The position numbers and the translations under genes are program-made. A stretch of 64,000 nt of DNA from positions 186,001 to 250,000 of the forward strand of contig JAHDVF020000494.1 of the NCBI GenBank assembly GCA_022606425.2, in the 5' to 3' direction. Of this stretch, positions 1-64,000 are shown piece after piece. The notes under the pieces were generated by a model, which was not told where the DNA came from, made no database searches, and saw nothing but the letters and a program-made list of their open reading frames with translations. Position 1 is the first letter of the stretch. Each line of letters opens with the position of its first letter. The DNA is from Lepidostoma basale. Lineage: Eukaryota; Arthropoda; Insecta; Trichoptera; Lepidostomatidae.

Positions 1-201
1 TTTACATACAAAAACTGAAGCAGTATGAAAACTCTGTACTATGTTCCGAAGACGAACGTTTTTGCCTTTATAAACTTCCTAACATATTGATATAAATAAT
101 CCCAAATGTACAAAAACAATGTTTATTTTTATTACGTATTGTTTAATATTATTTCTTGAACATTGATGGAACACTTCATAATTAATAATTAAAACTACGG
201 A

Positions 202-669
202 CATGGAACTGGCAAAAGAAGGATGAAAGTAGAATAAATGCAGTAGAAATGAGATCTCTTAGACGAATGTGTGGATACTCTGTGTATGATAGAGTTTCGA
301 ATGAAAATATAAGAAGTGAATGCGGTGCGAATGATGGTGTCATGAACAAAATAATGAAAGGATCATTAAGATGGTTTGGACATATGGAAAGAATGAATGA
401 AGAAAGAATGGTAAAAAAATTATATGTTAATGATGTAAATGGAACCCGAAATAGAGGAAGACCGAGGAAAACGTGGCACGATCAAATAAATCAAATATTG
501 AATGTCGGCCATGTGAGGAGTCAGAGAAATCGACGCGCGTGCATGACACGATGTATTAATGTTGAGGAAGCGAGAGAAATATGTCAGGAAAGAAAAGTGT
601 GGCAGTCCATTCTTTCTGTCTACCCCTTCGGGGAGACGGCGTGATGGTTAGTTAGTTAGGTAGTTAGTT
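202..669 (+). mobile_element. LINE-A copy, 5'-truncated, with exact target-site duplication
   Basis: This is the 3' end of a non-LTR retrotransposon: ORF2 C-terminus, a short module ending GGGGAGACGGCGTGATGG, then a (TTAG)n tail. A perfect 9-bp repeat AACTACGGA lies at 193-201 and 670-678, so both ends are known and insertion by target-primed reverse transcription is clear. The element is only 468 bp, with no reverse transcriptase or endonuclease left, so it could not move itself. The perfect duplication and open frame suggest a fairly recent insertion compared with the decayed copies elsewhere. Confidence 0.9.
249..644 (+). CDS. LINE-A ORF2 C-terminal fragment (non-functional)
   Basis: The 131-codon open frame encodes the region downstream of the reverse transcriptase core. 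Landmarks are RSLRRMCG near the start, SLRWFGHMERM around residues 40-50, RGRPRKTWHDQI around 70-80, RNRRACMTRC around 93-102, and the terminal YPFGETA. The R/K-rich GRPRKTW block is shared by many insect LINE ORF2 tails; its role is unproven. The apparent ATG is internal to the parent ORF. No promoter is seen. It should be masked as a repeat rather than annotated as a host gene. Confidence 0.8.
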   Translation: MRSLRRMCGYSVYDRVSNENIRSECGANDGVMNKIMKGSLRWFGHMERMNEERMVKKLYVNDVNGTRNRGRPRKTWHDQINQILNVGHVRSQRNRRACMTRCINVEEAREICQERKVWQSILSVYPFGETA

Positions 670-689
670 AACTACGGAATACGTTTGTT

Positions 690-870
690 TCTTCTATATT
701 CGCCATAACTTTGTGTTGCGGATGATTCATGTTTCTTTTTTATATACTTTGTATACAACACACACTTAATTTAAAAAAACATGTTTCGAACACACAAGCC
801 CTTCATCAGTGATATATTACATAAATATAAAAAAAAAATTGAAAAGTGTGTTGTATACAAAGTACCTACT
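690..870. repeat. Foldback repeat with hammerhead-like motif in the loop
   Basis: Inverted arms ACTTTGTATACAACACAC (from about 745) and the matching AAGTGTGTTGTATACAAAGT (843-863) enclose a loop. On the minus strand the loop reads CTGATGAAGGGC, a spacer, then GTTCGAAACATGTTT (777-809). A related copy flanks the composite element at 25244-26467. The upstream text ATATTCGCCATAAC recurs near 12577, 18380 and 25190. Confidence 0.6.
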
Positions 871-884
871 CGTATATAAAAAAA

Positions 885-1020
885 TTTGTACGTTTGTTTT
901 TATGGAAGTTTTTTATGGGAATGCCACGTTTCGTCTTGCTAAGGCGTTTTTTAATGCCCTAGCAAATTATTCTCGTCAAAGCGTTTTAATTCATAAAATA
1001 GTTTCTGATTCATTTGTTCT
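885..1020. repeat. P-family foldback, partial copy
   Basis: The block shares GGGAATGCCACGTTTCG and CTTGCTAAGGCG with the palindromic P family at 12895-13090, 18185-18360, 39985-40160 and 45590-45770. One arm is well kept and the second (ATGCCCTAGCAA) is degenerate. A 72-codon open frame over it has no coding character. Confidence 0.5.
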
Positions 1021-1030
1021 GAATTGACTT

Positions 1031-1358
1031 CCTTAACTACTCGTATTTGTATATCCAATGAAAAATAGCAGCTCTCAATAATAATGATATGTTATAGTAT
1101 TAGACTCGTTCATGCGCGCCGAATTAGCACATTTCAACAATCATTTCTCAACGTTTTCTGTTTCCACGGTATAATTTTTCTTCCCCCTCAGAGATGTGAG
1201 TAAAGCGAGTAAGGAATGACTGCCGATCGATCAATTCCCAAAACACACCATCTTTCTGAATCCCCACTTTCCCGCACATATTATATATTGTATTATAGCA
1301 AAAGAAGGCTCAGAACTTGGGTTTTATTTGAACTTCTTAACACATCACTTATGATTGA
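1031..1358. other. Unassigned stretch
   Basis: AT-rich sequence with a slightly more balanced patch at 1110-1280. I see no coding, tRNA, or repeat shared with the rest of the window. Confidence 0.5.
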
Positions 1359-1496
1359 ATTAATGAATTTTAACCATTAAAATTCATTAATTCATACACT
1401 GTGAAGAAGGAAAGTCTGTGTCCCGAAACATGTTTGAGGAAGTTGCAAAAAAGTCTTGTGAAAATACAATGTTTGTAAAAAGTTATTCAAAATATT
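1359..1496 (+). repeat. Direct repeat, left copy, with degenerate hammerhead-like motif
   Basis: It begins with a small perfect hairpin (ATGAATTTTAA / TTAAAATTCAT) and contains GTGAAGAAGG, a spacer, and CCCGAAACATGTTTG. The same roughly 125 bp recurs at 1921-2046 in the same orientation. The LINE-tailed element at 1503-1905 lies between the two, giving an LTR-like arrangement. Confidence 0.6.
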
Positions 1497-1502
1497 CATA
1501 AC

Positions 1503-1905
1503 TAAATAACTAACTAACCATCACGCCGTCTCCCCGAAAGGGTAGGCAGAAAGAATGGACTGTCACACTTTAACGGATGCGGCACTCTATCCTTCTCTTT
1601 TCGCCTCGCGGGAGATGCGTTGTGATGGGTTGCGAACCTCATCGCCACTAATAGGCATCTCCCGCGCACACTTCGATCGTCCAACATCCACAAAAAAATC
1701 TAAAACAAATAATTAACAATACAATGATATAAAATAAAATAACAAAATAAAAATAATTTAACACAAAATGTTATTTTTAGATGGTGCACATATTGTCTAT
1801 TTAATTTATGATCCACGTTATCCACAGTTTTTTTTAATTAGCAGTAATAAGGCACTTAAAATAAACCAACACCAGCAAGAACTTTAAAGTAATATTAAGA
1901 AATTA
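1503..1905 (-). mobile_element. LINE-tailed non-autonomous retroelement
   Basis: Read on the minus strand it ends with the LINE-A 3' module (ACTGTCACAC-side text, GGGGAGACGGCGTGATGG) and (TTAG)n, but has no ORF. Its GC-richer core includes GAGGTTCGCAACCCATCAC, which resembles a Pol III B box, and CTCCCGCGAGGCG. An AT-rich body follows toward its 5' end, shared with 46300-46972 and 53155-53848. The 5' end is uncertain. Confidence 0.7.
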
Positions 1906-1920
1906 TAATTTATTATTATT

Positions 1921-2046
1921 TAACCATTAAAATTCATTAATTCATACACTTTTAAGAAGGAATGTCTGTGTCCCGAAACATGTTTGTGGAAATTGCAAAA
2001 AAGTGTTGTGAAAATATAATGTTTGTAAAAAGTTATTCAAATTTAA
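1921..2046 (+). repeat. Direct repeat, right copy, with degenerate hammerhead-like motif
   Basis: Near-identical to 1371-1496, including CATTAATTCATACACT, a variant TTTAAGAAGG box and CCCGAAACATGTTTG. The two copies differ by point changes and a few indels. Confidence 0.6.
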
Positions 2047-2257
2047 ATATATTCATTGAAATTTAAATTCGACAATATTTTTCTCGCTTTCTCGCGATCG
2101 GATTTGTATATTTATGGCATATCTTTCCCTTCACGAGGAAGTAAATCACGTCATAGTTCGCTGAATTTTTTTTTGCCAAGTCGTTGCAAAATATTGCAGT
2201 ATCATGCTCCTTTTCGAACAACACCAATAAAACACACAAATTTTTTTATTTATAAAA

Positions 2258-2866
2258 CTAACTCACTAACTAACCATAACGCCGTCTCTCCGAAGGGGTA
2301 GGCAGAAAGAATGGACTGCCACACTTTTCTTTCCTGACATACGAGTATTTCTCTCGCCTCCTCAACATTCATACATCGTGTCATGCACGCGCGTCGATTT
2401 CTCTGACTCCTCACATGGCCGACATTCAATATTTGATTTATTTGATCGTGCCACGTTTTCCTCGGTCTTCCTCTATTTCTAGTTCCATTTACATCGTTAA
2501 CATATATTTTTTTTACCATTCTTTCTTTATTCATTCTTTCCATATGTCCAAACCATCTTAATGATCCTTTCATTATTTTGTTCATAACACCGTCATTCGC
2601 ACTGCATTCACTTCTTATATTATATTTTCATTCGACACTCTATCATACACCTAGTATTCACACATTCGTCTAAGAGATCTCATTTCTACTGCATTTATTC
2701 TACTTTAATCCATATTTTGCCAGTTCCATGCTTCGCTTCCATACATAAGGGTCGGTAGAATAACACCATTGTGCACTGCTATTCTAGCTTTTTGGATAGG
2801 TTTTTGTTTGCGATGACAACTTTAAGTGCACCATTCACTTTGTTGCCTGCCCCAACCCTTCTTTCA
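2258..2866 (-). mobile_element. LINE-A copy
   Basis: The (TTAG)n tail and CGCCGTCTC module lie at the left edge, so the element reads right to left. The longest open piece is 2250-2585; further upstream the frame is broken but still recognisable as far as the text encoding VGAGNKVNGAL and NGVILPTLMYGSEA. This copy reaches further 5' than the one at 202-669. Frameshifts include a small duplication near 2620. Confidence 0.85.
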
Positions 2867-2954
2867 ATATTTGATTTATATAAAATTAAATACCCAAATA
2901 ACGCTATAATTTTGATGTTAATTGCATAATTTGTAGAGCTTATTATGTCTCTTA

Positions 2955-3090
2955 TTTTTCTCCTTCTTATGGGTCTGAAGACCTGTTATTGGTTGCATCT
3001 TCGTCCTCTTGGGAAGTAGACCGCCAACTATGTCGCCATCTTTTCGGTGGTCGACCACGTGGTCGGGAACCCTCCGGTAGATTGTCGCGA
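2955..3090 (-). mobile_element. LINE-G-like 3' fragment
   Basis: The order of text (GACCTG..., CTTGGGAAGTAGACCGCCAA, then GGTGGTCGACC) parallels LINE-G ends at 44010-44150 and 46990-47370. Much diverged, no intact frame. Overlapping short open frames on both strands have no recognisable domain. Confidence 0.35.
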
Positions 3091-3668
3091 GCCTTTGGGA
3101 TACTATTTTATTGCGTACGGTCGACACGTTTGTTTCTTACTCAAAGTTCAATAATTATGATAACATCGTTTGTTTTTAAAAAAATTGAAAAATTCTCAAG
3201 ATGCTGGTCATGAATTATCACGAAATCACGATGATTTAACAATTTCGGGATCTATTTACTAGTCTTGCTACGAACAAAAAAGATAAAACCACAAACATAT
3301 GAACAGATGTTACAACACGACTGACGGGTGGCAAATGGCCATTCGTAAAGAAACAAACGGGGAATAGCTGAATTTCTCGAGTTCTCAATATTTATATGAA
3401 GACCTCTTAAGATGTTATGACATGGTTTAAAATAACCGAATTTCATAAACTTCAATGTTTTCGCTTGATATTTTTACTAGAGGACTAGCAAAAAAAAAAC
3501 GCATTTTAGTAAAAATATTTCGTCTTCCAAATGTTTGTAGCGGATATATAATATAAAATATAATAGACTAATCAAGGATGAAACTCAATGGTATTAGAAC
3601 TGAATATTCAATATTCTATTTGAGTAAAAAAAACTAAGTATTATGAAGAAGGAACCAGATCGTGTTAA
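3091..3668. other. Unassigned stretch
   Basis: AT-rich with no repeat shared with other parts of the window that I can see. Short open frames on either strand lack domains. Confidence 0.5.
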
Positions 3669-4411
3669 GGGGGTTGGCCCATGTAAAGGATTGAAAAAAC
3701 GATTTTTTTCTTTCATAAATTGCTTCCTTAAGGGCCCCATGTGACGGCCTGTTTTTTAAGCATTTTTAGGGAATTTTTTCGACGACAAAAAAATTCCCTA
3801 AAATGCTTAAAAATCTTTTAAAGTTCTTGCTGGTGTTGGTTGGTTTTAAGTGCCTAATTACTGCCAAATAAAAAATAAAGTGGATACGTGGAACATTAAT
3901 TAAATCATATATACGGGCTAATTTAAAAAAAAACGGTGGATACGTGTAACATAAATTAAATAAACACAAAAGTCCGGATCGTCCATGTCAACATTTGCAA
4001 CATCGGAAAAACATTATGTGTTATTACATTCTGTGCTAAATTTAAAAAACGGTGGATTCGTGGAACATAAATTAAATAGACAAATGTGCACCATCTAAAA
4101 ATAACACTTTGTATTAAATTATTTTTATTTTGTTATTTTATTTTATATCATTGTATTTTATATTATTTGTTTAAGATTTATTTTGTGGATGTTGGAAGAT
4201 CGAAGTGTGCACGGGAGATGCCTATTGGTGGCGATGAGGTTCGCAACCCATCACACCGCGTCTCCCGCGGGGCGAAAAGAGAAGGATGGAGTGCCGCATC
4301 GGTTAAAGTGTGACAGTCCATTCTTTCTGCCTACCCTTTCGGGGAGACGGCGTAATGGTTAGTTAGTTAGTTTTTTGCTTAAAATACAGGCCGTCACATG
4401 GGTGAACCCCC
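3669..4411. mobile_element. MITE-like element split by a LINE-tailed insertion
   Basis: The left end GGGGGTTGGCCCATGT and, in reverse complement, the right end GGGGGTTCACCCATGTGACG form terminal inverted repeats. Sub-terminal CATGTGACGGCCTGT is also present on both sides (from 3739, and reversed at about 4387-4401). A perfect internal hairpin, AAGCATTTTTAGGGAATT against its reverse (3757-3809), adjoins the insertion at 3807-4372. Target duplication unclear, superfamily unassigned. Confidence 0.6.
3807..4372 (+). mobile_element. LINE-tailed non-autonomous retroelement
   Basis: It shares the body text AAGTTCTTGCTGGTGTTGG, GTCCGGATCGTCCA and GTGCACCATCTAAAA with 46300-46972. It then carries the GC-rich core with GAGGTTCGCAACCC and the LINE-A 3' module ending in a (TTAG)n tail. 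A partial internal duplication of GGTGGATACGTGTAAC-type text is present (about 3870-4080). No coding capacity. Confidence 0.75.
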
Positions 4412-4419
4412 TTCATGCT

Positions 4420-4797
4420 AGAACCCAAGTCCTTAGTGCCGTTTTGTTCTCTATATGACGACCTTTTCAGTAACAAACATTTTTATAGTCATATCAATCA
4501 ACGTTGTTCTAAGGTAATTCTATAATATTATAAACAATTTTTGTCTTTTACATTAATTTTTCAATGCATTAAATGTGTGAAAAATTACATACATACACCA
4601 AACATGTTTTTGCATTGAGTAAAATATTAATTTAAAAAATTTAACCTTTTTTGTTTTCTTTTTACACCACGTTTCTTGTATTATCAACCAACCGGTTTCT
4701 CTCCCGTCGGAGTTTTGTCAGGGTTTCAAAAACAAACATTGGATTCGAAACGGGTTCGTTCTGAAAACAAAATAAAGTGATGTAAAAACTAAGTGCT
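4420..4797. other. Unassigned stretch
   Basis: AT-rich. CCGGTTTCTCTCCCGTCGGA at 4691 resembles text near 55965 (CCGCTTCCGCCGGAGTTTC), so an old repeat is possible. No coding seen. Confidence 0.4.
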
Positions 4798-4835
<38 letters not shown>

Positions 4836-5074
4836 TTGTTGAGTCGCTCTTAACATCAGGACAGCATGATCCAAATCGATGTAAAGGGTATTATAGCTAT
4901 CATAGTGATTCTTGTAACATGTGGTAGGTAGCTAATCTATCGCCATTTTATTGTCACGTGAATTCTTCGCCAGACCAAAGACAGTGTGACAATCACACTG
5001 CCCTCGCCGGCAATCGAACTCGGAACCTTCGGGGTGGCATTCAATGCACTTACCACTCGGCCACGAAGGTCGTC
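4798..5074 (-). mobile_element. SINE1 copy (tRNA-derived)
   Basis: On the minus strand the head reads TGGCCGAGTGGTAAG (Pol III A box) and GAGTTCGATTGCC (B box), like a tRNA-Ser/Leu. Next come GGCAGTGTGATTGTCACAC, the conserved centre TTCACGTGACAATAAAATGG and AGCTACCTACCACATG, and a (TAA)n tail of about 13 units. Related copies: 23291-23540, 58115-58372, 59140-59375. Confidence 0.88.
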
Positions 5075-5524
5075 GGCGTTCATACAAAAGTACATATAAT
5101 ATATTTCCCATTGACTTATTAAATCAATTACAATTCATTTATATTCTGGCACTTTGCCAACTGCTATGCAATGAAAAAACGTATGTTCTGAATCCATTGT
5201 TCAAGCAATGTAAGCGGGTGTTTCACTATACTGTCTTGCGATTCGGCCTAATCACCTAGAACCTATTCTCTGTTTCCCTTTTGTTTATATTATACAATAA
5301 CAAAAAAACAAAAGCTGAACGTCTGAGCTAGAGAATTATCCAACCGAGCGTATCGAGAATTCTCCATTATTTTATATTCCAGGACACACGCTTTAAGAGA
5401 ATGTTCATTCCAAGAGCTCTATATTTTTTTTCTGAGGGTTTTTGTACGAACGAGAGATACGCTTCAGTCATTTGAACGATCGTTGCACGTTGAGAAAAAC
5501 TTTACTACAATATCTCTTTTTCTT
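5075..5524. other. Unassigned stretch
   Basis: No shared repeat or coding found. A small inverted repeat of CTTTTGTTTAT type lies near 5279-5312. Confidence 0.5.
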
Positions 5525-5900
5525 TATTTGTCTTGTCGGGGTACCCTCGACGTTTACTATCACTTCAGAGTACATGTCCCTGCTTTGCGCAGTTCTAAAC
5601 AGCGCTTCGACTACTCGAACCCTCGTCCAATCACATTTGTTCCAGAGTCAGGAGATCTGTCTTTTCCCTATACCTAGACGACCCTCTATTTTTCCCTTTA
5701 TGATTAGGTGCAGCAGCCCGTACTCTCTTCTAAGTGCATGGTACTCTAGGTAGGACACCTTCTGGAGCTTGATGTCAGCCAGCAATTATGTGTCAACTCT
5801 TGCTCTTTGTAGCACACTTACATTGCTGACCATATCCATGGATTGCGTATCATTCTACGATGCATTCACATTTCGAATGCCTCGAACCTGATTTTGAGTG
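5525..5900 (-). mobile_element. LINE-F 3' fragment
   Basis: It aligns by eye with LINE-F at 37985-38360: CCCTCGACGTTTACTATCAC against CCCCAACGTTGACTATCACC, then AGGTAGGACACCTTCTGGAG and GCTGACCATATCCATGG. Encodes a broken relative of the C-terminus with WIHRRMLRI and GHVLRGEKY-type motifs. Several frameshifts. Confidence 0.7.
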
Positions 5901-5939
5901 TCCATGACTCAACTTAGTACCGACTAAACATAACACTTA

Positions 5940-6107
5940 GGGTACGGCCACACCAGAGTGCCAGAGAAGGAGTCAAGATGAACACCTGGCGAATCAACGT
6001 ATGGTGTACTGTGGGACCGGCCACACCATACGCTTCGCGCCACAGTGCGTAATCACAAGCCATCTGTTCCTTGACTCCTACTCTGGCACTCCAGTGTGAC
6101 CGTACCC
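5940..6107. mobile_element. PIF/Harbinger-type MITE
   Basis: Left end GGGTACGGCCACACCAGAGT and right end (reversed) GGGTACGGTCACACTGGAGT form inverted repeats running for about 45 bp. Each end abuts TTA (5937-5939 and 6108-6110), the target duplication expected for PIF/Harbinger. Total 168 bp and non-coding, with a second internal inverted pair (GTATGGTGTACTGTGG against CCACACCATACG). Very well preserved. Confidence 0.88.
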
Positions 6108-6204
6108 TTAACCATACTTTGCCGGAGCTAAATACAGGCCTACGTTTAAACGACAGACGGTTGATAAGCCATGGAACGTTGAAAACAACAACAATGATAA
6201 ACTA

Positions 6205-6330
6205 TCACGTTTCTCCGGAGTGGTAAACCGAGAGAATTGACCGCTACACTATTGATAAACCTCTTTATATTCCTCCACATTCATGCAGCAAGTCATACCT
6301 GCACGCCGGTTCTTCCGACATGCAATAAGG
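6205..6330 (-). mobile_element. LINE-A degenerate 3' fragment
   Basis: Decayed counterpart of the LINE-A end: TTTCTCCGGAGTGGTAAAC for the pre-tail module and CATTCATGCAGCAAGTCATACC for the RACMTRC-coding part. No open frame. Confidence 0.55.
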
Positions 6331-6424
6331 AAAATGTATTTACTTATAGGCCATAGTAAAAGGTAGAACATTATTATGTACACGTATATTTATATTTTTA
6401 TATGCTCACATTTAATTTTTAATC

Positions 6425-6690
6425 CTATTAATGCTTAATCCAATCTTAATAGATGGCGCTAGTGTAGATTGAACTAAAAACTGTGAAGTGTTCTCCTACA
6501 TTGTAGCATATATACATCTTCCAAAAGTGGTGGTCGTAAGAAGTGCGGAATGGGTAATGTTGTATTACATAAAGCGTGCGCTTAACCCAACCAATGACGC
6601 CCACCATTTTCTGTTTTCAATTTGCATCTTCGTCACTATTGAGATACAATTAATCCTTAACTATTAATTCTTGTTTTTTCTTTACAAGTA
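6425..6690 (+). repeat. J-family repeat, subfamily B
   Basis: Shares AGATGGCGCTAGTGTAGATT, GTGGTGGTCGTAAGAAG, AAAGCGTGCGCTTAACCC and TTGAGATACAATTAATCC with the other J copies. It uses the GCGTGCGC variant of the central palindrome, like 42745-43405. Confidence 0.75.
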
Positions 6691-7383
6691 AAGTTATAAT
6701 AATAAATAATTATAAATTGGATGATTTATAATGCCCCTTATTTTTATGAATAAATCATCACCAGGGTGCTGTTGAAAATGCAGCGTTATTAATAACCTGC
6801 CAAAATTGTTCATTCATTGATTTATTTACACATAAATTATTTAATTGTTTTTTCAGATACTTTCCCCTGGTATTTCCCGCTGCCTGTGGAGCACTATAAT
6901 TTCCATTACATTACGGAGTGGATTAATGCCTGTGACAAGGAACTACGCTTTGGATAATTTCCCCTTTTTGCGGAATGTAATTTCCACGTATCAGAAAATA
7001 CGGTGATGTGGTACTTACAGGGGTACAGAACAGTAGCAAAAGCTTGAATGACGCATTTGTAAGACATGTATACTCGCTAAAAATATTTACTTCTGTTATG
7101 GAAATCATGTCGCATTGTCTGAGTTATACTTGTTTTTGTATATATTATATTTTAACTTGGGGTATTATTTTAATACTACATAATATATAATATAAATTAC
7201 CACTTTGTGTATTACAATGCCGTAGTAAATGTATAAAGTGTAATACTATTTTATAAAATAAACGTAATAATTTTTAATGTCTAACCATAAAATGAGTCAT
7301 CTCTATGAAAAATGTATTATTTTACATATCATAAAACATATTTTTATCAAAACCTGAAATTCTCGATACATCTTTGATGTTTT
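6691..7383. other. Unassigned stretch with one exon-like patch
   Basis: Mostly AT-rich. At about 6843-6955 a pyrimidine tract ending TTTTTTCAG is followed by roughly 100 bp of more balanced sequence, open in one frame (PWYFPLPVEHYNF) until a stop. No protein family recognised. Could be a host exon remnant or chance. Confidence 0.3.
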
Positions 7384-7670
7384 CTAAACAACACGATAAA
7401 CTCGCGCTGTGTCTTTGGAAGATTAGCCAGAGAGATTGGACCGACACATAACTCTATCCTGACACCCCTCTCTAGATTCGTCCATATTCATACAGCAAGT
7501 CGTACACGCACATCTATTATCCGACTCTAACATCGCCGAATTTTAAAATTCGATTCATTTGGTTTCCTCAATCTTCCTCGACTCCATACTGCATTCCCAT
7601 CGCTAACGTCTACTTTCAGAACTGTTTTTTCTTCACACATGCATTCCATATGTTCAGACCTACACCTTTA
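7384..7670 (-). mobile_element. LINE-A highly degenerate copy
   Basis: The order of LINE-A landmarks is kept: a TGTCTTTGG-like module, CATTCATACAGCAAGTCGTA, TTCCTCAATCTTCCTCG, CATTCCATATGTTCAGACC. No open frame remains. Confidence 0.55.
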
Positions 7671-8496
7671 ATATATTTTTTTAAATTATTATTTTTTCTT
7701 CTATAAATCCCTTCTTCCTATCAACATTTAATCAAATTCTTTGTTCTCATATCACAAAAAAAATATTTCGACTCTGTTTGAAGACTGTGTACAATAATCT
7801 ATTACCATACTCGTATTTTACAAATTTACGAACTTTATTACATTTTATAAGGCTTTAGTTTCACATTCTTCCATATTATATTATACGTTGTATTTTTCCC
7901 CATTTCACTTTTTGACTTCATTCCTTCCCCTGAGTTGTTGAAACTTTTAATAGGTTCCCAAGAAAAATAAAAGTATATTGCGAAAACCGAAATGGAAGAT
8001 TCTTCGCGGAATTAAATTTGCCTTTCCTCCAGAAGTTTCGGGAGTATTCTTCTCATTATTTATCACGCACTGACCCCCATCGAATGGGAGAAAGTATAAA
8101 TCTATCGAGACCGAACGGGGCCCGGTTCTGGATGAAAGAGCTTCGGACAAAGGCCGCCTGGATCCGGGGACTGAAATGAAAATGCAGACATAAAAATACG
8201 GGGACAAATTTTATGGCTCGGAATCCAAAATGTCCCCTGCTCCGCCCGGCGGATAGACGCATACATAAGTAAATACATTATGTTGTTTCCATCCCGTGTG
8301 TTATTCTGGAACCCGCATACATCGTTCCGTTCTGTTCAGTTCCTATTGACGATATTTCTATCCGGGGAAAGTTTTAAGGGACAGTTCTTTGTGTTGACTG
8401 ATGGAAATATGTTGGCCAGTATATAAATAATTAAATGGGCAATTCAATGTATCGTTTTATTTACTTTATTATCTTATTTGTTTTTTGAATGTAAAC
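7671..8496. other. Unassigned stretch, GC-richer at 8050-8260
   Basis: Low-copy sequence within this window. The patch 8050-8260 is unusually GC-rich for the region (GGGGCCCGG, GGCCGCCTGGATCCGGGG, CCGCCCGGCGG). Two overlapping minus-strand open frames cover it but match no family I know. Candidate host regulatory or untranslated sequence. Confidence 0.4.
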
Positions 8497-8763
8497 TAAC
8501 TGACTAACTAACCATCACGCGTTCTCCCCGAAAGGGTAGGCAGAAAGAATGGACTGTCACACTTTTACTGGTGCGGCACTCCATCCTTCTCTTTTCGCCC
8601 CGCGGGAGACGCGGTGTGATGGGTTGCGAACCTCATCGCCACCAATAGGCATCTCCCGCGCACACTTCGATCGTCCCAACACCCACGAAATAAATCTAAA
8701 ACAATAATAATATAAAATACAATGATATAAAATAAAATAACGAAAAAAAAATAATTTAACATA
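8497..8763 (-). mobile_element. LINE-tailed non-autonomous retroelement
   Basis: Tail CTAACTAACC at the left edge, then the LINE-A 3' module with one missing base (CACGCGTTCTCC), the B-box-like GATGGGTTGCGAACCTC and an AT-rich body. 5'-truncated. Confidence 0.72.
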
Positions 8764-8789
8764 TTATGAATTAATAATTTAATATTTAT

Positions 8790-9222
8790 TATGTATTCAT
8801 TCAAAAAACAAATTGTATTATATAAAAAACTGGTCCAAGTTAAAAGCATTAAAATTGGAGATTGGATCTCCAGGCGTTGTCTAGCAGTATGATAATTGCG
8901 TAAGCCTTTCACATTGCATTATTAAAGATTTTCTGCTTAATGCTTACATATAATCTTTATAGATGGCGCTAGTGTAGATTGACCTAAACATGTGAAGTGT
9001 TCTTAAAATAGTAGCATATATACATCTTTCAAACATTTGTCAGACGTGGTGGTCGTAAGAAGGGCGGAATGGGGAATGTTGTTAACATAAAGCGATCGCT
9101 TAACCCAACCAATGACAGGTCATAAGTCCTATAAACGCCTCGAGTACCATATTCTGTTTCCAAAAAAACAATTAACATCTTCGTCTCTATTGAGATACAA
9201 TTAATCCTTAAAAACTTTATTA
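8790..9222 (+). repeat. J-family repeat, near full-length single-arm copy
   Basis: Contains all J landmarks in order: CATTCAAAAAACAAATTG, AACTGGTCCAAGTTAAAAGC, GGAGATTGGATCTCCAG (a small palindrome), AGATGGCGCTAGTGTAGATT, AAAGCGATCGCTTAACCC and TTGAGATACAATTAATCC. The minus strand keeps a 72-codon open frame also seen in three other copies. Confidence 0.8.
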
Positions 9223-9377
9223 TCTTTCTATTATAAGTTTTAATCATAGGGATTGGTTTGCAGCAAAGTTTGAGCCTTTTTAATGTGGTTATTTCTCGTT
9301 GCTTTTCAAATTTTGTTCAAATTCACCAGGTTATTTGAACTCAATTACTCCAACAATTTTTAGTTATTTGTTTAAAT

Positions 9378-9455
9378 GACATGTGATAGGTAGCTAGTCT
9401 ATCGCAATTTTTATTGTCTCGTGAATTAGACCATACCAATGACAGAGTGAGAGTT
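9378..9455 (-). mobile_element. SINE1 fragment
   Basis: Only the central conserved domain and part of the head-side sequence remain (GACATGTGATAGGTAGCTAG, CTCGTGAATT). No tRNA head. Confidence 0.6.
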
Positions 9456-9636
9456 TTTCTCATTCAATGTATTTAATTAATGAAATTCAATGTATAGTTT
9501 TGTTTACTTTATTACCATGATAATCAAAATAACGACGTATTATTTTTGATCGGTTTACTCAATAAAGGTCATAATATCAGTTAGCATAGCATTAAAAATG
9601 CAAATGCGAAATTTTATTATGCTTTATTACGAAATA

Positions 9637-9760
9637 GAGGACATCGGACGCTGTCTTCCTGGAAGACCACCAGATAGAGGGACAGTTGGACCTCATCATC
9701 TTAGGAGACATGATTTCGGAGTCACAGATTTTAAGATCTATTGAAAAAGAAGAAAATACA
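9637..9760 (+). mobile_element. LINE-E 3' fragment with internal deletion
   Basis: CGAAATAGAGGACATCG joins directly to GGAAGACCACCAGATAGAGG, skipping about 120 bp found in the copy at 10259-10895. It ends ATCTATTGAAAAAGAAG, as that copy does. Confidence 0.7.
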
Positions 9761-10258
9761 TTTCTATATGAATAAATATAAAAAAAATGCGATAAATTTA
9801 AGGTTGGTAGGTAGGCAGTATTTTTTTTAGTTTTTGCGCAAGTTTATTAAATATTTTAAGATTAACATAATTAAGTAAACTTCGTGTTGGTAACCAAATT
9901 TTATAGCAGTTTGCTTTTTTACCCACACAACGCTTTTTACCATCATCCAGAATCGGTCCTTAAATGTGTTAGCGCGCAGTACAAATTACGTGCTAAAATG
10001 ATAGCAATGGAGGATATCAAACGTGACATGTGCGAGATATTACGCAACCGGACGTTCTTAATAGCCAATGAACATATTATTAAATAATTCCTTTTTTATT
10101 TTGGTGCGTTATTATCGGACTTCCGGATTCAGCCAAGGCACACCCAGGGCTGTTGGGATGATGACGATAACGACTTGTACAATTGATACCCAGAATAAAT
10201 GAAGTACAATTTAACAATTATAAATAAGTATATGGCTATATCAATATATATAGTATGG
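9761..10258. other. Unassigned stretch
   Basis: A 67-codon open frame at 9884-10087 has no recognisable motif. No other features seen. Confidence 0.45.
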
Positions 10259-10895
10259 CTATATCAGTCAACAAAACAAAAAGTCTCACTATATCTAGGC
10301 AACCTACAAGATGTAAGCTGACTGTTGATGATACCTGTGGAGCAAGTAATGAGTTTCAGATATTTGGGAGTAGAGATCTGCAGCCAAAATGACCGTTATA
10401 CCCAAGTACGAGAACAATTCAGTAAAGCCTCTGCCGTGTCAGGATGCCTGAAGAATCTGGTCTGGAAGAACAAGCACATGCGTATCAACAGCAAGATCAG
10501 AATTTATAAAACATGCTTGCGACCTATCATGAAGTACGCTGTAGAGACGCAGACTGAATCAAGGGTCTACTAAGAAAATCGGAGATGAAGGTCCTAAGAT
10601 CAATTACTGGAAAAACTCTCCGAGATCGTGTCCGCAACGTAGACATAAGAAAAACTTGCGAAATAGAGGATATCGTTCAGTAGAGTAGATCCAGAAGAAG
10701 ATACTTGAGGGACCATATAGCCCGAAGCCCGAAGGTGACGGACTTGCATATACAGCCGCTTATGAAATCCCCTCCGGACACCGCCCACCTAGAAGACCGC
10801 CTAGGAGATGGAGGGACAGCTGGATCTCCTCATCCGACGAGATATGATTTCTGTGTCACAGATCGTCAGATCTATTAAAATAAGAAGAAGAAGGA
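10259..10895 (+). mobile_element. LINE-E ORF2 C-terminal copy
   Basis: Three-frame reading recovers the end of a reverse transcriptase and its downstream domain: NKTKS, VEQVMSFRYLGVEI, IYKTCLRP (10325-10573), then after a frameshift KVLRSITGKTLRDRVRN, and a basic end with CEIEDIV and PPTGR-like text, finishing in an AAGAAGAAG tail. This arrangement is common in insect LINE proteins. At least two frameshifts and several stops make it inactive. Confidence 0.82.
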
Positions 10896-12139
10896 AAAAT
10901 AAGTTTTCCCGTACTTGACCCTACCGTAAGTTTTACATGCATGTTAATTATGTGTATTTTGTTTCAATTTCTTTCAAGTTAACACGTATCTTTAAAAAAA
11001 TATTTATGGTAAGCACATCGTATGCGGGTTTTTCACAGGCTGGAAAATTGAGACCTTTATTAACACGCATCGTTGATTTTCAACAACACATTCAGTATAT
11101 AAAATGATTTCAAATACAATTATCACAGAAACAAAATATATGTAAAGGCTTTAGTATTCTTTTATTTAGCAAAAATACGCATATAAGTAGTATCGCAACG
11201 GACAAGTCTACAGCACGTTGAAGAACAAGATTTTGCAATGCGTATCAATTAAAATATACAGCACTGATAGATTGTTACGGTTCGTAGATTCTATATTTAT
11301 TTCTGGAATTTTTGGTATGTTTGTATATAAATACAATGTCTGAAACTTTGATAGAAAATGATACCTTCAGATAGAGATATACCCAAGATTACAGAGAAAT
11401 ATTTTAGTTCTTCTTCATATATTTTCGAGTTTCTCGTGATCTAGTTATATCAGGTTACTCAATTAAATGAGTTTTAACGTTTTGCACACACAATGTGTTG
11501 AAACATACGAAGTTGTTACTAAGAATACTCTCGGTTAAGACTTTCTTTGTCCAAATGGAAATGACGAATTCTGTAGTCGGCCTGGGCCCACCAAGATATT
11601 CTTCAAAGGACGCAAAACTGTTCCCGAGGGGCGGTATCCTGTAGTTTTGAATATATTTAGGAAACAAATTTACCCATCCGAAAGGGATGAATGCTTGACA
11701 ATAGCTTTTGTACGTAATTGCCTTATTTCGAATTCTTTTGCGGGCGCAAAACACATTTCTTTAGAACGCTCTCAGTGTTTCTTGGTTAAAATTGCTACGA
11801 TATATTTAAACTTTTTTCTCCCTTACGAACAAATGAAAACATTTTTATTATCATTCTATAACGCACCGAGGTATACTTTTTTCCAAGAAAATAATATTAA
11901 CAAGAATCTCCCGTACGTAATCTTATACATACATTCATTCGTTTATAGCCCAGGGGCGAGCGTTGCTTTATGATAACATTTTACGAAACCTTATATCAAA
12001 GAAAATATATTTCCACATATAGCATAGTTGCAAGAATCCAGTATCAGACCATGAAGCATAGTATGAATGGGTTGTAGATACACACCAAGGCATTCCTAAC
12101 TAGCAGACCTGATATTCTTAGTTAGATTTATATTATATC
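10896..12139. other. Unassigned stretch
   Basis: About 1.2 kb with no shared repeat seen. Two overlapping open frames of about 100 codons lie on opposite strands at 11455-11973; neither shows a domain. The patch 11565-11640 (GGCCTGGGCCCACCAAG, CCCGAGGGGCGG) is GC-richer. Host intergenic or intronic DNA is likely. Confidence 0.4.
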
Positions 12140-12240
12140 TTCTTCTTTCTGTGTCCTCTCAGGTCTCCCTAACGTTGACTATCACCCTTGAGTAGGCCTC
12201 ATTGTGATGACCTGGGGAAAAATATCCAGAGTGGTATCTC
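12140..12240 (-). mobile_element. LINE-F 3' end fragment
   Basis: CTTCTTCTTTCTGTGTCC, CAGGTCTCCCTAACGTTGAC and CACCCTTGAGTAGGCCTC match LINE-F at 37985-38055 almost base for base. Truncated abruptly. Confidence 0.7.
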
Positions 12241-12550
12241 CTTGCCTTCTCTGGAGGATTTTCTGTCGGGGTTACCTTCCCTCAGCTAGGTGTATCCAGT
12301 TTTATGGCGCTGGAAGCTCGCCATTCGTCCTCTCTCTATCTGCTATGGTACTAAGTAACATGTGCCACATTGCCCGGGGTTCGCAGGGTCTTTAAAAATA
12401 CCTCTCGTGGACGCTAGAGAGTTGGACTTGGTAGTAGTGTTGCTGTTGTAAATGCAACATGGAGCTTTACGACATTTTGTAGAGGCATATCTTCCAGCAA
12501 AACATACCCCATCGTAGCCCTACTACCCTTTTGAACTCCGAATTGTACGT
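12241..12550. repeat. Probable unclassified retroelement fragment
   Basis: Moderately GC-rich block directly joined to a LINE-F end (TTCCCTCAGCTAGGTGTATC, GACGCTAGAGAGTTGGACTT). The composition and junction suggest another repeat, but no second copy is present here to define it. Confidence 0.35.
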
Positions 12551-12894
12551 ATTACTATTATTAAGTATTACTAATATATTCGCCATCATTTTATGTTATG
12601 GATTCACATTTGAAAACATTGTATTTTCACAACATTTAATATTATAAAATAAATGAATAAATATTATAAATAATAATATTATAAAAAAAATAAATGACAT
12701 ATTATTAACATGTGAATACATTGAACTCCATGACCAATTTTTGGCATGTTTCCATTCCAGTACAATCTCAATTTAATAACAATTACTCCTACCTTTAGAC
12801 TTAACTCCGCCCCTTTCATTTTAGTATGTAGGTTACGATTTTGTGTACTTTTATAGGTATATTTGTACACTGAAGATTGATATGTAACATGCGG

Positions 12895-13090
12895 AACAAA
12901 ATGAATACGAATGAAAACGTCTGTTTTCTAAAAGTTTAATTAAGGTTTATGGGAACGACATGTGTCGCCTTTCTAAGGCATTATTAAATGTCGACTCACA
13001 TTTGACAATGCCTTAGAAATGCGAAATATGTCATTCCGATAAACTGTAATAAATATTCTAGAAAACAGACGTTTTCATCTGTTTTAATTT
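12895..13090. repeat. P-family foldback with motif in both arms
   Basis: Arms begin GAATGAAAACGTCTGTTTTC and end with the reverse complement AAAACAGACGTTTTCATC. Each arm carries an outward-facing hairpin (GCCTT / AAGGC type) followed by GAAA or GACA and a CATG- or TATG-centred palindrome with TC. Length about 195 bp, non-coding. Confidence 0.75.
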
Positions 13091-13930
13091 ATAAATATGA
13101 AGTTTTATACCATTGTTCCAAAAACAATAATGCGGAACGTGTTTATGAAGAGTGTTATAAAGTGTAGTGAACATATTGAGTTTTATGTTGGTCAAAAGAT
13201 ATTTATATTATATATAATGTACAAAGTCTTCGGTGATTGAATTAATAATTAATACAATGCTGTTTTAGATAGATAAATCGCACTTGTATAGATGAGTAAA
13301 TAATAAATAACACCAGAAAACGATTGTTGAGGCAGACTGTAAAAACGGATTATGAAGACACATTTAAAAATAAATTACTACAATCGTTCCAAGGGATTCC
13401 ATCTACCACTCTGTCTTCATACAAGCTTATTTTAAGTAATTGAATTCAAACAATTGAATCTATTACAAATGTGTTTTTATTTTCTTTTCTTAAATGCCTT
13501 CGAGAACCAATATGATGTTTGCTCTTATGTATTTTTTTCTTGAAATTTAAGGTTTCCACCTCCTCATCTCACACCCTCATTACTCTCAAACAAACCCTTC
13601 CAGAAATCCAGCGTTTACTTAAGCTTAAGAATTTCTATCCTTTTGTTTTACGGAAAATAAAAAAATCTTTGTTATGGCTTGGTACAATTCGGGCGAAATT
13701 TTCCCTCTTTGTTTTCAATGAGTATTCTTTTTCGCAGTCAACACGGAGATGACGAAGTAACGTTAAAACAAATGTAAAAATCTTGTGAAAGTGTTATTCA
13801 AAGAGATTTCTTTTCCTCTTATATTTTTGTTCTTCTAGGGCTTACCTTCGTATAGGTGACTATGATTTTGTTGACAACGAAACGAGGCGAATCACGCTGT
13901 GTGAGTGAATGTACCTAGATGTAGGCACTA
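13091..13930. other. Unassigned stretch
   Basis: AT-rich, with a 77-codon frame at 13519-13752 of low-complexity composition. No repeats shared with the rest of the window were noticed. Confidence 0.45.
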
Positions 13931-13932
13931 GA

Positions 13933-14425
13933 GCAGTGGTCGCAATCTGCGGCACTTGAGCCAAATGCGCCTCTTAGCGTACGTCTCTTCCCCGAATCAC
14001 GTGTTAATAACATTTTAAATATATTTTTTCTATACTACACATCGTTTAAACCCAATTAATGCATATTTTTTTTTGATATATTATATTGATTCTCTTGACA
14101 TGTGATAGGTAGCTTATCTATCGTCCTTTTATTCGCACTTGAATTCACCACTTCCACGTGACAGTCATAGCTCTTGCCACACTGTCACGAAAGTGTAGCA
14201 TTAATTTTTTTATTCGAATTACCTTTATTGTTACATTTGTTAATGTTTTTTTTTTTGTTACAGGTAAGGATAATACATTTTACGGTGATTTCTCAGTAAG
14301 CGCAGTTCATCAACGGTATGCTAAAAATATTTGTTTTGTACTATTTTATGTTATGGATAGTTTTTAATTTCATAACAATAATTTTGCAATGAAAGTGAAA
14401 ATGGACGATCACGCTGGAGTCTGGT
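13933..14425. mobile_element. Possible hAT-type MITE remnant
   Basis: The left edge CAGTGGTCGCAATCTGCGGC resembles hAT/Buster-type ends. The right edge, reversed, reads AGTGGTTGGAACCAGAC. The two ends match imperfectly and no 8-bp duplication is clear. A SINE1 fragment lies inside. Confidence 0.35.
14098..14190 (-). mobile_element. SINE1 fragment
   Basis: GACATGTGATAGGTAGCTTA and the following GAATTCACC...CACGTGACAG match the SINE1 centre, with internal rearrangement. No intact A or B box. Confidence 0.55.
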
Positions 14426-14589
14426 TCCAACCACTATCAATCAATAAATCAATCAATCAAATTAGTTTATTTTCAAAAAGGGTATTACTCACAAAATTAA
14501 AGTTTAACGCATATATTGAGTAGGTAAATATAATAAAATATAATAGTTAGTTAGTTAGTTAGGTAAAATATAATATATTGTATATTGTT

Positions 14590-14813
14590 AACGATGTAAA
14601 TGGAACTAGAAATAGGGGAAGACTAAGGAAAACGTGGCACGATCAAAAAATGAAATATTAAATGTCGGCCACGTGTTGAGTCAGAGAAATCGCGCGTGCA
14701 TGACACGATGTATGAATGTTGAGGAAGCGAGAGAAATATGTCAGGAATGGAAAGTGGCAGTCTAATCTTTGTGCCTACCCCTTCGGGTAGACGGCGTGAT
14801 AGCAAGTTAGTTT
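14590..14813 (+). mobile_element. LINE-A 3' fragment
   Basis: Starts at the codons for VNDVNGTRN and runs to the GACGGCGTGAT module. Small deletions break the frame (for example ATCAAAAAATGAAATATT). Preceded by a separate run of GTTAG repeats at 14543-14562, possibly the tail of a lost copy. Confidence 0.78.
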
Positions 14814-14819
14814 TGTATA

Positions 14820-15030
14820 TTGTATTATATAATATTATACCAGAAATGCACGAGAGATGGTTCGACATTAGGAAGACTGTCTTCTGAAGATTGTCTTCTG
14901 AACGTATTTTCACTAATATGAGAGATGGTGATCTCTGAGGAGATCGTGTTCAGCATACTGATTGCTCTTCCTACCGGTGTCACCAGAGCCAGGTTGGTTC
15001 TAGCGGCCGCTATGTAAAACAAGCTATGCT
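14820..15030 (-). mobile_element. LINE-K 3' fragment (jockey-like C-terminus)
   Basis: The minus-strand frame at 14825-15022 reads AARTNLALVTPVGRAISMLN followed by a FRRQ block. This is the ARTN...PVGRA...LN pattern that closes many jockey-type ORF2 proteins. The GATTT tail seen in other K copies is missing. Confidence 0.7.
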
Positions 15031-15045
15031 GTCACTGTCGCTTAC

Positions 15046-15108
15046 GGTGTGTGGCGGTCCATTATTTCTGTCTAACCTTTCTGGGAGACGGCGTTATGGT
15101 TAGTTATT
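15046..15108 (+). mobile_element. LINE-A 3' tail remnant
   Basis: Only the last 60 bp persist: GTGTGGCGGTCCATTATTTC, GGGAGACGGCGTTATGG, TTAGTTA. It faces the minus-strand LINE-A copy that follows, tail to tail. Confidence 0.65.
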
Positions 15109-15132
15109 TTTAAAGTTATTACTAGAACACCA

Positions 15133-15500
15133 ACTAATTAACTAACCATCACGCCGTTTCCGCGGAGGGGTAGGGAGACAATGGAACGCCACATTGTATT
15201 ACCCTGATATAACTCTCGCGACTCTTTTATATTCACACATCGTTACATACACGCTCGTCGATTGTTCCTACTTCGAACATGGCCGCCTTTCAATAATTGA
15301 TTAATTTGGTCATGCCATCTTTTCTTTGGTCTTCCACTGCATTTCTTTCCACTCACACTGCTTTTATACAACATTTTAACGATTCTTCTATCGTCCATTC
15401 ATTCCATATATCCAAACCATCTCAGGGATCCTTACTAATTTTACTTATGATGCAATCATCTGCCTTAAATGTCTTCCTTATTTCGTCGTTCGGTATTCTA
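15133..15500 (-). mobile_element. LINE-A degenerate copy
   Basis: Begins AACTAACCATCACGCCG. LINE-A landmarks follow in order with many substitutions (CATGGCCGCCTTTCAATAAT, TTTTCTTTGGTCTTCCACTG, CATATATCCAAACCATCTC). Related in sequence to the older subfamily at 62090-62720. Confidence 0.72.
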
Positions 15501-15593
15501 TAATATATCGTTAGTTAGCTAGATTCTATGATATATTGTAAGTTAACCGTTCTTCTCCCGTCAATTCGTTGCGTAAATAAAAAATAATAATCT

Positions 15594-15855
15594 TCTTCTT
15601 CTTCTTTTTCGATGGCCCTACAGCCCATATCGAGCCTTAGCCCCCAGTATTCTTCGCCTCCAATTCCTCCTGTCCTCCGCTTCGACCCTCCAATCTGACA
15701 CTCTTAACAATTTCGCCCCATCTCTCTCAACTTCATCCTCCCATCCGCAGCCTTGGTCGTCCAATTGGTTTTCTACCACCTGGGTGCTACTCCAGCAATC
15801 TTTTTGGGGTTCGCAATGACGGCATCCTCTGCACGTGACCGGCCCATCTCAGTCT
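15594..15855 (-). mobile_element. LINE-I 3' fragment
   Basis: Minus-strand reading gives RLRWAGHVQRMPSLRTPKRL, then PIGRPRLRMGG and an (AAG)n tail. One or two stops interrupt it. The WAGHVxRM and GRPR motifs place it among LINE ORF2 tails. Confidence 0.75.
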
Positions 15856-15859
15856 AGAA

Positions 15860-16414
15860 TAATAATAATAAAAACTAATATTTTTATGGATGTTTCAATA
15901 ACGAATATAAAATATATGTATACATAAAACTTATGAGCGAAATCACAAAGAGCTTTCAGAGAAATAAAATGTTTAATTTCAGGTAGTATATTTCGTACGT
16001 GTTCCGCTAGAGTGAATTTCTACGCGAATTCTGTCTGAATAGCATTTTGTACATCTCGCAGAGGAGAGATGGCTTGTCCCGATTTGCATATCACGAGTGC
16101 AAGGACGTTTTCATATTGCAATATGCATTATAGCTCTCTTCTGTGCACCTGAACTGCGGGGGAGGCACTTAGAATATGCAAACCTGTATTACGGCCCACC
16201 CGCTTGTATGATGGGGCTGTTCGTACATCTTTACAGTCTGCTGCATTCACATTAAAACAAGCCTAGTTAGTAGTACATGGCACAAATATTTTATGATTAT
16301 ATTCTACTATTGAACAATTTCTTTTAATTTCCTCTATAATTACTACTACTTTGTTGCGGATTCATAATTGAACAATATTTTTTACTCTGTACAAAAAACA
16401 CATTTTTGGAAATA
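15860..16414. promoter_or_regulatory. Low-copy stretch with three octamer-like motifs
   Basis: Between 16082 and 16183 there is one exact ATTTGCAT (16082-16089) and two related sites (ATATGCATTA at 16121, ATATGCAAAC at 16174). These resemble POU-homeodomain sites. The surrounding 16000-16240 is less AT-rich than its flanks and is not repeated here. Regulatory function is only inferred. Confidence 0.3.
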
Positions 16415-16975
16415 CTTCTTCTTCTTCTTCCTCAGTTTATTCCCGTCCACTCCTGGACAAAGGCCTCCTCCGTTCGCTTCCATGTCACATTGTCCTTTGC
16501 AGACTGCATCCAGGTTATTCCCACGTGTCTGTTCAAATCATCCTTCCACCGTAGTTGCGGTCGCCCTGCACCTCTCTTTGCCGTCCACGGTCTCCAAGTC
16601 AGCAGTCTTCTTGTCCATTTTTCATCTGAGCTTCTGGCTACGTGACCTGCCCATTGCCATTTTAGAGTCACCACCCAGTGGATGATGTCAGTGACCTTTG
16701 TTTTTTCTCTCACCGTATCGTTTTTGACTCTGTCTCTTAGGCTTATTCCTAATATGGCTCTTTCCATGGCTCTTTGGGTCACTCGTAGTTTATCGGCACT
16801 TCGTTTGGACAATGTAACAGTTTCAAGACCATAAGTACCAACTGGTAAAATGCAGGCTTCATAGACTTTTCGTTTCAGGTTGATCGGTATTTTCCGTTTT
16901 TTAAAGATGTAACTCATGTTTTCGAAAGCTGCCCAGCTTAGTCAAATACTTCTTTTTAGCTCTGCGGTTTAGGTA
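16415..16975 (-). mobile_element. LINE-B copy
   Basis: 3' end of a LINE with a (GAA)n tail at the left edge (CTTCTTCTTCTTCC as read on plus). The coding part extends to KKKYLTKLGSFENMSYIF before degenerating. A shorter copy lies at 36228-36622. Confidence 0.85.
16432..16917 (-). CDS. LINE-B ORF2 C-terminal fragment
   Basis: The 161-codon frame covers the end of the reverse transcriptase thumb and the downstream region. Near the start is LKRKVYEACILPVGTYGLET, then TQRAMERAILGISLRDRV around residue 48-65, WQWAGHVARSSD around 88-99, WRPWTAKRGAGRPQLRWKDD around 107-126, and a tryptophan-rich end. The catalytic YxDD region lies upstream and is absent. The start codon is internal. Confidence 0.82.
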   Translation of the reverse strand: MSYIFKKRKIPINLKRKVYEACILPVGTYGLETVTLSKRSADKLRVTQRAMERAILGISLRDRVKNDTVREKTKVTDIIHWVVTLKWQWAGHVARSSDEKWTRRLLTWRPWTAKRGAGRPQLRWKDDLNRHVGITWMQSAKDNVTWKRTEEAFVQEWTGIN

Positions 16976-17139
16976 TCCCGGCCCATTCCAAGGAGTTTGA
17001 CATCATTGTTCAAGAAACAATAAACAGTGTTAATTCATAAAGAAAATTGTTATTATGGAATAGCACAGTGTTAACCCTTAAATTTGTCATCCAATGAATA
17101 TTTATTGTTTTCGTACCGACATTGATCTATTACGGCTCT

Positions 17140-17212
17140 CCATAGAACTATAACTATAATTGTCGTTTGTTATATCTTTTGAGAAAATAAATTGATTTGA
17201 TTTGATTTGAGA
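17140..17212 (+). mobile_element. LINE-K tail-only fragment
   Basis: TTTTGAGAAAATAAATTGAT followed by TTGATTTGATTTGA equals the 3' end of LINE-K at 28985-29325. No coding part is retained. Confidence 0.65.
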
Positions 17213-17510
17213 ACTGCCTAAAAAGGAATAAAAGTAGACTAAACGAGATGAAAAAGAGATCTCTTGGCGAATGAGTGATAAATATTTATATGATGGAACG
17301 CCAAATTCAGATGTAATAAGTGAAAATGAAAGCGTTATGGACTAAATAAAAGTTATATATTGGAAATAATTAATGGAAAAAATGGTGGAGAAATTATCGG
17401 TTTACAATGTGAATGGAACATAAAATAGAGGTATACCAATACAATATTAAATATCAGTCACTCAAAGTGTTGGGGAAATACACGTGCATGCATGACATTA
17501 CTCGTCATAA
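17213..17510 (+). mobile_element. LINE-A highly degenerate copy
   Basis: AAAAAGGAATAAAAGTAGAC, AGAGATCTCTTGGCGAATGA and GGAGAAATTATCGGTTTACA align with LINE-A in order; no tail. It abuts the LINE-K tail exactly. Confidence 0.55.
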
Positions 17511-17825
17511 TTAAATTAATTCTCAATTAGTGTACTACAACTAATGTTTTGCATTTCCTGAAATCTTGGGTATGTCTGTGCCTCTTGATATACTTGACTG
17601 ACGTTTTGGAGATGATAGCAGATTCCATCTACATGGGATATTTAATTTTACCGACCGTTACAATGTACACACATACGTTTTGCAGTTAACTGTACATTTC
17701 AAAACGCAACCTTGATTTTCTTGTGATCTTACTTGTTGCTTTTTCTACAATATATTCTCTTAATTGTTTTCTTTTAAATAGGTACATAACGTATTGATGT
17801 TGGTGATTGAAATTTCTTGGTAGAA
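17511..17825. other. Unassigned stretch
   Basis: AT-rich, no shared repeat or coding noticed. Confidence 0.45.
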
Positions 17826-17836
17826 GTTCATTGCAA

Positions 17837-18012
17837 ATAATGAAAATAAAAAAAAAAATTAAGAATTTTTCTATGTTTATTTTTAGTGTAAAATCTAAAA
17901 CCAGAAGATGGCAGCGAGCTGCCGAAACCGGTCGAAGACGAAAATCAATAAGTAGATTTTACACTAAAAATAAACAGAAAAATTCTTAATTTTATTTTTT
18001 TTATTTTCATTA
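17837..18012. repeat. Foldback element, about 60-bp arms, hammerhead-like loop
   Basis: The left arm 17837-17896 and right arm 17952-18012 are almost perfectly complementary (for example TTTTTAGTGTAAAATCT against AGATTTTACACTAAAAA). The 55-nt loop reads CCAGAAGATGGCAGC, then GAGCTGCCGAAACCGGTCG. The hairpin GGCAGC/GCTGCC is followed by GAAA and the palindrome ACCGGT. Decayed relatives occur near 34690-34760 and 63721-63766. Confidence 0.85.
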
Positions 18013-18184
18013 TTTACATAACGTATATTTATATAAAACCCTGGTATACAGATCTACACGTACTTATGCGTATAAAATTTTAACTATCCATGACGTGAAT
18101 ATTATTTTGCATAGAAAAATTTAATTAAACAAAGTAACCTAAAACAGATGCGCTTAAGAGATAATGCATGGATAATTAATAGGA

Positions 18185-18360
18185 ATAAAAACGTGTATTT
18201 TTAAGGAGTTTTATTATATTTTAAGGGAACACATTTCGCCTTGTTAAGGCATTATTAAATTTGATTATGCTCTAACAAAACAAAACATGTCATTCACATA
18301 AAGTATAATAAAACTTCTGGAAAATATATGATTTTATCGGTATTAATTGATTAATATGTA
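18185..18360. repeat. P-family foldback
   Basis: Arms TTTTATTATATTTTAAGGGAAC and the opposing CATAAAGTATAATAAAAC enclose CGCCTTGTTAAGGCATTATT and CAAAACATGTCATTC. Decayed relative of 12895-13090. Confidence 0.6.
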
Positions 18361-18420
18361 GTTGAACATCATTTCTTCTATATACGCCATACTTTATGTG
18401 AATGAATCATAATATTTGTT

Positions 18421-18784
18421 ATAACAAAAGCATAAAAGTTCCAAAATAAATCTTTATAACATCTGTCAGGTCATGTAAACAACAACAATTTTATAATATT
18501 ATATTTATATAAATATGTATCTTTAAGGAAGAAGGAATGTTCGTCCGAAACGTGTTGTAAATACATAGTGTATAAAAAAGAAAAATAGAAATTTAACATC
18601 ATTGTTTAAACAATAATAAATAATGCAAACCTGGCCTACCCTAATTAGCTGTGCTTATAATTTTGACGAGTAAATCAAAAATGTCCTATGTATTGTCAAT
18701 TAACTAGAACATTGAAGAACATTTTTTATTTAATAATTTGTTTAAAATAAGTTACGTCTTCTTGAGTATTCAATTCTAGAACAT
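18421..18784. other. Unassigned stretch with one motif fragment
   Basis: Contains AAGAAGGAATGTTCG and TCCGAAACGTG at 18530-18556, resembling the loop motif at 1402-1435. Otherwise AT-rich with nothing recognisable. Confidence 0.4.
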
Positions 18785-19415
18785 TAATATTGTTTCTATT
18801 CCATCATAAAGTAATCAATTTAACAATTTGTAGTCGGCTAACTAAAATGTATTTATGGTATGAAGTTATTATATCCACGGTAAATGTATCGTTAGAGCTA
18901 GTATGCAAATTAATAGTACTATTTAATTACCCACGAAACGATAGTACAATAAACCGCCGCGCTGTCTACGCCAGAATAAGCTACGCCGCCCGTCGCTACG
19001 CTACAGCGCCGGTCGAAGATGGTATGTATTGCTCTACGGTAAGCTCGTCTACTCAGCTTCGTACACCCGTATTCCAGCGTTTAATCAACTTTGGAATGAA
19101 CGCTGTCAAATATTTAACGAATCGTTAAAAAAATTATATCATTCTGCATGCTTCATTTAATGATTCTGCATGATTTTTCAATGGTTATGCCTGTGGGTAG
19201 GGCAATCAGGAGGTAGGGCAATCGGGAGTAAGGAGTTGCCTCAGGGATGCAATATCAATGTTGTGATTGTTATCTCTGATACCGTTGTATTTATGTATTT
19301 TGTTATTTTTTTTAACGTTATTTTGAAAATATGTGTATCTAATTATGTAATTTTGAGGTTGCAGACGACTTGGACGCATCTGTAATGCTTGTTATCTCTA
19401 TAAATAAATAAATGA
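18785..19415 (+). mobile_element. LINE-L 3' fragment (tentative)
   Basis: The 112-codon frame 18790-19128 ends STQLRTPVFQRLINFG, compatible with the C-terminus of a jockey-like ORF2 (RT...P..R..N pattern). About 290 bp of 3' UTR leads to an AAATAAATAAATG tail. Only one copy in the window, so the assignment is modest. Confidence 0.42.
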
Positions 19416-19544
19416 AATAAAAAAATAATAATACAAGATTTTCTTTGTGTAATATTTGAAATGATTGCTTCGATCTAACACCCCCGGAATAAAAAAAATG
19501 GACCTTATTAAAATGTATTAGAAATTTTATTAATTTTTCTCGAT

Positions 19545-20105
19545 CAGGCGTTTACATATTCGACTACCATATTCTGTTTAAAAAACTAAACAATTTACAT
19601 TTTCGTCTCTATTGAGATACAATAAATCATTAAAAATTATTAATCCGCAATGGGTAAAACCCAGTATTTGTCTACAAGTATTTGTATACATTCAAAAAAC
19701 AAATTGTATAAAAAACTGGTCCAAGTTAAAAGCATAAGAAATTGGAGATTGGATCTCCAGCCGTTGTCTAGCAGTGTGATAATTGCGTTAGCCTTTCACA
19801 TTGCATTAATAAAGATTTTCTGCGTAATGCTTACAAATAATCTTAATATATGGCGCTAGTGTAGATTGACCAAAAAAATGTGAAGTGTTTTAACGTAGTA
19901 GCATATATACAAGTTCCGAAAATTTGTCAGGCGTGGTGGTCGTAAGAAGGGCGAAATGGGGAATGTTGTTATCATAAAGTGATCGCTTAATCCAACCAAT
20001 GACAGGTCATAAGTTCTGTAAACGCCTCGACTACCATATTCTGTTTTAAAAAAAAACAATTTACATCTTCGTCTCTATTGAGATACAATTAATCCTTTAA
20101 AAATG
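19545..20105 (+). repeat. J-family repeat with a second partial unit in tandem
   Basis: A partial J end (19545-19635, ending TTGAGATACAATAAATC) is joined head to tail to a complete J unit starting ATCCGCAATGGGTAAAAC and ending TTGAGATACAATTAATCC at about 20097. The minus strand of the complete unit keeps the recurrent small frame (19856-20059). Confidence 0.8.
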
Positions 20106-20993
20106 GATTATTAATTAACAAATTAATTATAAAAACATATACTTACTCTGTGCAGAATTTTCGTAGTAAAACTAAGAACATTTTATGAAAATACTTTAAT
20201 AATAATAAAGAAGAGAGTATCGAAACCGGTCGACAAAAAAGGTAAACATAAAACATAATATATACATAAACGTAGTAATTTTTCTTGATTGATTGTAAGT
20301 TTTTTTTTCGAAAATATAATCGTTATTCATTTAATTGCCTTAATCGATCATGTGCTTGATAAAACATACGAGTTCCAAACTTAGACACGTTTTGGAAAGC
20401 TCTGTTCTACGGTGTAGTAACCGTAATAGGTACTATTTGCTACCTGTCATTTCCGTTTTTAGAACTGTGATATATTTACGATGCTAAAATTATATATGTT
20501 ACGTTCATGTTGCTTCTAGGGGCACATCCAGGGCGATAAATCTATCGTTTAACGGTATGATTTTGGCTTTATGGCCTCACGTTCTCTGCAACTATGAAAC
20601 ATACGTACGAACCATCGTAATCATAAATTAATTTCACGTTTTACTAAGCAAATACGGATTCTTTTAAATTATTTCTTTCGTGAAATAAGTACATTACTTT
20701 TCTGTTCTTACGTTTCTTTTTACTAGACAACAATAAATAAATATCAGTATTTAAAAAGGCAACGATTTTGAATCAACATTGACTTTTTGATCATGCATTT
20801 AGCCACCTACAATCTACAATATTTTAAACTATGTTTTAACCTTTTGCTATTTTTTTAACAAATGCATCCGCGTAGCTTTAAGATTAACATTGTATAGCTC
20901 CTTTCTGAGGATTAATATCCAAATAAAGATACAGATAGAATCTGCAATGCATTTAAAATGCCATTTACTCCATGTATTTAATATGCCAAATAC
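20106..20993. other. Unassigned stretch
   Basis: Near 20228 the string TCGAAACCGGTCGAC echoes the hammerhead-like motif but has no hairpin before it. The rest is low-copy AT-rich DNA. Confidence 0.4.
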
Positions 20994-21179
20994 CTTATAC
21001 ATGTTAAATCTCGCGTAGGCACCTAACGTATTTAAATTTCTACTTACCCAAAACATTTTTTATGAACAATACACCTCTATATTATTCTTATACATGTTAA
21101 ATCTCGCGTAGGCACCTAACGTATTTAAATTTCTACTTACCCAAAACATTTTTTATGAACAATAAACCTCTATATTATT
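20994..21179. repeat. Two tandem 93-bp units
   Basis: CTTATACATGTTAAATCTCG starts at 20994 and again at 21087. The two 93-bp units differ at one base that I can see (AATACACC against AATAAACC). A recent local duplication, not a known element. Confidence 0.9.
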
Positions 21180-21539
21180 CTTAGCCTCATTCCCATCTCA
21201 GATTGAATCTCCTTGTATGCAGATTCCACCCTCTTCGGTTTTGGCTCTGCTCCTGGCATCAGTCGATGGTGTTTAGTTCATTTCTAATGCAGGCCCACAA
21301 TATTATAGCCAGGGGGTGTCCTCTGCCTCTTGATGCGGCAAAATTACTAAACGTATTAGTATTTTTATTTATTTATTTCTTGTATGATCTGGTGTTTTTA
21401 TTTGCTAACACACATATTTAATTATCTTTTTGATATTATAAAATCGGTATACTCGTATCTTGCGGGTAAATTAGCACACAAGTTACCGTGCATAGATTGT
21501 AGCTGAAATATAATGATAACATTCAACTATATGCACTAG
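21180..21539. other. Unassigned stretch
   Basis: A slightly GC-richer patch at 21195-21345 is open for 72 codons without a recognised domain. It may be a 5' part of the LINE that follows, but the link cannot be shown. Confidence 0.35.
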
Positions 21540-22078
21540 TTGCAACCCCTGAAATATTCACGGAAGTAATAAGATACAAATCCAGAAAAAAAATTCTGAG
21601 ATACCTCTACATGCGGATGAATGGGGTATATCCGAGGTGTTCGCACCACAATGATCTATTGATTAACACAGAGTACCGCAGTCTCGAATCAAGAAGAAAA
21701 GGTACATTGATGATTTTAGGATTTAAAATACTCCGTAACCTCATTCCCATACCTCTTAGAGTGTTATGGCCTCAATGCACCGGACAGGTATACTCGCGCT
21801 AGAAGACACGATCTGTTGTGCATACCGCTTAGCAGAACAAATGTCATGGCGCAGCATACAATGACCCGGGGTATGGTGCTCTTGAATGAGGTGTCAGTCG
21901 ATGTGGACATTCTCCAAATAACCTATGCGTCCTTTAAGGATCATATAGGTACATAGCGCAATTACTTATGTATGTGTTTTATTTTAACATGTACGTCTGT
22001 GTTATTTTTGTAAAATGTATGTATTATGTAAAATGTATACAGTAATTGGGTTCTAAAGACCTGTTGTATACAATAAAA
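21540..22078 (+). mobile_element. LINE-M 3' fragment (jockey-like C-terminus)
   Basis: Frame 21611-21802 gives RMNGVYPRCSHHNDLL, SRRKGTLMILGFKILRN, and is then frameshifted. The next frame reads SRARRHDLLCIPLSRTNVMA, RGMVLLNEVSVDVDI and FKDHIGT before a stop at about 21955. The PLSRTN...R..LLNE...DI...F pattern is typical of jockey/CR1-type ORF2 C-termini. The 3' UTR ends near an A-rich run at 22072-22090. Confidence 0.72.
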
Positions 22079-22959
22079 AAAAGAAAAAAAAATGTTCTAC
22101 CCTTTAAAAACTTGATTCAATGTACAATCGTAATCAGTAATAAATGTGTAAATTTTGTTGTAAATATTTTTTTTCACACGTGTCAAATTTACACTTCTGT
22201 CATACGACAATAATCGGAACAAAATTCAAATTTTGTTTCAGAATCAGTACAAAAGTCAAAGAAGTATTCATCTTTCACTCTCTTGTATTAAAAATTCTTT
22301 TTTAGTGACATCTGGTTTTTGCCTATGAATATTATAATATGATTTCTGTACATATGATAAAAATAAATCACGGAAATGACTCGAAAATATTCTACACTTC
22401 CAACAGTTTATGAGTTCGCGAAAAGGGTATTTATACCCTACCTACCGGCCGCCACCAGTCCAGTAAACGGGTAATAATACCCTTTCCGACAGTGTGGTAA
22501 TACAATATAATATCGATTATTGTCAACCAGATTTTGTCAATATAAATTTGAAATATTTTCCAATGATCCTCTTTTTATAACTCAAAAAGTGAAAGTTTCG
22601 AATGTATGCCCTGTGAGGGTGGGTTTGATTTTGTTTGTTAGGCACGTCCACACAATGTGTCGTATCCTCTTTTAATATTCTGCTCACTTTAGCTCTATCC
22701 AAAATCTTTTGAAATATGGAAATATCATCTGTCTGTGATTTTATTCTTAATCCTAGCGTTTTATGATAAGATAGAATTTTTTATATACGTATTAAAAATT
22801 GTTTGTTCTAATTTTTTTTACTTTCTTAGCAATTCTTACACCCGAAACCTCGAAAGAAAAATATTTACTTTATTTCGTTAGGAGACGTTAGATAATGGTT
22901 TAATTTTCAAGGTTTTCCAGAAAAGATTGTATATTAATTTCACACTTCTCTTAAATTAA
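22079..22959. other. Unassigned stretch with one compound hairpin
   Basis: At 22416-22487 AAAAGGGTATTTATACCC and GGGTAATAATACCC are each palindromic and also pair with each other, around a GC-rich CCGGCCGCCACC. No coding or shared repeat elsewhere. Confidence 0.4.
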
Positions 22960-23290
22960 GAAGAGTTGGAGCTGGAAACAAAATTAATTGTGCATTCAAA
23001 GTCATTACCGCAAATATAAATATATCAACTGAAGCAAAGATGGCAGTGCACCATGGAGTTCTAGTGCCGGCCCATATGTATGAAAGTGAAACTTAGAGTT
23101 GGTAGAAGAAGGATTTATGTAGGGTGAACGCCGTAGAAATGAGGTTACTAAGACAAATGTGCGGAAAAACAATGTATGATAGAATATCTAATGATGAAGA
23201 AAGAAAATAATGTAAGGCGGATAAATGCCTCCTATATATAATTGAGAAAGAGTCATATGGAAAGAATGGATGAGGGAAGAATGGTTAAAA

Positions 23291-23540
23291 CGACCTTCGT
23301 GGCCGGTGGTAAGTGCATTGACTGCCACCCCGAAGGTTCCGGGTTCGATTCCCGGTGAGGGCAGTGTGATTGTCACACTGTTTATGGTCTGGTGTAGAAT
23401 TCACGTGACAATAAAATGGCGATAGATTAGCTACCTATCAAATATCACGAGAATCACTATGATTAGCTATAATAATACCCTTTACATCGATTTGGTTCAC
23501 GCTGTCGTGATGTTAAGAACTATTAAAAAAAAAAAAAAAA
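23291..23540 (+). mobile_element. SINE1 copy inside LINE-A
   Basis: The head CGACCTTCGTGGCCGGTGGT lacks two bases of the A box. The B box GGTTCGATTCCC is intact. Next are the inverted pair AGTGTGATTGTCACACT, the conserved centre TTCACGTGACAATAAAATGG and GATAGATTAGCTACCTATCA, and an A-rich tail rather than (TAA)n. Confidence 0.88.
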
Positions 23541-23705
23541 GATATATACAAGTAGTGTGAATCGAAACAGAAGTCGAGGAAGACATGGCATGACCAAATT
23601 AATCAATTACTGATAGGCGGCCATGTTTGAAGTAGGAACAATCAACGAGCGTGAATGTTAAGACGTGTGAATGTATTATAGAAGAGGCGCGAGAGGTATG
23701 TCAGG

Positions 23706-23944
23706 CAGTGGAGGTACTCCCATAGAATCCCAGAAGCCCGGCTTGCGTAAGAAATTTTGAATCAAAACCTCTTCTTGCTTACAGAGGTTCAGCTTTTGTG
23801 GATATTCCTCTTACGTCTGATGGGAACATTGTTGGAAGGTGATTTAGTGGGTTGTAGGTTTATGTGGGGGCATTATTACTTAGATTAGGGGGTTTGATTC
23901 AAAATTTCTTACGCAAGCGGGCTTCTATGGGAGTACCGCCACTG
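23706..23944. mobile_element. hAT-type MITE with perfect 8-bp target duplication
   Basis: The left end CAGTGGAGGTACTCCCATAG and reversed right end CAGTGGCGGTACTCCCATAG start inverted repeats of about 55 bp, which include TTGCGTAAGAAATTTTGAAT. ATGTCAGG flanks both sides (23698-23705 and 23945-23952), the 8-bp duplication expected for hAT. It is 239 bp and non-coding. The host LINE-A sequence joins cleanly across it. Confidence 0.94.
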
Positions 23945-24016
23945 ATGTCAGGATAGAACAGTGTGGCCATCATTCTCTCTGCCTACCCCTCCGGGAAAAC
24001 TGCGTGATGGTTAGTG

Positions 24017-24476
24017 TAAATTAAACATATATTTGTATTTAGTTAGTTAGTTTGTAAGTTATTTACCGGTTTCAAACGTCTAACCATAAAGTAAGCGCTT
24101 GATATGTAAAAACAATATGTTTCATGTTTCGTCTGTTTCTAAAGATAACGTTTTAGTTTTGATACTGTTGCAAGCTTATCTAAATATTTTGAACCATATT
24201 TTTCGCGTTCTTCTCTTCTACTGTTTTAAATGTTATGTTTTCTTTAAGTTCCGTAAAATTCCGCTGACTAAAGAAAGCAGCGCCCGTGACACGCGCCAAA
24301 AGTGTTTACCTTTGACAAGCAAACACCCCTTGAACACCCGAAATAAACAAACCGTTAAATGCTATTAAGCATGCAGACTACCAGGTGTACTTTCACACCT
24401 TTATGGGTGCAAAAAATATTTTCATGCTTCGGTGATATTTCACAAGTACAGAAAAAAGAAAATATTAAAATAAACA
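24017..24476. other. Unassigned stretch
   Basis: An 89-codon frame at 24099-24368 has no recognised motif. The patch 24260-24360 is a little GC-richer. Nothing else seen. Confidence 0.4.
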
Positions 24477-24479
24477 TAT

Positions 24480-24975
24480 TTTTAGGGACCCTTATGTATG
24501 GAAGCGAAGCATGGAACTGGCAAAAGAAGGATGAAAGTAGAATAAATGCAGTAGAAATGAGATCTCTCAGACGAATGTGTGTTAATCTTTATATGATAGA
24601 GTGTCGAATGAAAATATAAGAAGTGAATGCGGTGCGAATGATGGTGTCATGAACAAAATAATGAAAGGATCATTAAGATGGTTTGGACCTATGGAAAGAA
24701 TGAATGAAGAAACAATGGTAAAAAAAATATATGTTAATGATGTAAATGGAACCAGAAATAGAGGAAGACCGAGGAAAACGTAGCACGATCAAATAAATCA
24801 AAAATTGAATGTCGGCCATGTGAGGAGTCAGAGGAATTGACGCGCGTGCATGACACGATGTATGAATGTTGAGGAAGCGAGAGAAATATGTCAGGAAAGA
24901 AAAGTGTGGCAGTCCATTCTTTCTGCCTACCCCTTCGGGGAGACGGCGTGATGGTTAGTTAGTTAGTTAGTTTAT
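24480..24975 (+). mobile_element. LINE-A copy
   Basis: Starts at CCCTTATGTATGGAAGCGAA and ends GACGGCGTGATGG plus four TTAG units. Very close to 202-669 but with a frameshift at about 24580 (GTGTGTTAATCTTTATATG) and a stop replacing the tryptophan of KTWHDQ. A young but dead copy. Confidence 0.88.
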
Positions 24976-24976
24976 A

Positions 24977-25075
24977 TATCTACAAATAAGACCATCATAA
25001 GTAAATGGATAAACTTGGACATTGACCAATAGGGATGGAAAATCACACAACATGCGTATAAAACGGAGTATAAAG
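24977..25075. repeat. Short dispersed repeat, pair with 58433-58545
   Basis: ACCATCATAAGTAAATGGAT, GACATTGACCAATAGGGATG and CGTATAAAACGGAGTATAA recur in inverse orientation at 58433-58545. About 100 bp, boundaries not defined by duplications. Confidence 0.7.
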
Positions 25076-25262
25076 TCTAGTATATTCAAGATAAACTACA
25101 TAATATTTTGTAGAAGTTTTATTATAAAATTAGAATGTTTCATAATTCGAAATATTGAAACAATCTCTATAATTTATTTTCTTCTATATTCGCCATAACT
25201 TTGTCTTGCGGATTCATTGAACAATGTTTTTTTCTAAACTTTTTATACAACGAGCACTTTAA

Positions 25263-26049
25263 CCGTCGCGTTGCCATGTGGTAAATTGAGTTTCCACTGC
25301 CAATTTAAAGTTGATTTTCTTAAAACCTATGGACCCTAATATTATAAAAAAAAATTGTAATCCTCCATTGAAGTGTTCTCAATATTTCGTAATAAAAAAA
25401 AAGCAAAAAATTACTTCCTTCATCCCAAAAAAAAAAAATTTCTAAGACTGCCCTCACCTTAATTCGTGTTAAGGTAGAATTTGTTTTGCTAATATTTACA
25501 ACTTTATCAAAAGTGACAAATACTTACTCGCTGTTTTGAACGTATTATAAATTATATCTTTGGCTTTTTCAATATGTACGTAATAATACCGACTGTAGAC
25601 GGAAACGCAGGACGCAACTTAATAATATCAGAACTGTGAAAATATTAACACTTTACCAAAAGGGACAAATATTAATACGTACTCGTTGTCTTGAACGTAC
25701 TATACATTTTGCCTAGGTGCCTTTATCATACGTAAAATCTCGTAAAGTCTAGCCGCGCCGGCCGCCGCGCGGCGCTTGTCTATACTTGCGTGTCCAGTTA
25801 CTCGTATGCTATGACGCATTCCATATCAGAAATCGCATGGTTCCAGAAAAAAATTAATAATGATATATTTTTCAAATAATCCATGTATGTTATAGATATC
25901 GATCTATTCCTAATGAAATTCCCTACAAGATGACATAAATTAAATTTTGATTCATCTAGTCATATGCTTGATATTTAGATAAAGTTAGCGGTAAACTGAA
26001 CTTACCACATGGGAGCAAGCGTTTTGTTTTGAACACGGTACGTTAAGGG
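25263..26049. mobile_element. piggyBac-like non-autonomous insertion (tentative)
   Basis: TTAA borders both ends (25259-25262 and 26050-26053). The empty site is represented by the related foldback at 760-785 (ACTTAATTTAAAAAAAC). Near the ends CATGTGGTAA and TTACCACATG are inverted. The terminal repeats themselves match only loosely, and there is no transposase. A GC-rich palindromic core lies at 25751-25780. Confidence 0.45.
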
Positions 26050-26126
26050 TTAAAAAAATTAAAAAACAAACATCTTTCGGACACAGAAGCCCTTTATCGG
26101 TGTTACAACATTTGTTTAAATATATA

Positions 26127-26380
26127 ATAATAGTCCATTGTTTTGGCCGAAACACTATGATACGATTACTTCAACATTATTACTGTTAAAATTTAAAACA
26201 CTGTTATAGTATCACAATTTCTTTTTATTCACCGAGAGTGTCGCAACAGCTGTTTATTGTAACACCTGATGATGCCAACATCGGTTAGCGAAACAGCTGT
26301 CGCGACATTCACAGTGAATAAAAAGAAATTGTGATATTATAACAGTGTTTTTAATTTTTACAGTAATTTATCATTATATT
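26127..26380. repeat. HHR1-family foldback with apical motif
   Basis: Arms run from AACACTGTTATAGTATCACA and AATTTCTTTTTATTCAC to their reverse complements, continued inward by CGCAACAGCTGTTT and AAACAGCTGTCGCG. The apical loop reads CACCTGATGATGCCAAC, then ATCGGTTAGCGAAACAGC. The flank TAGTCCATTGTTTTGGCCGA is shared with 49505 and 55855. Confidence 0.8.
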
Positions 26381-26467
26381 TTTAACACTAATAAAGGGCT
26401 TCAGTGTCCGCAACATGTTTGTTTTTTAATATTTTTTTCATAAAGTTCGTGTTGTATACAAAGTTTA

Positions 26468-26828
26468 AAATAACATTGTTTTGTAAAACGAATTTAATTT
26501 TATTCCACTTGCACGAAATAGGAAGAATTAATGTTCTACCAACCCTGACAATTCACGTAATTATTTATGGTTAACATTATATTATGCCACGTCAATTATC
26601 TTAAGTACCTTATTCTGTTCAATTAGCTCGGGTATATAAATACCTTCGCGATTGTTTCTTGCCTTATTTGCTTATTTACTATCTTGTCATATTATCTTTG
26701 TTGATTATCGATATGATTATTATTATTATTATTACTATTTTTTATTTTCCACCTTTAATATATTCTCCTATAAATAGTTACTAAACGTTCTTTTAATTAA
26801 AATAATTAGGTACCTAACTGAAATCCAG
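26468..26828. other. Unassigned stretch
   Basis: AT-rich with a short (ATT)n run at 26718-26736. No repeats or coding identified. Confidence 0.45.
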
Positions 26829-27045
26829 CAAGAACTTCAAAATTCTATCAAAGAGATTATTCAAATTGACATAGGAACAAGTACACATAAAGGTTCGAAA
26901 AATCACGAAATTTTGACATTTGATATATTATTGTAACACCTGATGATGTCAACATAGGTTGACGAAACAGCTGTCGCGAAAAAAAATACAGTTGTGATAA
27001 ATAAAACAAAGTTTTTAAATTTAATAGTTTATAATTATTAATTGT
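26829..27045 (+). repeat. HHR1-family element, linear copy
   Basis: Matches 49505-49745 (reversed) along its length: TTGACATAGGAACAA, TCGAAAAATCACGAAA, TTATTGTAACACCTGATGAT, GAAACAGCTGTCGCG. It holds the best core: CCTGATGATGTCAAC, ATAG, GTTGACGAAACAGCTGTC (26939-26975). No protein. Confidence 0.75.
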
Positions 27046-27064
27046 GCTCCACGGTGTCCCCCTT

Positions 27065-27490
27065 GTGACCAAGGCCAGCTTTTGCTACCTCGGTAGTATG
27101 ATAGCAGGCTCGAGAGGTACGGAGGAAGATGTAGCCAGCAGACTCAACAAGGCCAGTATCATTTCGAGAAAGCTCAAGCTTCAAATATTAATAATCTCCA
27201 ATAAACAGCAGTAGCGTTAAAAGCGTACTGCTGTACGGATGTGAGACTTGGAAATCTACCGCGGACGTTATTGGAAAACTCCAGGTGTTTATAAATAGAT
27301 GCCTTCGCTCAATATTCAAGATGTATTGGCCCCAAACAGTGTCAAATGCCGTTTTCTGCACCATGGCCATTAAAGAACAAGTCTCTAGACGCAAATGGCA
27401 GTGGATCGGTCACACTCTAAGACGGAACCCAGCCCGCATCGCTCAGGGCGCACTAGACTGGTCCCTTATGGGGGGAAAGCAGAATAATTA
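27065..27490 (+). mobile_element. LINE-D degenerate copy
   Basis: Begins with codons for FCYLGSMIAGSRGTEEDVAS and passes VLLYGCETWKSTADVIGKLQ in a shifted frame. Then come FINRCLRSIFKMYWPQTVSN and RRKWQWIGHTLRRNPARIAQ (open in 27285-27494). Stops and frameshifts break it. Compare the intact stretch at 55311-55757. Confidence 0.8.
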
Positions 27491-27499
27491 TTAATTAAT

Positions 27500-27652
27500 A
27501 ATTAAAATACGGCCACATTCGAAGTCGTAAAAATCGATGAGCGGGTAAATTTAGAATGTAGAGGAATCTCTAGAGGTATGTCGGGACAAATCAGCATGCC
27601 TATCTATTCTCTATGTCTACCCCTTCAGAAAAGGTGTGGTGGTTAGTTAGAT
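27500..27652 (+). mobile_element. LINE-A 3' end remnant
   Basis: ACGGCCACATTCGAAGTCG, GAGGTATGTCGGGACAAATC, TCTACCCCTTCAGAAAAGG, then GGTTAGTTAGATAG. Joined to LINE-D by a short AT-rich spacer. Confidence 0.65.
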
Positions 27653-28310
27653 AGTTGTGAAAATTAAATTAGATTATTTTTCTGGTAAATACTATATATT
27701 TTTTAAATTCTACTTCATTGTCTTTACGTGAATGACACTTTGCTACACAACATTTCATTTCCATAATGTGTTTCAGTTTAATGTTTATCGTTGAGTGATT
27801 TCAGATTCTCTTCTTGCAGAATTCCTGAAACGTTAAAATTCTCATTTGTATTCAATTTTGTATACGGCTGTGCGAACCCCTTTCGCTGTCGCAGCAACCA
27901 CAGACGTGAAACACACATTACTGAAACATGGGTTTTGTTATTTTTTTGTTCCAGACTTCTTGCTTTATTATCTATGTTTTACCTAACTTAAATGTGTATC
28001 CCACTCAGAAGAAATCTATATACATTAAACAAGCGCCTTTATTCGTGTACTCAAAATGTAGTCATTGTGGTAATATGTAAAAAGTTGCGATGTATCGGTA
28101 TGATGTATATTTTTATGAAGTGAACTTTTTTACTATTTTTCTACTATCTAAGTCAAATATGTATCCCAGGAATCTAAATACATTAAATTTACGTCTGCAC
28201 TCATACATGTGAAATGTAGTCTCTGTGGTACGCCGTAAAAAGTGTTGAAATATTAGCTAGATATTTGTTTCGTGTATGTTTTTTTGTTTGGACCTTTTTT
28301 GCTCCGCGTT
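27653..28310. repeat. Low-copy stretch with a diverged internal duplication
   Basis: Blocks 27995-28090 and 28160-28250 share order and words (GTATCCCA, ACATTAAA, AATGTAGTC, GTAAAAAGT). This indicates an old tandem duplication of about 165 bp spacing. No coding. Confidence 0.45.
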
Positions 28311-28475
28311 CTGACCGAGTTTAGTTTTAGTCCGTTCGGTGGCTGTATTCCGCCTATCGACCCGCCCGGGATCTCCCGCCCTGTGTTCTCCGGCGGTAAC
28401 TAGGCTGCTCCTCCCCCCCCGCGCGGACTCCCGCCCCCACCCGCCCCCGCCCCCCGGTGCAACGGTTTGTATGCC
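28310..28475. other. GC-rich island
   Basis: Sharp rise in GC within AT-rich surroundings: CGACCCGCCCGGGATCTCCC, long C runs, CGCGCGG, and a C-rich strand asymmetry. An 84-codon minus frame over it is low-complexity glycine/arginine. Could be a promoter-proximal island, an element end, or simple C-rich repeat. Confidence 0.45.
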
Positions 28476-28984
28476 GCACAGGTTCGGTCTCCACGGTGCC
28501 CATTTGTTCATCTCTTGAACGTTATGTGTTTGCCTTTAGGGTGGATGTCGTTAAAAACGATACCAGAGATTCTTGTAGTACTACTATAGCTCTTTTAAAA
28601 TACCTTTTATTTGTGCGTATTTGTTTTACGTGCTGTAACTACGGTTATTGTGCATTAAAGCTTGATTTTATCTATTTATATTCACACTGTTTTTCTCTTT
28701 TGTACTTGATTATATAAAACAAAGTTTTTTTCATTATATACAAAATAATTCCACATTTCTCGCACTTTATTCTTAAAAATAGTTTTTTTTCAAATACTGA
28801 AATATTATTACTCAACTTTAAAAAATATTCTTCCCAAAAAGCTTCAATATGGACAATGTGTTGGTAGATACAAACATAAATGGCTGGATGGATTGTAGCG
28901 GGATGTCGATACTATTAACTGGCTTTATCCCACTGCATTCCTCTTGGGCATGCTGGGGACCAATAGTTTACAGATAAGCAGGGA
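28476..28984. other. Unassigned stretch
   Basis: No repeat or gene recognised. The last 130 bp (28850-28984) might be 5' LINE-K sequence, since it runs straight into it, but other K copies do not extend this far. Confidence 0.4.
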
Positions 28985-29325
28985 TGAGTGCACACTTACC
29001 CCATTTCTTCAGACTTATCAGGGGATTCTTTGAGAATTCCGTCATCTTGGAGACTATCCATCTTTATGTTCCGGATGGTTATCTTTGACAGCGTCAACAC
29101 AGACTGTTTTATCTCCCAGTATGCAGAACCAAACTGCCTCTGGCGATGCCGGTGGGGAGAGAAATCAAACTGCTGAGCATGATCGCTTCGGAGATCGACG
29201 TCTTTCATATTCATGAAAGTGCGTTTAGATGACAAATACTCTTGACTTTGGAGAGTATCTTGTATCTAATATCGAATGTTTGTAATACCTTTTGAGAAAA
29301 TAAACTGATTTGATTTGATTTGAAC
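28985..29325 (+). mobile_element. LINE-K 3' end
   Basis: AGACTTATCAGGGGATTCTT, CTGCCTCTGGCGATGCCGGT, GGAGATCGACGTCTTTCATA and GACAAATACTCTTGAC match 60110-60562 and 47640-48038. Ends AAATAAACTGATTTGATTTG. The frame is broken; the SEIDVFHI-type C-terminus is recognisable. Confidence 0.8.
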
Positions 29326-29499
29326 ATAGAAGATTACCCGCCGCTTACTCGAGGGTATCATAGGGCGCAGCGGAGCCCTTTCGTTGGTGACATAAGGTCG
29401 CAATAAAGCTTTTTTTTTACTTAATATGCTCAGCACTTACTAATACAAACACATGGTATATACTTTTGGCATCCGAAACTAGAGTAGTACATACCGGGA

Positions 29500-29904
29500 C
29501 AGGGATGGCGAACTTTTGTCGCAAGTGTGTCAAATTTATATAAAAAAAGTGCTGGCTAGGGTTTTCATAAAAATGGAAATCGCGACACGTTTTTTTAGCT
29601 CATCGGCGACTTACCCGGTTAGTAGGTACAGAATTCGGCGGCGACCTTTTTTTTTGTTCATCAGCGACTCCCGGTTAGTAGGCAGAGAATTCGGCGGCGA
29701 CTTTTTTAGGGGTCGACAGCGACTTCCGGCTAAGGTAGAGGATTCGGCGGCGACCTTTTTTCAGCCCATAAGCGACTTCCAGCCGTAGATGTCGCTGATG
29801 AGTTTAAAAAAATGGTCGCTGGCGAAAAATATCCCTGAAAACGACCCAGAATTCGGTATCGAATTTTTTTCTTCGTCGCTCGGGTCCGTCGTTAGCCATC
29901 CCTG
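29500..29904. mobile_element. hAT-type MITE with internal minisatellite
   Basis: Left end CAGGGATGGCGAAC and reversed right end CAGGGATGGCTAACG are inverted. The 8-bp flanks TACCGGGA (29492-29499) and TACTAGGA (29905-29912) agree at six positions. Inside, units of about 60 bp repeat three to four times (GAATTCGGCGGCGACC, AGCGACTTCCGG). A 90-codon frame across the repeats is incidental. Confidence 0.8.
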
Positions 29905-29912
29905 TACTAGGA

Positions 29913-30681
29913 TGTACTATATATAATTTAAGAGGCAAAATTTTACACAGGACTGTCGATATTGTCGATATTACTATGATTGTACAATATTATTTTGATC
30001 CTTGAAAAAAAAATCCCTTAACTTTTTCGATCTCATGAAAAAGGTATTTTCTCCACAAATAGCACTTTCATAAGATTAAGAGAACATTTTCAAACGCTTA
30101 TCTCCGAAGTTAGAATGACTGTGATGAAAGTCACCCCATGCGGGAGGGGCGGACTAGTACAGATAGTTCCATCCCTTCCTGAGCATAATCATAAATAATT
30201 GCAATATTCTCCGATAAGATCAATTTTAGTTTTAGTAGGAATGGGAACCTCAGGTGAAAATGAACGCCAAACTGGTTCTATAACAACTACTCGCCGAATC
30301 CACTTTATCTACCTTCCTTTCTAAACTTTCCCAAAGCAATTTCACACCGCCAAAGTTGGGAACACCTTTGAAATCACGACCACTATTAAGGGGTACCGTA
30401 GATTAACTTTGGTTACCGCTGTTCTGCTGAGGGTCTTGGTATCATTTTTCATTTCTGTAATTTCGTCAGGCCGTGTTTAGGCCATATCGGTATCGGGTTT
30501 TGGTAACAGAAACAACAAATCGACCCATTACTTCTATTTTAGTATCGGCTGGTGGAACAGGTAAATGTTTCAGAAACTCTTCAATTATTTCAGCCCGCTT
30601 TTAGTTCACTTAAGGGTGGGAAAACATTTCTGAAAGAACAACTTGCCTAGCATTAAAATATTAAAAAGTGGTTTTATATAA
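29913..30681. other. Unassigned stretch
   Basis: Low-copy within the window. 30100-30600 is less AT-rich and could be an old element or host sequence. No frame with recognisable domains. Confidence 0.4.
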
Positions 30682-31050
30682 TCTATATAAATAAAAGGCA
30701 TTGCCTTGCCACGAACATTGTTCGGGGTTATAGGACCGATAGATTCGACAAACACTAAACCATTTACGACAAAATTTTCACTGTTTATTAATAGTACTTT
30801 GGCAAAGTTTAAAACAAGTTATTTGATACAACCCGAGTTTTTTTTATTACAACCACATTTTTAAATGCATATAAATGAAGTCTTATTGTTACAGGCAAAT
30901 AGTTATTTTATCGCTAGGGGCGTTACAGTCTATATTGGTGTAAACAAATTTTATTTGACGTGGTTGTTTAATTGTGTGTAATGTAAGTCACCAAGAGATG
31001 GCGTTCGAATCAGTTTAAATGACAGCTGTCATTAGTCAGTAGATCGTCAT
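30682..31050 (+). mobile_element. Possible Helitron 5' end
   Basis: TCTATATAAATAAAAGGCAT after an AT dinucleotide-rich flank resembles the 5' start (TC plus TATA-like text) of many arthropod non-autonomous Helitrons. The word GGACCGATAGATTCGAC nearby fits that style. No CTRR-type 3' end with hairpin was located, so this is weak. Confidence 0.25.
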
Positions 31051-31689
31051 AACATTACGACAGGTGTATTCAAGCAAAAATTCTAATCATTAACAGATTT
31101 CTTTTTTAAACATCATGTATCTGAAGAAACGCGTTATTGTGTGTATTCTGATGAATGACACAAATGAATTGATATCATACTTCAACAAACTATTTGTTTT
31201 TTAATCCTGACGAAGTTCCGGCAAGATCTAAACCGGCCGGTTAGATGAAAAAAAAAATTATGTGGTGAAAAATAAATTGAAAAGTGTTTTAAATTATTTT
31301 CAATAAAGCCCCATTACAAAAAGTAAGTGCTTCATACGAAAGTACGCGTTTATTCTGTTTTTTTTTAAAATTATTATAAATATTTGTCTATGTGCCCAAA
31401 ATCACCTTTTTGTGTGTGAATAATTTGATGAAACAAAAAAAACGAATATAACAAACGTTTTTTTGTCCATCCTTGTCTTTGTTGGAAATTTCATTGTCGA
31501 GAGCAGACGAAGTTTACAAATTGGATAATTCAACATTCCTAAGTACTAAGATAAATTTGTTTTTGCACTGCCTACGGAGAATTTGTTGCCATCTGTATTT
31601 GTAGCATCACCCTATAATCCCCGGAAGACGAACAGCGGCGGAAACTTTTACTAATTTGTAATCATGCCTTTATCTCTGTATACTTTAAA
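31051..31689. other. Unassigned stretch with a motif variant
   Basis: At 31206-31243 CCTGACGAAGTTCCGGC is followed by AAGATCTAAACCGGCCGGTT. This is the hammerhead-like arrangement with TAAA in place of GAAA and an ACCGGCCGGT palindrome. No inverted arms noticed. Remaining sequence unremarkable. Confidence 0.4.
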
Positions 31690-31745
31690 CCGTAGATTCC
31701 AAACCTTTTTTGGCCCACCCCTCATTTTATACCAAATAGTTATAC
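31690..31745 (+). mobile_element. hAT-type MITE end fragment
   Basis: TAGATTCCAAACCTTTTTTG followed by GCCCACCCCTCATTTT resembles hAT non-autonomous ends. The opposite end was not found. Confidence 0.3.
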
Positions 31746-31904
31746 CAAGTAATTAAATATAGTTTTACCTTTTCTATATATTGTATATTTATAATCATAA
31801 ATTAATTAAAAATACGGTATAAAAATGTATCAAAAACGTGTATATTTTGATATAATAGTTTCTTAATTTGTATATTAACGAAAATTCCATTTTCGAAGTA
31901 TTCA

Positions 31905-32150
31905 AATCAAATCAAATCAGTTTATTTCATCAACAGACACCACAAAATTTATTTTTAAGGCATCTATTGAGAACGGGTAAAAAAATATATTGTGTATAGT
32001 ATACTACCAGAAACGCATGAGAAATGGTTCAACATTAGGAAAACAGGATACTCTCCAGAATTGAGAGTATTTGCCTTCTGAACGTACCTTCACTAATATG
32101 AAAGACGTCGATCTCCGAGGAGACCGATGTCTTTCATATAAAATGTAAAA
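31905..32150 (-). mobile_element. LINE-K 3' end
   Basis: Starts CAAATCAAATCAAATCAG (the tail, reversed), then GGCATCTATTGAGAACGGGT, ATGAGAAATGGTTCAACATT and GAACGTACCTTCACTAATAT. Truncated at the codons for the SSEID block. Confidence 0.8.
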
Positions 32151-32244
32151 ATGTAAAATAATATATTTCACAGCCGCCCCCCGCCCGCCTTGCTTGCAAT
32201 AACGTCCCCCTTTTAAGAACGCAATCACTAAATCAATCTTTCTT

Positions 32245-32945
32245 TTAGTAATCTCGCTGGTGATATTGTTTATGATGAAACCGGATCAATCATCATTCAT
32301 TCATCATTTCTGTGTGGGGCTTGGCCTCCTTCACAACGGTCTTCCACTGACTTCTGTCTCTGGCCATATTTTTCCATCCCCCAACTTCTTACATTTTCTC
32401 CCAATCTTCTTCCACGCAATCCCCCAACTTTTCCTCGGTCTGCCTCTTGGTCTCTTCGCGGGGCACCCATCTAGATATAATTTGCGGTGTTCTTCCCTCT
32501 GGCATTCTTTCCACATGGCCAGCCCACCGTAGGCGTTGAGACTTACAGAATCTCACTACTGTTTCCTGGTTAATCGGTACTTCATGTTTAAGGTTTCTTT
32601 TAATTCTGTTAGTCATATCCTCCAGCGTGGGTCCAAAATTTTTTCTCAGTATTTTCCTCTCAAAAACTGCCAGCCTGCCTTCCTCTCTCTGCGTTAGAGA
32701 CCACGTCTCACAGCCGTAGGTGACTACCGGTCTTATGATAGTCTTATATATTAAAATTTTGGTATTACTGCTGAGTAACTTAGAACCCAGAAGCTTCTTA
32801 CACCCATGAAAAGATCTGTTTGCTGGTAAGAGGCGAATATTTAATTCTTCTGCCAGCTTGTTCTTGGAATTGATGTTCGAGCCCTTATAGGTGAAATGCT
32901 GGACCTCTTCGTACAAACGTTGTTCCATCTGTATGTTTTAAAGGG
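32245..32945 (-). mobile_element. LINE-C copy
   Basis: 3' end with a GATGAATGA-type tail at the left edge. The coding part spans two frames (32389-32928, then 32331-32516 after a -1 or +1 shift). The 5' truncation is near 32940. The other copy is 57690-58110. Confidence 0.85.
32389..32928 (-). CDS. LINE-C ORF2 C-terminal fragment
   Basis: The 179-codon frame contains the end of the reverse transcriptase: QHFTYKGSNINSKNKLAEEL near residues 10-30, LIYKTIIRPVVTYGCETWSL around 60-80, and a second block with ERKILRKNFGP, IKRNLKHEVPINQETVV, QRLRWAGHVERMPEGRTPQI around 130-150. A frameshift then separates RGRPRKSWG and VEEDWEKM. No catalytic YADD box is present. The start is internal. Confidence 0.82.
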   Translation of the reverse strand: MEQRLYEEVQHFTYKGSNINSKNKLAEELNIRLLPANRSFHGCKKLLGSKLLSSNTKILIYKTIIRPVVTYGCETWSLTQREEGRLAVFERKILRKNFGPTLEDMTNRIKRNLKHEVPINQETVVRFCKSQRLRWAGHVERMPEGRTPQIISRWVPREETKRQTEEKLGDCVEEDWEKM

Positions 32946-33044
32946 GACTTTGCTCGCGCGCGCTAACCATATATTTAGTTTTTGAGATAACCGGATCAAT
33001 AGTTGAAACAATTAAAGAAATTTGTTTTTTTTTGTAAACAAATA

Positions 33045-33460
33045 CTTGTAGACAAATACTGGATTTTTACCCATTGTGGGTTAATCATTTTTTAAGGATT
33101 AATTGTATCTCAATAAGTGATAACAATGTGATAGTTGCGTAAAAAGCCTTTCACATTGTATTAATAAAGTTTTTCTGCTTAATGCTTACAAATTATCTTA
33201 ATAGATGGCGATTGTGTACAACAATGTGAAGTTATTAAAAAATATGTACAAGTACAAATATATACAAGTTTCAAAAATTTGTCGAATGTGGTGTCGTAAG
33301 AAGGGCGGAATGGGGAATGTTGTTAACATAAAGCGATCGCTTAACCCAACCAATGACAGATCATAAGTCCTGTAAACTCCTCGACTACCATATTTTGTTT
33401 CCAAATAATTTACATCTTCTTCTCTATTGAGATACAATTAATCCTTAATAATTAAAAAAA
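33045..33460 (+). repeat. J-family repeat with one inverted end
   Basis: 33045-33115 is the J end in reverse (AAATACTGGATTTTTACCCA, AAGGATTAATTGTATCTCAA). The body follows in direct orientation and ends TTGAGATACAATTAATCC at 33444. This shows the element carries an inverted terminal repeat. Small frame on the minus strand at 33198-33437. Confidence 0.78.
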
Positions 33461-33952
33461 ATTTACCAGTACATGTGTATAGTATTCTTTTATCGTGATA
33501 CATTTTTATTTGCAATATATGAGGATACTTTTTACGTTCCATTTTTCCTTAACAATGATTATAAAACGTTTATATTCTGCACGATTACTCGTTTTCTTTC
33601 TACGAAATTGTAATCTTCAAGATGTCAGTAATAATTATTTTACGCTTACGTTTCCTTTCCGTTTCATTAGTCATTGTTGTGGAATGAGATCCGACTTAAC
33701 AAAACATTTATTGTCTTCTTTCTGGCAACCGGAGTCACGTGCCGCCGGGTAGTCTCCAAATATTGAAATTAAAAAGCGAAATCCGTCTACTGGGAACCTT
33801 TTAAAATAATAAATTGCTACATCTCTCGTTGTTTTTGTTCAAACTCACCAAAATTAGCTTATAATTAGATTTTTGAATGATGTACATAAAAACAACAATA
33901 TCAATTTAATTTTAATTTTAAATGTTGTGAATTTGAAATAAAACGAAATTAA
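33461..33952. other. Unassigned stretch
   Basis: An 85-codon frame at 33495-33752 has no motif. No shared repeats noticed. Confidence 0.45.
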
Positions 33953-34435
33953 ATAAATAACCATCACGCCGTCTCCCCGAAGGGGTAGGCAAAAAGAATG
34001 GACTGCCCCACTTTTCTTTCCTGGCACATTTCCCTCGCTTCCTAAACATTCATTCATCTTGTCGTGCACGCGCGTCGATTTCTCTAACTCCTCACATGGC
34101 CGACATTCAATATTTGATATATTTGATCGTGCCACGTTTTCCTCTGTCTTCCTCTATTTCTGGTTCCATTTAAATCGTTAACATATAATTTTTTTTACTA
34201 TTCTTTCTTCATTCATTCTTTCCATATGTCCAAACCATCTTAATGATCCTTTCATTATTTTGTTCATAACACCATCATTCGCACCGCATTCACTTCTTAT
34301 ATTTTCATTCGACACTCTATCATACACAGAGTATCCACACATTCGTCTAAGAGATCTCATTTCTACTGCAATTATTCTACTTACATCCTTCTTCTGCCAG
34401 TTCCATGCTTCGCTTTCTTACATAAGGGTCTTCCA
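33953..34435 (-). mobile_element. LINE-A copy
   Basis: CATCACGCCGTCTCCCCGAA through the full C-terminal coding region to TACATAAGGGTCTTCC. Frames are broken once or twice (34178-34360 holds the SLRWFGHMERM part). Its tail is AAATAAATAA rather than (TTAG)n, so tail repeats are not fixed in this family. Confidence 0.85.
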
Positions 34436-34479
34436 TAATAACGATGTTTTTATAAAAAAACTTATTCTACTTTTGTGAC

Positions 34480-34860
34480 ACAGAACACTCTTTCGATGCC
34501 AGCGAGCTTGGCAAAATAGGTCGCTGTAGTAGTTCTTTAAAAAAGCATCTTTTTATTTAATTAATATTTAAAATAAACTTCCATGATGAGATTTATGGTA
34601 CATCATTAGTTAATTATTTTTTTAATTATGGCAAAAAAAGTGTTACAATTTATTTATTCCGCTGTCTTTCTATAATAGTCAAGAGTGGTTTTGGCAGCTC
34701 GCTGCTATATTCTGGTGAAAGCTATAACTAGAAGATGCCACTGAGAGGCCGAAACCGAGACTAGAATAACACGTTGATTAAAATTATATTTATATTGTAA
34801 AGAAAAAAATATTTTTATTTTTGTTTTAATTTTAATTTTCTTATTGTACCAATGTAGAAA
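34480..34860. repeat. Decayed foldback related to 17837-18012
   Basis: Minus-strand CCAGAATATAGCAGCGAGCT (34694-34713 region) and plus-strand AGAAGATGCCACTGAGAGGC with CGAAACCGAGAC (34732-34763) are opposing degenerate motif copies around a short spacer. Confidence 0.45.
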
Positions 34861-35462
34861 AACAAAATGCAACTGGCAAAAATATGAATAAAAGTAGAAT
34901 AATTTTTTTGAAAATTAGAAAATAAGATTCAAACGCCGATGTAAGAGTAAACTGCATTGTAAACGAAGGGATAACGAACACGAATGCAATATATTTTAAA
35001 ATAATATTGAAGTAAGTTAAGGGCAGATATCGCATCTCTAGTCGTAAACCGGCTCATTCCAAAATTTTGGTGAATTGAGTTAAGTATACAGAATGATTAA
35101 AAAAAACGCACTCTATCACCCAGTAAATCAAAAACTGACGCAATAAGGCTAGAAAAGCTTAGCTTTTCATTTCATAAACTTATAGTGTGATTTACCAAAA
35201 ACTGTCGAGGACCGAAACACGTTTTCATAATTTCCCAAAAAACATGAATTTTGGATTGAGCCAGTTTACGACTGGAGGTGCGATATGTGAAAGCAGCACG
35301 AAATCGATCAAATCAGAGGATAATTTGAAATAATTAAAAAAATACATCGGCCACTTCATGAGTCGGAAAAATAGCTTTGTATGCATAGCACGACGTATGA
35401 ATATTGATAACTGTAGATAAGTATATCTGCTTACGCTTTTGGGAAATGACGTGGTAGTAAGT
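34861..35462 (+). mobile_element. LINE-A highly degenerate copy split by a MITE
   Basis: AAATGCAACTGGCAAAAATA, AAACGCCGATGTAAGAG, CATCGGCCACTTCATGAGTC, CATAGCACGACGTATGAATA and a final TGACGTGGTAGTAAGTTAG follow LINE-A order. The MITE 35030-35283 interrupts it. Confidence 0.6.
35030..35283. mobile_element. TA-flanked MITE (Tc1/mariner-type)
   Basis: Left end TCGCATCTCTAGTCGTAAAC and reversed right end TCGCACCTCCAGTCGTAAAC, inverted for about 40 bp, each next to TA (35028-35029, 35284-35285). 254 bp, non-coding, with an internal AAAAGCTTAGCTTTT palindrome. Confidence 0.82.
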
Positions 35463-35925
35463 TAGGTAATTTTATTTTATGTTGCTTGTTGTGTTTAATA
35501 GATTTATTTACCCTTTTGAAATTTGAAAAAAGAAACCATTAACAATGCTTGCTCCGGCAACCCGTTTTGACTGTAAAGTATTATTCTCATTGACTTCAAT
35601 AAACTTTTTTTTGCCTTCGCGACGATATTGATATTCTTTCCTTTCAAAATTTGTTAATAATTCAATCCCTTTATCGCTTGAGAACTGGGAGAATAACGGA
35701 TAATGGTTGCTAATTTGCTTGAGTCGTTTTTTGCGTCGGAATGAAATACTTATTAAATTAATAATTTTCGAATCTTTTGACTGAACCCTTTAACTTAAAA
35801 TTTCACGGAAATAATTTAATCATGAATATGACACAAACAACTACTCTATTCAATTCTATTTATATTTAAATTTTAGGATATAAATCATGTTTTTTACGAA
35901 TTTTATCTGTTGTGATGCTTGTTGT
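35463..35925. other. Unassigned stretch
   Basis: Low-copy AT-rich sequence. No gene or repeat recognised. Confidence 0.45.
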
Positions 35926-36150
35926 ATGCAAGCTCCAAATATTCAGCAGTTGCGTTAAAAGCGTACTGCTCTACGGATGTGAGGCTTGGAAATCTCACGG
36001 CGGACGTTATTGAAAAACACCAGGTGTTCATAAATAGGTGCAGGCCTCACTCGGGATGATGTTAGACATCAGCCATGCGATAGAGTCGGATGGAAAAGGT
36101 TCCTTGAGGCCCTATGCACCACGGAGGTGTGACAGGACAAAAAGAGTAAG
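35926..36150 (+). mobile_element. LINE-D 3' end with internal deletion
   Basis: Text for VLLYGCEAW and FINRC jumps at about 36041 to CTCACTCGGGATGATG and then RIGWKRFLEALCTTEV, missing about 320 bp present at 55311-55757. Ends with TGACAGGACAAAAAGAG and an AAGAAGA tail. Confidence 0.78.
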
Positions 36151-36227
36151 AAGAAGATGTTTGTTGTATAATTGTGAACTTCCATGGAATTATATGTGTT
36201 TATAATAGTTTAATTTCACTTGTTTTT

Positions 36228-36622
36228 TTAGTCTTCTTCTTTTTCTTCCTCAGCCTATTCCTGTCCACTCCTGAACTAAGGCCTCCTCCATTCGTTTCCA
36301 TGTCACTCTGGTCCTGTGCAGATTGTATCCAAGCTATTCCGACGTGTCTGTTCAGATCATCATTCCACCGTAGTTGCGGTCGCCCTGCACTTCTCTTTGC
36401 CGTCCACGGTCTCCAACGGTCCTCGGTAGTTTTCTTGTCTACCTTTCGCATGAGCTTCTGGCTACGTGACCTGCCCATTGCCATTTTAGAGTCGCCACCC
36501 GGTGGATGATGTCAGTGACCTTTGTTTTTTCTCTCACCGTATCGTTTCTGACTCTGTCTCTTAGGCTTATTCCTAACATGGCTCTTTCCATGGATCCTTA
36601 GGTCACTCGTAGTTTCTCAGTT
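36228..36622 (-). mobile_element. LINE-B copy
   Basis: Carries the end of LINE-B: WRPWTAKRSAGRPQLRWNDD, LNRHVGIAWIQSAQD and an (AAG)n tail. Upstream text for GISLRDRV is present to about 36610. Frame 36200-36484 is open only in part. It faces the LINE-D end before it, tail to tail. Confidence 0.8.
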
Positions 36623-37699
36623 TATATAACGCTTATGTGCGCTCTGCATACTTTCCTGTTAACGGTAAATTATTCATTCTTTATTCAAAAATTCCGTTAT
36701 GATAGTGGAGTAAAGTATCTTATTAGAAAAAGTGGTACATATCAAATGCCAGTCTATTTTTGTGCTCAACTTTCGTGTATACTTTATCATAATATACAAG
36801 TAACCCTTTATACAGGGACCCAGAGCCAGCACAAAAAAGCGGGTTAAGTTTCAAACTAAAAATCGTTTCAAGTAAATCTCAACAATTAACTTTTTTTATT
36901 TAAATAAACCCCCAATTTCATCAATTCATCTGTTCTGATCAGAGCCGATTTAAGACTTCTAGTGAAATTTTAAATTCTCATTTAGAATTCCGTACCGTGG
37001 GAGGCTTGTCTGTTTCCCTAACAGTGGGAGCGAGAGAGAATTCAAAATAAACAAAGGGACTTAAATAAAAGAAGGTAATGTTTGTGTTTATTTTATAAAC
37101 AAAATTGTTTTGACAGCTGAATAACATCACAATATCGCAACTGTAATGAAAAATCTAACGTTATGCAACAATATTGTTCTCCTTTTAATTAATTCTAAAG
37201 CGGAGGGTTGGTAAACAAATTAATAATTTTGTCGTTTTTCTGGATTCTCTCAAAACGTGAAAAATATTTTTCGAAGTAATTTATGTATTTTTTTTTCAAT
37301 ACCTTACCTGTAGGTGTCGTTTCATATACCCCACTTATGGATTCGAAGGGCAGTGTGAAGGTGAAGAATTTTTATTCGATCAGGTTTTCTTATATCTTTC
37401 GTTCATTCTTATTAAATCTAAAGCACATAATTTCGAGGGAAGATAGTGGAGTAACGATGGGATAAAGTATTCAATAAAAACGTGGAAATGATCCATTTCA
37501 TGTGCAAAATTGATTTTTATTTATCACAATCAAATCAATCAACATTATCTTAATCAAACCAATATTGTCTCTAAAAGTTTTCATTCTTTTTTACGTACGA
37601 CATTGTAGAAATTTATTCATTTACAAACATATGAATTGTTGTAAATGAATGCGTATTTTTATTTTTTATATTTCGAACATCTAATGCTTCTTGTACAAT
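36623..37699. other. Unassigned stretch
   Basis: About 1.1 kb of low-copy AT-rich sequence. A 70-codon frame at 36635-36847 and others show no domain. Confidence 0.45.
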
Positions 37700-37745
37700 G
37701 TTTATGAAAACATCGGTTTTCTAGAAGTTTTATTGTATTTTCTTT
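37700..37745 (+). repeat. P-family arm fragment
   Basis: ATGAAAACATCGGTTTTCTA and GAAGTTTTATTGTATTTTCT match the outer arm of the P family. The remainder is lost where the next insertion starts. Confidence 0.5.
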
Positions 37746-37754
37746 ATTGAAGTT

Positions 37755-37866
37755 TAACTAAGTTACTAACTAACGGGAAGGGGTAGTCAAAAATAATGGA
37801 CTGGTCACTTTAACCGATGTGGCACTCCATCCTTGTCTTTTCGCCCTCGCGGGAGATGCGGTGGTT
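37755..37866 (-). mobile_element. LINE-tailed element, short copy
   Basis: ACTAACTAACGGGAAGGGGT lacks about 13 bp of the usual pre-tail module. Then CACTTTAACCGATGTGGCAC and CTCGCGGGAGATGCGGTG follow as in other copies. Truncated within the core. Confidence 0.65.
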
Positions 37867-37984
37867 TATTGAAGTTAAGGCGTTAATACTGTGGAATTCC
37901 ATTGTAATAACCTTGGGATTGAAGCAGTTTATATTCCGTTAGTTTCGGAAGTGACCTCTATTCTCAGATGTGAATATATCATAT

Positions 37985-38360
37985 CTTCCTCTTCTTTATG
38001 TGTCCTGTCAGGTCTCCCCAACGTTGACTATCACCCTTGAGTAGGCCTCCCTATCCTGGGCAGCTCGGAACAGCTCCTCCACGGTCCTCAGCCCTGTCTA
38101 CTATCGTATGTTCCTCAGCCAGGAAACCTGCCTTCTCCCAACACCTCGTCGACCCTCAATATTACCCTTTAAGATCAGATGTAACAGTGCGTATTTTTCG
38201 CCTCTCAGAACATGGCCCAAGTAGGACACCTTACGGACTTTGATGTTGGTCAGCAACTCTCTGTCAACTCTGACTCTATGGAGAACGTTTGTGTTGCTGA
38301 CCATATCAGTCCAGGAGATGCGTAACATCCTTCGGTGTATCCACATCTCATATATCATAT
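37985..38360 (-). mobile_element. LINE-F copy
   Basis: Best LINE-F copy. The minus frame 38101-38358 encodes MWIHRRMLRISWTDMV, RVRVDRELLTNIKVRKVSYL, GHVLRGEKYALLHLILKGNI and GRRGVGRRQVSWLRNIR, a typical insect LINE C-terminus. The 3' UTR ends CTTCTTTATGTGTCCTG-side. Truncated at both sides of the ORF. Confidence 0.85.
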
Positions 38361-38544
38361 AAATAAATTATTTTATGAACATACATATTTAATTAAAGTG
38401 GAATATAAACATCGTTGCAACTTATTATGTTTTATTTGATAATCGGGTTTCTTATTAGATATATTAATGTTACGACATTGATAAATTTCTAAATTTTGAA
38501 AATTCGTTTGTACCTACAAATTATTATATGTAAATCAAAAGATT

Positions 38545-38870
38545 TTTAAGAATTAATTGTATCTCAATAGAGACGAAGATGTAATTTTTTTTTTGGAAAA
38601 AGAATATGGTAGTCGAGGCGTTTACAGGACTTATGACCTGTCGTTGGTTGGGTTAAGCGATCACTTTATGTTAACAACATTCCCCATTTCACCCTTCTTA
38701 CGACCACCACGTCTGACAAATTTTTGGAACTTGTATATATGCTACTATGTTAAATAACTTCACATTTTTTAGGTCAACCTACAGTAGCGCCATCTATTAA
38801 GATTATTTGTAAGCATTAATGGGTAAAATCCGGTATTTGTCTACAAGTATTTGTATACATTCAAAAAATA
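38545..38870 (-). repeat. J-family repeat, reverse orientation
   Basis: AATTGTATCTCAATAGAGAC through GGGTTAAGCGATCACTTTAT and GCGCCATCTATTAAGATTAT, then directly GGGTAAAATCCGGTATTTG. The plus strand shows the recurrent small frame (38557-38757). Confidence 0.78.
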
Positions 38871-39344
38871 AAAGATTTTTATTTTCATAATAATAACCTT
38901 CCCATTGAACTAAAATCGTTACTGGCAGGGATCCTGGTAACTTATTCATGAGAATCAAAAGGATCTATTGACAGATGCTAATCAGAGTGGAGGGAGCGAC
39001 GGGGCCTCCGTCTCAATTAATTGCGCGATATGTTTACTAAGATATTCAATAGGATTCAGGATCAGATTGATATTCAAGAAGTTTCGTCTCCTTGAGAGTT
39101 TCGAATAGTTCTTATCGTAGTTCGGCGTATACGACTTAATACAGCTCTAACTGAATTCTCATTTTGCATAAATTCACGTTTATTCAAAACTTTGTAAATT
39201 TCATTGTGGGTAAAATATTTAACAGTGTTATGCATAATATTCATTTGACTTATGTTCACTGACCAACGTGAAAATTTTCTTCTATGCAATTTATATGAAT
39301 CGTATAGTAAGTATTTTTATTTATTTATTATTTCTTTTATTTGA
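38871..39344. other. Unassigned stretch
   Basis: 38900-39060 is less AT-rich (GGAGGGAGCGACGGGGCCTC) and single-copy here. No coding recognised. Confidence 0.4.
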
Positions 39345-39937
39345 AGGATATTAAAAGAAGGGTTGGGGCAGGCAACAGAGTAAATGGTTGTCATCGCAAA
39401 CAAAAGCCTATCCAAAAAAGCTAAGATGGCAGTGCATAATGGTGTTCTTGTGCCGACCCTTATGTATGGAAGTGAAGCACGGATCTGGCAAAAGAAGGAT
39501 GAAAGTATAATAAATGCAGTAGAAATGAGATCTCTTAGACGAATGTGTGGCAAATCTGTATATGATAGAGTGACAAATACAAGTATGAGAAGTGAATGTG
39601 GTGCGAATGAAAGTGTTATGAACAAAATAAAGAAAGGGTCATTAAGATGGTTTGGACACATGGAAAGAATGAGTGAAGACAGAATGGTAAAGAAGGTATA
39701 TGTAAACGGCGTGAACGGAGCTAGAAAAAGAGGAAGGCCAAGGAAAACGTGGCACGATCAAATCAATCAAATATTAAATGTCGGTCACGTGAGGAGTCGG
39801 AGAAATCGACGTGCGTGCATGACAAGATGTTTGAATGTAGAGGAAGCGAGAGGAGTATGTCAGGACAAAACAGTGTGGCGTTCCATTCTTTCTGCCTATC
39901 CCTCCGGGGAGACGGCGTGATGGTTAGTTAGTTAGTT
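39345..39937 (+). mobile_element. LINE-A copy, best preserved
   Basis: Starts at the codons near KRRVGAGNRVNG, runs to GACGGCGTGATGG and three TTAG units. No target duplication was clear. Protein and nucleotide differences from 202-669 point to a distinct subfamily of the same lineage. Confidence 0.88.
39384..39920 (+). CDS. LINE-A ORF2 C-terminal fragment, longest intact frame
   Basis: 178 codons. Order of blocks: NKSLSKKAKMAVHNGVL and PTLMYGSEA (end of reverse transcriptase), MRSLRRMCGKSVYDRV around 50-65, SLRWFGHMERMSED around 93-106, RKRGRPRKTWHDQINQIL around 120-137, RRNRRACMTRCLNVEEARG around 143-161, and the terminal YPSGETA. No histidine/cysteine zinc motif is present. The frame survives but lacks polymerase active-site and endonuclease domains, so no activity is expected. 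Confidence 0.82.
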   Translation: MVVIANKSLSKKAKMAVHNGVLVPTLMYGSEARIWQKKDESIINAVEMRSLRRMCGKSVYDRVTNTSMRSECGANESVMNKIKKGSLRWFGHMERMSEDRMVKKVYVNGVNGARKRGRPRKTWHDQINQILNVGHVRSRRNRRACMTRCLNVEEARGVCQDKTVWRSILSAYPSGETA

Positions 39938-39984
39938 TGTTCTTATTTCTTGAACAATGATGTAAAACTCCTTATTAAATAAAT

Positions 39985-40160
39985 AATACGAATGAAAACA
40001 TCTATTTTCTAGAAGTTTTATTGTAATGTATGGGAATAGCATGTTTCGCCTTTCTAAGTCATTATCAAATGACAATATCTGTGAAAAGTGAAGCATGTCA
40101 TTTCCGTAAATAATAATAAAACTTCTCGAAAACAGACGTTTTCATTCGTATTTAAAACAT
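39985..40160. repeat. P-family foldback
   Basis: Near-perfect outer arms: AATACGAATGAAAACATCTA and the reversed AATACGAATGAAAACGTCTG. Inside, GCATGTTTCGCCTTTCTAAG and GAAGCATGTCATTTCCG are the motif-bearing inner arms. Confidence 0.78.
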
Positions 40161-41036
40161 ACTCTAAAGTTTTATTATTCTTGTTACTTTATTACTTGTT
40201 CAACTTTTGGGAAAAACACCATTATTAAGGAAAAATATTCTTTCATCTCTTTATATAATTTTTGAACTCGTTACACTCCCATTAAATTTCTTATTATTTG
40301 AAATATTCTAATTACCAATTATGATCGTACTGTTAAACTCCTTTGTATAAACTTTAAAGGTTCTTTATGCATTTAGCTTATATTAGTAAGCTTTTACTCA
40401 AAGCTCTCCGTACTAAGTTTCCATATAAAGACATTGCACTTTCGCAGAGCTTTATTTTCCTTTTACAGTTCCATAATGGAACGGGAATTAAAGCCGAGTG
40501 GTACCTCCTATAAAATAATCTGCAATACGACTACTTTGTGTGCTGCATTAATGGAACGCGCCATTTTATAGTATTTTTACGGTTTCCCTTATGTGACACC
40601 ATTTCCCGCCATTTTCTTTTGTAAATATTTCAATTTTATGACAAAATTGCGAGCGTGTGTACGTTTTTAATAATATTTTCCACTTTAAGATATCATAGGA
40701 ATTTAGGTTTTTCTCCCGGTAAAATTTATCTCGATGGTTATTGCTGCAATCGGATCATTAAAATAAAACTTTAAAATTATTGTTTTAAATTCTATTTTTA
40801 TGGGTAATTATTTACAATATTTAACAAGGATTGTTGAGGAATGGGAACGAATCAATAATTGTTTTATTTTTTTAATAATATTTTCTTTGTAATTTCTGAT
40901 ATTTCAATGTTATATTTCTGTATTTAATGTGTATAATTACATCGATGTATCTTTATTAAACAGAGTTATGGCAGAATTATTAGGTTGAGCAGCATGATAT
41001 GATATTTTATACGAATAATATTAGTTTAAACTAACG
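40161..41036. other. Unassigned stretch
   Basis: Low-copy. 40430-40620 is more balanced in composition (AATGGAACGCGCCATTTTAT, TTTCCCGCCATTTTC) and may be host non-coding DNA. No gene recognised. Confidence 0.4.
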
Positions 41037-41570
41037 TACCACTGTGATAAAAAAAATAAGGTGAAATTGTTCATAATTTTTAAAATCTTTATTTATTCTT
41101 CTAAATCTATTTCATCGCCTACAAAGTACTCCCCTCCCGATACAATACACATCTGCCAACGTTTTTTCCAATCCTTGAAACAATTGTTAAAGTGGATTTT
41201 CGGAATGGCCTTTAAAGCGCGCAACGATTCGGGTTTTATCTCTTCAATCGTGTCAAAACGGTGTCCCCGGAGCGGTCTATTAAGCTTAGGGAATAACCAG
41301 AAGTCATACGGTGCTAAATCAGGCGAATACGATGGTTATGGAACGATATGAGTTGAATTTTTGGCAAAATGGTCTCGAAGCACCAATGTAGTGTGAGATG
41401 GTGCATTATCGTTGTGCAAAAACCAAAAATTGTCTGCCCATAATTCTGCTCTCTTTTTGCGAATGGCTACACGAAGACGTCACATAACGCTCAAATAACG
41501 CCATGTTAACAGTTTGGCCCGGTGGAAGGAATTCATAATGCACCACACCACGATTATCGAAGAAAACTGT

Positions 41571-41801
41571 TTACATGATTTTGATTTTTGAAGGATTTTG
41601 GCGCGATCTTTTTGGTCTTGACTCACCTTTTGCACGGTATTCACTTGATTGGTCGGTTGTTTCCGAGTCGTATAGGTAGATCCAAGTCTCATCTCCATTT
41701 ATAATGCATTTCATCGTATCCCGATAGTCAGAAAGCATTTTTTTGTTGTTGATATATTTCATTTTTAACAATGTTAAAAAAATAATAATTACAAATAACA
41801 C
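41571..41801 (-). pseudogene. mariner transposase, catalytic-domain part
   Basis: MLSDYRDTMKCIINGDETWI gives the first catalytic aspartate (GDET). DQSSEYRAKGESRPKRSRQN follows, then a frame break before VFFDNRGVVHYEFLPPGQTV in sequence near 41500-41580. The second and third acidic residues fall in decayed sequence. Inactive. Confidence 0.82.
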
Positions 41802-41802
41802 A

Positions 41803-42246
41803 TTAAATAATATTGAACCAATAATCGTAGGTCCTCACCAAACAGAAGTACTTCTGTGCTTGGTGAGGGAGCATTGTTTCATAGACTTCAATGCGACGCT
41901 GTTTTTCCAAAAAAAATTTTTTTTTTGGCACCAAACGAGATTTCACTCTTTTCAGGTATAAAACGTCTTTCAAAATGGTCTGGACTGATCCAAATGAATT
42001 AACAGTATCAGCGAGGTCTCTAATTGTCAATTGATGATTTTTGAGTACCGAATCTTTGATTTCCTTGACGTGTTGTTCACTAGTTGATGTTGATGGTTGT
42101 CTTGGACGATTTTTGTCTTCAACGTCTTCTCTACCTTCTTTGAAATGTTTATACCACTTGTAAACATTTTTTTTGGGACATAACCTGTTCACCGAAGGCC
42201 TTTGCAACATTCTCAACGTTTCTGCAGGAGAAATTTCATTCCGCAA
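41803..42246 (-). pseudogene. mariner transposase, N-terminal part
   Basis: 147 codons starting at RNEISPAETLRMLQ. The helix-turn-helix region has KKNVYKWYKHFKEGREDVED and NRPRQPSTSTSEQHVKEIKD. The second HTH has LTIRDLADTVNSFGSVQTIL, then RVKSRLVPKK and EKQRRIEVYETML. The first methionine is probably internal, since family members start about 20 residues earlier. The frame ends in inserted sequence. Confidence 0.85.
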
Positions 42247-42414
42247 ACAAAATTCAATGCACTTCTTTGCTCAACGAAATCAGACATTGTAAAAATCGTT
42301 AAAATAACGTGTTTTTGTGACAGTACTACCAACCTGAAATTAACAATTCAACAGAATCGACGACCCCGCGTATTTTAAATTAAATGTTTTACCTTATTTT
42401 TTTATCACAAAGTA

Positions 42415-42744
42415 TATGACTGTCACAATTCACTATTATAATTATTTTTTTCCATATACATAAACACGTTTCGGGAATACGAATTTCCGACTCTAAGTTT
42501 CCTTTGTAATGTATAACTTTAAATTGGTGTTCGTAGTTTATAACTAATACTAAATTTAATAATATAAAGTTTGTGTCATGTTCCACATTTAATCCAATTC
42601 CTATAGTTTCCAAACACATATTAATCTAGGTTCACAGAGACTTGTTAACTTACAATTTGTAAACTTTTTGTTAGAAGACACCTGTACCAGCACCCTTGGA
42701 ACTAAATATATACGATGTAGATGTAATATTTTTTTGTGAATGTA
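42415..42744. other. Unassigned stretch
   Basis: AT-rich, nothing shared or coding noticed. Confidence 0.45.
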
Positions 42745-43405
42745 TACTTATACTTGTATACGAATACTGGATTTCACCCACGGTGGGTGATTAATTCATG
42801 AAATTTAATTGTATCTCAATAGAGACGAAGATGCAAACTGGAAACTGAATATGGTTGATCAAAGTGTTTACAGGACTTATGACCTGTCATTTGTTGGGTT
42901 AAGCGCACGCTTTATGTAATTACATTCTGGTCACTACATTCTGGTCTTACAGTTAATATTGTAATCATTCTGGTCAATTCTTTGGCATATAGATAGGAGT
43001 GACATCTCCAGGCGGCTTCTAACAATGCGCTAAGGCGATAGCCTTCACATTGTGTTAATAAAGTAGTTCTGCTAAATGCTAAAAATTAATCTCCATAGAT
43101 GGCGTTAGTGTGTGGATTATATAGATTAATCTTAAAAAGATTAACATATGTAATCAAAATCTACATAGATGGCGTATTGAAACTGACATGTGAAGATAAG
43201 CATAGATTTGTAACATATATACAACCTCTAAAAATTTGTCTTACATGGTCATAAAAAAATAGGTTGAATGGGGAATGTTGTAATTACATAAAGCGTGCGC
43301 TTAACCCAACCAATGACAGGTCATAAGTCCTGTAAACACCTTGATCAACCATATTCATTTTCCAGTTTGCATCTTCGTCTCTATTGAGATATAATTAAAT
43401 ATAGA
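42745..43405. repeat. J-family foldback, subfamily B, both inverted ends present
   Basis: Left arm 42797-42930 and right arm 43270-43400 are inverted (TTGTATCTCAATAGAGACGA; GTTTACAGGACTTATGACCT; AAGCGCACGCTTTATGTAAT). The interior has AGATGGCGTTAGTGT twice through a small internal duplication. It gives the clearest view of the full architecture. Confidence 0.82.
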
Positions 43406-43499
43406 TGTAATTTTATAGATACAATTGCTAGAGATGTATTTTTTCTTAAATTAAAAATTAAAACCAAGGATTTCAATACACGACATTGTAATTCAATTT

Positions 43500-43625
43500 A
43501 CAATCTTCAAGATGACCAGAAAATAGCTCATTATTATCAAGAAGGAACCTGGTCGTTTCCAGGCTTGAACTCAAGTCTTCTGGATCAGGAGTCAAGCATT
43601 ATATCCCCTAGACCACACCTGACTA
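43500..43625 (-). mobile_element. SINE2 copy (tRNA-Arg-like head)
   Basis: Minus strand: GTGGTCTAGGGGATATAATG (A box), then CTTGACTCCTGATCCAG (anticodon-arm text with CCT) and GAGTTCAAGCCTGG (B box), followed by AATGAGCTATTTTCTGGTC. It matches the plus-strand copy at 47400-47530. Not a functional tRNA: acceptor pairing and arm lengths are off. Confidence 0.72.
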
Positions 43626-43825
43626 ATTACATCTATAATAAGAACATATTTAATAATAACATATGTGATAATTACATTATTATAGATGTAATAACTATAG
43701 ATGTAATTACTCGGTTTCGGATCGTGTTCATGATTCAAGTCAAGTTTTTACTATCATCACACGAAGTAATAACTATTGAAATCATCTACAAATCACTCAC
43801 AATCAACAGACATTATTTTAATTAA

Positions 43826-43925
43826 AACTTATGAGAACGTCTGTTCTCTAAAAGTTTTATTGTATATATATTCTGGGAATGACACGTTTCGTCTTGCATG
43901 ATCACATGTTTTTTGACAGTCATCG
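43826..43925 (+). repeat. P-family foldback, partial
   Basis: TGAGAACGTCTGTTCTCTAA, AAGTTTTATTGTATATATAT, GGGAATGACACGTTTCGTC. Only one arm and part of the centre. Confidence 0.55.
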
Positions 43926-44009
43926 GAATGGTGTTTCCAGTTTTGATTGCTTGTTGGTCAAATTGCCAGGATCAGCCAGATCAGGAGCCAAGCGTTCTGT
44001 CCTAAATTG

Positions 44010-44150
44010 AACTTCTTCTTTTTCTTTTAGACCTTTGGTCTATTCCTGCAATCAGGCTGCTGGAATTTCTTGGGAGGTAGACTCCCAGCTATCCCTCCAT
44101 CTCTGTGACGGTCTTCCGGGGGGACGGTAGCCAGCAGGAATCTAATGCGC
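44010..44150 (-). mobile_element. LINE-G 3' fragment
   Basis: CTTCTTTTTCTTTTAGACC, CTTGGGAGGTAGACTCCCAG, CCCTCCATCTCTGTGACGG. Minus-strand reading gives SQRWRDSWESTSQEI-type text. A possible decayed SINE2 head (CAGATCAGGAGCCAAGCG) lies just before it at 43980. Confidence 0.6.
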
Positions 44151-44159
44151 CACAGTATG

Positions 44160-45170
44160 TGGAATTCTGGAGAAGTGGGATTCTGACTTTATTAAACATA
44201 TATCACTGATTATTTTATCTGCCGAACGATACTTTTATATATTCGTCAGAGCGATTACTGAAATTATTTCAGATTTCATTTAAAAATATGTGAAATTTTT
44301 ATTTTATTATTTGATATGATATTTTTTACTGTGAATATAAAGATGTTTACTTATTATTTTTAACCAGACTTTGCTGTAACGAGAAGGATGATTCTCTTGA
44401 ATAATTACAGTTCCCGGGGTTCTTAATTCCCCGTTGTTTTTTTAAGCAAGTCTGTAGAATTTGCATTAATTTTAAAGAAACCTTCCATTACAAAAACAGC
44501 GTAATGTTCATCCGAAGAACAGCGTAATCCAAAGTACATTCATACTAAAAATTGTAAGCGAGCGCTTAAAATGAGATTCAATATTTGCATAATTTTAATC
44601 AAAATTTATATTAAAATTACAGGGAGTTTATTAGTCCTTCAATATGAAAACAAAATATAAATATTTTTGTTTAGGAACACAGGTAAATATTTAACGTTTT
44701 GATTTATAGTCTCGTAATCTTATCTCAACATTCTTAAATTTACAAAATCAAAGAAAATATTTTTTAGAATGATGAATGATTTTAAAAACATTGTTTTTAC
44801 ACAGTACTTTTTGGTAATTTTCACAAACATGTTTCGGTAACAGACAGCCCTTTCTCGGTGTTTAACCTCCACAATACAAAGTAAAGGCGAATACAGAATA
44901 ATTTTGAAAATATATTAAAATCTTTAACTTTTTTTTCAAGATTTAAACAGAATTATTTTTAATTACTTTAATGCAGCCAAGTATACATATTTATTTATGA
45001 CAGTAGTGTACAATATATATTATAAAATATAACAAAGTTTAGACGACAATTGTCTCTCGAAACTGGAACTGTGGTTAATTGATTAGTTTTAATTTATTTT
45101 CAATATTTACAATGACTTCTTACAAGATATTTCCGTAACATAAATTCATAGAAACACAAAATATTTCATT
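44160..45170. other. Low-copy stretch with one loop motif
   Basis: Minus strand at 44825-44860 reads CACCGAGAAAGGGC and ACCGAAACATGTTTGTG, a motif variant as at 26070. The rest, including a GC-richer TTCCCGGGGTTC near 44411, is unassigned. Confidence 0.4.
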
Positions 45171-45176
45171 TCTTAA

Positions 45177-45480
45177 CCTTAAAATTGTATAAACAACGCT
45201 GTTTTTTATTCCACTTTATTTATAAAATATTTTTATAAAATAAAAATAAAATAACCTTGGAATTATATAAACAATATTTTTTTTATTCCACTTTATTTAT
45301 TGAATATTTTTATAAAATATCAAAAACACGACATTTTACATAGGTGACATCCACTCTAAATATAAATTTTGCCTATTCACCTACGAAACATGTCGTGTTT
45401 TAGAAATTTTTATTTTATAAAAATATTTAATAAATAATGTGAAACAAAAAACATCATTGTGTATTCAATTCCAAGGATAC
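45177..45480. repeat. Foldback with tandem left arm and hammerhead-like loop
   Basis: Left arm 45253-45345 pairs with right arm 45385-45477 (ACTTTATTTATTGAATATTT and its counterpart). The outer part is also duplicated directly at 45177-45240. The loop has CACGACAT...ATGTCGTG pairing, a TAGGTGA / TTCACCTA hairpin and CGAAACATGTCG. Confidence 0.75.
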
Positions 45481-45499
45481 AATGGAATTTCACAGTGTT

Positions 45500-45575
45500 A
45501 ACGCCTTCTTCTTCTTCTTCAAGTGCCCTGTCGGGTCCCCCAACGTTGGCGATCACCTCGGCGAACCTGTCCAAC
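45500..45575 (-). mobile_element. LINE-F-like 3' tip
   Basis: CTTCTTCTTCTTCAAGTGCC, GTCGGGTCCCCCAACGTTGG, CGATCACCTCGGCG. It resembles LINE-F ends but is distinct enough to be a sister lineage. Confidence 0.55.
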
Positions 45576-45589
45576 CGTAAAATGATTTA

Positions 45590-45770
45590 ATTTCTCGTTT
45601 CTTGTCGATGATGTAAACGTCCATTTTATTACGCTTTATAGAAGTTCTATCTTTCACATTTCTTTAGTATTATTATATGATATGTCATTAAAATTAAAGC
45701 TATCTATGACAAGGCTACAAGGCAAAACATGGCACTTCCATAAGATAGAAGTAAATTTTTATAATTGTAA
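45590..45770. repeat. P-family foldback, degenerate
   Basis: TGTAAACGTCCATTTTATTA and the opposing AAGATAGAAGTAAATTTTTA arms, with CAAGGCAAAACATGGCAC inside. Confidence 0.5.
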
Positions 45771-45779
45771 ATATTTAAT

Positions 45780-46300
45780 ATAAATATTCAATATTCGTTT
45801 ATATCTCTCGCTTATGTATTTATTTTTAATGACATTTGTTCCTTAATTAGGAGTACGTTTATTCTGTTCTGAGCACAGTATTTTTATTTCTTTAAGATAT
45901 ACCTTAAAAAAGTATTGATTTGTTTATGAACACCATGTTTTCCGTGTTCAATATGGCTTTACATGATTTTTTATTATGAAAAAATCATCCTTCACTCATT
46001 TTACCGTCATGTTGTATACTCGAGTGCCTTTATGTAAAGGAAATTTCATCTTGTCACCTTTCAGTAAAAATGGTTGCGTGGAAAAAATGATTTAAACCAC
46101 AGGTTCCAAAGTAGGTGATACCGTCCCCAATAGGCGCTCGAACCCTCTAGGGGGACCATAGTGGTTTCTGAACCATTTGAGGGGCGTTTGAGTAGTAATA
46201 TAGATTACATATATAATATTAAAAAATGAATTATTCACATGATTTTGCAATTCGATAATTGTTTAAACTTTAAAATATTCTTATTTCGAACTTGCTCGAT
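45780..46300. other. Unassigned stretch with a hAT-like end
   Basis: 46102-46200 begins CAGGTTCCAAAGTAGGTGAT and has CCCTCTAGGGGGACC, in the style of hAT MITE ends. No matching second end or duplication. The rest is AT-rich. Confidence 0.35.
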
Positions 46301-46972
46301 AGATTTTTGGTTCTGATTTTGAAAATTTGGTTTGGTTCATATGGTGCTCCCGTCAATTTGGAGATATTTCGTGTATAAGTGAATTGTTTTGGTCAATTTG
46401 AGGCTCTTTATGATAGTTATTTGTGCCAAAAAATACGTTTTTACTGTTTTGGTGTTAAAATTATATAAGTTTTTTAGTTTATAAAAATAATTTTGACAGG
46501 TGTAAAAATAAAATTTTCATTTGTTCCAATGACAATTTGAATAAATTCTTCAATAATATTTTAAAGTTCTTGCTGGTGTTGGATTGTTTTAAGTGCCTTA
46601 TTACAGTAAATAAAATAAAAACAGTGGATAACGTGGAATAAAAATTAAATAAACAAAAATGTCCGGATCGTCCAGCTGACGACAAGTGCACCATCTAAAA
46701 GAACATTATGTGTTAAATTATTTTTCTTTGTTATTTTATTTTATATCATTGTATTCCAGATAATTTGTTTTAGATTTATTATGTAGACGTTGAACGATCG
46801 AAGTGTGCGCGGGAGATGCCTGTTGGTGGCGATGAGGTTCGCAACCCATCACACCGCGTCTCTCGCGATGGCGAAAAGAGAAGGATGGAGTGCCGCATCG
46901 ATTAAAGTGTGGCAGTCCATTCTTTCTGCCTACCCTTTCGGGGAGACGGCGTGATGGTTAGTTAGTTTTTTA
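46300..46972 (+). mobile_element. LINE-tailed non-autonomous retroelement, longest copy
   Basis: About 670 bp. It runs from TTTTTGGTTCTGATTTTGAA through GGTTTGGTTCATATGGTGCT, CCGGATCGTCCAGCTGACG and GTGCACCATCTAAAAG. Next is the GC-rich core (GGTGGCGATGAGGTTCGCAA, CACACCGCGTCTCTCGCG), then the LINE-A 3' module and TTAG tail. It matches 53155-53848 in reverse for its full length. No ORF over 70 codons in the direction of the element. Confidence 0.8.
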
Positions 46973-46989
46973 TTTCGATAGATTTTTTC

Positions 46990-47370
46990 ATTCATTAAAA
47001 ATCTCCTCTTTTCCTCTCTCCTTCCTTATTGTAGACCTATGTGGTCTGTTCTCCAGAGTGTTGCTCCTCCTGTGAGGTAGATTCCCAGCTGTCTTTCTAT
47101 CTTTTAGGAGATCTTCCAATGCAATATAGAGGAGTCTGGTGGTATCCATTCTTTGAACATGACTGTACCAGTCCCTTTTTCACTGTCTCCTCTATCTTAT
47201 AATATCCTCAACCTCACATATCGTTCTTATTCTGGTGTTCCTCACGGGATCCCTTAGTGTCTTTTCTGCTATCGTCCTCAGTCTCTTCATTTCGGAAGTC
47301 TTCAAAACTTGTTTAGTCCTTAATGTGTCTGTCCTTGCTTCGACGCCATATGTTATATGTTATAAGACGG
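46990..47370 (-). mobile_element. LINE-G copy
   Basis: TAGACCTATGTGGTCTG, GAGGTAGATTCCCAGCTGTC, TGGTATCCATTCTTTGAACA, ATATCGTTCTTATTCTGGTG and CTTGCTTCGACGCCATATG follow LINE-G order. Minus reading gives GVEARTDTLRTK and RMKRLRTIAEKTLRDPVRN-like blocks. Broken frame. Confidence 0.72.
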
Positions 47371-47399
47371 TGAAAGTCTTCGAACAAAATTGACTTCGC

Positions 47400-47530
47400 G
47401 CTACCTCTGGTCTAGGGGATTGAACACTTGACTCCTGATCCAGGGGACTTATTTTCAAGCCTGGACCAGACCAGATTTAATATTCGTAACAATGAGCTAT
47501 TTCCTGCTCATATTGGAAATTTTATAACAA
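47400..47530 (+). mobile_element. SINE2 copy (tRNA-Arg-like head)
   Basis: CTCTGGTCTAGGGGATTGAA (A box), CTTGACTCCTGATCCAGGGG, TTTTCAAGCCTGGACCAG (B box region), then CAATGAGCTATTTCCTGCTC. Tail not well defined. Confidence 0.72.
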
Positions 47531-47639
47531 ATTCTAATATTACTATTTTAAATCCTTTGGTGTTAATCTTTTTGTAAATGTTGAGTATGTCCGACAGAAA
47601 CTTATATTTCTATGTAAAAATTGAGCATGTTTGTGTATA

Positions 47640-48038
47640 GATAAGTTAATATTAGGCAGTGTCATGCGGCCTTGCTGGGGGATGTTCGGCTTTTTGTCCC
47701 TGATAGATATCTCCAACAGCGATAGCATAGATTGTTTTACCTGCCGGCCGCCAGAACCAACCTGCCTCTGGTGACACCGGTGGGAAGAGCAGTTAATCTG
47801 CTGAACGCGGTCTCCTCCGAGATCGACGTCTTTTATATTCGTGAAAGTACGTTCAGAAGGCAAATACTCTTAATTCTGGAGAGTATCCTGTCTTCCTAAT
47901 GTTGAACCATCTCTCATGTGTTTCTGGTAGTATACTATACACAATATATTATTTTACCTGTTTTCAATAGATGGCTTAAAAATAAATTTTGTAATGTCTG
48001 TTGATGAAATCAACTGATTTGATTTGATTTGATGAGTT
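47640..48038 (+). mobile_element. LINE-K 3' end
   Basis: CCGGCCGCCAGAACCAACCT, TCTGGTGACACCGGTGGGAA, GAGATCGACGTCTTTTATAT, CAGAAGGCAAATACTCTTAA, and tail CTGATTTGATTTGATTTGAT. Frame shifted; encodes the ARTN, PVGRA and SSEID blocks in pieces. Confidence 0.82.
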
Positions 48039-48499
48039 GCTATGGAAAATATCAAACGGCCTGAACGCTGAAAACTTTGAATATGTGATCGTTACAGAAT
48101 TGATGGCATGTGGGTGGTGGCTCAAAAAAGTTTGAAAAGCATATGATTTATACGATATATGTATATAGGTAATGTGAATATGAGAACTTAGCATGTTATA
48201 AAGTCGTGTGATATTGTGCTAAATGGTAATAATACCTCTTGGAATACGTTTCTTTTTCACACTAACGCTTACGTTTGATACAAACGTGTATTGTCGGTAT
48301 TTTCAATTGCCTCTGAGTATATATTTTTTGTAATATACAGGTATACATGTACGAGTACTCGTATATATAAACTTTTTTCTGATGTATATTATTCGGAGCA
48401 CTTCAATGTAATTAAATTTGTATTTATTTATTTATTTACTTGAAATAGTGGACATGTTCATAACACATGTTCTAATTAAACCAATAAAAAAGTATTATA
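48039..48499. other. Unassigned stretch
   Basis: AT-rich with TATTTATTTATTTA at 48421. No shared repeats or coding. Confidence 0.45.
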
Positions 48500-48507
48500 A
48501 TCTACGT

Positions 48508-48901
48508 CAGTGATTCCCAAAATGGTTTATATAGACCCCCAGGGGTCTACGACAACTTGCAAGCGGTCTACGACAATTGTAAAAAAATGGGGGGTCCGTG
48601 AGTTGTAAATGGAGGTCCACAAGATGGTTCAACTAAATTGTAGCCGAATATTGAAACGCAAAACGAATATAGCAATCGTAGGCGACCTTTTATTTTTTTT
48701 GCTAAAAAAAAGGTCGCCAACGATTTCGGTCGTCCGATTTCCCAAATGAGTTTAAAAAAGGTTCACAACGAATTCCGGCTTTTTTGTTTCGGATTTTATT
48801 TTACACTGAAAAAAAAAAACATTTTAGGAAAGCAGGGGGTCTGCACAAAATAGAAGAAATCGGTAAAGGGCCTACGGGATAAAAAAGTTTGGGAACCTCT
48901 G
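48508..48901. mobile_element. hAT-type MITE with 8-bp target duplication
   Basis: Left CAGTGATTCCCAAAATGG and reversed right CAGAGGTTCCCAAACTTTTT. Flanks ATCTACGT (48500-48507) and ATCTACAT (48902-48909) differ at one base. 394 bp. Internal text AAGGTCGCCAACGATTTCGG and a GGCGACCTTTTATTTTTTTT inverted pair are reminiscent of the interior of 29500-29904. Confidence 0.9.
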
Positions 48902-49139
48902 ATCTACATAAAAATCAATATAAGGTTACGTTTAGTTTAAATGTTTATTTCATTATATTATTTTTTATATTCTGCACACTTTTGACATCCTACTGCATAT
49001 CTTCATACATTTTAAATCCTTTATACATAAGGGAATTCTGAGATTTGTTTTTTTTTCTGAATTGAAACCATAGTTTATTTTTCTAACTTGTTTCATATTG
49101 ATATTCATGCTGGTTACGTTTTATCTTCCTTAATTATTC

Positions 49140-49500
49140 TTGGGAGGTGTGTCCATTAACATTATTTATTCCTTAATTAGGGAAGTATAGTGGTGTCCAT
49201 TCTTTGAACATGACCGTAACAGTCCCTTCTTCGCTGTCGGCTCCATCTTATAATATACTTAACCTCACATATCTCTCTAATTCTAGTGTTCCTCACGCGA
49301 TCTCTCAGTTTTTTACCTGCTATCGTACTCAGTGTCTTCATCTGGGAAGTCCTCAAAACTTATTGGTCCTTACTGTGTCTGCCCTTGCTTCGACGCCATA
49401 TATGTTATTGGTCTTACGCATGCTTTATAGATTCTAATATTCCTCTTAATGACCATGTATTTGTTTTTCCATATAGATATGTAGAACTAGATGTTTATTT
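49140..49500 (-). mobile_element. LINE-G copy
   Basis: GTGGTGTCCATTCTTTGAAC, CTTCGCTGTCGGCTCCATC, CACGCGATCTCTCAGTTTTT and CCTTGCTTCGACGCCATATA parallel 46990-47370 and extend about 60 bp further 5'. Small deletion near the 3' end. Confidence 0.72.
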
Positions 49501-49504
49501 TTAA

Positions 49505-49745
49505 ATAGTCCAGTGTTTTGGCCGAAACACTATGGATACCTTAACATTTTAAACTGTTAAATTAAAGGACTTTGTTTTTTGTATCACAATTGTATTTTAT
49601 TTTACGCGACAGCTGTTTCATCAACCTATGTTGATATCATCAGGTGTTACAATAATATATCACATGTCAAATTTTCGTGATTTTTCGAATCTTTACGTTT
49701 ATTTGTTCCTATGTCAATTAGAATAATTTCTTTGGTTCATCGACG
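49505..49745 (-). repeat. HHR1-family element
   Basis: Minus strand: TTGACATAGGAACAAATAAA, ATTTGACATGTGATATATTA, TGTAACACCTGATGATATCA, ACATAGGTTGATGAAACAGC, TGTCGCG. The hairpin is ATCAAC/GTTGAT against GTCAAC/GTTGAC at 26939, a paired change. It ends with AGTGTTTCGGCCAAAACACT, itself palindromic. Confidence 0.8.
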
Positions 49746-49754
49746 ATTCCTGTT

Positions 49755-50215
49755 TATTTATAATCATCATCGGCTGTCCCTCGTGTCCGAGGAAGACTGT
49801 CCTTCACGGTTGTGGGTCCGCATGTGACTGAAGAGCCCGATCCTGGACCCACGTATTCTGGGGCATCTGGGGCAGGGGAAGGCGCCTGTAATGGAGCCGT
49901 CACCATCTCGCAGTGGTCTCTCCTTTCTCCTCCTCCTCTCAGCGGTGTCATCTCTGCGCTGTGCTTCAGAGTCTTGTGTGCCTTTATGTACTGCTGTTCT
50001 CCACCTAGGTCTGTCCTCTGCAGTCTTTTCCCAGCAATCACAGTCCATGCCAGTCTTTTATAGGTTTCCTTTAAGGGAGTCCCTAAAGCGCTTCCTCTGG
50101 CCACCGTGTGAGCGTTTTCCTTGGGTAAGCTGAGAGTACATAATTTTCCTTGGGAGTCTTGCCTCAGGCATTCTGACGACGTGTCCAGCTCAGCGCAGTT
50201 GTTTTTAGTTTTTGG
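49755..50215 (-). mobile_element. LINE-H C-terminal fragment with zinc-finger-like end
   Basis: Across two frames the minus strand encodes AGHVVRMPEARLPRKIMYSQ, LTQGKRSHGGQRKRFRDSLK, then (49767-50048) WEKTAEDRPRWRTAVHKG and FPCPRCPRIRGSRIGLFSHM with RTH. The last is a CxxC...HxxxH finger (C-P-R-C, H-M-R-T-H) seen at the end of some LINE ORF2 proteins. 3' tail GATGATTATAAATAA. Frameshifted once, so inactive. Confidence 0.82.
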
Positions 50216-50934
50216 ATTGGAGTTATTTGGATTGGTTTTTGGTTTTATTTATAATATATCCACAAGGAATTAATACTTGTGTATCGTCTACTTTTATTCA
50301 TAAATCGTTTACTTAAACCGTTTATTGGTATTTTTAATACAATTTTCGTGGGTATCGAGTTTATTGCCCGAAGCGTACGAGAGCGACAAATATGTATAGG
50401 TAAAAGTTTTCCTTTTAATTAAAATTCGGTTAGCTTAGTTGTTACACCTGCCGTTACAAGTTCAGGATTAAGCCAGAGTTTGAGATAAACACGGGATTAA
50501 CTTGCTCCTTAAAACTCTAAACTTTTGTGAGCCGTTATTCTTAGGGTTATATTCTCCTACTTTGTTACGTTTCAGATAATATATGTTCGCTTATATTCAG
50601 GTAAAATGCTTCGAGGCATGTTTGGTAATTTGCTAACCTTAAAACTTTGAAGCCGCGAGGGCGATTTATCCGAAAGCTTGCAAATTCAATATGCAATATC
50701 AAAAGATTTTTATTATTTTTTCCAAACGAATATAATATTTATCTTCGTTTTCCAGGGCAAATAACATATTTTTCTGATTAAGATGACGTGAATTTACTTT
50801 TCTGTACGTTTTTTGTTGATAAATTTTTTTCATTTTAAAACAGAAACAATTTTTTTAAATGTCTACATAAAAATAATATACGCAGCGTTATAATATAATA
50901 GTTGTGTTTTCAAATGTCAGGTATATAACTATAT
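50216..50934. other. Unassigned stretch
   Basis: Low-copy. 50590-50690 is more balanced (TTCGAGGCATGTTTGG, GAAGCCGCGAGGGCGATTTA). No gene or repeat recognised. Confidence 0.4.
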
Positions 50935-51232
50935 CAAACTAACTAAGTAACCATCACGCCGTCTCGCCGAAGGGGTAGTCAGAAAGAATGCATTGCCATC
51001 GTTTTCTTTCATGACATACTTCTCTCGTTCCTCAACATTAATACATCGTGTCATGCACTCACGTCAATTTTTCCGATTTCTCCACATGGTCGACATCCAA
51101 TATTTGATTTATTTGATCGTGCCACGTTTTTCTCGGTATTCCGCTATTTCTTTTATTAATTCTTTCCATGTGTCCAAACCATCTTTCATTTTTTTTCATA
51201 AAACTTTCATTCGCACTGCATTCACTTCTAAT
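50935..51232 (-). mobile_element. LINE-A fragment
   Basis: CTAACTAAGTAACCATCACG, GTCTCGCCGAAGGGGTAGTC, CATGGTCGACATCCAATATT, CGTGCCACGTTTTTCTCGG. A deletion of about 40 bp removes the VNDVNG region. It ends against the mariner at 51234. Confidence 0.78.
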
Positions 51233-51233
51233 A

Positions 51234-51959
51234 CGAGGGTCATCCGGAAAGTAGTACCCGTTTGGGAATATAAAAATATCTAGTGTATGTAAACAAATAT
51301 GAACGTTTTATTTGTAAAGAACATACCTTCAACTACTTCTCAACATAGTCACTTAGCAAATTTAAGCATTTGTCGTAACGTGTGACGAGTTTTTGTATCC
51401 CAGCCTTATATTTCTCCTCCCCCAGTGTATTGAGATACGTAGTCACAGCATTTTCGCATAATGCAGGTGGTGTTTAACAAATTCATGAATAACTGTTCGT
51501 GAAACATTGCGAAAATGTTCACAGATCTCATCAATTGAAACGCGCCGATCTTTCTTAACGAATTCGTCAATTGAACTCGGCAGTTCGTCCGAAATGACCG
51601 ACGGCCGCCCCGAACGCTCGTCATCATGAGTGTTCTCTCTTCCCAAGTTGAAATATCGACGTCAGCGCCAAACAGACGACTCATCCATAACATTGTCTCC
51701 ATACACCTCCTTTAATTGCCTATGAATATTGCAAGGTCGCTCATTTCTTGCACTGAGAAATTTAATCACAGCTCTAACTTCATAACTGGCGGCGTTCTCT
51801 GTTTTCTTCACAGAAACAAGACAGTCAATACCAGCGAGATGAAACGTTGCACACAGACAGCTGAAATACAACTGAACGTGTTAGTACTTGTCCGGGGGCT
51901 ATTTTATTCGTCAGCACTCCGCACGGCATAAACGGGTACTACTTTACGGATGACCCTCG
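51234..51959 (-). mobile_element. mariner-like element with internal deletion
   Basis: Inverted ends CGAGGGTCATCCGGAAAGTA and CGAGGGTCATCCGTAAAGTA (reversed right end) continue for about 30 bp with one mismatch, beside TA (51232-51233 and 51960-51961). 726 bp is about half of normal. The N-terminal HTH region (AVIKFLSARNERPCNIHRQL; then DERSGRPSVISDELPSSIDE and EICEHFRNVSRTVIHEFV) joins directly to C-terminal sequence. The catalytic domain is missing. Confidence 0.9.
51443..51871 (-). pseudogene. mariner transposase remnant (HTH part)
   Basis: Two overlapping frames (51662-51871, then 51443-51646) together cover the paired helix-turn-helix region: KEVYGDNVMDESSV in the first, GRENTHDDERSGRPSVISDE and KKDRRVSIDEICEHFRN in the second. 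A short indel near 51655 shifts the frame. No DDE/D residues remain. Could still bind ends if expressed, but no evidence for that. Confidence 0.82.
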
Positions 51960-51974
51960 TATTTACTTATACAT

Positions 51975-52495
<521 letters not shown>

Positions 52496-52499
52496 TATT

Positions 52500-52868
52500 A
52501 AAAGTACGCCAAGAATTTATAAAACGTTTGATCGCAGTCTCTTCGATACGTTTATATCGATATTCACACTCTCGATAGCTTGGTTATTTTCCATGTTATA
52601 CTTTCAATTCAGTTTTGATATAGTTCGATTGTGTTTATTCTGGAATACTTTCGTTTAACTTTCTGTCAAATTCATTCGCTTCGAAAACGTTCATAATGTA
52701 TTTTTTCCTACTTTGGTCTTTCAAAACCACACTTTATTTCAAAGCTTGTATTTTAACTTATGTTTACGCTTATAATTTTCTATACTTTATAAAGTGCACA
52801 AGTTATAATTGATTTTTTTAGTGTATCGAACGTTCCATTATTAATATACCACTTTTGGGACCAACTAT
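52500..52868. other. Unassigned stretch
   Basis: AT-rich, no gene or shared repeat. Confidence 0.45.
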
Positions 52869-53150
52869 CTGCAGCTTCGTAGAGATGGGCATCTCATAAC
52901 CTATTTCTTTAGATTACTCAGGGGATATTTCGAGAAATAGTTTATCATATATAAATTCATTTTGTTCAATTATTGTAATTCGTTTGTTTGAGTCTAGTTA
53001 AACTTCAATTTCGATAACCAGTATGTACTGTTTGTTAACTTTTCTAATCATTTTTACTTATGGTAGCATGTAATTTGCCTTATTTTATTGTTTTTATGTG
53101 TTTTATTTATGTACTTTAATCGCTAATGTTGTCCCAAATAAATAAATAAA
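52869..53150 (+). mobile_element. LINE-N 3' UTR-like fragment
   Basis: TTTCTTTAGATTACTCAGGG and GATATTTCGAGAAATAG resemble the start of LINE-K ends (60110). The 3' UTR differs and finishes GTCCCAAATAAATAAATAAA. The neighbouring LINE-tailed element is inserted right at its tail. Confidence 0.45.
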
Positions 53151-53154
53151 ATAA

Positions 53155-53848
53155 AAAACTAACTAACTAACCATCACGTCTTCTCCCCGAAAGGGTAAGT
53201 AGAAAGAATGGACTGCCACACTCTAATCGATGCGGCACTCCATCCTTCTCTTTTCGCCCCCGCAAGAGTCGCGGCGAACCTCATCGCCACCAATAGGCAT
53301 CTCCCGCGCACACTTCGATTTATTAACGTCTACATAATAAATCAAAAACAAATAATATAAAATACAATGTACAATAATAATAAACCAAAAACCAATTATA
53401 TAAAACAAATAAAAATAATTTTACACATAATGTTATTATAGATGGTGCACTTGTCGTCAGCTGGACGATCCGGACATTTGTGTTTATTTAATTTTTATTC
53501 CACGTTATCCACTGTTTTTTTTTTAATTAACTGAAATTAGGCACTTAAAACAATCTAACACCAGAAGAAACATTAAAATATTATTGATGAATTTATTCAA
53601 ATTGTCATTGGAACAAATGAAAAATTTATTTTTACACCTGTCGAAATTCTTTTAATAAACGAAAAACTTGTATAATTTTAACATCAAATCAGTGAAAACG
53701 TATTTTGTATCACAAATAACTATCATAAAGTGCGGCAATAATCAAATTGACCAAACAATTCACTTATACACAAAATATCTTCAAATTTACGGGAGCACCA
53801 CATGAACCAAACCAAATTTTCAAAATCAGAACCAGGTTTTAAATAAAT
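53155..53848 (-). mobile_element. LINE-tailed non-autonomous retroelement, long copy
   Basis: Tail CTAACTAACTAACC, module CATCACGTCTTCTCCCC, core CCTCATCGCCACCAATAGGC, and body to CAAATTTTCAAAATCAGAAC, mirroring 46300-46972. About 20 bp of the core (GTGTGATGGGTTGC region) is deleted, which removes the B-box-like site. Confidence 0.8.
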
Positions 53849-53922
53849 GAATTAAAAAAAAAATAAGGTGGTGGAAAAATAAATTACACATATGTTTTAT
53901 AATTTTTATTAGATATTTGATA

Positions 53923-54317
53923 TGAGGGTATTATTTGCAAACCCGGCAAACTCCACCAATAATTAAAAGTGAGATATGAATTTGGTCTTATTCATAATAC
54001 ATTTGCACACATTTTAAATTTTTTTTCAGTTTCAAATTCGGCTTCATTCTGAAGAATTTTGCTATTAAAATATGAAGTGTCCGTGAATCCACTTGAGTGT
54101 TGCAAAGCTGGCAAATTCCAAAATGAAATTCATTATTTTACTTTAATTATCAACATAATGATGATTATTTTATGGCTGATTACTTTTAAAATACTAACAT
54201 TTTGAGATGAAAAAAATAAATATCGTAAAAAGCGCATTTAATAAGCGTATCAGTTTTTTGCGATTTACTCAAAACATCTAATGATGGAGTTTGCCAAGTT
54301 TGCAAATAATACCCTCA
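53923..54317. mobile_element. TA-flanked MITE (Tc1/mariner-type)
   Basis: TGAGGGTATTATTTGCAAAC at the left and the same text reversed at the right, inverted for about 40 bp, next to TA (53921-53922, 54318-54319). 395 bp, non-coding. Confidence 0.85.
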
Positions 54318-54319
54318 TA

Positions 54320-54959
54320 TGTGTAATGGGTTTATCTGTGAGATGTCTTTATAAACTGTAATCTATGTAATATCTGCAGGTAAAGTGGAAATAAAGGGAT
54401 AATTGTTGCATAAGGTTACAGATGTACACGTGTATCGCACGTCTCCCTAATCGGATTCCCTCTCTCGGCGGTGAGCACGGCCACCCCGCACACCGCAACT
54501 TATTACAAATTCGTTGGGCCATGTCGTGTGACGTCATTATGTAGCGCTTCAAGTACAGAAGCTTCGCAAATACAGAGGCGAACGTATGAAGTGGCTACCG
54601 GTTGCGGCGCCACACAGATTCCACGTAAAATCTGACAACTAAGCGAAAGGATCAAAACATTTAACTCGATTCATTTGTTTGCCATACAAACAAGTTAATA
54701 TTTTTTTACGAAATGTAACAGTCAATGAGATGGCTTTCTTCGCCGATCTGCCAGTTGAATGGTTCAACAAGTAAAATCGATGTACGTTTTTAGATGAAAT
54801 ATTAAATCTGCTTATTTTTTTATGTTGTATATCAAATACTTAGTTATGCGTGAACCAATCAGATCTTTACATGTTTTGAGATTTTAAATTTAAAGACGAT
54901 ATTGAACATTTTTTTTGTTCAGCTTTAGTTTTTCTAGTTTTCATATGTCTAGCAACATT
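54320..54959. promoter_or_regulatory. Low-copy stretch with a CRE-like site
   Basis: 54440-54620 is GC-richer than its surroundings and contains an exact TGACGTCA (54529-54536) and CGGTTGCGGCGCCACAC. A 67-codon minus frame across it has no domain. Regulatory role is speculative. Confidence 0.3.
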
Positions 54960-55075
54960 CTTCTTCCTCTTCTTCTTCTTCCTAGCCTTGTCCAATTTAA
55001 TTAGGGTCGGCTCTTCTTGTATGATGTCTCCAGAACTGTCTGTCCTGGGTGTCATCTGGTGAAATCTGATCTCTT
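54960..55075 (-). mobile_element. LINE-O 3' tip
   Basis: CTTCTTCCTCTTCTTCTTC, CCTAGCCTTGTCCAATTTAA, TTAGGGTCGGCTCTTCTTGT: an AAG-tailed LINE end with the GCCTTGTCC...GGGTCGGC words common to many insect LINE 3' ends. Confidence 0.45.
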
Positions 55076-55094
55076 TTTAGAGCCCTTTGAATAA

Positions 55095-55288
55095 GTCAAA
55101 TCAAATCAAATCAAATCAGTTTATTAACTCAAAAGACATTACAAACAAGAAAATGTTTAAGGCATCTATTGAGTACAGGTAAAATATTATAAAAAATACA
55201 ACATAGTACCAGGAACGCATTAGAGATGGTTCGACATTATGAAGACAAGATACTTTCTAAACTCAAGAGTATTTATCTCCTGAACGTC
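55095..55288 (-). mobile_element. LINE-K 3' end, truncated
   Basis: Tail CAAATCAAATCAAATCAG, then TTAACTCAAAAGACATTACA, GGCATCTATTGAGTACAGGT, AGAGATGGTTCGACATTATG, to CCTGAACG. Joined directly to the LINE-D tail. Confidence 0.8.
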
Positions 55289-55289
55289 T

Positions 55290-55760
55290 TCTTCTTCTTT
55301 TTTTGTCCTGTCACACCTCCGTGGTACATAGGGTCTCAAGGAACCTTCTCCACCCGATTCTATCGCATGCCTGATGCCTAACATCATCCCAAGTGAGGCC
55401 TGCCGCCTTAACCTTGTCCTGCAGGGTTCTTCTCCAGGTGGCTCTAGGTCTGCATCGCTTTCTCTTTCCCCCCATAGGGGACCAGTCTAGTGCACCCTGA
55501 GCGATGCAGGCTGGGTTCCGTCTCAGAGTGTGACCGATCCACTGCCATTTGCGTCTAGCGACCTGTTCTCTAATTGGCTTTTCGCCTGCCATAGTCCAGA
55601 GAGCGGCATTGGACACTGTTTGGGGCCAATAGATTTTGAATATTGAGCGAAGGCACCTATTTATAAACACCTGGAGTTTACCAATAACGTCCGCGGTAGA
55701 CTTCCAAGTTTCACATCCGTACAGCAGTACGCTTTTAACGCTACGATGAACTTCCATTAG
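55290..55760 (-). mobile_element. LINE-D copy, best preserved
   Basis: Left edge CTTCTTCTTTTTTTGTCCTG is the AAG tail and 3' UTR. The coding part is complete from the end of the reverse transcriptase onward. 5'-truncated near 55760. Confidence 0.87.
55311..55757 (-). CDS. LINE-D ORF2 C-terminal fragment
   Basis: 148 codons: SVKSVLLYGCETWKSTADVI near the start, GKLQVFINRCLRSIFKIYWP around 27-46, REQVARRKWQWIGHTLRRNP around 68-87, GALDWSPMGGKRKRCRPRAT around 92-111, AGLTWDDVRHQACDRIGWRR and LETLCTTEV at the end. The KLQVFINRCLR and WIGHTLR blocks match RTE-type LINE proteins. The polymerase active site is missing, so inactive. Confidence 0.84.
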   Translation of the reverse strand: MEVHRSVKSVLLYGCETWKSTADVIGKLQVFINRCLRSIFKIYWPQTVSNAALWTMAGEKPIREQVARRKWQWIGHTLRRNPACIAQGALDWSPMGGKRKRCRPRATWRRTLQDKVKAAGLTWDDVRHQACDRIGWRRFLETLCTTEV

Positions 55761-55849
55761 AGATTTCAGTTAAATCATTAGATTGTCTTAGAAATGGAAC
55801 ACTTACAAAATATTTATATGTTTTTTATTTGTTTAAAACTGTTATTTTT

Positions 55850-55895
55850 TCAAATAGTCCATTGTTTTGGTCGATACTAAATATTATTAACGTAC
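55850..55895 (+). repeat. HHR1-family end fragment
   Basis: AATAGTCCATTGTTTTGGTC resembles the HHR1 end at 26137 and 49505. The motif-bearing part is absent. Confidence 0.5.
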
Positions 55896-56506
55896 GTTTT
55901 CTCAATATAAAATATATAAAAAAAAACAATATTAATACACATTTTACACCGCTTTATTTTGTTACAACCGCTTCCGCCGGAGTTTCTTTAGGGTTATAAA
56001 TATAACTGAATATTTTATTGTGAATTTAATAGTATTGTTTCATTAATAAGAAGTACATTTTAAGGGTTAAACCAATTAGCATTGCGCTTTCAGAACACTT
56101 GAACAAATCCCTGTCGCTATGTAGGCACTGTTACAGATACCCCTTTGTGCAGGCACCGTGACAAGTAGGTAACAAGTATTGATTAAAGTAATGTGGAGTG
56201 TGCCAGTGACATATTAGAAACAGCGGAGCATTAAGGCTTCTTGAGTCGGAGGATTGCGAGTGCCTGTGTACGTAATAAATATACAACAGAGTCTATACTG
56301 TATGCAGAGTGACCCGACAAAATGTATTCATAAATTCAATGTAGATTTCTCTTCGAAAAAAGCGGATCGACCGTTATCCAATTATTATTGAAATCATATC
56401 CTAACGATGCTCCTACAGAGCCCCCTCTTATATCGAAGAAATTTTATTTCATTTCTTCATTAAATGCTTCTTCGCCCAACAAATTATATTTATAATCTTA
56501 CCGTAT
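55896..56506. other. Unassigned stretch
   Basis: No repeat or gene recognised. 56080-56290 is somewhat less AT-rich. Confidence 0.45.
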
Positions 56507-56531
56507 ATATAGCGTGTTTTTTTAGAGGTAA

Positions 56532-56871
56532 CTAACTTACCATCACGCCGTCTCCCCGAAAGGGTAGGCAGAAAGAATGGACTGTCACACTTTTACTGAT
56601 GCGGCACTCCATCCTTCTCTTTTCGCTCCGCGGGAGACGCGGTGTGATGGGTTGCGAACTTCATCGCCACCAATAGGCATCTCACGCGCACTTTTCGATC
56701 GTCCAACACCCACAAAATAAATCTAAAACAAATAATATAAAATACAATGATATAAAATAAAATAAGAAAATAAGAAAATAAAAATAATTTAACACAAAAT
56801 ATTCTTTTTAGATGGTGCACATATTGTCTATTTAATTTATGTTCCACGAATCCACCGTTTTTTAAATTTAA
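56532..56871 (-). mobile_element. LINE-tailed non-autonomous retroelement with target duplication
   Basis: Flanked by TTAGAGGTAA (56522-56531 and 56872-56881), a perfect 10-bp duplication that fixes both ends. 340 bp: tail CTAACTTACC, LINE-A-like module, core with GATGGGTTGCGAACTTC, AT-rich body ending GTTCCACGAATCCACCG. Direct proof that the family inserts as a unit by target-primed reverse transcription. Confidence 0.92.
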
Positions 56872-56946
56872 TTAGAGGTAAGCAATACATATTCAAAATG
56901 AAAAAAAAAACGCATTAAAATAATGTTAATGTTTATGATATTGGCT

Positions 56947-57291
56947 TTATTTAATAGATAATTTTATGCCATAATTGTTTAAATATGATTTCGGGCATAT
57001 GAGCGCCACGGCTAGCTCGAATGAAGCGCAATCGTGAAATCCAATTTTCGACAATTGTCGTCTTTGTGGATGCGCATTATCCACTAGAGTGTACGTGGTG
57101 CGAAAACGATCCACGGTCTTCCGAATAACTTGCTCGGATGGACGATTATGTCGAGCGTAAAATGGACGTAGTGCACGATAAGTTTGGCGAACCGAACCAT
57201 GATTTTCAAAATAAATTAGCACAATTTGCAAGTACTGTTCTGACGTCAGTCTATTATGGTGAAATGGTAAAACGTACTGACTACAAATCAA
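56947..57291 (-). pseudogene. Tc1/mariner-type transposase remnant
   Basis: Frame includes LTSEQYLQIVLIYFENHGSV, RQTYRALRPFYARHNRPSEQ and VIRKTVDRFRTTYTLVDNAH, the helix-turn-helix domain found in a Tc1/mariner-related transposase group. A shifted frame then gives NWISRLRFIRASRGAHMPEI, the normal C-terminus, so the DDE/D domain is deleted. Inactive. Confidence 0.82.
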
Positions 57292-57371
57292 CTGTCAACT
57301 GTCAAATTGACAGTCTGTAGAAACAATGTTGTCAGTTTAAAAACCAAACCTTTAAAAAAAACACCCTATAT

Positions 57372-57690
57372 GTTATCTATTAAAAATCTACTTATGAATA
57401 TATGATAGCCATAATGTCTTAAGTGAATTTTTGTCCGAAATGAGTTATAAGCTTAATGTTCACATCCATTTAGAATTGAATCATATATCCCTTGCTCTTC
57501 TTGTCTTCTCCCAGTTTAAAGTGTTTGCGTCGCTTCAGAGCCACTTGGGTACTGAACTTTAGTCGATGCACTCCAACTTCAGCAGATTTTTTAGTCATCT
57601 TCGGCTCCTTTCTGCATATGGGATTAGCCTGGCAACAATTGTACCATGAAGGCCTTATATGTGCCTGTTTATATGTGCAAGCAAAAACAC
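57372..57690 (-). other. Unassigned stretch with a basic open frame
   Basis: Minus-strand frame (stop near 57470) includes KEPKMTKKSAEVGVHRLKFS and KRRKHFKLGEDKKSKGYMIQ. The composition resembles a small basic (for example ribosomal-type) protein, but I do not recognise it. No intron, promoter or polyA tail seen. It could be part of a host exon, a processed pseudogene or a LINE ORF. Confidence 0.3.
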
Positions 57691-58110
57691 ATATATTTTT
57701 GGACCCACGCTGGAGAATGGGACTTACAGAATTAAACATAACCTTGAACTTGAAGAACTGATTAACCGTGAAACAGTAGTGAAAATCTGTAAGTTTCAAC
57801 GCCTACGGTGGGCTGGCCATGTGGAAAGAATGCCAGAGGGTAGAACACCCCAAATTATATCCAGATGGGTGCTCCGCGAAAAGAGCAAGAGGCAGACCAA
57901 GGAAAAGATGGGCGAATTGCGTGGAAGAAGATTGGGAGAAAATGGAATGAGCTGGGGAATGGAGAGAGATGGCCAGAGACAGAAGTCAGTGGAGGACCGT
58001 TGTGGAGGAGGCCATGTCCCACACCGGGATGTATCGCCGAGAAATTATGTATGCATAATTATTTATCTATCGTCTCTAGTATTGCTGCAAAGAATAATTT
58101 ATAAAATACT
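57690..58110 (+). mobile_element. LINE-C copy
   Basis: TYRIKHNLELEELINRETVV and QRLRWAGHVERMPEGRTPQI are in one frame (57659-58138). The end (WKKIGRKWNELGNGERWPET, then RRPCPTPGCIAEKLCMH) is in another (57865-58104), so one frameshift. The SINE1 copy follows at once. Confidence 0.82.
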
Positions 58111-58114
58111 CGTG

Positions 58115-58372
58115 TTATTATTATTATTATTTTGTTAAATCGCTCTTTAATTCATTACAGCGCGAGCTAATTCGATGTCAATGTCCTTTGTGTAGCTATC
58201 ATATTATTTCTCATTACATGTGATAGGTAGTTAATCTATCGTCATTTTGTTGTCACGTAAATTCTACAAAGTGTGATAATCATACTGCCATCGTCGAACA
58301 TAACCGGAATCAATCCCGGGACCTTCGACGTGTGGCAGTCATATCTCCTGTCACTCGGCCACCAAGGTCGTC
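58115..58372 (-). mobile_element. SINE1 copy
   Basis: (TTA)n tail at the left, central domain TTACATGTGATAGGTAGTTA and TCACGTAAATTC, and head TCACTCGGCCACCAAGGTCG. The B box is partly changed (AATCAATCCCGGGACC) and the head has a short insertion. Confidence 0.82.
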
Positions 58373-58432
58373 AAATATGTGACATATCGTATGGTATGTC
58401 TTAAATAATATAAAATTATTCAGTTATTAAGC

Positions 58433-58545
58433 ATTATCCTCCGTTTTATACGCTTTTTGTGTGATTTTCCATCCCTATTGGTCAATGTCTAAGTTTATCC
58501 ATTTACTTATAATGGTCTTATATATAGATAATATAAACTATCATA
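58433..58545. repeat. Short dispersed repeat, pair with 24977-25075
   Basis: TCCGTTTTATACGC, CCATCCCTATTGGTCAATGT and AAGTTTATCCATTTACTTAT are the reverse of 24977-25075. Confidence 0.7.
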
Positions 58546-59139
58546 TAATCGAGGTATATATTAAATCTAGACATTCTGCACTTAAGTACATTATGTAATA
58601 TAACATTACCGCGCGGCGTCTGCTTATGACGACGTTGTGATTGGATCATGAGCTTAAGGCGCCTGTCACGTGATGGGAATCCCTGTAGCCTGTTAGACCC
58701 GCTAGTGTTCCGCTGTTACATATAATGAACTCAATTATGAGTATCTTTCTAATAACTTAACCCTTCACAAGTACCGTCAACTGCTACACTATACTGATGC
58801 TTGAAATATAGAATTTTTCTGTTATTTACCCATTTTTTACGATTTATTTGACATTGTCAGTATATTGTGTTTTATCTTCTGACCCACAAAAGCAGCCTAC
58901 TCCTGAAATGCTTTTAAAGTAACTGAAAAAGGTAATTTATACAGGTATTTTTAATTTGAATGGAGTAACGTAAGTATCATTTTCTGCCTTGCCAACGTCA
59001 GATCATCTTATGCCGTTGCCTGTAATAAATGTCTTCGTATTTCATCTCTGCAATATAATTCAACCTTCCTCAAATGTCATTCCCATTAACACTGTTATTC
59101 ACTTATTGTTAATCCATAAAGTCTCATTTTCGTGGACAA
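58546..59139. other. Unassigned stretch with an E-box patch and a short repeat
   Basis: 58610-58720 is GC-richer with ACCGCGCGGCG, GTGATTGGATC and CTGTCACGTGATGGG (a CACGTG E-box). GACCCACAAAAGCAGCCTAC with CTCCTGAAATGC (58881-58912) recurs at 60033-60063. Confidence 0.35.
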
Positions 59140-59375
59140 CGTTTGTGGTAGAGTGTCAAAAGCTATGACAGCTCGGTAAAGGTCCTGGGTTCGATTACCG
59201 GGGATGATAGTATGATTCGCACACTTTTTTGATCTGGTAAAGAATTCACGTGACAATTAACTGGCGATAAATTAGCTACCTATCACATGTCACGAGAATC
59301 AATGTGTAATAGCTGTACCCTTTACATCGGCTCTCGCTATAATGATGTAAAGAGCTATTCAACAACAACAAAAAA
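59140..59375 (+). mobile_element. SINE1 copy, diverged
   Basis: Head GTTTGTGGTAGAGTGTCAAA, B box CTGGGTTCGATTACCGGGG, centre AATTCACGTGACAATTAACT and TAGCTACCTATCACATGTCA. Tail AACAACAACAAAAA. Confidence 0.8.
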
Positions 59376-59432
59376 TATCATTTTGTATATATCCGAACGA
59401 TAAATGCATTTTATCATTTTTTAATGATTTCT

Positions 59433-59632
59433 TGAGGAAAACATAGCATGACCAAATTAATCAAATATTAAAGGTTGGTCATGATAGAAGTTGAAGAATC
59501 ATCGTGCGTGTATGACTCGCTGTATGAATGTGGAGGAATCTTGAGAAGTGTGCCAGGATAGAGTAGTCTGGTGGTCCATATCTGCCTACCCCTACGGGGA
59601 AACGGCGTGATAGTTTGTTGTTGTTGTTGTTA
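59433..59632 (+). mobile_element. LINE-A degenerate 3' end with (GTT)n tail
   Basis: GAGGAAAACATAGCATGACC, CGTGCGTGTATGACTCGCTG and CTGCCTACCCCTACGGGGAA, then GGCGTGATAG and GTTTGTTGTTGTTGTTG. The tail unit differs from TTAG. Confidence 0.7.
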
Positions 59633-60109
59633 ATGATTTATTAGTTTATTGCATTACATTCTTTGGGACATACAATATTTGTTAGATATTATTTTTAAAT
59701 TGGTCAAAAACAACGAACGGTTGTATTTTGTCATCAATAAAGTGATCTTATTTTAACACACGTAAAATAATATTCTAGACCAAGAGTAAAGAATGAAGAA
59801 GGAATGATTGCAGGCAAAAGGATTTTGAGGGGGCTGCTAGAGTAACCAGGCTCTATAGAATGGGGAGGAAAAAACATTCATTCGAGGAGGCTTAAAAAAC
59901 GGGCGAATACTACATCGACTAAAACGCCCTACAACTAGAGCTGGAAGGAGAGGAACTGGTTGGCCTCCGGTAACCTGTCTTTACACCGTCAACAAAGACA
60001 TGAAATTACTCCAAATCGAGTGGAATGGACCATGACCCGCAAAAGAGGCTACTCCTGAAATGCAATTTATATCGGTATTTTTTTATTTTTTGGAGCAATA
60101 TTAGTATTA
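59633..60109. other. Unassigned stretch, possibly old LINE coding
   Basis: 59765-60035 is purine-rich and less AT-rich (GAGGGGGCTGCTAGAGTAAC, CTGGAAGGAGAGGAACTGG). It ends with the short repeat shared with 58881. No confident protein match. Confidence 0.35.
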
Positions 60110-60562
60110 CTCATTTCTTTAAATTAATCAGGGGATATTTCGAGAACTCGGGCATGCTAGAGGGTGTTGGTATTTTTGTCCCTGATAGATTTCTCCGACA
60201 GCGACAGCACAGATTGTTTTACCTACCGGTCACCAGAACCAATCTGCCTCTGGTGACACCGGTGGGAAGAGCAATTAGTCTGCTGAACGCGGTCTCCTCG
60301 GAGATCGACGTCTTTCATATTAGTGAAGGTACGTTCAGGAGACAAATACTCTTGACTTTAGAAAGTATCTTGTCTTCCTAATGTCGAACCATCTCTAATG
60401 CGTTCCTGGTACTATGTTGTATTTTTATAACATTTTACCTGTACTCAATAGATGTGTCCTCAATAGATGTGTACTCAATAGATGTGTACTCAATAGATGC
60501 CTTAAACATTTTCCTGTTTGTAATGCTTGAGTTAATAAAATGATTTGGTTTGATTTGATGAC
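60110..60562 (+). mobile_element. LINE-K 3' end, best preserved
   Basis: The frame 60025-60381 includes FYLPVTRTNLPLVTPVGRAI, SLLNAVSSEIDVFHISEGTF and RRQILLTLESILSS before the stop. This is a jockey-like ORF2 C-terminus (P..RTN, PVGRA, LN...DVF...F). 3' UTR of about 180 bp, tail TGATTTGGTTTGATTTGATG. Contains the 15-bp tandem at 60442-60501. Confidence 0.84.
60442..60501. repeat. 15-bp minisatellite, four units
   Basis: TACTCAATAGATGTG occurs three times with one TC change in unit two; the fourth ends in CC. Other LINE-K copies carry a single unit here, so it expanded in this copy or its lineage. Confidence 0.92.
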
Positions 60563-60628
60563 TGAGAAGCCAAGTTTCAAGAAGTAATAACCTATAAGTA
60601 GACCTCACAATATACATAGCAGGCTAAA

Positions 60629-61027
60629 GGTCCATTTACACTGGGCAGTTATCAGCTGATACCGACACGTCACGATAAAAATAGCCTTAAATCTCATTGA
60701 CTCGTTATCTCAAATGCTCTAATAAAATCACTGTCGGGGGTTGCCGAAGAAAGCACCTACCTACATAAAATTGACAGTTAATAAAAATGATCAATATTTT
60801 TCAGGATGTGTTTCCTACAGTATATGATTCTTTTTTACAGATTACCATTTTTACTACCATTTAAATTCGCCGTGGAGAAGGTATCTCGGAATTTAAATAT
60901 AATATGAACGGAATCGGCATTAATTAAAAGTAACAAGACACCATCAAAACAAACAAAACGATTATTTGTTCAACGCAAACGCGTGACGTGTCGGTATCGG
61001 CTGATGACTGTCCAGTATAAATGGACC
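60629..61027. mobile_element. MITE of unknown superfamily
   Basis: Left GGTCCATTTACACTGGGCAG and reversed right GGTCCATTTATACTGGACAG, inverted for about 46 bp through CCGATACCGACACGTCACG-type text. 399 bp, non-coding. Flanks AAA and AAG give no clear duplication. Ends starting GGTCC may fit PIF-like or another group. Confidence 0.78.
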
Positions 61028-61687
61028 AAGAGAGAAAGGGAGTAAAGAATGAGGGTAAAATATTTTGATTTCATTGTATAGAAGTTTTACACTATTTCAC
61101 AATTCTTCTTTTTAAATTTTTTTTATCTACTAGTAAAATAAATTATTTCAAATTCAAAATATTGACTTCCAGATAGGCAATAAAAGGGTTTTCACATTTT
61201 TTCTGGAATCTTCTAGAATGAGTTCTACTTTAATGCGTCGCCTCACTTGAGCACCCATCTCGTTATTTCGTTTTTTTTTTCAAAGTTTCCTACGTAACTG
61301 CTTTTACTCTATTTTTCTCTTTTTTCCCGAGTCTCATCTCCGTGGCGCCGCTCACCCGCTACCCCCTCTCCAACACATTGACTACGAAATGGGAAAACTG
61401 CATAAGTAGCATTTTATCAAATAAAATAGGACATGTGTCTTATATTTTGAGTTGAAAAGGAATACAGAACCGAGTCCAGTGGATAACGAAGTGCAAGACT
61501 TTGATTCAAACCAACCCCTAGGATTTCAACTGTTAAGAATGACCGAATACTAAAAAAATACACGCAAAGACTACTACTATCTTTGACATAAATCTAAATT
61601 TTGGACCCAAACAACATAATATAACGAAGAAAAATATGATTGACCAGCATAAAATGCCAAAAGCCAAATAAAAAATATATACAACAT
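61028..61687. other. Unassigned stretch
   Basis: AT-rich with a GC-richer patch at 61325-61385 (CTCCGTGGCGCCGCTCACCC). No gene or repeat recognised. Confidence 0.45.
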
Positions 61688-62068
61688 TTTGAATGTATAC
61701 AAATACTGAATTTTACCCATTGCGGATAAATTATTATTATTATTTTTTTATAAGGATTAATTGTATCTCAACAGAGACGAAGATGTTAATTGTTTTCTGG
61801 GAACATAATATGGTGGTCGAGACGCTTACAGGACCTGTCATTGGTTGGGTTGAGCGATCGCTTTATGTTTAACAACATTCCCCATTCCGCCCTTCTTACG
61901 ACCACCACGTCTGACAAATTTTTGAAAGATTGTTAAACATAAAGCGATCGCTTAACCCAACCAATGACAGGTCGTAAGTCCTGTAAGCGCCTCGACTACC
62001 ATATTCTGTTCCCAGAAAACAATTTACATCTTTGTCTGTATTGAGATACAATTAATCCTTATAAAAAA
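61688..62068. repeat. J-family foldback with short loop
   Basis: Arm 61755-61880 pairs with 61930-62062 (TTGTATCTCAACAGAGACGA, GGGTTGAGCGATCGCTTTAT, and reverses). Only about 50 bp of interior (CATTCCGCCCTTCTTACGAC) separates them, so most of the centre is deleted. Confidence 0.82.
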
Positions 62069-62089
62069 TATATGTATTCTGAGAAAATA

Positions 62090-62720
62090 AAGAGTCATAC
62101 ACGCACGTCGATTCTTTCGGCTTCTAACGTGACCAAACTTTAAAATTTGATTAATTTGGTCATGCCATGTTTTCCTCGGTCTACCTCGACTCTGTACTCC
62201 ATTTACATCGATAACGTATACTTTTTAACCATTCTTTCTTCACCCATGCGCTCCATATGTCCGAACCAACGTAGCGAACCTTTCATAATTTTGTTCATAA
62301 TACCTTTTTTCGCTCTACATTCCTTCCTAATATCAAGATTTGAGATTCTGTCGTACATCGTTCTACTAAACATACGTCTTAGGGACCTCATCTCTACCAC
62401 ATTTATTCTGCTCTCATCTTTCTTCTGCTAGTTCCACGCTTTGCTTTCATACAATTAGGGTTGGGACCAGAACTCCATTGTGAACGGCCATTTTCGCTTT
62501 CATTGATAAATTCTTGTTTCCAATAACTATTTTTAAAGCTCCATTCACTTTGTTACCCGCACCAACCTTTCTTTCAACATCACTGTCCGTTCGGCCATCC
62601 GCTGTGAACATGCTACCTAAATACACAAATTCCCTCACCTGTTCCAAGTTCTCTTTGTTCACACTTATATTACAAACTGTTATTTGCTCTTCATTACAAG
62701 CTATGCTAGACGGTTTTAAG
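62090..62720 (-). mobile_element. LINE-A-related copy, older subfamily
   Basis: It covers more of ORF2 than the other copies: QVREFVYLGSMFTADGRTDS, VERKVGAGNKVNGALKIVIG and NKNLSMKAKMAVHNGVL (62447-62662), then MRSLRRMFSRTMYDRISN and SLRWFGHMERMGEERM (62203-62400). The 3' end, including the module and tail, is lost at 62090. One frameshift near 62430. Confidence 0.83.
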
Positions 62721-62724
62721 GCGT

Positions 62725-63050
62725 AGCATGGAATGGCACCAGCTCATATATCTAAACTCTGCATCAACGAGAACCTGAATGGCAGACACTCTACATTGCG
62801 ATCAACAAAGACTTCTGCGATCGCTAGATTGACTGTGCTAAAATGCTGTACTCAAACAAACTTTGGCGACCGAGCCTTCGCGGTAGCCGGCCCTTCAATC
62901 TGATATAATCTTCCAGCAAACCTCAATTTGGAGAGTACATTGAGAATCCGTCAGAGTTTAGATCGAGATTCAAAACGCAACTTTTTAAATTATCTTTTCC
63001 TGATGTAAATGTTGATCGACTGTGTCAGGTGCAGTCCTCATACTAAAAAA
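62725..63050 (+). mobile_element. LINE-P C-terminal fragment (CR1-like)
   Basis: Reading across one stop and one frameshift gives MAPAHISKLCINENLNGRHS, LRSTKTSA, FGDRAFAVAGPSI, NLPANL, then PSEFRSRFKTQLFKLSF and a stop. The FGDRAF-A-GP-WN-LP and F-L--L order is characteristic of CR1/L2-like reverse transcriptase C-termini. Confidence 0.78.
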
Positions 63051-64000
63051 ATATGTTAATTTTTTTCTAGTTCATAAAACGGTTGAGATGATTAATTCAT
63101 AAAAATGGCGCTCTTTAAATTGTCTAATTTATTATTATTATTAAGGTCAACAATTGCTAACGTTTTGATCCACTAGAACATATGTAATGTAATTGCTCTG
63201 TATTAATGTTACATTAATGTTAACAATACAAAATATGAATACCGTTCTATAAAAAATTACTTACGTGGTTTGGACATTTCGCAGTCGATAATTTATTTTC
63301 ATCCTTTTCACCCCATTCGTCCTGCAGGCTCCTCCATCCCCAGTTTAATGACTAGCTGAAGTGACGAATACTAAATAAATGTGCCGTAAGAACCCTTTGT
63401 CGTTTATTATAAGTTTTGATCGATTTATTGACATTATACATTGTTGTTAGTATTTTTCTATTAAGTAATGTTTATCTAATTAATCAGAAATAATTTTATA
63501 TCCGCAAAAGGGACACGCAAATGAAAACAAGCAAAAAAATCGACACATTTAGAACCTTAATTTATTTTTTGTTTCTATACATTCATAAGCATTTTTTTCA
63601 ACACTGTATTATTGACCAAATTAGAATCAATAGTTTAAACAATTGCCGAGGCATAACAAAAACATTTTGATTTAATAAATAAAAATATATATCATATTTA
63701 TTTAGATATATTTCACATTTTTTCCTAATTTTGACTGTTTTCGGCAGCCCGCTACTAATTTCTGGTTTGTTCGTACATTTTTTTTACCTTTTTTTGTTCA
63801 ATTTGTTCGCAAATTAATTCACTTAATTCAATTTGTTTGTACATACATTTTGCAATTAATTGTAAGAGTTTATACCAAACATTTTATAATGCTTCCTTAT
63901 GCGATGCGTGAATTTTGAATAATTTTTATAAGAACACTTTCAAATCTGACCATATCTAATAGTTAATTATTATGAAAAAAGTAACCGGGTTGTGTACGGG
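63051..64000. other. Unassigned stretch with a decayed loop motif
   Basis: AT-rich. Minus strand near 63721-63766 reads CCAGAAATTAGTAGCGGG and CTGCCGAAAACAGTC, a degenerate relative of the motif at 17901. No coding recognised to the window end. Confidence 0.45.

Follow-up and report, generated by a model that had tools for sequence, protein, structure and literature searches.

Minimal hammerhead ribozymes of Penelope-like elements (PLEs), the kind to which we compare the motif examined here, were reportedly described by Cervera & de la Peña in 2014 and by Lünse, Weinberg & Breaker in 2017. The hammerhead of CChMVd, from the work of De la Peña & Flores in 2001, is said to carry an extra nucleotide in its catalytic core, reportedly after A9; in this extra core nucleotide it resembles our motif, but CChMVd is a viroid and not a retroelement.

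Passages of PMC7761336 place minimal type I hammerheads in the pseudo-LTRs (pLTRs) of PLEs, with a reduced helix III, possible self-cleavage as dimers and thousands of copies dispersed in animal genomes; ours is alike in pLTR location, reduced helix III and proposed dimer type, and appears to differ in having a constant extra base. The Poseidon PLE of Anolis carolinensis (PAc), as treated in parts of PMC11167929, likewise combines an ORF for reverse transcriptase (RT) and GIY-YIG with a hammerhead, PAc's being located at the pLTR/ORF junction. It also has two adjacent reverse-transcription starts, which match the optional tail, and both target strands are cut and extended; host and families are different. 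The Penelope families of Adineta vaga, according to parts of PMC3846280, are alike in their inverted 5'-side pLTR, their optional 31-bp tail and their head-to-head pLTR junctions, which are the most frequent kind, and the word hammerhead is absent from the main text of that paper. Based on the observations outlined below, we posit that a motif at 26940 in a stretch of the Lepidostoma basale genome is very probably a minimal dimer-type hammerhead of PLEs in which helix II is always preceded by one extra base.

A recurring motif with one extra base

The window (the whole 64-kb stretch analysed) had been predicted to hold a recurring arrangement of a core, one extra base, a hairpin, GAAA, a palindrome and T. 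In the family A copy at 26940, the sequence and a descriptor scan give the following parts.

26940..26975 (+): family A motif
26940-26946: core, CTGATGA
26947: extra base, T
26948-26953 with 26958-26963: helix II, reading GTCAAC-ATAG-GTTGAC
26964-26967: GAAA
26968-26973: palindrome CAGCTG, which is helix III
26974: U16.1
26975: H17 (C); the cut is predicted after this base

The recurrence is confirmed. A descriptor scan of the 64-kb window finds the arrangement, with palindrome and T, at four sites (809 and 49643 on the minus strand, 17902 and 26940 on the plus strand), and the same descriptor has 0 matches in 40 first-order Markov shuffles of the window. A stricter descriptor (GAAA required, at most one core mismatch, at most one G-T pair in helix II) keeps three window sites, losing 809, and adds 12 more in 200 kb from elsewhere in the genome; these 15 real sites compare with an average of 0.1 in ten shuffles of the same 264 kb. 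That sample consists of the window plus 20 stretches of 10 kb, picked by round position before their content was known from contigs already matched by a family A 18-mer search, and is near-unbiased rather than random. Across the genome searched (769 Mb, 1572 contigs), the exact 18-mer of family A occurs 4,754 times and its reversal 0 times, and the loose pattern CTGANGAWG-N7-15-GAAACNNGTY has 26,828 matches versus 4 for its reversal. The motif is present tens of thousands of times in the genome, and with shuffles near zero and 26,828 matches versus 4 reversed, a chance origin was rejected. As had been noticed, the palindromes differ between families while the form is kept: CAGCTG in family A, CATG in family B and CCGG in family F.

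The extra base, originally raised as an objection to a hammerhead, is real: exactly one is found in 15/15 strong sites. Since none of the strong sites in the 264 kb has zero or two, a canonical one-strand hammerhead was rejected. A second sample comprises the 53 places listed with sequence among the 26,828 loose-pattern matches. When one base is skipped, helix II pairs at positions 1-4 in 51, 49, 50 and 49 of the 53, versus 5, 37, 35 and 20 with no base skipped and 33, 28, 12 and 38 with two; skipping three is also worse than skipping one. In the loose pattern, the A/T base, G10.1, GAAAC and GT are all prescribed, a bias towards the one-base register at the first pair, and because the pattern presupposes the A/T base, the count of 26,828 is no test of the extra base, whose constancy rests on the 264 kb and the 53 listed places. 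It is a constant base, A or U, that separates A9 from helix II. A literature search that excluded the likeliest sources (Cervera & de la Peña 2014 and Lünse 2017) found no statement on an extra base in PLE hammerheads; we do not claim the base as unpublished, and regard it as a less expected feature of the PLE motif.

Location in Penelope-like elements

The motif belongs to the terminal repeat of PLEs, downstream of an ORF with RT and GIY-YIG. Both domains, with GIY-YIG C-terminal, are found in one ORF at L061, where an open 741-aa frame matches RVT_1 (E 1.1e-13) and, just at the cut-off, GIY-YIG (E 1.3e-4). The best-scoring named relatives of this protein are from moths and butterflies: one from Phthorimaea shares 43% identity across 82% of the query, and one from Euphydryas 40% across 99%. 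On the 5' side of the L061 element (L055, contig C742), an inverted terminal repeat with the motif sits beside an AT repeat. PLE ORF matches number at least 60 among those listed (3,359 first-look candidates), several of them open frames longer than 800 aa.

A GIY-YIG search gave 62 places among the matches listed, with 150 of 541 candidates scored, and the 3' flanks of nine of the 62 were fetched; one, L054 (a UvrC), was set aside. Five of the eight remaining flanks hold a complete motif (L051, L056, L058, L059 and L060) and one, L057, a motif with a decayed core, in all six about 110-520 bp into the fetched flank. The last two, L053 and L052, stop 12 and three bases into the motif, respectively, and both are nearly identical to L051 up to there. 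L051, L052, L053 and L058 form family C; L056, L057 and L060 look like one family (G), with L059 as a third (H). The RT domain is seen for family C only, and G and H are assigned to PLEs by the GIY-YIG match, L059 having in addition a PLE HMM match (E 1.1e-9). For family A the link is L011, where 862-1110 matches a PLE protein HMM (alignment A1; positions 724-786, E 2.8e-11) and the family A motif follows about 370 bp downstream of the PLE C-terminus; Pfam did not recognize this short piece. Linkage by coding sequence covers families A, C, G and H, and families B, D, E and F are placed with them by shared architecture.

When 20 ORFs taken from the window and the loci were compared with Pfam, mariner transposases and host genes turned up and no PLE, an IMG/VR scan with PLE alignment A1 returned no relative, and a PDB sequence search gave no match. 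The mariner-type genes or fragments (Transposase_1) include L035:1700-2842, L044:6759-7421 and L015:224-760. The UvrC at L054 (G000:C102:22626-23330) is of bacterial type, in an open 623-aa frame on a 1.64-Mb contig, and may point to the genome of a symbiont or contaminant in the assembly.

Terminal-repeat copies in the window

The original prediction assigned the motifs to several unrelated foldback families. They belong instead to several PLE terminal-repeat families with many copies head-to-head, and the impression of foldback families arose because the window holds many PLE terminal-repeat copies of several families.

26849..27035 (+): family A terminal-repeat copy around the motif at 26940 (blastn; 3' end clusters), 88.9% identical by blastn to the copy at 49546-49734 and terminating near the short 3' end
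26050..26473 (no strand): inverted PLE-derived foldback (repeats; blastn with family probes), with a family A motif from 26266 (+), helix II mismatched, at its centre and family B copies as both arms
49503..49734 (-): second family A copy, motif at 49643, terminating at the long 3' end (descriptor scan; blastn; 3' end clusters)
700..869 (-): family B copy, palindrome CATG, motif at 809 (descriptor scan; family probes)
1389..2057 (+): two family B copies, 1389-1496 and 1939-2057 (blastn with family probes)
4614..4722 (-): L059-type repeat copy with motif CTGACAAAACTCCGACGGGAGAGAAACCGGTT (blastn with family probes)
17832..18021 (+): family F foldback whose motif, at 17902, has the core CAGAAGA and the palindrome CCGG (descriptor scan; family probes)
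18365..18629 (no strand): inverted pair of decayed family B copies (family probes)
31193..31316 (+): decayed L059-type repeat copy, TAAA for GAAA (family probes)
34445..34845 (+): decayed copies of family C (34445-34572) and family F (34687-34845) (family probes)
44755..44885 (-): decayed family B copy (family probes)

Three further examples offered with the motif at 26940 stand in part. There is a motif at 17902, but U4 of its core is changed. The minus-strand example at 777-809 is a motif, at 809, but is lost when at most one G-T pair is allowed in helix II. The example at 31206 proved to be the decayed L059-type copy, with 65% identity over 125 columns. The copy at 26940 is itself most likely a passive fragment rather than a working gene. 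Another high-copy repeat, of about 60 bp around CCCCGAAGGGGTAGACAGA, is found at 600-665 of the window and at 14 more places across it, with about 82-97% identity.

Helices II, III and I

Helix II covaries, and has many different sequences among the 53 places. In 38 distinct shortened strings, 93.6% of cells are paired versus 71.5% when shuffled, double-change cells number 50 versus 14.8, and the covariation score is 0.549 versus 0.153, each with 0/500 shuffles as high; neither the pairs with a double change (477/500) nor the further pair types (204/500) are in excess over shuffles. In slid controls, the paired share drops to 19-39%. Helix III is a palindrome in 48 of the 53 listed places (CATG in 36, CCGG in 8, CTAG in 4), the other 5 being non-palindromic. 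Within one strand, helix III is absent: there is only a loopless palindrome, usable between two strands.

Helix I had been described as not evident. This is right for the copy at 26940, which has only one contiguous helix I pair, helix I being weak in family A, but swap tests point to about 4 bp in several other families. For 61 instances under 22 keys (each key combining the start of helix II with the palindrome), pairing with the own partner at positions 1-4 occurs in 19.1, 11.2, 14.8 and 12.5 of 22, versus 11.6, 6.1, 8.7 and 8.3 when swapped, and 0/2000 partner swaps are as good. Position 5 shows no excess (5.4 versus 8.7 swapped) and position 6 a small one (12.0 versus 9.2) over the same 22 keys, which are non-independent in that several are family A variants and one L050 site appears under two. 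When 58 instances are merged into seven families, excluding three ungrouped instances, the values are 6.2, 3.9, 4.1 and 3.6 of 7 versus 4.8, 2.0, 2.4 and 2.7, and 67/3000 swaps equal own pairing, a weaker result than with 22 keys. The bases flanking the core read ACAC/GTGT in L056 and CATC/GATG in L059. Compared between families, the instances support a helix I about 4 bp long.

Proposed mechanism, dimer folding and catalysis

The suggestion of a dimer-type hammerhead with self-complementary helix III, as in PLEs, finds support in kind from the 3' location, helix II covariation, the palindrome and the helix I swaps. We propose a mechanism in which two separate transcripts, or a tandem pair of repeats within a single one, would pair via A-palindrome-U (a shared helix III) and helix I, each strand retaining its own helix II hairpin, with cleavage after UC or UU. 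PLE reverse transcription would start at either of two sites just downstream, leading to two alternative 3' ends. Copies are often 5'-truncated and often inserted as head-to-head pairs; head-to-head copies, in turn, would give foldbacks with the motif near the tip. That dimers cleave, and that the geometry arises through reverse transcription, are steps that we infer.

In unconstrained folding, the homodimer of L002, a real copy, has 4 pairs in helix I, 6 in helix II and 8 in helix III, the arrangement expected for a dimeric hammerhead. It is the one copy of five folded that does so, and 25 of 300 controls with shuffled flanks reach the same three-helix form, such that the modelled L002 fold may be taken as weak support for dimer cleavage. 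In the L059 and L045 homodimers the palindrome pairs between strands and not all three helices form, the strands of L056 pair outside the dimeric hammerhead register, and the window copy prefers another fold, with no three-helix form.

Comparison of core with flanks within family A, which had been put forward as a check, only slightly favours the core. In 21 copies (from 31 with the exact 18-mer, excluding 10 unmatched upstream of the motif), identity is 0.91 in the core box, 0.94 in the helix II 5' strand and 0.98 in the hairpin loop, which is as conserved as the stem, versus 0.87 in the 12 bases upstream and 0.85-0.89 in the 40 bases downstream; it is 0.43 at bases 13-24 upstream, where copies are already truncated. 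Because the core exceeds the flanks only slightly within the family, single copies seem to be free of constraint. It is in comparisons between families, and not within one, that constraint can be seen, and there is no support for selection on individual copies.

In family C, the core reads CTGTCGA or CTGTTGA, that is, A6 is changed to U, in 7/7 instances (L051 from 519, L058 from 477, L039, L040, L047, L050 and L009), while helix I, helix II, GAAA and the palindrome are retained. This change should cripple cleavage with the fold kept. Could the conserved shape, then, be mainly a binding or folding signal by which the PLE protein engages its own RNA, with catalysis dispensable or lost in many families? 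We consider this unlikely but a serious minority candidate, and there are observations on both sides. Family C keeps the shape with A6 changed even where the motif, that of L051, adjoins the open 741-aa frame of L061, and passages of PMC11167929 report that the anole PLE ribozyme cut only with protein and that ribozyme-dead mutants still insert. However, a pattern demanding CTGANGA and GAAA still matches 26,828 places, and the protein-binding motif of the anole element is placed, in the same passages, in the first 172 nt of the ORF.

Copy geometry

Neighbouring copies show a head-to-head bias. Motif neighbours within 2 kb are minus-then-plus in 12 cases versus plus-then-minus in 2 and same-strand in 3 (first 100 loose-pattern places), the family A counterparts are minus-then-plus in 11 versus 0 (first 100 family A places), and GIY-YIG places within 3 kb are so in 5 versus 0 (all 62 listed). 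The minus-then-plus order means that 5' ends face each other, with the element 3' ends outside. Past the motif, the 3' ends of family A fall into two clusters separated by about 40 nt: of 79 blast matches that extend beyond the motif, 26 stop at probe positions 370-389 and 36 at 410-424, with 17 stopping elsewhere, the 79 being partly redundant as the loci overlap. Both patterns have been described in PLEs, as the head-to-head pLTRs and optional 31-bp tail of Adineta Penelope (PMC3846280, in part) and the two reverse-transcription starts and extension of both target strands in the anole PLE (PMC11167929, in part).

Several loci show arrays or junctions in their own right. Two (C308, at G000:C308:2096196-2107934, and C502, at G000:C502:3065-14798) hold four PLE ORF matches each, two minus then two plus, as head-to-head tandem arrays with same-strand pairs about 0.8-1.1 kb apart; on C308, all four scores are equal. 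At L017/L018 (G000:C2:911248-911814), a full family A copy is accompanied by a short palindromic junction composed solely of the motif's 5' part and a mirror copy of that part.

A second possibility is that the copies are non-autonomous, retrozyme-like elements that spread via circular RNA with PLE proteins acting in trans, which we judge improbable. PLEs are proposed as helpers of metazoan retrozymes in passages of PMC7761336, and the 4,754 family A 18-mers stand against at least 60 listed PLE ORFs, counts that are not like for like. Yet family A copies are 5'-truncated and paired head-to-head, L011 joins family A to PLE coding sequence, and no tandem array of short units was noticed on simple reading of the family A copies. 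That the elements are DNA foldback or MITE-type transposons, with hairpins hammerhead-like by chance, is scarcely credible, as their long inverted arms flanking the motif are outweighed by shuffles that rarely yield it, by PLE coding sequence adjoining it in families A, C, G and H, and by the head-to-head neighbours and two 3' end clusters; DNA foldback transposons were rejected for the families linked to PLE coding sequence.

Classification and meaning

We return to the dimer-type PLE hammerhead as the preferred reading. An Rfam search, suggested as a way to confirm the motif, gave no match to any hammerhead model, even in 4.1 kb with permissive filters. The CUGANGA and GAAA boxes are present in register (15 strong sites; 26,828 versus 4), with exceptions in family C at A6 and family F at U4. 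By strict definition the motif is not a canonical hammerhead: a base intervenes between A9 and the closing of helix II, a single strand forms no helix III of its own, and Rfam models give no match. We assign it to the dimer-type motifs of PLEs because their testable defining features are present, namely, terminal-repeat location near RT and GIY-YIG, self-complementary helix III, an inverted flanking copy (L055), two family A 3' end clusters and the head-to-head bias; that it works like a hammerhead we infer.

The kind is already known. Less expected are the constant extra base, the invisibility to Rfam and the change of A6 to U beside an open 741-aa frame. We speculate, as a doubtful extension, that the motif represents a structurally distinct hammerhead subclass, in which an inserted A or U obligatorily follows A9 and helix III forms exclusively between two strands, and of which one open-frame lineage lost the catalytic A6 and kept the fold. 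Current Rfam models miss the extra-base form, and what looks like a foldback family in such a genome can consist of PLE terminal repeats and not of DNA transposons.

According to a passage of the review PMC7761336, what PLE hammerheads do is a mystery. Natural variants, with many families that differ in their helices and with normal and A6-changed motifs by open frames, allow the question to be put directly: is it cleavage that is kept, or shape? If the extension above is true, the A6-less lineage would separate the role of the shape in retrotransposition from catalysis.
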